Assembly (NCBI GenBank): GCA_011389555.1
Contig: JAABUD010000224.1
Coordinates: forward strand, 1 to 34,351
Direction: 5' to 3'
Source: Desulfotignum sp.
GTDB lineage: Bacteria > Desulfobacterota > Desulfobacteria > Desulfobacterales > Desulfobacteraceae
DNA: 34,351 bases
Shown here: one piece after another, positions 1 to 34,351 of the stretch
Layout of the letters: every line of letters begins with the position of its first letter
How positions within the stretch are numbered: position 1 is the first letter of the stretch
Position numbers and translations under genes: made by a program
Notes under the pieces: generated by a model
The model's input: the letters and a program-made list of their open reading frames with translations, nothing else
Database searches by the model: none
Told to the model about the DNA's origin: nothing

Positions 1-1771
1 CCACCTCCTTGGTAGTGAAAAACGGCTCGAACAGATTTTCCAGAGTGTCCTTGTCCATGCCGCAGCCGTTGTCACTGACTGCCAGCAGGACAAAATCTCC
101 GGGGATAAAGCCGGCGTGTTTTTTGCAGTATGCCTCATCAAATGACTTTCTTCCGGTTTCAATGGTAAGTTTACCCACTCCGTCAATGGCATCTCGGGCG
201 TTGATGCAGAGATTGGCAAGGATCTGGTCGATCTGGGATGGGTCCATTTTAACTGGCCAGATATGAGAAGCAGGCTGCCAGGCCAGTTCAATGTTCTCTC
301 CGATGAGCCGGCGCAGCATATTCAACATGCTTTCCACAGTATCGTTCAAATCCAGCTGTCTGGGAGAAATAGTCTGTTTTCTGGCAAAAGCCAGCAGCTT
401 ATTTGTGATATCCGCCGAACGATTCGCAGCTTTTTGGATTTCTTTCAGGTCGGAATACAGATCATGGTTTTCTTCTGTCTGCAACAGCGCCAATTCCGTA
501 TGTCCCAGGATTACTCCAAGCATATTGTTGAAATCATGGGCTACTCCGCCCGCCAGACGACCCACAGATTCCATTTTCTGGGCTTGGCGGAGTTGATCCT
601 CATAATACTTTTTCTCTGAGATATCCCGTGCAACGGAAAGCACAGACACCACCTCACCATCGTGATAAACAGGAGTTCCGCTCACCTCACCAAATTTTTC
701 CGTTCCATCTTTTGCAGTAAACTCATAAACTGAATCTGATACGGTATCTCCAGAAAACACGCGTGTCACGTCATTATAGGCTTTTTCAAAATAGGCCGGT
801 GCCAGAATATTGATGTCCTGAAAAGGCTTGCCAACAATCTCCTCTGGTCTGTATCCCAGCAACTTCTCCACAGACGGCGAAACACTGAGAATCTGTAAAT
901 CCTTATCGACAGAATAGATTACGTCGGAGACATTTTCAAAATGAAGGCGGTATTTTTCCTCACTTTTCCGCAAGGCGGCTTCTACCTGTTTGCGTTTGAT
1001 GATATCCTTTTTCAGCTGTTCGTTAGCCGTCTTTAGTTTAAGAGTTCTTTCTTCGACAAGTTTTTCCAAGCTTTTCTGTGATTCACGCAAAGCCCTCTCA
1101 GCTTTATCCAGTAATGCGGTTTTTGCTGAGAGTTCTGTATTCTGTTCAAGCAATGCCTGTTTGCTCTTATTTAGGATCTTGGAAGTCAGATCAGAGATGT
1201 ATGCCACAACAAATAGCAACCCGATAACGACTGCCAGGCGGGTAATGATGGTCAACTCTGGAGGGTTGAATGATTCGACTATACGTTGGGGAGGCATGAA
1301 ACCAAAGTACTCCCCGGCCACCACAAATCCGAAAGCCAACGAACAGATACTGGCAATGAAGTAGGAATAATTTTTAGGTCCCAAAACACCCACGTACACG
1401 ATCAGAGCGGCATAGATAGGGGTAAGAAAAGTGGCTTCGATTCCCCCAAGGCTGTAAATGATTGCGGTGTAGCCAATAATTTCAAGGATATTGATGAGAA
1501 GCGAAGTATATTTAAATGAACGTTCGTTCTTTAAACGCTTTAATATCAACAGCGTGGGTGGATTTATTGCAATGAGATATAGTACTGACAGCGTGACACC
1601 TGTAAAGTGGTTTATTTGGGTCTCGTTGGCAAGATAAGAGGCCAATGCAAACAGCCACATCACCGTGCTGGCTCCCGAGCGGACAAGCGCACCTTGATAA
1701 TGTCGTCTATAGAGCTTCTTAAAGTAATCTTCAGGCGGTTCGAGCTCGTCTTGTTGACTTGCTTCTTCCAT
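1..1771 (-). CDS. Membrane-bound PAS sensor histidine kinase (C-terminus cut by window edge)
   Basis: At least 590 residues are visible, read from the ATG at 1771 toward base 1 with no stop, so the end lies outside the window. Residues about 30-205 are hydrophobic and form roughly six membrane spans. A charged coiled coil follows (about 205-265), then one PAS domain (about 270-390) and a HisKA domain with the H-box AGGVAHDFNNMLGVI, whose phospho-acceptor is His412. The ATPase domain shows the N-box NLCINARDA and the G1 box DNGCGMD, and the frame is cut just after FEPFFTTKE, so the last ATP-binding box is missing from view. The family autophosphorylates and passes phosphate to a response regulator. 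No regulator gene is visible beside it, so the partner and signal are unknown. The start is followed directly by an in-frame hydrophilic N-terminus; an AT-rich promoter region lies upstream. Confidence 0.9.
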   Translation of the reverse strand, partial: MEEASQQDELEPPEDYFKKLYRRHYQGALVRSGASTVMWLFALASYLANETQINHFTGVTLSVLYLIAINPPTLLILKRLKNERSFKYTSLLINILEIIGYTAIIYSLGGIEATFLTPIYAALIVYVGVLGPKNYSYFIASICSLAFGFVVAGEYFGFMPPQRIVESFNPPELTIITRLAVVIGLLFVVAYISDLTSKILNKSKQALLEQNTELSAKTALLDKAERALRESQKSLEKLVEERTLKLKTANEQLKKDIIKRKQVEAALRKSEEKYRLHFENVSDVIYSVDKDLQILSVSPSVEKLLGYRPEEIVGKPFQDINILAPAYFEKAYNDVTRVFSGDTVSDSVYEFTAKDGTEKFGEVSGTPVYHDGEVVSVLSVARDISEKKYYEDQLRQAQKMESVGRLAGGVAHDFNNMLGVILGHTELALLQTEENHDLYSDLKEIQKAANRSADITNKLLAFARKQTISPRQLDLNDTVESMLNMLRRLIGENIELAWQPASHIWPVKMDPSQIDQILANLCINARDAIDGVGKLTIETGRKSFDEAYCKKHAGFIPGDFVLLAVSDNGCGMDKDTLENLFEPFFTTKEV

Positions 1772-1872
1772 ATGGCCTCATTTTAAATCCACGCTTCATT
1801 ATGTAATCTCAAAAGACGGTAAGATTGCTGAAGTATCAACAACCACCATTCCAAAAATTTTTCGGCATCATC

Positions 1873-1889
1873 AAAGTTACGATAACTTT
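1873..1889. repeat. Perfect inverted repeat, possible operator
   Basis: AAAGTTA, a CGA spacer, then TAACTTT: two perfectly complementary 7-base arms about 100 bp upstream of the kinase start codon. The size and symmetry fit the binding site of a dimeric regulator. There is no T-run, so it is not a terminator. A chance palindrome in AT-rich DNA cannot be excluded. Confidence 0.4.
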
Positions 1890-2124
1890 CATTCATACAG
1901 TTTTCAAAAAATCAACATACTTGCATGATACTTGATTCTCACAAACCTCCATAATATTAATGGTATATGCAGAAATTCATTTGATAATCTTTTTTGAATA
2001 AAATCTCACAACATAATCAAACCCGCTGCATAATTGCAACACTCCTTGATTCCTCAAAATCTCAACCATAGTTTCGTTTATGCATGAAAGACTTATCAAT
2101 GAAATGCGTGCATGTCAATTAGAG

Positions 2125-2146
2125 AAAACCCTTAGTCGCTTTAGGG
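2125..2146 (-). terminator. Possible weak terminator after the SDR gene
   Basis: Read on the minus strand, CCCTAAAGCGACTAAGGG forms a short stem (four GC/AT pairs, a mismatch, then one or two more pairs) followed by TTTTCTCT. It lies about 40 bp past the SDR stop. The stem is short, so the call is tentative. Confidence 0.35.
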
Positions 2147-2186
2147 AAAAATACGTAATGCCTGCTTTTTTTTCGATGCCGTTTGC

Positions 2187-2942
2187 TTAAACCAGGCCGC
2201 CCAGGGCTACAGTGATGGCTTCTCCGCTCACTCCGCTGGATTCTTCCGAAGCCAGAAAGGCGATCACTTGAGCCACTTCTTCAGGGGTTGCCACCCGGCC
2301 TGCCGGGTAGAGGGCCGCTCTTTCCTTCCATACCTCATCCGGGGTGATGCCGCGCTGCAGGGCTTCGGCGCTGGCTGACTTCTTGGCCATGGATGTCCGC
2401 ACCCATCCGGGCAGCACGGCGTTGGAGGTCACGCCATGGGGCCCGGCATCCCGGGAGATCGAGCGCATCAGTCCCAGCAGTCCGTGTTTGGAGCTGGTAT
2501 AGGCGCTGCCGGCAAATTCCGCTTTCTGTCCGGCCGTGGAACTGGTGAACACACACCGGCCATAGCCTTGTTCAATCATGTCTTTGACAACGAGCCGTGA
2601 CAGATGATATGGGCCATCCAGGTTGATGCGCAGGGTTTCCTGCCAGACCTCCGGCGGCTGTTCCCAGATCACCCGTTCATGGGCCGAGCCGATACCGTGA
2701 TTGCACACCAGGATCGATATCGGTCCCAGGCGGTCCCGGGTTTCTTTTACTGCAAGCGCACATCCGTCAGGGGTTCCCAGATCCGCTGCCACATAATCCA
2801 TTCCCAGGGATTTGAGTTCATTCTCACTGCGGGCCACGGCCATGACCCGTGCGCCCCGGGATGCCAGCAGTTCAGCTGTGGCCCGGCCGATGCCGCGCCC
2901 TGCGCCTGTTATCAGTGTCACCCGCCCTTTTACTCCCGGCAT
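2187..2942 (-). CDS. Short-chain dehydrogenase/reductase (SDR family oxidoreductase)
   Basis: The protein has 251 residues, the usual length of a classical SDR. The nucleotide-binding motif TGAGRGIG is at 12-19, the structural NHG (variant of NAG) at 81-83, the catalytic Ser at 134/135, and the YxxxK pair at Tyr148 and Lys152. The C-terminal half ends with the common SDR pattern ASEESSGVSGEAITVALGG, as in FabG-like enzymes. It should oxidise or reduce a hydroxyl/keto group with NAD(P)H in the cytoplasm; the substrate cannot be read from sequence. A GGAGGT Shine-Dalgarno sits five bases before the ATG. It lies 34 bp downstream of the ATPase-less PAS protein and is probably co-transcribed with it. 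Confidence 0.9.
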   Translation of the reverse strand: MPGVKGRVTLITGAGRGIGRATAELLASRGARVMAVARSENELKSLGMDYVAADLGTPDGCALAVKETRDRLGPISILVCNHGIGSAHERVIWEQPPEVWQETLRINLDGPYHLSRLVVKDMIEQGYGRCVFTSSTAGQKAEFAGSAYTSSKHGLLGLMRSISRDAGPHGVTSNAVLPGWVRTSMAKKSASAEALQRGITPDEVWKERAALYPAGRVATPEEVAQVIAFLASEESSGVSGEAITVALGGLV

Positions 2943-2976
2943 GCTCTACCTCCACTTCCAGGTTTCGTGGTACATG

Positions 2977-4428
2977 TCATTTTTCCGGATCCCGGGTGGT
3001 TTTTGTTGAAGCGGCATCGATGTCAAAAATTTTTTTGCCCTGCACATAGTCTTTGGTGGCATACTGGGAAATCTTCTGGATTTTGGCAGACAGGTCCATC
3101 ATACGCAACGTGTGTTTTTTTATCAGTTTTATTACATCCGTTTTCTGAGACGGCGCCAGGTTCGGTGCCGCCAGTTTTTGGATGCCAATCAATATTACCT
3201 GCAGCGGGTTGTTCAATTCATGGCTGACAGCGCCGGCCATTTCAAGAATGGCCCTGAGCTTTTCCTTGTCCCGCTGTTCCTGTGCCGCCTGTTTTTGTTG
3301 TGTGATGTCCATGAAAAAGCCCAGAGCGGCCCTGGCCCCCTCGTGTTTTACGGAGGTAATCGTTTCCATCACCCATTTTACACGGCCCAGACTGTCCACA
3401 ACCTGAAATTCATACGGCGTGGTCCGCTGACCGGCCAGCATCTGTTTGGCGCATGCCAAAACGTGCGTTCTGTACTCCGCATGAACCAGCTCCAGAGACT
3501 CCATGCCGGTCAGTTCCTCTTTTGCATATCCCGTGATTCGGCAGAATTCGGGATTCACGTATTTGAACCGGCCTTTCTGTACGATATAACTGCCGATCAG
3601 GGCGCTGTTCCGGCTGTGTTCAAGCTCTTCTTCCGCCTGTTTTCTCTGGGTGTTGTCCCGGATGAACCCCTCGATGGCCACGGCCCGGTTCCGGCTGTCC
3701 CGGACCACGGACCACCGGTCATGCATCCACCGGGTGGTGCCGTCAGTACCGATATACCGGTATTCCACCTCTCCCTCGGATCCTCCGGCTGCCAGCGCAC
3801 TCTTTCTGGCGGCCCTGAGCGTGTCCGCGTCTTCCGGGTGAATGTGCTGGGCCACACTGCCGGAGGTCAGGACGGTACGTCCCTGTTCCCTGCCGCCGAA
3901 CAGCGCCAGGAAGCGTTTGTTAAAGAAAGGAAATGTGCCGGATTCGATATCGAACAGGTAGATGGCATCCTGGGAATGATCGGCCAGCTGCTGAAAGCTC
4001 TCGGACAATGTCCGGATAATATCCGAGTCACTGGCTTCGGACCGGGAATCAGCCGCCCGCTCCAGTTCCCGGACTTTCGCTTCCAGCTCCTCATATGTGG
4101 GTTTGGCGGGTTGGGTCATATTTCGCGACAGCGATGAGGTTGTATCCGGGCTGGTCAGTGCCCCGATGGCGGCCGTGCAGACAGCTGTCGGAGAGTCCGG
4201 ATGATCCGCGGTAAATTCATACCCCTCTTTGGAAAAAACAGCCTGCCACCGGGTCTGGTCCGGGCTTCCCGGACAGAGGTCTTTTAAATGAAATGTAAAT
4301 CCTCTGGTTTTCAGGATGTCCGCCAAAGCCAGTGCGGCATGAATATTTGTGGCTGCATGGGTTGGAACCGCCTCGCCAAGATATTTTTTCAGCTGGTTTT
4401 CCAGTTTGTCAGGAATGGATTCGTTCAT
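2977..4428 (-). CDS. Double-PAS protein with HisKA domain but no ATPase domain
   Basis: I chose the ATG at 4428 (483 residues) because GGAGAAGACC precedes it; the in-frame ATG at 4467 has no ribosome-binding site. The N-terminal ~85 residues form a small alpha/beta domain that loosely resembles the phage ABA-sandwich domain. A short coiled coil (about 110-125) leads into two PAS domains (about 148-258 and 276-378). A HisKA segment follows with the H-box GAVSHELNNPLQVILIG; the acceptor would be His403. The chain ends about 80 residues later in a lysine-rich tail, with no N, G1 or G2 ATP-binding boxes, so it cannot autophosphorylate by itself. It may be a phospho-acceptor for another kinase or a dimerising PAS sensor. 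No frameshift is evident: the next gene starts 34 bp on and is unrelated. Confidence 0.85.
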   Translation of the reverse strand: MNESIPDKLENQLKKYLGEAVPTHAATNIHAALALADILKTRGFTFHLKDLCPGSPDQTRWQAVFSKEGYEFTADHPDSPTAVCTAAIGALTSPDTTSSLSRNMTQPAKPTYEELEAKVRELERAADSRSEASDSDIIRTLSESFQQLADHSQDAIYLFDIESGTFPFFNKRFLALFGGREQGRTVLTSGSVAQHIHPEDADTLRAARKSALAAGGSEGEVEYRYIGTDGTTRWMHDRWSVVRDSRNRAVAIEGFIRDNTQRKQAEEELEHSRNSALIGSYIVQKGRFKYVNPEFCRITGYAKEELTGMESLELVHAEYRTHVLACAKQMLAGQRTTPYEFQVVDSLGRVKWVMETITSVKHEGARAALGFFMDITQQKQAAQEQRDKEKLRAILEMAGAVSHELNNPLQVILIGIQKLAAPNLAPSQKTDVIKLIKKHTLRMMDLSAKIQKISQYATKDYVQGKKIFDIDAASTKTTRDPEK

Positions 4429-4502
4429 GGTCTTCTCCGGTACAGGGTCATTTTTTTTTACAAGCATATTGTTTTAAAATGGAATGTCAATACTTCAGAT
4501 GA

Positions 4503-4847
4503 TCAGCATGTCAGATGGAAACAGGCGGCCACATCATTGGCATCGCCTGCCAGATCATTGAATTTTTCAGCTGCCCGCTTGGAGGACATGACCATGGCAG
4601 TGATCCCTTTTTCCTGAAGATCGGCAACGAGTGTGGCATGGGGTTTCATGAGGCCCGGTTTTCCGGTGCCGATCACAAGGATCTTTGCATGGGTGTCAAG
4701 CACCGCTTCCAGGTCGCATAACGTCAGCCCGTGGCCGGATTTTCTCTGCCATGGGCTCAGAACCGTGCCATCGGGCAGGATAATGAGATCTTTGCGAAAC
4801 GTTTTTCCGTTGATTGTCATTTTACCGAATGAATATGAGTCTATCAT
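4503..4847 (-). CDS. Mth938-like domain protein (DUF498 family)
   Basis: This is a small protein of 114 residues from the ATG at 4847; a GTG at 4877 would add ten residues but is less likely. It starts with a beta-rich segment (SYSFGKMTINGKTFRKDLII), followed by a Rossmann-like core with ILVIGTGKPG and then TAVMSSKRAAEKFNDL. This pattern matches the Mth938/DUF498 (AAMDC/NDUFAF3-like) fold. Eukaryotic relatives help assemble respiratory complex I, but the bacterial role is unknown. It lies 74 bp upstream of the PAS/HisKA gene on the same strand and could share its transcript. The stretch 4848-5120 separates it from the divergent gene. Confidence 0.8.
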   Translation of the reverse strand: MIDSYSFGKMTINGKTFRKDLIILPDGTVLSPWQRKSGHGLTLCDLEAVLDTHAKILVIGTGKPGLMKPHATLVADLQEKGITAMVMSSKRAAEKFNDLAGDANDVAACFHLTC

Positions 4848-4965
4848 GGCCGACCTTTTCTTCTGATATGGGATCACCTGATGTTTGGTAGTAAGTCACA
4901 AATATTTGGAACAATTTTTTGATATAAAGTCAATGATATTTTTCTTTATTTTTGTGCGATTCGGG

Positions 4966-4993
4966 TTGATTATTTTCAAAAAACCCTTACTAT
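4966..4993 (+). promoter_or_regulatory. Candidate sigma-70 promoter of the coiled-coil gene
   Basis: TTGATT (4966-4971), a 16-bp spacer and TACTAT (4988-4993) lie in the AT-rich divergent region about 130 bp upstream of the ATG at 5121. The match is moderate, and the region between 4848 and 5120 holds nothing else I can name. Confidence 0.35.
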
Positions 4994-5120
4994 ATCCACA
5001 ATGGTTTTAGTATTCCCTGTCGCCTGTTCAACATCGCTTTTTGCCAGGGACCCCAGTTCCCGGAAGTTATTTGGATTTTTCGGGTAATTTGATTACAACA
5101 GTAAAAAAGAAGGAGTTCCC

Positions 5121-5423
5121 ATGGAAGTTAAAGATTATTGTAATGCAATGAGGGCTGAAGTAACTGCATGGAAAAACAAACTGGAAGCAATGAAAAAAGT
5201 GGCTGACTCTTACAGCACGCAGCAGAAAGAAAAAGTGCTTCCTCTCATTGGACAGCTGGAACAAGAGGTTGCCTCTGCTCAGATGCGGGTGGATCAGCTT
5301 GATAAAGAATGCCCCTCTGACTGGTCTCCCATGAAAAATGAACTCGACGATCTTTTTGGTACGATCGGAAGCAATGTGAACCGTGCCTGGAAAGACATCG
5401 AGCCCGGGAATGTCGGCGGATAA
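5121..5423 (+). CDS. Small coiled-coil protein of unknown function
   Basis: The protein has 100 residues and a near-ideal AAGGAG ribosome-binding site five bases before the ATG. It is almost entirely helical and charged. Residues about 5-65 show heptad-like spacing (AEVTAWKNKLEAMKKV and LPLIGQLEQEVASAQMRV), which suggests an antiparallel two-helix coiled coil. There is no signal peptide, no membrane span and one Cys near each end of the helical part. It resembles in style the small abundant coiled-coil proteins often seen in Desulfobacterota, but I do not recognise a named family. It stands alone: its own promoter region is upstream and a strong terminator follows, so it may be highly and independently expressed. 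Confidence 0.85.
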   Translation: MEVKDYCNAMRAEVTAWKNKLEAMKKVADSYSTQQKEKVLPLIGQLEQEVASAQMRVDQLDKECPSDWSPMKNELDDLFGTIGSNVNRAWKDIEPGNVGG

Positions 5424-5455
5424 TCTCAACCTGCCGATTCAGTATAATTCAGTTG

Positions 5456-5488
5456 AAAGGCTTTACGTATTTGCGTAAAGCCTTTTTT
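5456..5488 (+). terminator. Strong intrinsic terminator
   Basis: AAAGGCTTTACG pairs perfectly over 12 bp with CGTAAAGCCTTT around a six-base loop, and the stem runs straight into six T residues (5483-5488). It lies 32 bp past the stop of the coiled-coil gene and insulates it from the toxin-antitoxin operon. Confidence 0.93.
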
Positions 5489-5534
5489 CATCCACACATG
5501 GCATGATTCATTATTGTCAAGGTAAAAAATAAAC

Positions 5535-5563
5535 TTGTCACGATACTGTCTGTACAGTATACT
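5535..5563 (+). promoter_or_regulatory. Sigma-70 promoter of the toxin-antitoxin operon
   Basis: TTGTCA (5535-5540), a 17-bp spacer and TATACT (5558-5563) make a near-consensus promoter. Transcription would begin near 5570, about 28 bases before the antitoxin ATG at 5598. This placement argues against the longer reading that would begin at a TTG inside the -35 box. Confidence 0.75.
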
Positions 5564-5564
5564 G
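5543..5564. promoter_or_regulatory. Nested palindromic operator over the toxin-antitoxin promoter
   Basis: ATACTGT-CTGT-ACAGTAT is a perfect 7-bp inverted repeat (5543-5560). It contains CTGTACAG (5550-5557) and overlaps a second perfect palindrome, CAGTATACTG (5555-5564), so three or four half-sites are stacked. Together they cover the spacer and the -10 box. Ribbon-helix-helix antitoxins typically bind such repeats, so autorepression by the downstream antitoxin-toxin complex is the likely role. Confidence 0.65.
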
Positions 5565-5597
5565 ATAAATATAATAATTGTGACAGATGGGGTGATT

Positions 5598-5876
5598 ATG
5601 TCCACAGTAAAATCAATAAAAAACGAAAGAATCGATATTCGGACCAGCTGTGCCGTCAAACAGCTTTTGCAGGAAGCCGCCCGTGCCAGCCATAAGAATG
5701 TCAGTGAATTTTTGCTGGAGGCCGGTATCAATGCCGCCAACCAGGCCCTGGCTGACCGCCGGCGGTTTGAGCTGGATGAAACCCGGTGGGAAGCATTTGA
5801 AAAGGCCCTGGATCGACCGGTTCAGGATAAACCACGGCTCAGGGACCTTCTGCTGGCCCCGGGAATTCTGGAATGA
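5598..5876 (+). CDS. TacA-like antitoxin, DUF1778 (ribbon-helix-helix) family
   Basis: The protein has 92 residues from the ATG at 5598, which follows GGGGTGATT. The N-terminal part, NERIDIRTSCAVKQLLQEAA then NVSEFLLEAGINAA, is the classic DUF1778 ribbon-helix-helix DNA-binding domain. The C-terminal tail (about 60-92), with FELDETRWEAFEKALDRP and then PRLRDLLLAPGIL, matches the toxin-neutralising segment of TacA-type antitoxins. Its stop overlaps the start of the GNAT toxin gene (ATGA), which enforces coupled translation. It should bind and block the toxin and repress its own promoter through the palindromes at 5543-5564. Confidence 0.9.
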   Translation: MSTVKSIKNERIDIRTSCAVKQLLQEAARASHKNVSEFLLEAGINAANQALADRRRFELDETRWEAFEKALDRPVQDKPRLRDLLLAPGILE

Positions 5877-6379
5877 ATCCCCTTTGGGAACCGGTGCGGA
5901 AACTGGCGGTTTCGGATGAGGTTGACGGGTTTGACTGCGGTCAGCCGGAACTCAATCAATTTCTCCAGCGGTTCGCACTGATAAATCAGAAAGCAAACAG
6001 CTCTCAGACTTACGTGTGCTGTAATGAACTGGGTGTTGTGGGATATTATACGCTGGCGGTGGGAAGCGTGGTATATCAGGCAGCACCTGGCAGGATATCA
6101 AAAGGACTGGCTAAGCATCCGGTACCGGTAATGATTCTGGCCCGGCTGGCCGCGGATCTGGCCCACCAGGGGCAGGGCCTGGGACGTGCTTTGCTCAGGG
6201 ACGCGCTGCTGAGGACTCTTCAGGCGGCGGATATTGCGGGAATCCGGTCGCTGCTGGTGCATGCAAAGGATGACAACGCCAGAAACTGGTACCTTTCCTG
6301 GGATTTTGAACCCAGTCCCACTGATCCATGTCATCTGTTTCTGCTGCTCAAAGATCTGAAACACATTCTCAAGGAGTGA
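5873..6379 (+). CDS. TacT-like GNAT acetyltransferase toxin
   Basis: The protein has 168 residues, a typical length for TacT/AtaT-type toxins. The acetyl-CoA-binding motif QGQGLGRALL is at 99-108, preceded by LARLAADL. Tyr140 in the segment NARNWYLSWDFEPSP corresponds to the catalytic Tyr known in this family. The N-terminal region, with FDCGQPELNQFLQRFA then YVCCNELGVVGYYTLA, is the family's usual opening. Known members acetylate the amino group of aminoacyl-tRNA and so stop translation; which tRNA is hit here cannot be told. All key residues are intact, so the toxin is probably active. It overlaps the antitoxin by four bases and ends 9 bp before a convergent gene. Confidence 0.9.
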   Translation: MNPLWEPVRKLAVSDEVDGFDCGQPELNQFLQRFALINQKANSSQTYVCCNELGVVGYYTLAVGSVVYQAAPGRISKGLAKHPVPVMILARLAADLAHQGQGLGRALLRDALLRTLQAADIAGIRSLLVHAKDDNARNWYLSWDFEPSPTDPCHLFLLLKDLKHILKE

Positions 6380-6388
6380 CCCGCAGGA

Positions 6389-6727
6389 TCAGTCCAGGTG
6401 ATATTCGATGTCATCAAAGATATCTTCCAGGGTGTAGAGCAGTTTGTCCGCTTCGGCCAGGTTCCGGTCGGCGATGTTTTCTTCGATGGCATGAAATGTC
6501 TGGGTCAGCTGCTCTTTCTGATCGAGCAGCACCTGCCGCAGCGGCGTGCCGTCGTAATGGTACAGCAGCATGTCGATCTGCCCGGCCAGTTCGTACAGGG
6601 AAGGATTTTTCTCCACCAGACCGGGATCCTGGTATGCCAGGTGCCGGGCCAGCCGGGGATAGGTTGATTCAAAGCTTTTTTTGTAAAACGGCCGGATGGT
6701 CACGGTTATCTGCATGTGTTGGCTCAT
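6389..6727 (-). CDS. Small conserved-looking protein of unknown function
   Basis: The protein has 112 residues and a good AAGGAGA ribosome-binding site seven bases before the ATG. It is predicted to be soluble and mainly helical, with an acidic C-terminal half (EADKLLYTLEDIFDDIEYHL). It begins with a short beta-like stretch, MQITVTIRPFYKKSFESTYP. There are no cysteines, no signal peptide and no recognised motif. It is the last gene of the minus-strand lipid operon, 121 bp after the metallo-beta-lactamase-fold gene, and may have its own start of transcription. I cannot name a family. Confidence 0.75.
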   Translation of the reverse strand: MSQHMQITVTIRPFYKKSFESTYPRLARHLAYQDPGLVEKNPSLYELAGQIDMLLYHYDGTPLRQVLLDQKEQLTQTFHAIEENIADRNLAEADKLLYTLEDIFDDIEYHLD

Positions 6728-6848
6728 GGGGTATCTCCTTGTATCGGGTTGTGGCGCCGCATTGTCGGTTACAGGGGTACAGATGCAGCTCTGTCAGTCA
6801 TCTTTTCACGGTTTTGTCCGAACATTGATTATCCTGCTGCCGGGTGTT

Positions 6849-7691
6849 TCAAAAATCGATATGCCAGCCGGCGCCGGCAAAGGCGAACCGGTCCTTGAAC
6901 CGGTGAAAGAGTTGGGCCGCGGCTTCGTTGCCCGTGCAGTGGGACACGGCAATGGTGTGGACCTGGAATTTGTCAAAGGCATCCATGGCCTGGTCCAGCT
7001 GGGACGGGTCGTTGGCAAATCCCAGGTGGGTGCCGCCGATCACGGCATGAAACGTCGGATGGCCGGATTTTTGGGCAAAGTGTTCCATGATGTTGACAAT
7101 GCCGGAGTGGGCGCATCCGGTGAGGATCACAGGTCCTGCCGGGGTCTCGATGAGCAGGCTGGCATCGTCGTTGAACGGGTCGGGAACAAATCCGTCCGGG
7201 GTCTGTTTCACCAAACGCTCATCGGATGGTTCAAAAGACCCGGTCCGGGGCACCTGGCCGGAAAAAAACACCCCCGGGGCAATTTCAGTGAAGCTGCTGT
7301 GGAACGCGAACCGGGCGTTGAGTGTCTCTTCCAGGGCGGGTTGAGAAAAAGGAATGCCGATGTATGTGGGGTCCTGGTCTTTTGGGAGCAGGTATTTGCC
7401 GGCAAACAGGTCCGGGTGGGCATGGATGGGCAAAGGCTGTTCCCGGGCCGGAAGCTGCATGAGCCCCCCGGTGTGGTCATAATGGCCGTGGCTGATCACC
7501 ACGCCGTCCAGGGCGGCCAGATCGATTTTCAGGGCCTTGGCGTTGTGGGCCAGGCCCAGTCCCTGGCCCGTGTCCATGAGCAGGCGGGTGGTGGGGGTTT
7601 TTATGAGGGCGGCGAATCCATGTTCGCCCATGATGTCTTTGGCCATGTGGGCCCGGTTTTCGCAGATGATGGTGATGCGGGTGTGAGTCAT
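6849..7691 (-). CDS. Metallo-beta-lactamase-fold hydrolase, dihydropterin-phosphate synthase-like
   Basis: The protein has 280 residues. The zinc-binding motif SHGHYDHTGG gives His68, His70, Asp72 and His73. Further ligands are likely His195 in TGCAHSGIVNI (191-201) and His251 in AVSHCTGN. The TGCAHxGIVNI signature is typical of the branch often annotated as 7,8-dihydropterin-6-yl-methyl-4-(beta-D-ribofuranosyl)aminobenzene-5'-phosphate synthase, known from methanopterin biosynthesis; in bacteria that name is often only a family label. An AAGGAG site precedes the ATG. It starts 24 bp after the CFA-synthase-like gene, so it is probably co-transcribed, but I cannot say whether it acts on the lipid product or on a cofactor. 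Confidence 0.87.
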   Translation of the reverse strand: MTHTRITIICENRAHMAKDIMGEHGFAALIKTPTTRLLMDTGQGLGLAHNAKALKIDLAALDGVVISHGHYDHTGGLMQLPAREQPLPIHAHPDLFAGKYLLPKDQDPTYIGIPFSQPALEETLNARFAFHSSFTEIAPGVFFSGQVPRTGSFEPSDERLVKQTPDGFVPDPFNDDASLLIETPAGPVILTGCAHSGIVNIMEHFAQKSGHPTFHAVIGGTHLGFANDPSQLDQAMDAFDKFQVHTIAVSHCTGNEAAAQLFHRFKDRFAFAGAGWHIDF

Positions 7692-7715
7692 GGGGACAGC
7701 TCCTTTGTATGAATG

Positions 7716-8969
7716 TCAGATGCGGGTGCGGTGGTCGGGCATGGTGGCCACCAGGTGGATCATGCTGATGGACCGTTCCAGGAACCCGCCTTCGCAGTAG
7801 CACAAATAAAATTCCCACAGCCGCCTGAACCGGCGGTCATATCCCAGGCGGGACAGGGTGGGGGAAGCGGATCTGAACCGCTGGCGCCAGTGGTTCAGGG
7901 TCTTTGCATAGTCAAACCCGAAATCGTTGAGCTTTTTGACCCCCATGCCGGTGTGATCCGTGAGCACCTGAAGCAGGTGATGGGTGGCAGGCAGGCATCC
8001 GCCGGGAAAGATGTGGCGCTGGATGAAATCCACGCTTTTCAGGTAAGACCGGTACAGCTGGTCCTTGATGGTGATGGCCTGGATGAACATGATGCCGTCG
8101 GGTTTGAGCAGGGATTCGCAGGTTTTCATGAAGGCCGGCAGGTACCGGTGGCCCACGGCCTCGATCATCTCGATGCTCACCAGTTTGTCATACCGGCCGG
8201 TGAGTTCCCGGTAGTCGGTTTTCAGCAGGGTGATCCGGTCCTGGAGGCCCTGCGCGTGGATGCGGCGCTGCGCTTCCTCATACTGGGCATCGGAGATGGT
8301 GGTGGTGGTGACGTGGCACCCATACCGGGAGGCGGCATGGATGGCAAATCCGCCCCAGCCGCCGCCGATTTCGATCACCCGGTCCCCGGGACCCAGGCGC
8401 AGCTGGCGGCAGATCACGTCCAGCTTGTGCACGGCCGCCTCTTCCAGGGTGCTGGTGTCATGGGGGAATATGGCCGCGGAATACATCATGGTCGGATCCA
8501 GAAAGGTCTGGTACATGTCGTTGCCCAGATCATAATGGGCCAGGATATTCTGTTTTGCGCCGTGTTTTGAGTTGTGCCGGCGTAAATGACCCAGCCGGAG
8601 CAGAGGCCTGATCAGCCGGGCCAGCCGGTTTTCCATCTGTTCCATGACCGGCTGGTTGGCCACGATGATGCGGATCACGGCCGTGAGATCATTCGTGTCC
8701 CACTGTCCATCCACATAGGATTCTGCCGCACCGATGGAGCCGTCCACCACCACCCGGGTGAAAAATGCCGGATCATGCACCTGGATGACGGCCTCGGGAC
8801 CGTTGCCGGGGCCGAACGCCAGGGTCCGGTCGTTTTCCCGGATGGTGAGGCGGCCGTATGCCAGGTGGTTCATCATGTTCAGCACCATGCGGCGGGCCCA
8901 GGTTCTGGGCCGGGCCGTGAACACGGTGCGGGCAGGGGACAGTTGTCCAGGAGAGGTGACAGACTTCAT
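7716..8969 (-). CDS. CFA-synthase-like SAM-dependent fatty-acid methyltransferase
   Basis: The protein has 417 residues, close to the usual CFA synthase length. It has the N-terminal lipid-binding domain (about 35-110, with GAAESYVDGQW), the family motif AHYDLGNDMY (144-153) and the SAM-binding loop VIEIGGGWGGFA (198-209). The acidic segment SIEMIEAVGH is present. Classical E. coli enzyme has a Cys in YSC and a His in LHTIG that help hold bicarbonate; here the matching segments read YSAAIF (Ala165) and QAITI, so both residues appear changed. The enzyme should add a SAM-derived carbon to a double bond of a phospholipid acyl chain, but whether it closes a cyclopropane ring is open. It overlaps the DUF1365 gene by ATGA and has an AAGGAG site. 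Confidence 0.92.
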   Translation of the reverse strand: MKSVTSPGQLSPARTVFTARPRTWARRMVLNMMNHLAYGRLTIRENDRTLAFGPGNGPEAVIQVHDPAFFTRVVVDGSIGAAESYVDGQWDTNDLTAVIRIIVANQPVMEQMENRLARLIRPLLRLGHLRRHNSKHGAKQNILAHYDLGNDMYQTFLDPTMMYSAAIFPHDTSTLEEAAVHKLDVICRQLRLGPGDRVIEIGGGWGGFAIHAASRYGCHVTTTTISDAQYEEAQRRIHAQGLQDRITLLKTDYRELTGRYDKLVSIEMIEAVGHRYLPAFMKTCESLLKPDGIMFIQAITIKDQLYRSYLKSVDFIQRHIFPGGCLPATHHLLQVLTDHTGMGVKKLNDFGFDYAKTLNHWRQRFRSASPTLSRLGYDRRFRRLWEFYLCYCEGGFLERSISMIHLVATMPDHRTRI

Positions 8970-9712
8970 GGCAACTCCTTTTTGCAGGGGACATAGGGAA
9001 CATAGGGGATTTTTTTCAGAAAGATCCGGGCCGCCTGCCAGTATATCCCCAGGAGGATAAAGGCGGTCATCACCGGTTTACGCAGCAGGGCCGGCCGCAC
9101 CGACTGCCGGGTGAGGGGCTGTTTTTCCAGCATCAGGGTGGCATCGAATATGTGGCCCCGGGGGTCGTCCACCCGGATTGTAATGGTGATCCTGCCTGCC
9201 GGCGGCGGGATGACAGACCACTGGTAATGCTGGTGAACCGGATTGAACGGGGACACATGAAACACCTTGGGGTTGTCCGGGGTCAGAGAGAGGGTCAGAT
9301 CATGGGCGTAATAGTGGCGCTCGTTCCAGGGGGTGTTGGACACCTCGGCCAGAAGGTGGGTGCAGACATGGTCCCGGTCATACCCGAAATACAGGTTTAC
9401 CGGACTGAAATACAGCCCTGAGGTGCTCACATTCATCAGACCGCACACAGGGCCCTTCACAGGTCTGCCTGTGAGTTCTGCCATCTTTTTTCTGACGCTG
9501 ACATGCAAAGGCTCATGGGCCGGCCCCAGGTAATCGGTGCGCCGGAACCGGCTCAGGGCAAACCGCCGCACCGAAAACCAGGGGGACAGGTCCGGGACCC
9601 GGTCCAGTTCATCCAGATTCAGAAACCACAGGAAAAACCGGTAGCTGAACCGGTGGTGCTTCGGGGTGTGGCGGTGGTGGAACACCCGTCCCCTGTAGAG
9701 TGCGGATTTCAC
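8966..9712 (-). CDS. DUF1365 family protein
   Basis: The protein has 248 residues, starting at a GTG at 9712 that overlaps the upstream FAD-enzyme stop (GTGA). Family hallmarks are the opening MKSALYRGRVFHHRHTPKHH, the FSYRFFLWFLNLDEL segment, and the central NVSTSGLYFSPVNLYFGY and HDLTLSLTPDNPKVFHVSPF blocks. A hydrophobic stretch at about 215-235 may attach it to the membrane. Its biochemical role is not established in general. DUF1365 genes are regularly found beside CFA-synthase-like and FAD amine-oxidase-like genes, and in Rhodobacter such a group is linked to methylated and furan fatty acids. It probably acts on the same acyl chain as its neighbours. Confidence 0.9.
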   Translation of the reverse strand: MKSALYRGRVFHHRHTPKHHRFSYRFFLWFLNLDELDRVPDLSPWFSVRRFALSRFRRTDYLGPAHEPLHVSVRKKMAELTGRPVKGPVCGLMNVSTSGLYFSPVNLYFGYDRDHVCTHLLAEVSNTPWNERHYYAHDLTLSLTPDNPKVFHVSPFNPVHQHYQWSVIPPPAGRITITIRVDDPRGHIFDATLMLEKQPLTRQSVRPALLRKPVMTAFILLGIYWQAARIFLKKIPYVPYVPCKKELP

Positions 9713-10944
9713 GGGGTCACCCCCAGGGCCTCACACACCCGCAGGGCGCTTTTCACCCCGTCTTCGTGGAACCCGTTGAACCAGTAGGCCCCGCAGAAAT
9801 GCAGTCCTCCGGGTCCGGAGATCCGGTCCCACAGCTGCTGGGCGTTGATGGTTGACGGGGAAAAAGCCGGGTGGGCATAGGTGAACTGCTGCAGCACGTT
9901 GTGCGCATCAATCTCCTGGTTCAGGGTGACCAGGCAGGTGTCGGGCAGATCCAGCTGCTGCAGGATGTTCATGTGGTAGGTCAACGTGGTCCGGTCGGTG
10001 TGATCCGCAAACACATTATAGTTCCAGCTGGCCCGGGCTCTGGGAGTCCGGGGAAGGATCCGGGTGTCCGTGTGCAGGACCACCTGGTTGTCGATGAACG
10101 GCAGGTTTTCCAGGACCCGGGTTTCCAGATCTGTGGGGGCATCCAGCATTGCCAGGGCCTGGTCGGCATGGCAGGCCAAAACCACATGGTCGAACATTGC
10201 CTCATCTGCATCGGTCATCACCCGGATGCCGGCAGATTCCCGGACGATGTTTCTCACCGGAGAGGACCGATGGATCCGGTCGGCAAACCGGGCCGTGATT
10301 TTCGGGATATAGGACCGGGACCCGCCCGTGATGGTGTACCACTGGGGCCGGTCCACCAGGTTGAGCAGGCCGTGGTTGTCAAAGAACCGGACAAAAAAGG
10401 GCAAAGGAAAGTCCCGGATGTCATCCAGACCCATGGACCAGATGGCCGCCACCATGGGAAACAGGTAGTTGTCCTGAAACAGGGACCCGAACCGGTGGGC
10501 ATCCAGATACTCCCCAAGGGTCTGCCAGGCCGGGCCTGCCGCTGCTTTTTTCATTTGCCGGTTGAACCGGACAATATCTGTGAGCATGCGCAGAAAAGAG
10601 GGAGACACCAGGTTTTTGCGCTGGGCAAACAGGGTGTCCAGGGTATGGCCGTTGTATTCCAGGCCGATGGCATCGTTGCGCACGGAAAAACTCATCTCGG
10701 TTTTCTGGAACGGCACCCCCAGTTCATCCAGCAGGTGCATAAAATGGGGATAAGTCCGGTCGTTGAACACGATGAACCCGGTGTCCACGGCGCAGGGAAC
10801 GCCCCCCACGGTCACGTCCACGGTGTGGGTGTGGCCCCCGATATACTCATTGGCTTCGAACAGGTGGACCCGGTATTGAGAGGACAGGTAATGGGCCGCT
10901 GTCAATCCGGCAATGCCCGATCCGATGACGGCAATTCGTTTCAT
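9709..10944 (-). CDS. FAD-dependent amine-oxidase-like oxidoreductase
   Basis: The protein has 411 residues from the ATG at 10944, which overlaps the upstream SDR stop as ATGA; a longer reading to 10977 is unlikely. The FAD dinucleotide-binding motif VIGSGIAGLTAAHYL is at 6-20, followed by the acidic FEANEYIGGHTHTV segment. A C-terminal FAD-binding block, GPGGLHFCGAYWFNGFHEDGVKSA (split over about 378-401), closes the domain. It belongs to the NAD(P)/FAD-dependent amine oxidase/desaturase superfamily (phytoene desaturase-like fold). In this neighbourhood it is most likely an acyl-chain oxidase, desaturase or reductase acting with the methyltransferase, rather than a true amine oxidase. Confidence 0.9.
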   Translation of the reverse strand: MKRIAVIGSGIAGLTAAHYLSSQYRVHLFEANEYIGGHTHTVDVTVGGVPCAVDTGFIVFNDRTYPHFMHLLDELGVPFQKTEMSFSVRNDAIGLEYNGHTLDTLFAQRKNLVSPSFLRMLTDIVRFNRQMKKAAAGPAWQTLGEYLDAHRFGSLFQDNYLFPMVAAIWSMGLDDIRDFPLPFFVRFFDNHGLLNLVDRPQWYTITGGSRSYIPKITARFADRIHRSSPVRNIVRESAGIRVMTDADEAMFDHVVLACHADQALAMLDAPTDLETRVLENLPFIDNQVVLHTDTRILPRTPRARASWNYNVFADHTDRTTLTYHMNILQQLDLPDTCLVTLNQEIDAHNVLQQFTYAHPAFSPSTINAQQLWDRISGPGGLHFCGAYWFNGFHEDGVKSALRVCEALGVTP

Positions 10945-11660
10945 GATGTTACCATCCGTCTGGCCAGTGCGGCCCATAAAGACCGGGGCAGCCGGGCCGC
11001 AGCTTTCATCCCCCAGGTCAGTTTTTTCGGGAAATGGATCTCGGCCTGTTTTTTCTCAATGCCGTTGCGGATGGCCTGGCTGGCTGCCTGGACATCCATG
11101 AGAAACGGCATGTCAAAGTCATTTCGGTCGGTCAGCGGGGTTTTGACGAATCCCGGACACACCAGGCTCACCCGGATCTTTTCCGGTGCCAGGGTGATGG
11201 CCAAAGTATCCATGAGATAGGCCACGGCAGCCTTGGATGCGCCATAGGCCTCGGCCCGGGGCAGGGGCAGGTACGCAGCCGAGGACCCGACGCCCACCAG
11301 GTGGGGAGAATCACTGCGGCGCAGGGCCGGCAGGAGGGCCTCGATGCTGTGGGCCATGGTCTCGACGTTCAGGCGCATGATCCGGGAGACCCGGGCGCTG
11401 TCAAAATCCGGCATATCGATGTATTCGCAGGACCCGGCGCACAGGATGGCCAGGTCCACCCGGTCCAGGCCGGTCAGGTCCCGCAGGGTGGCCTCCCGGT
11501 CCAGCAGGTCCAGTTCAAGGGTGTGCAGTCCCTGGTTTGCCAGGGCTTTCAGGGCGGGGGCGGACCGACCGACTGCAATAACCGAATGCCCGGATGCATG
11601 GTAGTCCAAAGCCAGCTGCCGGCCGATGCCCGAGGTGGCCCCGGTAATGAGAATTTTCAT
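10941..11660 (-). CDS. Short-chain dehydrogenase/reductase of the lipid operon
   Basis: The protein has 239 residues. The cofactor loop TGATSGIG is at 6-13, CAGS at 74-77 is the NNAG-equivalent, Ser126/127 and the YxxxK pair Tyr139/Lys143 form the active site. The C-terminal basic and aromatic tail (from about 205, FPKKLTWGMKAAARLPRSLW) is typical of SDRs found next to CFA-synthase and DUF1365 genes and may contact the membrane. It overlaps both neighbours by ATGA, so the five core genes are translationally linked. The substrate is probably a lipid-derived alcohol or ketone, but this is an inference from context only. Confidence 0.9.
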   Translation of the reverse strand: MKILITGATSGIGRQLALDYHASGHSVIAVGRSAPALKALANQGLHTLELDLLDREATLRDLTGLDRVDLAILCAGSCEYIDMPDFDSARVSRIMRLNVETMAHSIEALLPALRRSDSPHLVGVGSSAAYLPLPRAEAYGASKAAVAYLMDTLAITLAPEKIRVSLVCPGFVKTPLTDRNDFDMPFLMDVQAASQAIRNGIEKKQAEIHFPKKLTWGMKAAARLPRSLWAALARRMVTS

Positions 11661-12082
11661 GATCCCAGCCTTTTTTTCACGGTTCTGATCAGGCCCCCCA
11701 TCAGCGGAAGGTGTTCATATATCATGGCCCCCAGGTCAAAATAATCCCGGTGGCGGATCACCCGGCCGTCCGGGGCAAAGGTCAGGTGACTGCACCCGTC
11801 CACGGTGACGGGCTGCCCTTTTGCCAGCCGGGGGTGGGATATTTCCATGGTCCAGGTGACAAATGCCTGGTTTCCGGACTGCATCCGGGCATCAAAGGCA
11901 AACCGGATGGACCGGACATTGTCATACAGAGAGGTAAAATATCGCTTCAGAGCAGGCAGGCCCTCCAGGGTGTGGGCCGGATCGATGAAACAGATCTCGG
12001 AATGGTAGAGGGTGTCCAGCAGATTCAGGCTGGTTTTGTCCAGCTGGTTGAAGGTGTCCAGAAATGTGTCCAGGTGCTCCAT
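11657..12082 (-). CDS. NTF2/SnoaL-like protein
   Basis: The protein has 141 residues with the helix-then-sheet pattern of the nuclear-transport-factor-2/SnoaL fold: an N-terminal helical part (LDTFNQLDKTSLNLLDTLY), the segment CFIDPAHTLEGLPALKRYF, and a beta-rich half with FVTWTMEI and HLTFAPDGRVIRHRDYFD. Members are small-ligand-binding proteins or isomerases/hydratases. It opens the five-gene overlapping block (NTF2, SDR, FAD enzyme, DUF1365, CFA-like). Genes of this kind accompany the same cluster in many proteobacteria, so it likely binds or processes an intermediate; no catalytic residues can be assigned. Confidence 0.85.
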   Translation of the reverse strand: MEHLDTFLDTFNQLDKTSLNLLDTLYHSEICFIDPAHTLEGLPALKRYFTSLYDNVRSIRFAFDARMQSGNQAFVTWTMEISHPRLAKGQPVTVDGCSHLTFAPDGRVIRHRDYFDLGAMIYEHLPLMGGLIRTVKKRLGS

Positions 12083-12126
12083 GATCCCGCCTTTTTCATT
12101 GTATCATCAGGTCAGCTTTCAGCCGA

Positions 12127-12840
12127 TCACCCGGGCGACGTTTTCAAAGATGCGGTCTCCAGGGGTCGGGGGTCTGCCTGATACGAAGTGATATAAACCC
12201 GGCCGTCGTTTTCGAAAAACACCACCCCGTCCAGGTACCCGATGTCCCCGGCTTCTTCATGGGTCAGGTCCAGGGCAAATTCCTTGAGGGGAAAGATATT
12301 CCAGTCATGGGATACGCAGACGGCGATCTCATTGTCCGCCAGGTCCTGCACACAGTCCAGCATGAACCTGGTGAGACGGTTGCAGGTTGTTTCGGGGTTT
12401 TCCATGATTGCCTCATCCAGGCGGTTGTCGAACCAGTTGCGGATGTATGTGTGGGTGCCCTGTTCCTTGAGCAGGTTCAGCGCTTTTTCGATATCTTTGA
12501 TGTAAAACGGGGCCAGCAGTTCCCGGGGCAGGTTGTGGGGCAGTACTATGCCATGCTGCCGGGTGAATCCCTTGTCGATGAGATATGCGGTTTCAATGCA
12601 CCGGCCGAACGGGGAGGAGTACAGCCGGGGCAGGGGGGTGGACGGCAGATTCCGGCCCATCTCCAGGGCGTATTCCATGCCTTCCGGGGTCAGTCCCATA
12701 AAGGCTTCGGTGCGGGGGGCGGTGCCGTAAAACCGGGCGGAATGACGGATGATGGCCGCGATTTTCGTGATATTCTGATTCAACAGCTGCTGGATCACGG
12801 TGAGGGTCTGGTCGGATCGGAGGGGATATTCTCGGTTCAT
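12127..12840 (-). CDS. Histidine phosphatase superfamily protein
   Basis: The protein has 237 residues. The phosphohistidine motif appears as RHSAR (Arg32, His33) instead of the usual RHG, with the supporting Arg80 in SSPFGRCIETA, Glu108 in PRELL and the second His178 in CVSHDWN. All four pocket residues of the phosphoglycerate mutase-like fold are therefore present. It probably removes phosphate from a small molecule or protein; the exact substrate is unknown. It starts 82 bp after the PNPOx-like gene and ends 44 bp before the NTF2-like gene, so it is likely in the same transcript. GGAG lies rather far (about 17 bases) from the ATG, which suggests modest translation. Confidence 0.85.
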   Translation of the reverse strand: MNREYPLRSDQTLTVIQQLLNQNITKIAAIIRHSARFYGTAPRTEAFMGLTPEGMEYALEMGRNLPSTPLPRLYSSPFGRCIETAYLIDKGFTRQHGIVLPHNLPRELLAPFYIKDIEKALNLLKEQGTHTYIRNWFDNRLDEAIMENPETTCNRLTRFMLDCVQDLADNEIAVCVSHDWNIFPLKEFALDLTHEEAGDIGYLDGVVFFENDGRVYITSYQADPRPLETASLKTSPG

Positions 12841-12922
12841 GACAGTGGATGAAGTCTCCTGTATATATAAAAAGATGTTGTCATTGCAAGGTAATGGATT
12901 TTAACGTCCCCCCGCCGGCCTG

Positions 12923-13408
12923 TCAACCGGTTTCAGATGTCGGATTTTCTGCATCATCATCATGATCCACCGCAAGTTCAAACACGTTCTGGAACCGGTT
13001 GACCAGGATATACCGCGAGATCTTCACGCACACCAGGGCCGTGGTGGCGGCCGCGGCAAAGGATGCCAGGTGCGGGTGGCGGGCCAGGTAGAGGTCTGTC
13101 AGGGCCTGTTTCTCAGCATCAGGTATGTCGGCCACGGTCCCGGTGGCCGTGACTGCGGCGGCCTGATAGATATCTTCGGCCCGGTTCTCGCTGTTGTCGA
13201 TCAGAAACGCGGCATTGGGACAGGCCGTGAGGTTGTCGTATTTCCGGGTGGTCACCGGGGTGAGAAAGATGATCCGGTCCAGTTTTGGGGTGGCGGCCAC
13301 CGCCACCAGGCTGGCATAGGGATGACCGTCCTTCTGGGTGCACAGCACGGCCAGCTGCCGGGAATCGATCAGGTCTTGAATGGTGTGGAACAGGGTCTGT
13401 TTGTCCAT
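12923..13408 (-). CDS. PNPOx-like FMN-binding split-barrel protein
   Basis: The protein has 161 residues with the pyridoxamine-5'-phosphate-oxidase-like fold: an N-terminal helix, LAVLCTQKDGHPYASLVAVAA, then IIFLTPVTTRKYDNLTACPNAAFLID, and a later beta hairpin with VTATGTVADIP. Members bind FMN, F420 or haem and act as small flavin oxidoreductases. The C-terminal stretch SRYILVNRFQNVFELAV is followed by an acidic tail with several Asp residues. A GGAGG site lies five bases before the ATG. It is the first gene of the minus-strand operon, downstream of a TTGACA promoter shared back-to-back with the arginase gene. Confidence 0.88.
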   Translation of the reverse strand: MDKQTLFHTIQDLIDSRQLAVLCTQKDGHPYASLVAVAATPKLDRIIFLTPVTTRKYDNLTACPNAAFLIDNSENRAEDIYQAAAVTATGTVADIPDAEKQALTDLYLARHPHLASFAAAATTALVCVKISRYILVNRFQNVFELAVDHDDDAENPTSETG

Positions 13409-13504
13409 AACTGCCTCCGGGGAGAATATATTGGGGCACCGGCTGATTCAATGCATGACAACGGGTGCCGGTTCCTGTATTTTCAAAAAGATGTTACAAT
13501 CCGG

Positions 13505-13534
13505 TTGAATTCAATTCTTACGGCATGCTATAGG
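13505..13534 (+). promoter_or_regulatory. Candidate promoter for the arginase-helicase operon
   Basis: TTGAAT (13505-13510) and TATAGG (13529-13534) are separated by 18 bp and lie about 50 bp before the arginase ATG. The fit is only fair. It overlaps the opposing promoter at 13515-13543. Confidence 0.35.
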
Positions 13535-13543
13535 AGCTGTCAA
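13515..13543 (-). promoter_or_regulatory. Promoter for the minus-strand PNPOx-to-lipid operon
   Basis: On the minus strand TTGACA (13543-13538), a 17-bp spacer and TAAGAA (13520-13515) form a good sigma-70 match, with a perfect -35. The leader to the PNPOx-like ATG would be about 100 bases. It overlaps the candidate arginase promoter, so the two operons may compete. Confidence 0.55.
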
Positions 13544-13581
13544 CCGTTACCTGTTTTATCATTTGAATATGAGGAGGAGAA

Positions 13582-14478
13582 ATGTCCAGACAGATCAGTC
13601 TGATCGGCGTGCCCATGGATTTTGGCCAGGATTTGCGCGGGGTGGATATGGGGCCGGCTGCGGTGCGGTACACCGGGCTGATTGCCCGGCTCCGGGAACT
13701 GGGCCACACTGTGCGGGACCGGGGGGATGTGCCCATTCCCATCCGGGATGAGGCCGTGCCCGAGCCCGTGCCGGGAAACACCTATGTGGAGGAGATCACC
13801 CGGATCTGCCAGGCCATTTACACCCTGGGCCGCCAGGTGATCGAAACAGGGGATTTTCCGCTGTTTGTGGGAGGCGACCATTCCATTGCCGTGGGCACGG
13901 TGGCGGCCGCATCCGTTAAAGAGCCACTGGGCCTGATCTGGGTGGATGCCCACGGGGATTTCAACACGCCCGACACCTCACCGTCCGGAAACATCCATGG
14001 TATGCCCCTGGCCATTCTCATGGGAGAGGGACATCCGGACCTGGTGAACGTGGGCCGGAAAGGTCCCAAAGTACTGCCGGAAAACGTGGTCATGATCGGG
14101 CTCCGGGATATCGATCCGGTCGAGAAAAAGCGGCTGAAAGCGTCCGGTGTCACGGTGTTTACCATGCGGGATATCGATGAACAGGGGATTTCCACAGTGG
14201 CCAACCAGGCCGTGATGAAATTCGCACACTTGAAACGGATGCATCTCACCCTGGACATGGATGCCCTGGATCCGGTGGAAGCCCCGGGGGTGGGAACCCC
14301 CGTGTCCGGCGGCATCACCTACCGGGAGGCACACCTGCTCATGGAGATCCTGGCGGATTCCAAAAAGATGGGTTCCATGGACCTGGTGGAGATCAACCCG
14401 ATCCTGGATGTGGCCAACAAGACGGCGGAACTGGCTGTGGAACTGACGTTGTCTGCCCTGGGAAAAAGCATTTTGTGA
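13582..14478 (+). CDS. rocF: Arginase
   Basis: The protein has 298 residues, the usual arginase length. The two-manganese site is complete: His100 in FVGGDHS, Asp122/His124/Asp126 in DAHGDFN, and Asp225/Asp227 in [20 protein letters not shown] (133-144) and Glu270 in LVEINP are the arginase-specific parts, which favours arginase over agmatinase. It hydrolyses L-arginine to L-ornithine and urea in the cytoplasm. A GGAGGAG site lies just before the ATG. Its stop overlaps the GTG start of the helicase gene (GTGA), an unexpected pairing of nitrogen metabolism and DNA repair. No urease or ornithine pathway gene is in the window. Confidence 0.93.
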
Positions 14479-17400
14479 GCCTGGCCGAGTATATTCAGTC
14501 CCTGAACGCCTATAAAGGATTTGCCGGCGATATTGTGTGCCACCGGACCCTGGATCCGGTGCCGGCCCGGTATGCCGGATCTTTGCCCGGGTTTTCCCAT
14601 GACCTGTCCCTGCTCCTGTCAGAGCTGGGCATCACCCGGCTGTATGCCCACCAGCAGGCTGCCATGGACCGGATCCTGTCCGGTTCCCACACCGTGATTG
14701 CCACGCCCACGGCTTCGGGCAAAAGCCTGGTGTACAATTTGCCTGTGGTGGACCGGTTGTTGTCCGATCCGTCTGCCACGGCCCTGTACCTGTTTCCGTT
14801 AAAAGCCCTGGCCCGGGATCAGCTGGGCACGGTGCAGGACCTGCTGGTGCGGGCCAGAAGCCTTTTGCCGGATGTGCCGGTGTTGAGGGCGGCCGTGTAT
14901 GACGGGGATGTCACTTCCCATCACAAGGCCAAAATCCGGCGGGACCCGCCCCAGGTATTGCTGTCCAATCCGGAGATGCTGCACCTGGCCATGCTGCCCC
15001 ATCATCATCTGTGGGAAGCGTATTTCCGGCGCCTGGCCTTTGTGGTGGTGGATGAGGTGCACACGTACCGGGGAGTGATGGGGTCCCACATGGCCTGGGT
15101 GTTCCGGCGCCTGGTGCGCATCTGCCGGTATTATGGGGCAACGCCGGTGTTTGTGTTCTGCTCGGCCACCATTGCCAACCCGGGCGATCTGTGCCGCCGG
15201 CTCACGGGTCTGGATGTGGGGGTGGTGGACCGGGCCGGGGCTCCGGCCGGGAAAAAAGAGGTGGTGCTCATGCGGGGCATGGACGGGGCGGCCCAAACCG
15301 CCATCGCCCTGATCCATGCGGCCCTGCACCGGAATCTGCGCACCATTGTATATACCCAGTCCAGAAAAATCACGGAACTCATCGCCATCTGGGCATCCCA
15401 GCGGGCCAAAAAAATGAGGGACAAAATCAGTGCCTACCGGGCCGGGTTCCTGCCCGAAGAACGGCGGGAGATTGAAACCCGGCTGGCCACAGGGGATCTG
15501 TTGTGCGTGGTGTCCACCTCGGCCCTGGAGCTGGGCATCGATATCGGGAACCTGGATCTGTGTGTTTTGGTGGGATATCCGGGCACCATCATGTCCACCT
15601 GGCAGCGGGCCGGCCGGGTAGGGCGGGACGGCAGCCAATCCGCTCTGGTGCTCATCGCCCATGAGGATGCCCTGGACCAGTATTTCATGAACCATCCGGA
15701 CGTGTTCTTTGACATGCCTCCGGAAACTGCACTCATCAACCCGGACAATCCCGTGATCTGCAAGGCCCACCTGGTGTGCGCGGCCGCCGATCTGGCCCTG
15801 AAAAAAGGGGAACCCATGCTGATGCCGGATCCGGGCGCATCGGATCCGCCGCCTGTCGACAGGCAGAAAAACAGCCGAAAGAGGGAAACGGGCGGTCCTG
15901 TCCATGCGGCTCTCCAGGAGCTGGAAGCATCCGGCCGGCTGCTGCGCAGTGCGAACAATGACATCTGGTATGCATCGCAAAAAAGTCCCCACCGGGAAGT
16001 GAGCCTGCGGGGCACGGGCCGCACCATTCCCATCTTTCGGGAAAATACCCGCCAGAGTCTGGGAGAGATCGACCGGTACCGGGCGTTTTTCGACACCCAT
16101 GAGGGGGCCGTGTACCTGCACCAGGGCAAATCCTATGTGGTGACCCGGTTCGACCATGAAAAAGGCAGCGTTGAGGTGATCCCCAAAGAGGTGAACTACT
16201 ACACAAGGGCACGGTCTTCCAAAGCCACGCAGATCATTGAGATTCTGGACAGCAAAATTGTGAAAGCCACCCGGGTGGGGTTCGGCCGGCTGCGCATCAC
16301 GGAGCAGGTGACCGGGTATGACCGCAAACTGGTGGCCACGGGCCGGTCCATCGGCATGGTGCCCCTGGATCTGCCGCCGTTGACCTTTGACACCCGGGGG
16401 CTGTGGATCCAGATCCCGGATGAGATCCGGGACCGTCTTGAATCGGACCGCATGCATTTCATGGGCGGGATTCATGCCATGGAGCATGCCGCCATCGGCA
16501 TCATGCCGCTTTTGGTGATGACCGACCGAAACGATCTGGGCGGGATCTCCATTCCATTCCATGACCAGGTGCAGACCGCGGCCGTGTTTGTGTACGATGC
16601 CGTGCCCGGGGGCTTAGGGCTGTGCCGCCGGGCGTTTGAACACGCAGACCGGTTTCTGCACGCCACCCTGGAGACCATCACGTCCTGCCCCTGTACCACC
16701 GGATGTCCGGCCTGTGTGCATTCTCCCAAGTGCGGGTCCGGGAACCGGCCCATTGACAAGCATGCAGCCCGGCAGATTCTGGAATGTATCATTTCCGGGT
16801 CGGCCGGCCCGTCAAAATGTCAGTTGCCGGATTTGCCGGCGGCTGCAGTTGAACGAAAAGAACATCCGGAAACCTTGACTGCCGGGACAGAAGATCTCCC
16901 GGGTGCCGGAATCCACACCCGGGTTCAAGAGATTTCGTTGCAGAAAAACGCATCCCTGCGCTATGGGGTTCTGGACATCGAGACAAGGCGGTCCGCCGCC
17001 GAGGTGGGGGGCTGGAACCGGGCGGAAAACATGGGGGTCAGCTGTGCCGTGCTCTATGATTCGCATTCCGGACAGTTCCATGATTACTCCCAGGATCAGA
17101 TGGCGGATCTGTGCGAGCATCTCTCCTTACTGGACCGGGTGGTGGGGTTCAACCTGATCCGGTTTGACTATAAGGTCCTGGCCGGGTTGAGTGATTTTGA
17201 TTTTTACCGCCTTCCCACCCTGGACATTCTGATGAAGGTCCATGAGGTGTTAGGCTACCGCCTGTCTCTGGATCATCTGGCCCAGAACACCCTGGGGGCA
17301 AAAAAAAGCGCGGACGGGCTCATGGCCCTGCAATGGTGGCAGCAGGGGGAGATGGACAAGATCATCGAATACTGCACCCAGGATGTGCGGGTGACCCGGG

Positions 17401-17486
17401 ACCTGTACCGGTTCGGCCGGGACAACCGGTTTCTGATATTCACAAACAAGGCAGGACACCAGGTAAGGGTCCCGGTGTCCTGGTAG
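14475..17486 (+). CDS. MrfA-like DEAH helicase fused to an MrfB-like exonuclease domain
   Basis: The protein has 1003 residues from a GTG start overlapping the arginase stop. Helicase motifs are in order: Gln60, Walker [10 protein letters not shown] (76-84), DEVH (193-196), SAT (230-232) and QRAGRVGR (377-384). The middle and C-terminal helicase region has the DUF1998-type cysteine cluster C738, C740, C744, C747 and C753, which binds metal in MrfA (YprA) relatives. After a linker (about 765-825) comes a second catalytic domain with the RNase H-like exonuclease pattern: Asp834/Glu836 in [17 protein letters not shown], and Asp970 in YCTQDV. In Bacillus these activities are separate proteins, MrfA and MrfB, that repair mitomycin damage. 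A single chain suggests a coupled unwinding and resection machine; this role is inferred. Confidence 0.9.
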
Positions 17487-17488
17487 GG

Positions 17489-18106
17489 TCAATAATCGCA
17501 GATGGACGGATCCACGCTGGCCGGCACCCCTTCATACGGGGTCCATTTGTGGGATTTGTAGCTGTCCCCGTCCCGCATGTTTTTCAGGATCTCGATGCTG
17601 GTTTTGTAGCCCTTGTACATGCGGCACATCTCCATGGCCATGCCGCAGATCAGGGCCACGGCCTGGGCCATGTTGATGTCGTGGTGGGAAAATTCCCAGG
17701 GTTCGGCCGTGTAGACCCGCATGGCACCGATGATTTTGTTGCTGCTGATGATGGGAACCCCCAGCAGGGAGGCGATCCCTTCATTTTTCGCCTGTTCCGG
17801 ATATTCGATGCGCGGATCGTCCATGACATCAAAGATGGCAATGGGCACGGCATCTTTGGCCTCCCGGATGGTCTGCATGAAATGGATCGGGCCTTTGTTC
17901 AGGTATTCGTGGCTCAGGCCGGATGAGGCCACCAGTCCCAGCTCCCGGGTTTCCCGGTTGACCAGAAGCACGGAACATCCCTTGGCGTTGAACGCGGTTT
18001 TCACGCTTTCCGCCGTGATCCAGGCCACCTCTTCCGGGTCCTTGCACTGGGAAATGGCCGTGGTGAGTTTGACGATGGTGTCATAATACATGGCATGTTT
18101 TTCCAT
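17489..18106 (-). CDS. GAF domain protein
   Basis: The protein has 205 residues and a strong AAGGAGGGTGAA site before the ATG. One GAF domain fills residues about 15-165, with KGCSVLLVNRETRELGLVAS, then GIASLLGVPIISSNKIIGAMRVYT as the family core. A short C-terminal helix and tail (165-205) follow. There is no output domain, DNA-binding motif or membrane span, so it would sense a small ligand or redox state and act through a partner. Its stop lies 2 bp from the convergent helicase stop. A good promoter and a long leader of about 165 bases lie upstream. Confidence 0.88.
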   Translation of the reverse strand: MEKHAMYYDTIVKLTTAISQCKDPEEVAWITAESVKTAFNAKGCSVLLVNRETRELGLVASSGLSHEYLNKGPIHFMQTIREAKDAVPIAIFDVMDDPRIEYPEQAKNEGIASLLGVPIISSNKIIGAMRVYTAEPWEFSHHDINMAQAVALICGMAMEMCRMYKGYKTSIEILKNMRDGDSYKSHKWTPYEGVPASVDPSICDY

Positions 18107-18280
18107 TTCACCCTCCTTGGGTTACGATTTGAAAATCTGCTCCAGCCGGAGCAGGGGACATTCAAAGACAGGCGGATCAGGCAGATGAATTGGCAGCCGG
18201 GGTCGGTGATACCGCGTGGTTCACAGATCGCATGGGAAAAGAACAGCTGTAATCATGCTGGGAATCATCTCAATGATATG

Positions 18281-18309
18281 ACTATAATTGAATTGCCGAA
18301 TTCCGTCAA
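18281..18309 (-). promoter_or_regulatory. Sigma-70 promoter of the GAF gene
   Basis: On the minus strand TTGACG (18309-18304), a 17-bp spacer and TATAGT (18286-18281) closely match consensus. Transcription would begin near 18274 and yield a leader of about 165 bases ahead of the GAF start codon. Confidence 0.7.
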
Positions 18310-18362
18310 GGGCTGATCGGTAGTATGCCGCCCCTGGTGGGGGGGGGTGCCATCAGCGACTA

Positions 18363-18554
18363 GTGTCGGGGGGTGTCAGGGGGTCGAATCCCATTCTGAC
18401 GAGGTTGCTACAGGCTGTTGGGCCTGGCGGAGCGTCAAGAACGGTGAACTGTTTGAGGACATACCTGCCCGCAGTTTTCACCGTTCAGCGCAGCCAGGCA
18501 CTACAGCCTGTGCAAACGCGGCAGAGGGTGAGCCCCCCTGACACCCCCCGACAC
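18363..18554. repeat. 192-bp imperfect palindrome with perfect 21-bp terminal arms
   Basis: Bases 18363-18383 (GTGTC, six G, TGTCA, five G) are the exact reverse complement of 18534-18554. Further complementary blocks lie inside in mirrored order: TTGC (18405) with GCAA (18512), ACAGGCTGT (18410) with ACAGCCTGT (18503), GCCTGGC (18422) with GCCAGGC (18493), GCG (18432) with CGC (18489), and AACGGTGAACTG (18440) with CAGTTTTCACCGTT (18472). The terminal loop is 18452-18471. An outer pair GGCTGATC (18311-18318) / GATCAGCC (18564-18571) also fits. The order and spacing support one long hairpin in RNA or extruded DNA. It could be a MITE-like mobile element, a structured non-coding RNA or a very large terminator; no target-site duplication or promoter was found. 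Confidence 0.85.
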
Positions 18555-18615
18555 GGGTCATTTGATCAGCCGGTATCCACAGCCAGGCACGTGTGGGGAA
18601 AGTTTGCCGGAGAGC

Positions 18616-19401
18616 TCACTTCACCCGGGCCGCGATATCGGCCAGGACCGGCCCGGCTTTTTCTTTGATCAACACCTGGCACCGGTTGTCATAAGGAGTA
18701 GGGGACAGGTTAATGATGGCTAAAAAAGCACCCGCATCCAGAGCATATTCAGGCATCAGTGCCGCCGGCTGGACCAGAAGGGTGGACCCCACCACGAGAA
18801 ACACGTCGCATTGCGATGACAGTTCGGCAGCCCGCCGGGTTTCCTTTTCCGGCATGGCCTGGCCAAAGGAGATGGTGTCCGGCTTGAGATATCCCCCGCA
18901 ATCGCACCGGGGGGCTTTGTCACCGGCCAGGATCCTCTGTTGTGCGGCATCCCAGGAAACCAGGGTGCGGCAGGACATGCACCGGACCCGCCGGGTGTTG
19001 CCGTGCAGTTCGATGATGTTGTCCTCCGGGATGCCCGAAGCCTGGTGAAGCCCGTCAATGTTCTGGGTGATCACCGCCGTGAGGTGTCCGGTTTCGTAAA
19101 GCTGTGCAATACTCATGTGACCCGCATTGGGCCGGGCGTTCTTCAATCCTTTTTCCATGTCCATGCGCATGTCCCAGTATTGAATCCTTGCTGTCTCGCT
19201 GGACATGAACGCATCAAAATACACCGGGGTGAATTTGTCCCACAGCCCGCCCTGGCTCCGGTAGTCCGGGATGCCGCTTTCCGTGGACATCCCGGCCCCG
19301 GTGAATACGATCACGCTGCGGGCCGTTGTGATTTTTTCGGCAATGATCCGGGTGTGGGCCTGGATCTCCGGGGTCAGGACCGGGGTGGTTTTTTTTGCCA
19401 T
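18616..19401 (-). CDS. Sir2-family NAD-dependent protein deacylase
   Basis: The protein has 261 residues. The NAD-binding motif TGAGMSTESGIPDYRS is at 34-49, TQNIDGLH at 112-119, and the catalytic His133 lies in ELHGN. The zinc knuckle is C141, C144, C166 and C168; the last pair is CxC rather than CxxC. It should remove acyl groups from lysines in the cytoplasm using NAD, producing nicotinamide and O-acyl-ADP-ribose. In short-chain acid users such enzymes often reactivate acyl-CoA synthetases, one of which lies at 32435-34336; a link is possible but not shown. The ATG overlaps the end of murJ by 28 bp and is preceded by AAGGAG, so the pair is probably co-transcribed. Confidence 0.92.
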   Translation of the reverse strand: MAKKTTPVLTPEIQAHTRIIAEKITTARSVIVFTGAGMSTESGIPDYRSQGGLWDKFTPVYFDAFMSSETARIQYWDMRMDMEKGLKNARPNAGHMSIAQLYETGHLTAVITQNIDGLHQASGIPEDNIIELHGNTRRVRCMSCRTLVSWDAAQQRILAGDKAPRCDCGGYLKPDTISFGQAMPEKETRRAAELSSQCDVFLVVGSTLLVQPAALMPEYALDAGAFLAIINLSPTPYDNRCQVLIKEKAGPVLADIAARVK

Positions 19402-20990
19402 GAAAGCAGTCTCCTTGCTGTTTTTTCATAAAACGTCATGATTTCAGGGATGCGCAGCAGCCTGGCCGCCACCGGCATCAACACCAGGAACGCCAGTCCG
19501 GTGACAATGCAGATTCCCATGGCCGGGACAAATGTGGTGGGCGGCATCAGGCGGGTCAGCATCTGGTGGATGCCCGAAAGAATCCCTCCCATGACCAGAC
19601 TGGCCAGGATCAGTTTGACCAGAAACAGATACACCCCGGTATCGCCGGGATTCCGGGTTTTCCGGTTCCAGGCCCCATACAGGGCAAATGAGGACACGAT
19701 GACCGTCAAAGACAGCCCCGATGCCACGCCGGTGACACCGAACGCTTTCATGCACCCATAAATCACCGGCAAGCCGGCCAGCATGCACAAGGTGGACACC
19801 ACGGCGGGATACAAGGTGTTTTCCAGGGCATAGAATCCTCTTGCCACAAAGGTCTGGGCGGAAAAAGCAAAGGCCCCGGCCATGAAAAACGGCAGGATGT
19901 GTGCGGTGAGGTGTGTGGCTTGGACATCAAAGGCCCCCCGCTGAAACAGGATCATCACGATTTCATACCGCAGGACAATAAAGAGCACGGAAAACGGGAT
20001 CACCAGAAAAATGAATTTCAATGTCTGGTTGATGATGTGGTTGAGGCGGTCCATGTCTCCGGCGGCTGCAATACCGGCCATAAAAGGATAGGATGCCATG
20101 CCGATGGCCTGGCCGAAAAATCCCACCAGAATGAACATGATGCGCAGGGCATAGTTCATGGCGGCAATGTGGCCGGTGGGAAGAAAGGATCCGAACAGTT
20201 TCATCAGAATTTCCGTGGAAAAAGTGACGGTCAGCCCCACCATGAACGGCAGGGTGATTTTCACATAATGGATGAAATCCGGATGTAAAAAGTTGATGTA
20301 AAACCGGAACCGCAATCCCTGTCTGGCGGCACCGGCCATCTGCAAAAGAAAATTGCCGGCAAACGCACCCCCTAAAACCCCCCAGGCAAATCCTTCCATA
20401 CCTATATGCGGGTACAAAAACACTCCGCCGCAGATGATGCCTAAATTATAGATCAACGGGGCTAACGCCGGGATGAAAAATTTTTCTTTTGTAAACTGCA
20501 CGGCCATGAACAGGCCCCCGGCAAAAAAGAAAAACTGGGCCGGCAGGATGATGCGGGTCATGCGCACGGCCAGGGCAAAGGTGGCCGGATCATTGATGCC
20601 CGGTGCCAGCAGATGGACAAAAAAGGGGGTCCAGATCATCCCTGTGGCAATGCCGGTGACCAGGATCAGGCCGAACCCGTTGAACACCAGGGAAAACACT
20701 TCAAACCCCTGTTTCTCGTCTCCCCGGGTGATATACCGGGCAAACACCGGGATAAAGGTGATGGACAGAAACCCGCTGGCCACCACATGATTGAGAATTT
20801 CCGGCAGGGCAAAGGCGATCTGGTAGGCATCCACCCCGGCGTCCGCGCCGCCGGCCCAGGCAATGGCCATCTCCCGCACCAGGCCGATGACCCGGCTGGC
20901 AAACACCGACGCCATCATGATAAACGATGCCACGCCGATTTTTTTGAATATGGAAGGGGCCGTCGTCTTCATGATTTCAGGATGTACCAT
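19374..20990 (-). CDS. murJ: Lipid II flippase MurJ (MviN)
   Basis: The protein has 538 residues, with about 14 membrane spans and the typical N-terminal pattern GVASFIMMASVFASRVIGLVREMAIA. The conserved Arg residues of the central cavity region are seen in SRVIGLVRE (and in VFARYITRG). MurJ moves the lipid-linked peptidoglycan precursor from the inner to the outer face of the cytoplasmic membrane. The ATG at 20990 has no clear ribosome-binding site; the ATG at 20972 (MKTTAPSIFKKIG) gives a more typical N-terminus and may be the true start. It heads a two-gene unit with the Sir2 gene and is divergent from the protease operon. Confidence 0.92.
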   Translation of the reverse strand: MVHPEIMKTTAPSIFKKIGVASFIMMASVFASRVIGLVREMAIAWAGGADAGVDAYQIAFALPEILNHVVASGFLSITFIPVFARYITRGDEKQGFEVFSLVFNGFGLILVTGIATGMIWTPFFVHLLAPGINDPATFALAVRMTRIILPAQFFFFAGGLFMAVQFTKEKFFIPALAPLIYNLGIICGGVFLYPHIGMEGFAWGVLGGAFAGNFLLQMAGAARQGLRFRFYINFLHPDFIHYVKITLPFMVGLTVTFSTEILMKLFGSFLPTGHIAAMNYALRIMFILVGFFGQAIGMASYPFMAGIAAAGDMDRLNHIINQTLKFIFLVIPFSVLFIVLRYEIVMILFQRGAFDVQATHLTAHILPFFMAGAFAFSAQTFVARGFYALENTLYPAVVSTLCMLAGLPVIYGCMKAFGVTGVASGLSLTVIVSSFALYGAWNRKTRNPGDTGVYLFLVKLILASLVMGGILSGIHQMLTRLMPPTTFVPAMGICIVTGLAFLVLMPVAARLLRIPEIMTFYEKTARRLLSWQKKPPRS

Positions 20991-21032
20991 ACCCGGAAGG
21001 CAAAGAAAAGAGCCGGTTTGTTCTTCTAAAGC

Positions 21033-21061
21033 TTGACGGGAAAAAGAGGGGCGAATATACT
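21033..21061 (+). promoter_or_regulatory. Sigma-70 promoter of the protease-UbiD operon
   Basis: TTGACG (21033-21038), a 17-bp spacer and TATACT (21056-21061) form a near-consensus promoter in the murJ divergent gap. Transcription would start near 21068, about 38 bases before the first ATG. Confidence 0.7.
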
Positions 21062-21105
21062 GATTCGATGAATTTTTTTATGATAACCAACAGGAAAAGT
21101 TGACT

Positions 21106-21384
21106 ATGTGGACCCGGGTGGGATTATGGTGCCTGATGGGGGCATTTTTCATATGGATGTTCAGTGGTATTTCACGTTTCATGCAGGCGGACAATTTCTG
21201 GGTGGGCCTGACCCTTTCCCGGATGTTGGGCGATTATACCGATTCAGTGGTGTATGCCGTTTCCTGGGAATCCGTGCAGAATGTTCTGTATTTTTTCGTG
21301 GTTGACCTGCCGTTTTACGGGGTGCTCGCAGGTGTGGGTACCCTGTTTCTTTTGGGCGGCATGTTTGGAAAGGTCCGGTCATGA
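21106..21384 (+). CDS. Small membrane protein of unknown function
   Basis: The protein has 92 residues from the ATG at 21106, with AGGA ten bases upstream; a TTG at 21100 is an alternative. Two membrane spans are clear, at about 3-21 (VGLWCLMGAFFIWMFSGI) and about 60-87 (VLYFFVVDLPFYGVLAGVGTL), joined by a polar loop of about 40 residues. I do not recognise a family. It is the first gene after the promoter at 21033-21061 and is followed 37 bp later by the M48 protease, so the two may act together in the envelope. Confidence 0.75.
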   Translation: MWTRVGLWCLMGAFFIWMFSGISRFMQADNFWVGLTLSRMLGDYTDSVVYAVSWESVQNVLYFFVVDLPFYGVLAGVGTLFLLGGMFGKVRS

Positions 21385-21421
21385 ATTGATTCGGGCCCAT
21401 TGAATGAATGGGGGAAATGAA

Positions 21422-22774
21422 ATGGATGACACGATTTTTCAGCACCAGAAGGATGCATCGCTGACCCGGCGGCAGTTTCTGAGGTTGTCCGCTATCCTGG
21501 CCGCAGCCGGTCTGCTTCCGGTCTGGGGGTGTGCCAAAGACCCGGTGACCGGTAAAACCCAGCTGATGATGCTGACAGCGGACCAGGAGGTCGCCATTGA
21601 CCGGCAGCAGTCACCGTTCCAGTTTTCATCGGATTACGGCATTGTTCAGGACCGCTCGTTGAACCAGTATATCAACCAGGTGGGAAAAAATCTGGTGCCC
21701 TATGCCCACCGGCCGGATATGCCATATAATTTTCAATGCGTGAATGCCATTTATATCAATGCGTATGCATTTCCCGGCGGTTCCATTGCCGTGACCCGCG
21801 GGATTCTGCTGAGCCTGGAAAACGAAGCGGAGCTGGCAGCTCTGCTGGGGCATGAACTGGGCCATGTCAATGCCCGGCACACAGCGGAACAGGTATCCAA
21901 AAGCCAGCTGTCCTCCCTGTTCGTGAGCGGACTGGCGATGCTGGCGGATTCCCAGGCCCAGGGACTGGGGAATCTGACCCAGCAGCTGGGGGCCCTGGGC
22001 CAGGGGCTGTATCTGGCCAAGTACAGCCGGGACAACGAGCGGGAAGCCGATTCTCTGGGACATGACTATATGGTCAGTGCCGGATATGGATCCCAAGGAT
22101 TTGTGGGATTGATGGAAATGCTCAACACCTTGAACAAGCAGCAGCCTTCTTCCGCCCAGATGCTGTTTTCCACCCATCCCATGAGTGATGAACGCCTGGC
22201 CGCGGCAGTGCAGCGGGATCAGGGACCTTATCTTCGTTCACGAAACGCGCCGGTCCACAGGGAACGGTACATGGATCAGACCGCTGCGTTGCGGCAGCAA
22301 AAAAAAGCGATTGAATCGATGCAGGAAGGAGAAAAATTCCTGGGCCAGGAAAAATATGATTCCGCACAGGCGGCTTTTTCATCCGCCCTGAAACTGGCTG
22401 ACGATGATTATGCGGCCCATGTGCTCATGGCCAAATGCCAGCTGATTCAGAAGAAAGATGCCGAGGCCGTATCCTATGCAGAAGCGGCCATAGACCTGTA
22501 TCCCACAGAACCCCAGGGACATTACGTGGCCGGCCTGGCCCATGTGGGGACAAAGCAGTTCGACCGGGCCCTGGACAATTTCACCCGATGCGACCAGCTG
22601 CTGCCGGGCAATCCCCAGCTGACCTTTTACAAGGGATATTCCCGGGACAAACTGGGGCAGCGGCAGGCAGCAGCCAATGATTATGCCGCCTACCTGAAAA
22701 TGATCAATTATCAGTCCAATCAATATTCCCAGTATGCGTTCAAGCGGCTGAAAGAATGGGGATATGCCCAGTAG
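21422..22774 (+). CDS. Tat-exported M48 metalloprotease/TPR lipoprotein (BepA-like)
   Basis: The protein has 450 residues from the ATG at 21422, which has GGGGGA upstream; the ATG at 21404 lacks one. The N-terminus carries the twin-arginine motif LTRRQFLRLS and a hydrophobic stretch ending LLPVWGC, so Cys37 is a probable lipidation site. The zinc motif HELGH is at 144-148 with the third ligand in NEREADSLG. The C-terminal third has several TPR-like helices (QEKYDSAQAAFSSALKLA and similar). Relatives such as BepA handle outer-membrane protein assembly. Tat export of a zinc protease lipoprotein is less usual and would let it fold with metal in the cytoplasm. It overlaps the next gene by 11 bases. 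Confidence 0.9.
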   Translation: MDDTIFQHQKDASLTRRQFLRLSAILAAAGLLPVWGCAKDPVTGKTQLMMLTADQEVAIDRQQSPFQFSSDYGIVQDRSLNQYINQVGKNLVPYAHRPDMPYNFQCVNAIYINAYAFPGGSIAVTRGILLSLENEAELAALLGHELGHVNARHTAEQVSKSQLSSLFVSGLAMLADSQAQGLGNLTQQLGALGQGLYLAKYSRDNEREADSLGHDYMVSAGYGSQGFVGLMEMLNTLNKQQPSSAQMLFSTHPMSDERLAAAVQRDQGPYLRSRNAPVHRERYMDQTAALRQQKKAIESMQEGEKFLGQEKYDSAQAAFSSALKLADDDYAAHVLMAKCQLIQKKDAEAVSYAEAAIDLYPTEPQGHYVAGLAHVGTKQFDRALDNFTRCDQLLPGNPQLTFYKGYSRDKLGQRQAAANDYAAYLKMINYQSNQYSQYAFKRLKEWGYAQ

Positions 22775-23222
22775 TCAGCCGAAAAAACAATTACAGAATC
22801 TTTTGGATGCCGTCTGGACCATGACCCTGGCAACGAGCGGAGGATCCGGCCCCTGGTCCGCACCGGTATATTATCTTTTCAGGGAAAACCGGTTTTATTT
22901 TTTTTCCAGTCCCTCTTCCCGGCATATACAAGATGGTGACGATCGTTTATGCGCGGCATCCATTTTTCGCGTTCATGACCGCGTGGATCATCTGGAGGGA
23001 ATCCAGATGAGCGGGACCATTCAATCCCAGAAACCCGGGATCCAGGCGGCGACAGCCGCCGGGGCATATGCCCGGCGGTTCGGCATCCCCGTGCCTGGAG
23101 CGGATTTTCTGGCGTTTTTTCAAAACGCGTTCCATGCCCGTTTGTATGCGTTTTTACCGGATCAGGTGTATCACATGGATAACCGCAAAGGATTCGGAAA
23201 CCGGGAGATTATCCAGTTATGA
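22764..23222 (+). CDS. PNPOx-like FMN-binding split-barrel protein
   Basis: The protein has 152 residues. The segment MTLATSGGSGPWSAPVYYLFRENRFYFFSS is the signature opening of pyridoxamine-5'-phosphate-oxidase-like proteins (read as two halves at about 20-49), followed by the helix and strands with GIQMSGTIQS. It overlaps the protease gene by 11 bases and the decarboxylase gene by ATGA. Being locked to a UbiD-family gene raises the possibility that it deals with flavin or prenylated flavin chemistry, but only the fold is supported. It is clearly different from the PNPOx-like protein at 12923-13408. Confidence 0.82.
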   Translation: MPSSQPKKQLQNLLDAVWTMTLATSGGSGPWSAPVYYLFRENRFYFFSSPSSRHIQDGDDRLCAASIFRVHDRVDHLEGIQMSGTIQSQKPGIQAATAAGAYARRFGIPVPGADFLAFFQNAFHARLYAFLPDQVYHMDNRKGFGNREIIQL

Positions 23223-25054
23223 AATTTTGCAGTTTGAAACAATGTGTGGCCTTTCTGGAACAGGAAAAAGAACTGATTCACATCCGTGAATCCGTGGACC
23301 CGCATCTGGAAATGGCGGAGATCACCCGGCGGGTGTTTGACGCGGGCGGACCGGCCCTGTTGTTTGAAAAGGTCACTGGGTCGCCGTTTCCGGCTCTTTC
23401 CAACCTGTACGGCACCTGGAAGCGGACCCTGAAAATTTTTGAACCGCAGCTGGAACAGGTCCGGGCCCTGGTGGATATGGCATCTGACCCCATGCAGGCG
23501 GTCAGGTCTCCGGGCCGGGGGATCAAGGCCGGTATGGCCCTGGCCCGGTCTTTGCCTCTGCCGGTTCAGAAAAACCGGACCTTGACCCAGGTGACCCGGA
23601 TCGACCAGCTGCCCCAGATCACCTGCTGGCCGGCTGATGGCGGGGCATTCCTGCTCCTGCCCCAGGTGTTTTCCCTGGACCCGGATTCGGACTCCGTGCT
23701 GCAATCCAACCTGGGCATGTACCGGATCCAGTTGTCCGGCAACGATTATCCGCCCAATGAAGAAATAGGCCTGCACTATCAGCTGCACCGGGGCATCGGG
23801 GTTCATCACCGGAAAGCGCTGGAAAAAAACCGGCCGTTGAAAGTGAGCATTTTTATCGGCGGACCCCCGGCCCATGCCCTGGCAGCGGTCATGCCTCTGC
23901 CGGAAGGGATGCCCGAGATCGCGTTTGCCGGGGCCCTGGCCGGGCGGAACTTCAGATATTTCCGGCACAACGGGTTTGTACTGTCCACAGATGCGGATTT
24001 CTGTATCACCGGGTGGGTGATTCCCCATCAGACCCGGCCGGAAGGCCCGTTCGGCGATCACCTGGGGTATTATTCCAATGTTCATGAGTTTCCCTGTATC
24101 CGGGTGGCATCGGTGTGGCACCGGCCGGGTGCGATTTTTCCGTTTACCGTGGTGGGCCGTCCCCCCAGAGAGGACAGCCATTTCGGCCGGCTCATCCATG
24201 ACATCACCCGCAGTGCCGTGGCAGCGGCCCTGCCCGGTGTGACCGGTGTCAATGCCGTGGATGCGGCCGGGGTGCATCCGCTGCTTCTGGCCAAAGCCAG
24301 GGAACGATACCTGCCCTATCAAGACCCCATGCCAAGAGAACTGCTCACCCATGCCCATGCCATTTTAGGCAAAGGCCAGCTGTCTCTGGCCAAATATCTG
24401 ATCATCTGTGCCCATGAGGACGATCCCGGTCTGGATGTGAATGATGAAAAACAGTTTCTGATGCATGTCCTGGAACGGATGGATTTTTCCAGAGACCTGC
24501 ATTTTATCACCCGCACCACCATGGATACCCTGGATTATTCGGGTCAGCAGATCCACCAGGGATCCAAGGTGGTGATGGCAGCGGCGGGACCTGTGAAACG
24601 GCGCCTGAGTGACGCGCTGCCCGAAGATGTTTCCCTGCCGGACGGGTTTTCCCGGGCATTGATGGCCGCTCCGGGTATGGCGGTGGTCCAGGGGCCGGCA
24701 TTCACCTCCTATCCCAGGGCCCGGCAGCAGATCAACCAGGTGAAGGCCGCACTGGAAAGGGTCAGGGAGGTGAGCGGCCTGGCGATGGTCGTGGTGGTGG
24801 ATGATGCCCGGTTCTGCGCGGACCGGTTCGACAATTTTTTATGGGTGACCTTTCTGCGGTCCAATCCTTCCCATGATATGTATGGTGTGAAGGAAAGAAC
24901 CGTGGTCAAGCACTGGGGATGTGCCGGGCCTCTGGTGATCGATGCGAGAATCAAACCGTTCCATGCGGACCTGCTGGAACCGGACCCGGACGTGGCCCGC
25001 CGGGTGGAGCAAATGGCCTGTAAAGGCGGCCCTCTGTACAGGATCTTGGGATGA
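23219..25054 (+). CDS. UbiD-family decarboxylase (long form)
   Basis: The protein has 611 residues, longer than the roughly 490 of E. coli UbiD and in the range of the long UbiD homologues often annotated as menaquinone biosynthesis decarboxylases. Typical family blocks are SNLYGT (61-66), NLGMYR (164-169), GGPPAH (214-219) and the catalytic-loop EGPFGDHLGYYS (275-286), which carries the conserved Glu. The family uses prenylated FMN to add or remove CO2 on aromatic or unsaturated acids. No UbiX-type prenyltransferase is in the window. Candidate roles are quinone biosynthesis or aromatic-acid metabolism. The start overlaps the preceding stop as ATGA. Confidence 0.9.
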   Translation: MKFCSLKQCVAFLEQEKELIHIRESVDPHLEMAEITRRVFDAGGPALLFEKVTGSPFPALSNLYGTWKRTLKIFEPQLEQVRALVDMASDPMQAVRSPGRGIKAGMALARSLPLPVQKNRTLTQVTRIDQLPQITCWPADGGAFLLLPQVFSLDPDSDSVLQSNLGMYRIQLSGNDYPPNEEIGLHYQLHRGIGVHHRKALEKNRPLKVSIFIGGPPAHALAAVMPLPEGMPEIAFAGALAGRNFRYFRHNGFVLSTDADFCITGWVIPHQTRPEGPFGDHLGYYSNVHEFPCIRVASVWHRPGAIFPFTVVGRPPREDSHFGRLIHDITRSAVAAALPGVTGVNAVDAAGVHPLLLAKARERYLPYQDPMPRELLTHAHAILGKGQLSLAKYLIICAHEDDPGLDVNDEKQFLMHVLERMDFSRDLHFITRTTMDTLDYSGQQIHQGSKVVMAAAGPVKRRLSDALPEDVSLPDGFSRALMAAPGMAVVQGPAFTSYPRARQQINQVKAALERVREVSGLAMVVVVDDARFCADRFDNFLWVTFLRSNPSHDMYGVKERTVVKHWGCAGPLVIDARIKPFHADLLEPDPDVARRVEQMACKGGPLYRILG

Positions 25055-25118
25055 TGGATCACTGGGAAATCGGCACATCCGGTCACACACGAATCCAGCC
25101 CCGGGGAGGTGGGCGAAT

Positions 25119-25784
25119 ATGTTCAAACGGTTGAAATTTCTGATTTATACCCGGGGATTCATCTGGTTTGCCTATTACCTGGTCAAATGCTACAGCCGCA
25201 CATTCCGGCTCAGGGTTGAAAACGAGGCCGGCTGGAAAACGCTGCGGCATGAAGGAATTCCTGTGCTGCTGTGCACCTGGCACCAGCAGTTTTTCGCCGC
25301 CATCGCCCATTTTGAAACCTATGCCGGGTATCATCCGGGGCTGATGATTTCCCGAAGCCGGGACGGGGATCTGATTTCCGGGGTGGCCAACCGGGTGGGA
25401 TGGCATACGCCCAGGGGCTCTTCCTCCCGGGGGGGCAAAGATGCCATGACCGCCATGATTGCCCACTTAAAGGAACACGGGTTCGGTGCCCATATTCTGG
25501 ACGGCCCCACAGGGCCCATGGGCAAGATAAAACCCGGCATCATCCGCATGGCCCATGCTGCCCAGGCCCGGGTGGTACCGTTTTATGTGACAGCGGACAA
25601 GGCCTGGTTCTTCAATTCCTGGGACCGGTTCATGCTGCCGAAACCCTTTTCCCGGGTTTGCATCACATTCGGCGAAGCGCTCCATCTGGCGCCGGCCACC
25701 ACGCCGGAAGCGTTTGAACAGCAGCGGCAGGACCTGGAAACCCGGCTCCGGCCCCGATTGTTTCATCTTACCACCAAGGAGTGA
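25119..25784 (+). CDS. DUF374 lysophospholipid acyltransferase-family protein
   Basis: The protein has 221 residues from the ATG at 25119, which has GGAGGT eight bases upstream; an earlier in-frame ATG inside the UbiD gene is not credible. A hydrophobic N-terminal segment (about 5-25) anchors it to the membrane. CTWHQQFFAAI carries the probable catalytic His, and SRDGDLIS, RGSSSRGG and LDGPTGPMGKIKPG are the conserved DUF374 blocks. The family resembles LpxL/HtrB-type and PlsC-type acyltransferases and probably acylates a lipid such as lipid A or a phospholipid. It lies 64 bp after the decarboxylase gene. Confidence 0.88.
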   Translation: MFKRLKFLIYTRGFIWFAYYLVKCYSRTFRLRVENEAGWKTLRHEGIPVLLCTWHQQFFAAIAHFETYAGYHPGLMISRSRDGDLISGVANRVGWHTPRGSSSRGGKDAMTAMIAHLKEHGFGAHILDGPTGPMGKIKPGIIRMAHAAQARVVPFYVTADKAWFFNSWDRFMLPKPFSRVCITFGEALHLAPATTPEAFEQQRQDLETRLRPRLFHLTTKE

Positions 25785-25788
25785 GATC

Positions 25789-26160
25789 ATGGATCATAAA
25801 CCATCTCCCAGTGTTTTTTTTCATTTCCGGTTCAAGTTTCTGGCCGTCACGTCCATTGCCTTTCTCATGTATGTCATTTTGACCAGCGCATCAGACTTCA
25901 GCCAGTTTGCGGGCAGCATGCAGTTCAAGCTGCTGGGGCCGTTTTTCATCATCTCCGGGTTGATGTTTCTTATGTTCAGAAAATTCCCCATTAAATGCCC
26001 CCACTGCGCCCGGGTGCTTCCCACCAAAACGGACTGGACCTGCCCGAATTGTCATAAAAAACAGGGCAAAGAGCGGTATCTGATGGAAAAATGCGTGCAT
26101 TGCAGACAGATGGCTGCCACCAGCGAATGTGACCGGTGCAGAAAAGAGTTCCGGCTGTAG
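25789..26160 (+). CDS. Membrane protein with two zinc ribbons
   Basis: The protein has 123 residues from the ATG at 25789, four bases after the acyltransferase stop and preceded by AAGGAG. Two membrane spans (about 12-32 and 44-62) are followed by two cysteine pairs CPHC/CPNC and then CVHC/CDRC, i.e. two zinc ribbons on the cytoplasmic side or in the C-terminal tail. I do not recognise a named family. It ends the plus-strand operon and faces the convergent DUF294 gene across 3 bp, with no obvious terminator. Confidence 0.8.
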   Translation: MDHKPSPSVFFHFRFKFLAVTSIAFLMYVILTSASDFSQFAGSMQFKLLGPFFIISGLMFLMFRKFPIKCPHCARVLPTKTDWTCPNCHKKQGKERYLMEKCVHCRQMAATSECDRCRKEFRL

Positions 26161-26163
26161 CAA

Positions 26164-27618
26164 TTACACCACGCCCGTGAACTCCATGTTCAGTTTCTGC
26201 TGGAAATTTTCGATGGTCTTGAAAATTTCCTTGAGCATGTGCCGGTCCAGGTGGGACAGGTTGTCCGGGTTGATGTAATTGTCCGGGGGCGTACCCTCGT
26301 CCATGATGTTGGTGATCTGGCGCCGGAACCGCAGTTTCATCAAAAAATCATAGCACTGGACCAGGTTGTGATGTTCTTTGGCCGTGATGGCATGTCGGGT
26401 GTACAGCCGGAACAGCCGTTTCAGGGTATGGGTCTGGGATATATTGTTTTTCAGGGCATATACCCGGGTGACGTCCGTGATGGGCAGCATGGCATACTTG
26501 ATGTCAAAGGCGTTTTTGTTCTGACCGTCCGTGGCTTTTTTCAGTTTGCCGAACAACCCGATGGGCGGCCGGAAGTACAGGGCGTTTTCCGTCATGTTCC
26601 TCAGAAAGCCGGACCACCCCTGGATGCAGTCAAACAGATGATCCTTGAGTGTCGAAGACAGAGACAGGTCCCCGTAGGTCCCTTTGAAATCGAAAAAAAT
26701 GCTGGAATACAGCAGATCTTCCGGCTTGGCCTTGCGGATCCAGGTGTGAAAATACTGTTTCCAGACAGACAGCGGCTGGCACCATTTCGGGTTCTTGGCC
26801 ATGTTGTTCCCGTCACAGAACCGGTATCCCGCCATATCCAGCCGGGTGCACACCCGGTCGGCCAGGCCGTTGAAATAGGCTGTGGCCGCTGCTGCCTCTG
26901 TGTCTGATGCGGGGTCTGCATACACGATGGCATTGTCCTGGTCCGACACCAGGGTCTGTTCCTCCCGCCCTTCTGACCCCATGGTCAGAAACACGAAGGG
27001 GCAGGGCGCGGGTCCGACTTCTTCCAGGGTAAAGGCCATGATTTTATGGAGGATGGCATCGGAAAACGTGGTGATGATCCGGGTGATCACTTCCGGTTTC
27101 ACTCCGTTGTCTATGGGATCCAGCAGCATGCGGCACAGCCGGGCGTGAAAGTTTTTCAGATCATCCATGTCTGTGGCTGCGGTAATGGTTTTTAGCAGCA
27201 GATACGTGTCTTTTGTCTGGGCCGCGATCAGGTCTTTTTCCGTCAAGATGCCGGAGATGGCACCGGATTCTCCGCACACGGCCAGGTGCCGCTTGTCTTT
27301 GTCGATCATGGTCAGAAACGCTTCAAACACCTGGCAGTCGGAGGAAAGGGTGATCACGGGCGAGGACATGATTCCGGACACCGGGGTGTCGGTGGGCAGG
27401 TCCCGTGCCAAAACCTTTTTTCGCAGATCCGCATCCGTGACAATGCCGGCGATCTGCCGGGAATCATTTTTGACCAGGATGGCAGAGGCATTGGACCGGC
27501 TCATTTTCCGAGCGGCCTGACTCACCGGGGTATCCATGGGACAGGTGGCGATGTTGGCCCGGAAGATGGCGGACACAGGCTGGTTGAAAAATGCCGACAG
27601 GGAGGAATCTTTTTTCAT
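26164..27618 (-). CDS. CBS-domain/DUF294 putative nucleotidyltransferase
   Basis: The protein has 484 residues from the ATG at 27618, which overlaps the LemA-like stop as ATGA; a longer start at 27687 is unlikely. Two CBS domains (about 20-132) contain VSQAARKMSRSNASAILV and the nucleotide-binding-type repeats. The DUF294 domain carries the nucleotidyltransferase-like motif GSEGREEQ (214-221) and the acidic pair Asp226/Asp228 in SDQDNA, like the GlnD/PII-uridylyltransferase head. A DUF294 C-terminal domain follows. CBS/DUF294 proteins commonly lie next to acetate permease and acyl-CoA synthetase genes, so it probably senses adenylates and modifies a target. The target is unknown. Confidence 0.9.
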   Translation of the reverse strand: MKKDSSLSAFFNQPVSAIFRANIATCPMDTPVSQAARKMSRSNASAILVKNDSRQIAGIVTDADLRKKVLARDLPTDTPVSGIMSSPVITLSSDCQVFEAFLTMIDKDKRHLAVCGESGAISGILTEKDLIAAQTKDTYLLLKTITAATDMDDLKNFHARLCRMLLDPIDNGVKPEVITRIITTFSDAILHKIMAFTLEEVGPAPCPFVFLTMGSEGREEQTLVSDQDNAIVYADPASDTEAAAATAYFNGLADRVCTRLDMAGYRFCDGNNMAKNPKWCQPLSVWKQYFHTWIRKAKPEDLLYSSIFFDFKGTYGDLSLSSTLKDHLFDCIQGWSGFLRNMTENALYFRPPIGLFGKLKKATDGQNKNAFDIKYAMLPITDVTRVYALKNNISQTHTLKRLFRLYTRHAITAKEHHNLVQCYDFLMKLRFRRQITNIMDEGTPPDNYINPDNLSHLDRHMLKEIFKTIENFQQKLNMEFTGVV

Positions 27619-28187
27619 TTCAGCCCCCAGGGGTCGAAACAGGTGATATCGATCAAGGGAAAATGCAGGTGGTTCAGATGGAACCATTTTGCGGTGAACA
27701 TGCCGGGAAACACCTTTTTGCGGTTGTCAAAGTAGGCGGCTTCCTTGTTGTACCGCCGGGCCGCATACAGGGTTTCCAAATACCGGTCCGCTGTTTCCTG
27801 TACCCGGGGATGCGTGGGGCCGATCCTCCGGGCCAGGGCATCCAGGTCTTTTGCCAGGCGGGACTGGGCCTGTTCGAAAATGTGAACCAGATCCGGATCC
27901 AGGGGGGTATCGGGTGTGCGGAACCGGTCCAGCAGGGTCCGGATCTGTTCTTCGGTGTCATGGATCCGGGTTCGGATTGGGGCCGCATCCGCCCCTTTTG
28001 CCAAAGCCACCAGGGCCGGTATCGGGTCCAGCTGGGTTTCACAGGCAGTGATCATCAGCTCTGTGGCCTTATGGACCCGGTTTTTAGACCGCAGCATGCT
28101 GGTATAACTGCCGAAAATCACGCAGAACATCAGAATGGCGAGGACAACGGCACACAGGCCGGCAAAGGTGAGCCATGGTTTTTTCAT
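27615..28187 (-). CDS. LemA-like membrane-anchored protein
   Basis: The protein has 190 residues. A single N-terminal span (about 6-28, LTFAGLCAVVLAILMFCVIFG) is followed by a long helical domain. The end of that domain, AARRYNKEAAYFDNRKKVFPG, has the typical LemA-family pattern of Tyr-Asn and Phe-Pro residues, but the rest is divergent. AGGAGATC precedes the ATG. It sits between the sensor-exonuclease gene (73 bp upstream) and the CBS/DUF294 gene (4-bp overlap), so it may anchor or tune that signalling unit at the membrane. Function is not established. Confidence 0.75.
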   Translation of the reverse strand: MKKPWLTFAGLCAVVLAILMFCVIFGSYTSMLRSKNRVHKATELMITACETQLDPIPALVALAKGADAAPIRTRIHDTEEQIRTLLDRFRTPDTPLDPDLVHIFEQAQSRLAKDLDALARRIGPTHPRVQETADRYLETLYAARRYNKEAAYFDNRKKVFPGMFTAKWFHLNHLHFPLIDITCFDPWGLK

Positions 28188-28260
28188 GAACAGATCTCCT
28201 GGTTGAAAGTTGACCGGATGGACCGCATGTAGTGATCCCTATCACGGGTGAAGGCATGAA

Positions 28261-30291
28261 TCAATATTTTAATCGGGCATAATAGGACTTTTCCGAAGCA
28301 TGCATGGCATCTCTCAACGTCAGAATCCCGTTGCTGTTCAGTATCTGGATCAGTTTCAGAAAAATCTCCGCCGTGGTCAGGGCATCTCCCAGTGCCGTGT
28401 GCCGGCCCACGATGGCAATTCCCAGTCTCCGGGCAATGTTTTCCATGTCATGCGTTTCATGCACGGGATGCAGGATGGCCGACAGGAGCAGCGTATCCAG
28501 TACCGGGTTGGTGAACCGGATATGGGTGGCTGTTTCCTTGAGTTTGAGCAGTTTCATGTCAAATGCGATATTGTGGCCCACCAGCACGGTGTCGGCCACA
28601 AACCGCCTGAACCGGGGCAGGACCTCTTCAATGGGATCTTTGTCCGCCACCATTTCCTGGTGGATGCCGTGAATCCGGTAGGAGGTCACCGGGATATCCC
28701 GCCCGGGATTCACCAGTTCTTCGAACACTTCGTCGGACAGAAGCCGGCTGTTCACGATTCTCACCGCTCCCATGGAGATGATCTCGTCTCCCCCTTCCGG
28801 ATTCAACCCCGTGGTTTCCGTGTCAAACACCGTGTAGGTCAGATCGGTGAGCCGGGTGTCCAGCAGGGTCTGGTTGTCGTCTCGGATCTTGAACAGGTCG
28901 AAATCGTAAAATTCCGGCCGGGAACCGGCCAGCACGGGTGTCCGGTGGGATATCTCAGGCGGCTCTGATGATTTTTTCACGGATAAAATGAGGTGGGAGT
29001 AGTGTGTGTCGCCCGATTCCGGGAGATCGAGCCGGGCATTGTTGAGGGTGAGAATCGATTTAAAGCCGGGCAGGGCGTTGATGGTTGTCTTTATGATGGT
29101 GTCCAGGGCCGGTTTGTCCACAGGGATCCCATCCCAGGTGATATCGAACTGTATCCGGCCGGAAGCGTCGCTGACGCTCAGGTCGAATTCAATGGCATAG
29201 GTCCAGTCCGACAGTGTTCTGAACAAAAAGACAACGGCCCGGGTGAGTGAATAGGTGTCTGCCGTCATCCATTCATTCCGGGGAAGGTCGTGCACGTTGA
29301 TCCGGATATCATGGGTCCGTCCGGTGAGTTTCTGGATGTTGAAAAGGAACCGGGCCAGATCGAGCCGGGACAGGGGCAGGCGGGAGAGATAGGTATTCTG
29401 GATCGTATCGGACAGGAGTCGGAACTGTTGTTCTGCCGCATCCTGTTTTTCCAGAAATTGATGAAATTCAGCCAGATCCCGCTGCATGGACCTGAATTGT
29501 TCGATATCCCGGGTGATATCGAGGATGGCCAGAATAAATCCCGTGATCTGGTTGGTTTTGTCCAGGACCGGGATGGCCTCCACACTCACCAGACTGTGAT
29601 CCCCGATGGGGGTGATGAAAAAGGACCCGGCACTGTTTTCCCCTGCGCCCAGCTGTTCATCGATCTCTTCCATGGCATGGGAAATCAGGTCTTTGTCCAC
29701 CAGATGAAAGATGGACCGGCCCAGGCCCATGAATTGTTCCGTCTTGTCCCGGGCCATGGTGCAGGTGAAGATATGTCTGGCCAGGGAGTTGTACAACAGG
29801 ATCCGGCCGTTCTGGTTGCAGATGATCACGCCCTGGGGCAGTTCGCCCATGATGGCGGCCAGCAGGTTTCTTTCCTGCTCGGTCTCTTTTCTGGCTGCCA
29901 CCATCTGGGTTGTAATGTCCTGGTTCAACTTTTCAAAGGTGTCGGCAAAGGTGTTGATGGTCCGGGCCAGGGCCTGAATATCCCGGTTGCCTTTGACCGG
30001 GATGCGGAAACACGGATTGGATGCATAAATCAGGGCCAGGTCCCCGGAAATTTTTCGGACCGGTTTGATGTAATTGGCGTATACCAGATCGGACAACGCC
30101 CAGAAAAAGATGCTCAACAGCAGGCCCCCGGCCAGCAGAACCGGCAGGTGGTGTTCGATGATGGACAGGACCACCCCGGCCTGGCCCGGAGTCAGGTGGA
30201 ACCAGATATAGACCGCTGTGCCCGCGACAATCAGCCCAATGACCAGCGCAGCAGTCAGAGCGAAGATCCAGAATCGGTGACTCAGTGTCAT
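28261..30291 (-). CDS. Membrane sensor (HAMP-PAS) fused to a DEDDh 3'-5' exonuclease domain
   Basis: The protein has 676 residues. Two membrane spans (about 8-30 and 50-70) are followed by a HAMP-like segment (75-125), a PAS domain (about 140-265), and a helical plus alpha/beta region (270-440) that resembles a degenerate histidine kinase without a clear H-box. The C-terminal ~200 residues are a DnaQ-like exonuclease with a complete DEDDh set: Asp490 and Glu492 in FDTETTGL, Asp578 in HNIAFD, His631 and Asp636 in RHTALGD. It would be a membrane-anchored nuclease whose activity may respond to a sensed signal. No ribosome-binding site is visible: a 16-bp hairpin ends 13 bases before the ATG. It lies between the symporter and LemA-like genes. 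Confidence 0.9.
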   Translation of the reverse strand: MTLSHRFWIFALTAALVIGLIVAGTAVYIWFHLTPGQAGVVLSIIEHHLPVLLAGGLLLSIFFWALSDLVYANYIKPVRKISGDLALIYASNPCFRIPVKGNRDIQALARTINTFADTFEKLNQDITTQMVAARKETEQERNLLAAIMGELPQGVIICNQNGRILLYNSLARHIFTCTMARDKTEQFMGLGRSIFHLVDKDLISHAMEEIDEQLGAGENSAGSFFITPIGDHSLVSVEAIPVLDKTNQITGFILAILDITRDIEQFRSMQRDLAEFHQFLEKQDAAEQQFRLLSDTIQNTYLSRLPLSRLDLARFLFNIQKLTGRTHDIRINVHDLPRNEWMTADTYSLTRAVVFLFRTLSDWTYAIEFDLSVSDASGRIQFDITWDGIPVDKPALDTIIKTTINALPGFKSILTLNNARLDLPESGDTHYSHLILSVKKSSEPPEISHRTPVLAGSRPEFYDFDLFKIRDDNQTLLDTRLTDLTYTVFDTETTGLNPEGGDEIISMGAVRIVNSRLLSDEVFEELVNPGRDIPVTSYRIHGIHQEMVADKDPIEEVLPRFRRFVADTVLVGHNIAFDMKLLKLKETATHIRFTNPVLDTLLLSAILHPVHETHDMENIARRLGIAIVGRHTALGDALTTAEIFLKLIQILNSNGILTLRDAMHASEKSYYARLKY

Positions 30292-30304
30292 GGGTCGGAA
30301 ACAG

Positions 30305-30342
30305 GAAGAATTCCGGTCACACCAGGGTGACCGGAATTCTTC
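30305..30342 (-). terminator. Perfect 16-bp hairpin between symporter micro-gene and sensor-exonuclease gene
   Basis: GAAGAATTCCGGTCAC (30305-30320), a six-base loop and its exact complement (30327-30342) form a very stable hairpin. In the direction of transcription it is followed by CTGTTTCC, a poor T-run, so termination may be partial. It could separate symporter expression from the regulator genes, or act on translation of the gene whose ATG is 13 bases on. Confidence 0.55.
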
Positions 30343-30371
30343 ATCAAAAGGTTACGAATCAAACCCGGGGA

Positions 30372-30458
30372 CTATCCCCACCATCCCCAGCTGAACGTGC
30401 ATACAAAAAATATGCAGAAAATCAGGGTGCCTATGAGATATTTGTCTTCAAGTGCCAT
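30372..30458 (-). CDS. 28-residue single-span membrane peptide next to the symporter
   Basis: A very short gene: ATG at 30458, TAG at 30372-30374, with an excellent AAGGAGAAATACC ribosome-binding site. The peptide has a charged start (MALEDKYL), one hydrophobic span (IGTLIFCIFFVCTF) and an aromatic end (SWGWWG). It lies 47 bp after the symporter stop and before a strong hairpin, so it is in the symporter transcript. The size, span and position suggest a small accessory subunit or regulator of the symporter, but no family is recognised. Confidence 0.7.
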   Translation of the reverse strand: MALEDKYLIGTLIFCIFFVCTFSWGWWG

Positions 30459-30505
30459 GGTATTTCTCCTTTATTTTCAGGTTGTCAGATTCATCGTCCG
30501 GATGA

Positions 30506-32293
30506 TCACATATCATCGGCTTCCTTGGTCACGTCCATGGTTTCCTCGTCGGCCCGGCGGATCTGTTCTTCCGATGTGGTGGACATTTCCGCTTTAAAAC
30601 ACAGGCCCCACATCATCACGATGCCCAAAATCCACCAGATGATCTGCCAGGACCAGATGGGCGGAAACCCGGCAAAAGAGATGGCGTTGTTGCCGATGAG
30701 CACCCCGGGACCGATGGCCATGAAAAACCAGATGGGCACGGCGATTTTCATGTATCCGCGCCAGCGTTTGCCTTTCTCGCTGGGGCCGTCAATGGAGTTG
30801 AGCCATTCCCGGACCTCTTTCTGCCGGGCAATGGTCTCTTCATTGTCTTTCAGACCCAGACCCCGGCACAGGTATGCCACGCCCAGGCCCACGAAAATCC
30901 CCCAGCCGGCCGTATGGATGGACAACGGATACTGCCATACATAGTAGGTGAGGAAACAGGCGATAATGGCGCTGATCAGGCCCAGTACCACGCCGATGCT
31001 CGGAAATTTGAATCCCCAGTGCACCCCCAGCAGGGCCAGGTACATGATGGTACCGAATGCCGTGGCAAACCCGCCGATCATGACGATGGCATCCGTGGAG
31101 GTCAACGACACCACCACGGCAGCCACGGCCAGGATGGTGGCAAAGATCCGGTTGGTCCAGATCTGTTCGGAGTGGGAGCCGCCCTGTTTTCTGACATACC
31201 GCCACCACACATCCCGCTGGATAATGGTGCCGCCCGTGCCGATATAGGGCGCTGCCGTAGAATGGATGGCAGCAATGGCGCCCATGAACACCAGACCCAT
31301 GAGTGGCCCTGGCATAAATTTAGTCATGAGCATGGGCACCACATCTCCGTCCACCTGGGGGGCCAGGTTGCCGGCCATCATCAGGATCCGGGCGCCGATG
31401 CCCTGGAACGCGGTGAAAAAGAACAGGGCCAGGCCCACAACGAATGTGGACATGAACACCTGCTGCCAGGCCAGGGGCTTGGGAGATGAAATACCAAAAT
31501 TCCACAGGGTGAATGCCGGAGAGGACTGGATCCCCATGAGGGCGAACATATAGGTGAGGATCATCACCGCGGTCCACCCGCCGGAGCCCAGGCCGAAGTG
31601 GATCAGACCGGGCACCTTCATGTATTTTTCTTCAAGGCCGCCCATGGAGGCCACAAATCCCGACCACCCGCCGAACAAAGGACTTGTGATGGTGTAAAAT
31701 CCCAGCAGGATGATGCCGCCCACAAGCAGGCAGAACTGCAGCACCCCCACCCAGGTGGAGGCTTTGAGACCGCCGGTGACCACATAGAACCAGACGATAA
31801 AGGCCATGAAAATCAGCCCTGCGGTCTCGGGTACGCCTGCGGTCCAGTAGAACAGTTTGGCAGCAGCAATGAGCTGGAGCCCGGAGTAGAAGATGGAATA
31901 GAGAAACGCCGCCAGTACCGTGAGCCACCTTACCGCTTCATTGTTGTAGTAATAGGCGAACATGTCGCCCGGCGTGATAAACCCGTAGCGCTTGCCCATG
32001 AGCCAGTTGCGCTTGGCAAAGAACGCCCCGGTGATGGGGATGGTGAGCACGTAAAAAGAAGCAAAGGCATATACCAGCCCGGCCTTCCAGATCAGACCCG
32101 GATGGCCGATAAAGGTCCACCCGGAAAACGAGGCAGCGGTGGCAGCCATTAAAAATGCGATGAACGGAATGGAGCGGCCGGCGATGCCATACCCCGAAGC
32201 TGTCTTTTCAGTGAAAAATCCTTTCAGGCCCCACCAGAAACAGTAGATGATGTACAGTACCAGAAAAATCCATACCCATATTTTTGGATCCAT
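30506..32293 (-). CDS. Sodium:solute symporter (SSS family), probable short-chain monocarboxylate uptake
   Basis: The protein has 595 residues with 13-15 hydrophobic spans. The N-terminus has the SSS pattern YGIAGRSIPFIAFLMAATAASFSGWTFIG, and later SSS blocks include AAIHSTAAPYIGTGGTIIQRD and the TSTDAIVMIGGFATAFG segment. The C-terminal ~100 residues are a charged stretch with two further spans and an acidic tail. SSS proteins import solutes with sodium; the acetate/propionate assignment rests on the acyl-CoA synthetase upstream. AGGAGGAAACAAATT precedes the ATG. The 141-bp gap from the synthetase gene holds an unusual leader. Confidence 0.9.
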   Translation of the reverse strand: MDPKIWVWIFLVLYIIYCFWWGLKGFFTEKTASGYGIAGRSIPFIAFLMAATAASFSGWTFIGHPGLIWKAGLVYAFASFYVLTIPITGAFFAKRNWLMGKRYGFITPGDMFAYYYNNEAVRWLTVLAAFLYSIFYSGLQLIAAAKLFYWTAGVPETAGLIFMAFIVWFYVVTGGLKASTWVGVLQFCLLVGGIILLGFYTITSPLFGGWSGFVASMGGLEEKYMKVPGLIHFGLGSGGWTAVMILTYMFALMGIQSSPAFTLWNFGISSPKPLAWQQVFMSTFVVGLALFFFTAFQGIGARILMMAGNLAPQVDGDVVPMLMTKFMPGPLMGLVFMGAIAAIHSTAAPYIGTGGTIIQRDVWWRYVRKQGGSHSEQIWTNRIFATILAVAAVVVSLTSTDAIVMIGGFATAFGTIMYLALLGVHWGFKFPSIGVVLGLISAIIACFLTYYVWQYPLSIHTAGWGIFVGLGVAYLCRGLGLKDNEETIARQKEVREWLNSIDGPSEKGKRWRGYMKIAVPIWFFMAIGPGVLIGNNAISFAGFPPIWSWQIIWWILGIVMMWGLCFKAEMSTTSEEQIRRADEETMDVTKEADDM

Positions 32294-32434
32294 AATTTGT
32301 TTCCTCCTGTTGTCTCATTATTGAGAATTGATCGGATCATGTATGATTATCATGATTCATAAAGGCATCATCAGGGCATACCTATCACCTCCTTTCTTCT
32401 GTAAGTAGCTGTAAATACGCACAAAAGGTCTGTT
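32294..32434 (-). promoter_or_regulatory. Symporter leader with two-codon ORF and palindrome
   Basis: On the minus strand a perfect 11-base anti-SD match, AAGGAGGTGAT (32394-32384), is followed four bases later by ATG CCC TGA (32379-32371), a Met-Pro-stop mini-ORF. Just downstream is ATGAT-T-ATCAT (32343-32353), a perfect palindrome. The strong site and two-codon ORF could set translation or mRNA stability of the symporter, or be the relic of a lost gene. Confidence 0.45.
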
Positions 32435-34336
32435 TCATGCCTGTTTGCCGTATCCGATCTTTCCCAGGGAGGCTTCAATTTCACCCAGGATGGTGTCGTC
32501 ATCGATGGTGGCCGGCACCCTGTACTCTTTTTGATCGGCAATGGAGCGCATGGTGCCCCGCAGGATTTTGCCGGACCGGGTCTTGGGCAGGCGCTGCACC
32601 ACCACGGCTTTTTTGAACGCCGCCACCGGGCCGATGGTATCCCGGACTTGCTGCACCACCTCATGAATGATGTCGTCCTGGTTCCGATCCACGCCGGCGT
32701 TGAGCACCAGAAGGCCCAGCGGCACCTGGCCCTTGAGGCTGTCTTCCACCCCCATGACCGCGCATTCCGCCACATCCGGGTGGCCCGCGATCACTTCTTC
32801 CATGGCACCGGTGGACAGTCGGTGACCGGCCACGTTGATGATGTCATCGGTTCTGGCCATGACAAACACATATCCGTCTTCGTCAATGTATCCGGCATCC
32901 GCGGTTTCATAGTATCCGGGAAACGTGGCCAGGTAGGCGGAAATATACCGGTCATCATTGTTCCACAACGTCGGCAGGGTGCCCGGAGGCAGGGGCAGTT
33001 TTGCCACAATGGCACCGATCTCTCCGGGTCCCACCGGTTGTCCCGCCTCGTCCAGCACCTTCAGGTCCCACCCCGGGGCCGCCTTGGTGGGGGACCCGGG
33101 CTTGACCGGGAACTGGTGGAGTCCCACACAGTTGGCGGCAATGGCCCACCCGGTCTCGGTCTGCCACCAGTGGTCGATCACCGGGATTTTCAGGCTGTCT
33201 TCCGCCCAGGAAAGGGTGTCGGGATCGGTTCTTTCCCCGGCCAGAAACAGGTATTTGAAATGGGAGAGATCAAAACCGGCCATCATTTTGGCGCCCGGGT
33301 CCTGCTGTTTGATGGCCCGGAATGCCGTGGGGGCCGTGAACATGGTTTTTACCCTGTGCTGGGAGATGACCCGCCAGAAGGCGGAGGCATCCGGTGTCCC
33401 CACGGGCTTGCCTTCATACACAATGGTGGTGCATCCCTTGAACAGCGGGGCATACACGATATAGGAATGGCCCACCACCCAGCCGATGTCCGAGGCGGCC
33501 CAGTACACATCCCCCTGTTCGACCCCGTAAATGGCGCTCATGGTCCATTTCAGGGCCACCATGTGGCCCCCGTTGTCTCTGACAATGCCTTTGGGCTGGC
33601 CCGTGGTGCCCGAGGTGTACAGGATATACAAAGGATCGGTGGCAGCCACCGGCACACATTCGGCCGGAGTGGCCCGGTCCATGGCCTCGTCCCAGTCAAA
33701 ATCCCGGCCGGGCTGCATTGGGGCCGCCGCCTGGGGACGCTGAAAAATGATGCAGGACTCCGGTTTGGTGCCGGACAGGTCGATGGCTTTGTCCAGCAGC
33801 GGCTTGTATGGGATCACCCGTTGGACTTCAATGCCGCAGGATGCGGACACAATGACCTTGGGTTTGGCATCGTCGATCCGGGTGGCCAGCTCATTGGCGG
33901 CAAACCCGCCGAACACCACGGAATGGATCGCCCCGATTCTGGCACAGCCCAGCATGGCAAACAGGGCTTCAGGAATCATGGGCATGTAGATGATGACCCG
34001 GTCTCCTTTGGTCACCCCCCTTTCCTTCAGGACCCCGGCAAAGCGGGACACCTGGTCTTTCAGGTCATTGTAGGTATAGGTTGTGATGGTGTCGGTCACC
34101 GGGCTGTCATAAATGACGGCCGCCTGGTCTCCTTTTCCCTGATCCACATGCAGGTCCACCGCGTTGTAGCAGGTGTTGGTCTCACCGCCCGCAAACCACC
34201 GGAAAAAGGGGACGTTGGTATCATCGAGCACCTTGTCCCATTTTTTATACCAGTGGCAGTCTTGGGCAATGGGTCCCCAGAAGCCTTCCGGGTCTTTGAT
34301 GGATTGTTCATACGCCTGGTCATACAGATTGGACAT
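32435..34336 (-). CDS. prpE: Propionyl/acetyl-CoA synthetase, AMP-forming (PrpE type)
   Basis: The protein has 633 residues and a GAGGAGGAG site before the ATG. The adenylate-binding loop YTSGTTGQPKG is at 240-250, WWQTETGWAI in the acyl pocket at about 397-406, and the acetyl-acceptor Lys590 in TRSGKILRG. The N-terminal motif FFRWFAGGETNTCYNAVD and the WWQTETGW pattern (instead of WWQTETGG) favour the propionyl-CoA synthetase branch over acetyl-CoA synthetase. It makes acyl-AMP and then acyl-CoA from a short-chain acid, ATP and CoA. The Lys590 region is the usual target of acylation control, which a Sir2 deacylase could reverse. It is the first gene of the symporter cluster; its promoter is beyond the window. 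Confidence 0.92.
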   Translation of the reverse strand: MSNLYDQAYEQSIKDPEGFWGPIAQDCHWYKKWDKVLDDTNVPFFRWFAGGETNTCYNAVDLHVDQGKGDQAAVIYDSPVTDTITTYTYNDLKDQVSRFAGVLKERGVTKGDRVIIYMPMIPEALFAMLGCARIGAIHSVVFGGFAANELATRIDDAKPKVIVSASCGIEVQRVIPYKPLLDKAIDLSGTKPESCIIFQRPQAAAPMQPGRDFDWDEAMDRATPAECVPVAATDPLYILYTSGTTGQPKGIVRDNGGHMVALKWTMSAIYGVEQGDVYWAASDIGWVVGHSYIVYAPLFKGCTTIVYEGKPVGTPDASAFWRVISQHRVKTMFTAPTAFRAIKQQDPGAKMMAGFDLSHFKYLFLAGERTDPDTLSWAEDSLKIPVIDHWWQTETGWAIAANCVGLHQFPVKPGSPTKAAPGWDLKVLDEAGQPVGPGEIGAIVAKLPLPPGTLPTLWNNDDRYISAYLATFPGYYETADAGYIDEDGYVFVMARTDDIINVAGHRLSTGAMEEVIAGHPDVAECAVMGVEDSLKGQVPLGLLVLNAGVDRNQDDIIHEVVQQVRDTIGPVAAFKKAVVVQRLPKTRSGKILRGTMRSIADQKEYRVPATIDDDTILGEIEASLGKIGYGKQA

Positions 34337-34351
34337 TGTGACTCCTCCTCA

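Follow-up and report, generated by a model that had tools for sequence, protein, structure and literature searches.

A multi-copy palindromic repeat with a conserved apex in Desulfotignum and related genomes

A long hairpin between two genes

The DNA analysed here, referred to as the window, is a stretch of 34,351 nucleotides from a draft genome of Desulfotignum sp. Between a GAF-domain gene (17489-18106, minus strand) and a Sir2 gene (18616-19401, minus strand) lies a palindrome (18363-18554) whose 21-base ends, an outer left arm (18363-18383) and an outer right arm (18534-18554), are exact reverse complements, as the first-pass annotation had stated. An inverted-repeat search with spacers of up to 400 found these arms to be the longest perfect inverted repeat of the window, at 21 bp, and the pair table agreed; the longest found in 20 dinucleotide shuffles of the window was 14. 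Predicted folding energies of the palindrome were -128.1 kcal/mol (z -10.8) for RNA and -74.6 (z -11.6) for DNA, and in each case 0 of 200 shuffles folded as well. The window holds no tRNA and no match to Rfam (release 15) at gathering, and a search of 13 loci at E values up to 1 returned only three weak, unrelated Rfam matches far below gathering.

The perfect arms lie where they had been placed, but the conserved element is longer than the 192 bp first assigned to it. Per-position conservation over 50 non-orthologous copies of the 69 aligned, together with the alignment of own-genome copies, reaches background level beyond 18353 and 18559, which bounds an element of about 207 bp (approximately 18353-18559, plus strand, TCAGCGACTAGTG ... 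CACGGGTC; aligned copies of 204-208 nt). The mirrored complementary blocks that had been described inside the arms are present: a strongly conserved block, GAATCCCATTCTG (18386-18398), pairs with CAGAGGGTGA of the other arm according to the alignment and the pair table, and further in lie an inner left arm (18410-18433), an inverted repeat that includes covarying helices 4 and 5, and an inner right arm (18488-18511), identified by inverted repeat and pair table. A covariance-model match delimits a 58-nt apical domain (18432-18489) that is common to other genera and families, and within it the apex core GAGGACATACCTGCCCGCAG (18455-18474) is nearly invariant in the copy alignment. The 20-base terminal loop originally described is located at the tip, but it is not a plain loop, since it contains a hairpin of 3 bp (AGG/CCT) that closes a loop of 5 nt and is flanked by asymmetric internal loops; this 20-base region is the most conserved part of the element in the 69-copy alignment. 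The palindrome had been said to contain no protein gene, which agrees with the copies: 43 of the 69 have no frame open across them and no ORF is common to all, and a protein-coding repeat was rejected. Immediately upstream of the element, at 18331-18349, the window carries a G-run and CCCCTGGTGGGGGG; a similar palindrome, CCCCCACC.GGGGGC, lies upstream of other copies and may be a companion repeat.

Copies, covariation and strand preference

When 18363-18554 was compared with its own genome by BLAST, the palindrome proved to be multi-copy, with 24 places including the window copy, some of them partial (a 25th row was the palindrome matching its own other strand). The family is present in all 13 genomes of the genus, and BLAST matches were found in 20 of 59 relative genomes, those 13 included; matches in other genera were often limited to the tip. 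Exact matches to the apex core occurred in 82 stretches, whose titles are mostly Desulfotignum, Desulfobacula and Desulfobacteraceae bins. The element had no match in plasmids and phages, and a generic apex with flanks from locus L057 had none in plasmids. The exact apex core occurred in 0 viral contigs, and a generic apex pattern in three, two of which have a clear surrounding hairpin. One Omnitrophota contig (L078) carries the exact 20-mer within a hairpin, the sole match of that genome (E 0.044); a single 20-mer is about the chance expectation for a collection of this size, and we do not claim it as a family member. A broader query from a distant relative (L165) matched 11 plasmid records, downstream of the apex only. 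The matching part, at 172-255 of that query, is a CTTTTCTTTTG...-type stretch found at up to 40 places each in plasmids of Paraburkholderia, Pseudoalteromonas, Aeromonas and Ilyobacter.

The element is also present in truncated forms, as half copies and as remnants of deletion. In four half copies (L023, L102, L104 and L121) the sequence starts at or beside CTGTTTGAGG, at CTGAGG in L023, and the left half is replaced by unrelated sequence; elsewhere (L006, about 1690-1740) the right end CCCCGGCACGGGTC stands twice in tandem. Five own-genome copies (L016, L017, L019, L021 and L022) lie at contig ends, and a practical consequence of such repeats is that they break assemblies.

From 253 profile matches, counted on both strands with duplicates removed, 69 full-length copies were picked by profile score and coverage and aligned. 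RNAalifold predicted 67 pairs, in 36 of which both sides had changed in at least one sequence, and 97.5% of the pair cells were paired. Double-change cells numbered 362, whereas shuffles gave 81.1 and slid controls 38-64; the structure had been taken from the same 69 sequences, which favours the real over the slid versions. In the outer helix, formed by the 21-bp arms and neighbouring bases, 18 of 25 pairs carried compensatory changes. The palindrome is thus no single-copy locus devoid of homologues and covarying pairs: with its 24 places, its relatives across the genus and its covariation, the data support a repeat with a maintained hairpin.

The two strands do not behave alike. G-U cells outnumbered A-C cells by 145 to 24 in the 69 copies, a count into which related sequences enter repeatedly and from which pairs with G-U as the commonest form were omitted; any G-U was present in 31 pairs and any A-C in 18. 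Furthermore, the plus strand folded better than the minus strand in 64 of 69 copies (mean -130.3 versus -120.9 kcal/mol). Because of the G-U excess and this better folding, we take folding to occur on the plus strand of the window, whether as RNA or single-stranded DNA. Helices that covary on a single strand agree with a structured RNA, the other possibility named in the first-pass annotation.

Many copies are old and have been kept at orthologous sites across species. Between the orthologous copies L001 and L026, identity is 88.9% across the element, against 79.3 and 78.0% in the flanks; six pairs have changed on both sides and four are broken. Over 21 orthologous comparisons, which are not independent, the element was more identical than every measured flank in only 12, and of the 140 changed pairs, 45 stayed paired through changes on both sides, 50 stayed paired through a single change, and 45 were broken. 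The orientation of 63 copies with respect to neighbouring genes, taken from simple ORF calls (in 14 of the 63 the overlap with a called ORF exceeds 60 nt), fell into four arrangements of 20, 18, 13 and 12, with no preference for a terminator or a leader position; for lack of a fixed side or direction, a cis-regulatory RNA was rejected as the main reading.

The apical domain outside the genus

A covariance model of the 58-nt apex, built from 17 sequences, matched 44 of 86 genomes of the family and 17 of 395 genomes of the phylum. Twelve of the latter, the own genome among them, were accepted on inspection. Four (G143, G175, G186 and G228) lack the motif and were read as chance matches, and these, together with an uninspected match in G304, were omitted from the apex alignment. 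The arms around the tip differ from group to group, yet they remain long hairpins. In 31 distinct apices from several families, aligned by fitting to the covariance model after exclusion of the five doubtful loci, 95.4% of cells were paired and 12 of 18 pairs showed double changes. Their common core consists of CTGTTTGA, a small hairpin, and GCAG or GAG, within a stem closed by GCGTTAAGAA and TTTAGC. A UUU-GA...GA pattern in many apex rows appears to resemble a kink turn.

Many apices were found in relative G028, whose assembly consists of two contigs (5.6 Mb). Of its 63 apex matches, 58 are strong and many have identical apices, and in the 16 copies fetched, near-identity extends over about 280 nt; given this number and near-identity, amplification in G028 looks recent. 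The 58 strong copies, the five weak ones being omitted, divided into 28 plus and 30 minus, with no replication-orientation bias on an assembly whose origin position was not located. Copies in G028 form mosaics with other repeat modules, with TTATA between modules, and in 14 of the 16 fetched copies TTATA(A/T) stands on both sides of the repeat plus its neighbouring module. At L245-L267 (about 1380-1740) modules joined at TTATA(A/T) resemble BIME-type mosaics, and small hairpins such as TCCGCCAGGACATGTGGG lie between TTCGTTGTG and TTATA.

Possible mobility, rival explanations and an insertion sequence at the apex

Small palindromic repeats are common in bacteria, and their functions and means of movement are usually guessed. 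The present element had been suggested to be a MITE or REP-like mobile element. That remains the best class for it, as a dispersed repeat from whose dispersal we infer mobility, but we found no clean empty site, no target duplication and no link to a Y1/RAYT gene. The flanks of the 69 copies share 5-8-mers no more than shuffled flanks do, in line with the target-site duplication reported as absent at the window copy. No clean empty site appeared in a search of 13 genomes of the genus with the flanks of L006 and L003: for L006 the left flank alone aligned, and among nine relatives with L003 matches, three retain the left end with about 180 bp missing, one has other sequence, and five align at the right flank only. 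We interpret the gap in the three relatives as the product of deletion between short G-runs, not as an empty site. The own genome, a 93.66% complete draft, contains no Y1_Tnp match and no RVT_1 match, and the latter sets aside a retron or group II intron. The apex model matched none of 20 Y1 loci of relatives, 12 of which had been chosen mainly for the longer ORF type (one of them a short fragment), and seven of the 44 apex-bearing genomes have no Y1 match, several of these seven being incomplete. At one Y1 locus (L191), BLAST matched other pieces of repeat, and only over short lengths; the region of a longer Y1 gene in G028 (L200) has short direct repeats of its own, GTAAGGTGTCCCCAGATCC, which do not resemble the long hairpin. 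The six partial matches retrieved as possible autonomous versions were truncated copies, and the partial matches examined for a parent insertion sequence with the same ends were remnants, in draft genomes that are incomplete.

Among known systems, the element resembles REP, BIME and REPIN sequences in being a multi-copy extragenic palindrome and, in G028, part of a module mosaic. It differs from the REP sequences associated with RAYT/TnpA_REP in its length, about 207 bp versus a REP unit described as 20-40 bp (PMC3733652), in having its conserved module at the tip and in the lack of a Y1 gene link (0 of 20 loci). It shares with ERIC/RU-1, YPAL/RU-2, NEMIS/Correia and RPE, as they are described in PMC2229807, a size of 100-200 bp, an intergenic location, a long stem-loop and the lack of a protein, and like YPAL it has no terminal TA (PMC2229807). 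Judged by those descriptions, it is set apart from ERIC, YPAL, NEMIS and RPE by its conserved apex, by arms that vary by genus and family and by the absence of a visible target duplication. Terminal inverted repeats and the lack of a protein agree with a MITE, whereas target-site duplication is missing from the 69 copies. A word-matching search of open-licence papers found no description of the element, and the excerpted account of strain HRM2 reports many repeats without describing this one (PMC2702500). The element, with neither an Rfam family nor an open-licence paper found for it, appears to be related to the small mobile bacterial palindromes and hitherto undescribed.

We give about an even chance to the reading that it belongs to the REP/MITE class of interspersed palindromic repeats, is non-autonomous, and is handled as a single strand that folds and is recognised by its apex. 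The plus strand, when single (RNA or ssDNA), would fold into one long hairpin, and a trans-acting protein would recognise mainly the apex (CUGUUUGA, a small hairpin, and CGCAG/CGAG) together with the hairpin base; such recognition would have let the repeat spread between genes and would keep the arms paired despite sequence drift. Dispersal (24 own places and the amplification in G028), covariation, strand bias, apex conservation and the absence of a gene-orientation bias favour this reading. Against it stand the missing mobilising enzyme, target duplication and clean empty site, the many old orthologous copies, the element exceeding every flank in just 12 of 21 comparisons, and 45 of 140 changed pairs being broken; a replication-orientation bias in G028 would have favoured ssDNA transposition, and its absence counts against. 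The old copies speak instead for a multi-copy structured or regulatory RNA, whose plus-strand hairpins would act in trans or be cut by RNase III, altering the life of neighbouring transcripts, with selection holding the copies. Retention at orthologous sites with compensatory changes in place, strand preference, covariation and an apex conserved across families all agree with such an RNA, but we consider it doubtful, as the 63 copies prefer no side or direction of genes, the 58 strong copies in G028 look like spread rather than a gene set, some copies are halves or remnants of deletion, and no Rfam family matches.

Dispersal and the perfect 21-bp ends could also be those of an ordinary double-stranded DNA MITE, whose terminal inverted repeats would be read by the transposase of a lost or unseen parent insertion sequence and whose hairpin would be a by-product. 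The TTATA(A/T) at both boundaries of 14 of 16 G028 copies could then be a target duplication; it also divides unrelated neighbouring modules, however, and so may be a module junction. We regard this explanation as unlikely given the G-U bias, the lack of duplication in the 69 genus copies and the conservation of the tip, which a terminal-repeat transposase does not read. Template-switch repair of imperfect palindromes is established, and a passive palindrome in which replication template-switching copies changes from arm to arm would show covariation in the absence of selection. Deletion between short repeats at the hairpin base in three relatives fits such a process, but it should treat both strands alike, while G-U exceeds A-C sixfold, and arm copying fails to explain why the unpaired tip and the asymmetric internal loops are the most conserved; this explanation is already disfavoured and we hold it to be very improbable.

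Returning to the folded strand recognised at its apex, we tentatively extend it, as a possibility short of probable, to a phylum-wide superfamily of mobile hairpins set by one RNA-like apical module rather than by ends or a transposase gene; a single conserved host protein would read that module, and the arms would evolve separately in every genus. The proposed module is CUGUUUGA, a variable small hairpin and GAG inside a stem closed by GCGUUAAGAA/UUUAGC. If true, the superfamily would parallel, in bacteria, the SINE-like parasitism of an RNA-binding protein. The conserved tip is cleanly separable from the drifting arms and provides a defined 58-nt bait for the recognising protein.

The apex is also the point at which an insertion sequence enters the repeat in relative G007 (S14.Bin031). 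A 95-bp query from the end of this IS found five places in G007, all five starting exactly after ...AAACT in the left half of the repeat. Five right junctions in the same assembly start with CTGTTTGAGG, and these were located via the apex itself and hence give no independent evidence of specificity. From the five left and five right junctions, the split point in those copies matches a CT at 18449-18450 (plus strand) of the window. Contigs stop 95 bp into the IS on the left and 67-69 bp on the right, so that it is known from its ends, in which no DEDD recombinase gene was seen. Close to its left end lies the 11-bp ATGAGAAGGCT, which recurs as its reverse complement close to the right end; CT is present at each junction. 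Subterminal inverted repeats of IS1111 elements are described as spanning 7-17 bp (PMC11208160), a range that includes the 11 bp of the G007 ends, and the CT may be compared with the CT core described for IS621 (PMC11208160); by its ends, the G007 IS thus appears to resemble IS1111/IS110 elements. Compared with IS110/IS1111 elements and their bridge RNA, it would be the inserter into the repeat and not the repeat itself. As a precise target, with five of five left junctions at one apex position, the element is again like REPs, which are known targets of insertion sequences (PMC1525189). Recognition of the apex would explain the use of this same point by the IS as a safe landing site. The IS is multi-copy at one exact apex position (L210-L214, L059, L066, L083 and L115).

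What the first reader, a model, noticed from the sequence alone, without database searches (positions are those of the whole stretch)
18363..18554. 192-bp near-continuous palindrome with perfect 21-bp ends
The two 21-base ends are exact reverse complements, and five further complementary blocks sit in mirrored order inside, leaving a 20-base terminal loop. Independent blocks keep pairing although loops and bulges differ, which is what a maintained RNA or DNA hairpin looks like. It has no protein gene and no target-site duplication I can see. It may be a MITE or REP-like mobile element, or a structured RNA.
Basis: seen in the sequence. Interest (0 to 1): 0.75.

Follow-up and report, generated by a model that had tools for sequence, protein, structure and literature searches.

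The report
Mobile intergenic hairpin with conserved core
The 200-base hairpin is one of about two dozen dispersed copies in this sulfate reducer's genome, and its tip belongs to a hairpin core that recurs in many related bacteria inside repeats with different ends, so it looks like a non-coding mobile element with a structured core rather than a one-off palindrome.

Summary
The palindrome is real: two perfect 21-bp arms, MFE z -10.8. It is not single-copy. The unit is 18358-18559 ("H"); 25 related places lie in the own genome and copies occur in 13 of 13 genomes of the genus. The 31 full copies examined are intergenic, with mixed neighbour orientation. At the window locus H is in G000 and G008, absent from G004, G010 and G012. 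Pairing is maintained: 29 of 74 pairs carry double changes, 12.4 in shuffles. The apical core recurs in 97 of 389 genomes of the order, inside at least four repeat types with different ends; one type has inverted termini and 6-bp target duplications. In three types G.U exceeds A.C on the + strand. Best reading: a non-autonomous mobile repeat family with a conserved single-strand hairpin core. The mobilising enzyme was not found, type A shows no target duplication, and RNA versus ssDNA is unresolved. No Rfam match above threshold; none in the plasmid, phage, E. coli and viral-contig searches made.

The parts
18358..18559 (+). H element (type A), whole unit GACTAGTG...CACGGGTC; + is the strand with the CTGTTTGAGGACATACCTGCCCGCAG apex
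   Evidence: ends seen in the raw copies and in 31 aligned full copies picked with patterns for these ends
18363..18383 (.). 5' perfect 21-bp arm
18534..18554 (.). 3' perfect 21-bp arm
18386..18398 (+). 5' conserved block GAATCCCATTCTG (12 columns invariant, 1 nearly so, in 31 copies)
18523..18531 (+). 3' conserved block AGAGGGTGA facing it
18417..18505 (+). core hairpin shared with other genera and families (covariance-model match, 88.8 bits)
18432..18441 (+). lower internal loop, 5' side (GCGTCAAGAA; GCGTTAAGAA in many relatives)
18484..18488 (+). lower internal loop, 3' side (TTCAG; TTTAG in many relatives)
18449..18474 (+). apex CTGTTTGAGGACATACCTGCCCGCAG
18323..18351 (+). probable remnant of the S palindrome family, fused to the left of H
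   Evidence: aligned by eye with the complete S at the same locus in G012; upstream-block matches; too short to be reported by the S search itself
17489..18106 (-). flanking gene, GAF-domain protein
18616..19401 (-). flanking gene, Sir2 family

Best explanation
H is a copy of a non-autonomous, chromosomal, intergenic mobile repeat whose functional unit is a single-strand hairpin. Shown: dispersed copies with common ends, presence/absence at the same intergenic sites in different species, maintained pairing, and a core kept across genera and families while stem sequence and termini change. Inferred: an enzyme acting in trans recognises the folded + strand (apex and 5'-side bulges) and the termini, and inserts it between genes without a target duplication, as IS200/IS605-type enzymes are known to do with their hairpins (recalled). 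In other lineages the same core sits inside elements moved by a different, duplication-making transposase (type D). The window copy is an older insertion shared with one sister species; nothing shows that it does anything for the host.
For: 25 places in the own genome; 13 of 13 genus genomes. Window locus with H in G000 and G008, without in G004 and G010, S only in G012. A second intergenic region with H in G000, G004 and G011, without in G009, G010, G007, G006 and G001. Intergenic 31 of 31, orientation mixed. Covariation above both controls. Window against the G008 copy at the same locus: 6 pairs changed on both sides, 0 on one. Core in 97 of 389 order genomes, 83 matches at E 0.001 or better in one genome. 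Type D target duplications: 13 of 14 agree in at least 5 of 6 bases, shuffled mean 2.9, maximum 8. G.U against A.C cells on strand-neutral pairs: A 24/4, B 21/2, C 36/16.
Against: No mobilising enzyme identified: 0 Y1 matches in the own (incomplete) assembly, no end similarity at the 12 of 45 genus Y1 places tested, none seen at 7 of 12 loci of G028/G300. No target duplication for type A. No overall replication-strand bias in G028, 28 of 59, though 13 of 18 in the best-scoring subset and 11 of 29 in the next; replication-coupled ssDNA transposition would predict a bias. Several copies stay at one site in several species, so type A may now be largely immobile. Type D shows little asymmetry (17/12) and the reverse with a looser pair set (29/49). 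Within type A unpaired columns are not better conserved than paired ones (0.904 against 0.920).
Confidence: 0.6

Rival explanations
1. H is a multicopy structured RNA gene family: the + strand is transcribed and its folded RNA is the selected product; mobile-element ends only spread it.
For: Double-sided changes, G.U over A.C on one strand in types A, B and C, apex conserved across genera, the same core with several different ends.
Against: No common upstream sequence before the minimal copies, by eye. In the window region no terminator-like site, and the one promoter-like match lies left of H on the - strand and points away from it. Mixed orientation to neighbours. No Rfam match above threshold. 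Template switching can also yield double changes.
Confidence: 0.2
2. Plain selfish palindromic DNA: pairing is kept mainly by template switching and gene conversion between arms, and conserved motifs only reflect common ancestry within each type.
For: At the same sites double changes rival single ones (20 against 16 over the seven, partly overlapping, comparisons), as expected if one event edits both arms; mechanism described in PMC8794818 (abstract and outline seen).
Against: Asymmetric internal loops are kept across families instead of being corrected; stems differ widely between genera while the apex flanks do not; strand asymmetry of wobble pairs in A-C.
Confidence: 0.15
3. A DNA site used by the host (chromosome organisation, recombination or termination), spread by duplication.
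For: Intergenic, genus-wide, some copies kept at one site in several species.
Against: Matches per genome range from 2 to 83; no match in 292 of 389 order genomes at E 1e-4; no fixed orientation to genes or replication.
Confidence: 0.05

Closest known systems
[quoted passage not shown] QMITE2, RUP, Correia (PMC10969869 and PMC2229807, passages seen)
   Same: short, non-coding, palindromic, intergenic, multicopy, non-autonomous; type D relatives have inverted termini and 6-bp duplications
   Different: type A has no detected target duplication; one core hairpin is shared between elements whose ends differ
REP/REPIN elements and their RAYT (Y1) transposases (PMC3116915, passages seen)
   Same: extragenic inverted repeats with compensatory stem changes; single-strand hairpin model
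   Different: H is about 200 bp; no link to a Y1 gene found in the part examined; no Y1 match in the own assembly
IS200/IS605-derived non-autonomous elements (PATEs; titles seen only, features recalled)
   Same: type C relatives end in a small hairpin followed by GGTTATA and sit next to TTATA, by eye
   Different: no Y1 gene with these ends at the 7 of 12 loci read in G028 and G300; no overall replication-strand bias
ERIC/IRU and YPAL palindromic repeats of enterobacteria (PMC2229807, passages seen)
   Same: imperfect palindromes up to about 168 bp, mostly intergenic, non-autonomous
   Different: no sequence match in the E. coli genomes held

Membership tests
MITE | terminal inverted repeats | tested here: met
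   21-26 bp arms
MITE | target-site duplication | tested here: not met
   type A: mean longest direct repeat near the ends 1.32 against 1.30 in shuffled pairings; met only for type D relatives, 13 of 14
MITE | autonomous parent element with the same ends | tested here: inconclusive
   type D ends only: one wide pair in 2.1 Mb of fetched loci, holding ordinary-looking genes by eye; type A ends not searched this way
REP/REPIN | associated with a RAYT/Y1 transposase flanked by the same repeat | tested here: inconclusive
   not found: 0 Y1 matches in the own incomplete assembly, no similarity at 12 of 45 genus Y1 places
IS200/IS605-type non-autonomous element | subterminal hairpins plus a fixed target sequence | tested here: inconclusive
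   seen by eye for type C, not for type A
IS200/IS605-type non-autonomous element | Y1 transposase gene with matching ends | tested here: inconclusive
   none seen at 7 of 12 loci read by eye
ERIC | sequence homology to enterobacterial ERIC | tested here: not met
   no blastn match in 5,426 E. coli genomes at E 0.01
Rfam structured RNA family | match above a gathering score | tested here: not met
   best 52.9 bits against a gathering score of 168, a miRNA hairpin family; none in 9 related loci at E 0.5
structured RNA | covarying pairs above control | tested here: met
   on four of five measures (further pair types not above shuffles); the structures were derived from the same alignments
structured RNA | transcript | not testable with these tools
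   no expression data

The most novel reading that the evidence does not exclude
A conserved, strand-specific structured hairpin module (RNA or folded ssDNA) rides in at least four non-autonomous element types with different ends across the order Desulfobacterales: the module, not the ends, is the conserved replicating unit, and it has a dedicated trans-acting partner that is still unknown.
Probability: 0.35. Interest if true: 0.8.

Novelty: new variant of a known kind. Interest (0 to 1): 0.55.

Why it matters
It turns a lone palindrome into a large repeat family of the Desulfobacterales that my literature searches did not find described (25 places in the window's genome; 59 core matches in one nearly closed genome; 83 in a draft). 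A conserved hairpin core carried by elements with different ends is not what ordinary MITE decay is expected to give, and makes a testable case for recognition of a folded single strand, or for a mobile structured RNA. It may also explain contig breaks in these genomes.

Tried and rejected
Protein gene: 101-aa ORF without Pfam match. Rfam: miRNA hairpin families below threshold only reflect long pairing; a tRNA-Sec match (E 1.5) is treated as chance. Terminator: none by consensus. Plasmids: three blastn searches with the window element, a type D and a type C element; phages: two; E. coli: one; viral contigs: two exact patterns; all without match. RAYT as partner: see the Against line. Replication-strand bias: 28 of 59, origin and terminus placed by GC skew of 20 samples. 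A 3-kb interval between type D ends in G119 holds ordinary-looking genes. Target duplication for type A: none; a direct repeat seen by eye at one locus was not upheld. Acidobacterial match L073 has no palindrome around it and is taken as chance; Marinimicrobia L079 is a B-type core on a 3.5-kb MAG contig, perhaps mis-binned. Integron attC was considered from memory only and not tested.

Literature: (open PMC texts only; one search was too broad to be informative). The HRM2 genome paper (PMC2702500, passages) counts 2357 exact repeats of 50 bp or more; no such hairpin is described in the passages seen, nor in those of PMC4046663 (D. phosphitoxidans), PMC4853749, PMC10969869 or PMC2267715.

Dropped rows: one search kept 31 type A copies (15 own, 16 from relatives, some of them one site in several species); of 14 core matches it lists as incomplete, 7 are type A copies missed by narrow end patterns and 7 are other types; copies cut by contig ends, duplicates and copies with another apex were skipped without a line. 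Of 17 type D rows with both termini 3 were left out (L243 runs off its contig; for L254 and L271 a wrong right end was picked); 23 further rows had no termini by my pattern.

Full report
1. The observation. The two 21-base ends are exact reverse complements and the stretch folds as one long hairpin on either strand, as RNA (z -10.8 and -11.9) and as DNA (z -12.8 and -9.5). In ten first-order resamplings of the window the longest inverted repeat with a spacer of 200 or less was 10-14 bases, against 21 here. Copies show the unit to be 18358-18559, GACTAGTG...CACGGGTC.

2. It is a dispersed repeat. A 301-base query found 25 places in the own genome related to the hairpin (sequences): 16 full-length, 6 cut by contig ends (some may be two halves of one copy), 2 truncated and 1 with an internal deletion. 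Thirteen of 13 genomes of the genus have copies. Of the other 46 genomes, 7 matched, and only in the apical part.

3. Location. Of 31 full copies with recognised ends (15 own, 16 from relatives, some of them one site in several species), 31 are intergenic by a simple ORF caller; neighbours lie in all relative orientations (10 >H>, 6 <H<, 4 <H>, 2 >H<, 9 with one or no neighbour called). Of 17 copies sampled in G028, 16 were called intergenic and 1 genic. The window copy lies between a Sir2 gene and a GAF-domain gene.

4. Presence and absence. At the window locus G008 has H, G004 and G010 have none, and G012 has only a small palindrome of a second family, S; G009 and G011 align on the Sir2 side only and show no H there; in the remaining genomes the two genes were not found side by side. 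S is separate: 7 of 10 distinct S sites in the own genome lie just 5' of an H, against 3 of 8 in G009 and 2 of 12 in G011. In a second intergenic region H is in G000, G004 and G011; G009, G010, G007, G006 and G001 lack it, G003 and G002 carry S plus what looks like an H remnant, and G005, G008 and G012 have other sequence there. In a third region H is in G000, G010 and G011 and, by adjacent matches, G009, with a 3' remnant in G004, a truncated copy in G001, none in G012, and other palindromes in G003, G007 and G006. So H comes and goes at intergenic sites, yet some copies persist through speciation.

5. Pairing is maintained. In 31 copies 97.9% of cells pair; 29 of 74 pairs show changes on both sides (12.4 in shuffles, 0 of 500 reach it; slid structures 6-11; the structure came from the same alignment). 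At one locus, window against G008: 63 pairs unchanged, 6 changed on both sides, 0 on one side. Over the seven same-site comparisons of that call (same site by flanks, partly by eye; two share a sequence) there are 20 double and 16 single changes. Such a share of doubles is also what template switching between palindrome arms produces (PMC8794818, abstract and outline), so pairing alone does not prove selection on a fold.

6. A core shared between different repeats. The stretch GCGTTAAGAA-stem-CTGTTTGAGG..CC(C)G(C)AGTT-stem-TTTAG recurs in other genera with different stem sequences. In 20 such cores 8 of 17 pairs have double changes (4.8 in shuffles, 3 of 500 reach it; the count of further pair types is not above shuffles) and the apical region is 0.939 identical against 0.809 for the stem; these rows were found through the apex, which favours that contrast. 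A covariance model from them (short calibration) hits 97 of 389 genomes drawn from the order, 60 of these in other families, and 9 of 395 drawn from the phylum, 3 of them outside the order. It scores 83 places in one draft genome and 59 in G028, whose 5,589,073-base contig suggests D. autotrophicum HRM2 (recalled).

7. Four sets of ends. Type A (window): TCARCGRCTAGTG...CACGGGTC. Type B (Desulfobacula and others): CCAGTG...AACGGGT. Type C (G024, G028, G300): TTATA-flanked elements ending in a small hairpin and GGTTATA. Type D (other families): GATGNNNTCGTAAAAAGTC inverted termini. A to C were read by eye; some distant cores have yet other ends. For 14 type D copies the six bases outside both ends agree in at least 5 of 6 in 13 (9 exact); shuffled pairings give 2.9 on average and 8 at most. 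The same kind of test on type A finds nothing (1.32 against 1.30).

8. Which strand matters. On pairs predicted from both strands, so that neither is favoured, G.U against A.C cells on the + strand are 24/4 (A, 31 sequences), 21/2 (B, 16), 36/16 (C, 21) and 17/12 (D, 37); columns 11/4, 13/2, 27/11 and 9/8. With pairs from either strand they are 148/68, 85/18, 103/27 and 29/49. This points to folding of the + strand in A-C, as RNA or ssDNA, and not in D; cells share ancestry, and a mutational strand bias cannot be excluded. Within type A unpaired columns are not better conserved than paired ones (0.904 against 0.920), though some loop blocks are invariant.

9. Mechanism. Dispersal, presence/absence and common ends argue for a non-autonomous mobile element; the kept bulges, apex and strand asymmetry argue that a folded single strand is recognised. 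Against an IS200/IS605- or RAYT-type enzyme: 0 Y1 matches in the own assembly (317 contigs, 93.66% complete; 12 of 13 genus genomes have some), no shared sequence at 12 of 45 genus Y1 places, none seen at 7 of 12 loci of G028/G300, and no overall replication-strand bias in G028 (28 of 59; 13 of 18, 11 of 29 and 4 of 12 by score class). The enzyme is unknown.

10. Verdict. Real, repetitive, and part of a broad family that my searches did not find described. It resembles MITEs and REPINs, but type A fails the target-duplication test of the first and no RAYT link was found for the second in the part examined. Filed as a new variant of a known kind.

Noticed in passing
window 18323-18351; L162 about 2335-2445; sites: S, a separate palindrome family of about 105 bp (GCCGCCCC...GGGGCTCYGCTGT); by eye its ends resemble those of type C elements of other genera.
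   Followed up: partly
L339-L358 (G028): Several intergenic regions read as tandem mosaics of hairpin modules joined at GGTTATA/GAAAC, some carrying the H core.
   Followed up: partly
G153, G119, G155, G301 (list truncated): The type D terminus also occurs as inverted pairs about 60-190 bp apart, many closer than the core-bearing element, so several size classes may share one transposase; their inner sequence was not read.
   Followed up: no
L395, L396, L397 (third region): Different Desulfotignum species carry other palindromes in the same intergenic region, as if it were a hotspot.
   Followed up: no
L405, L406, L408, L207: Y1 (RAYT-like) genes lie among their own short repeats, for example ones with ccaataagccaagcctgacccc (L405) or aagtaaggtgtccccagatcc (L406).
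   Followed up: no
L079 3454-3474: B-type core on a 3.5-kb contig of a Marinimicrobia MAG, perhaps contamination.
   Followed up: no
G000 contigs C70, C282, C59, C78, C272, C305: Contigs end in or within a few bases of H copies; the repeat seems to break the assembly.
   Followed up: no
window 18309-18281 (-): A promoter-like match on the - strand (10 of 12; 0.2 expected) that points towards the GAF gene and away from H.
   Followed up: no
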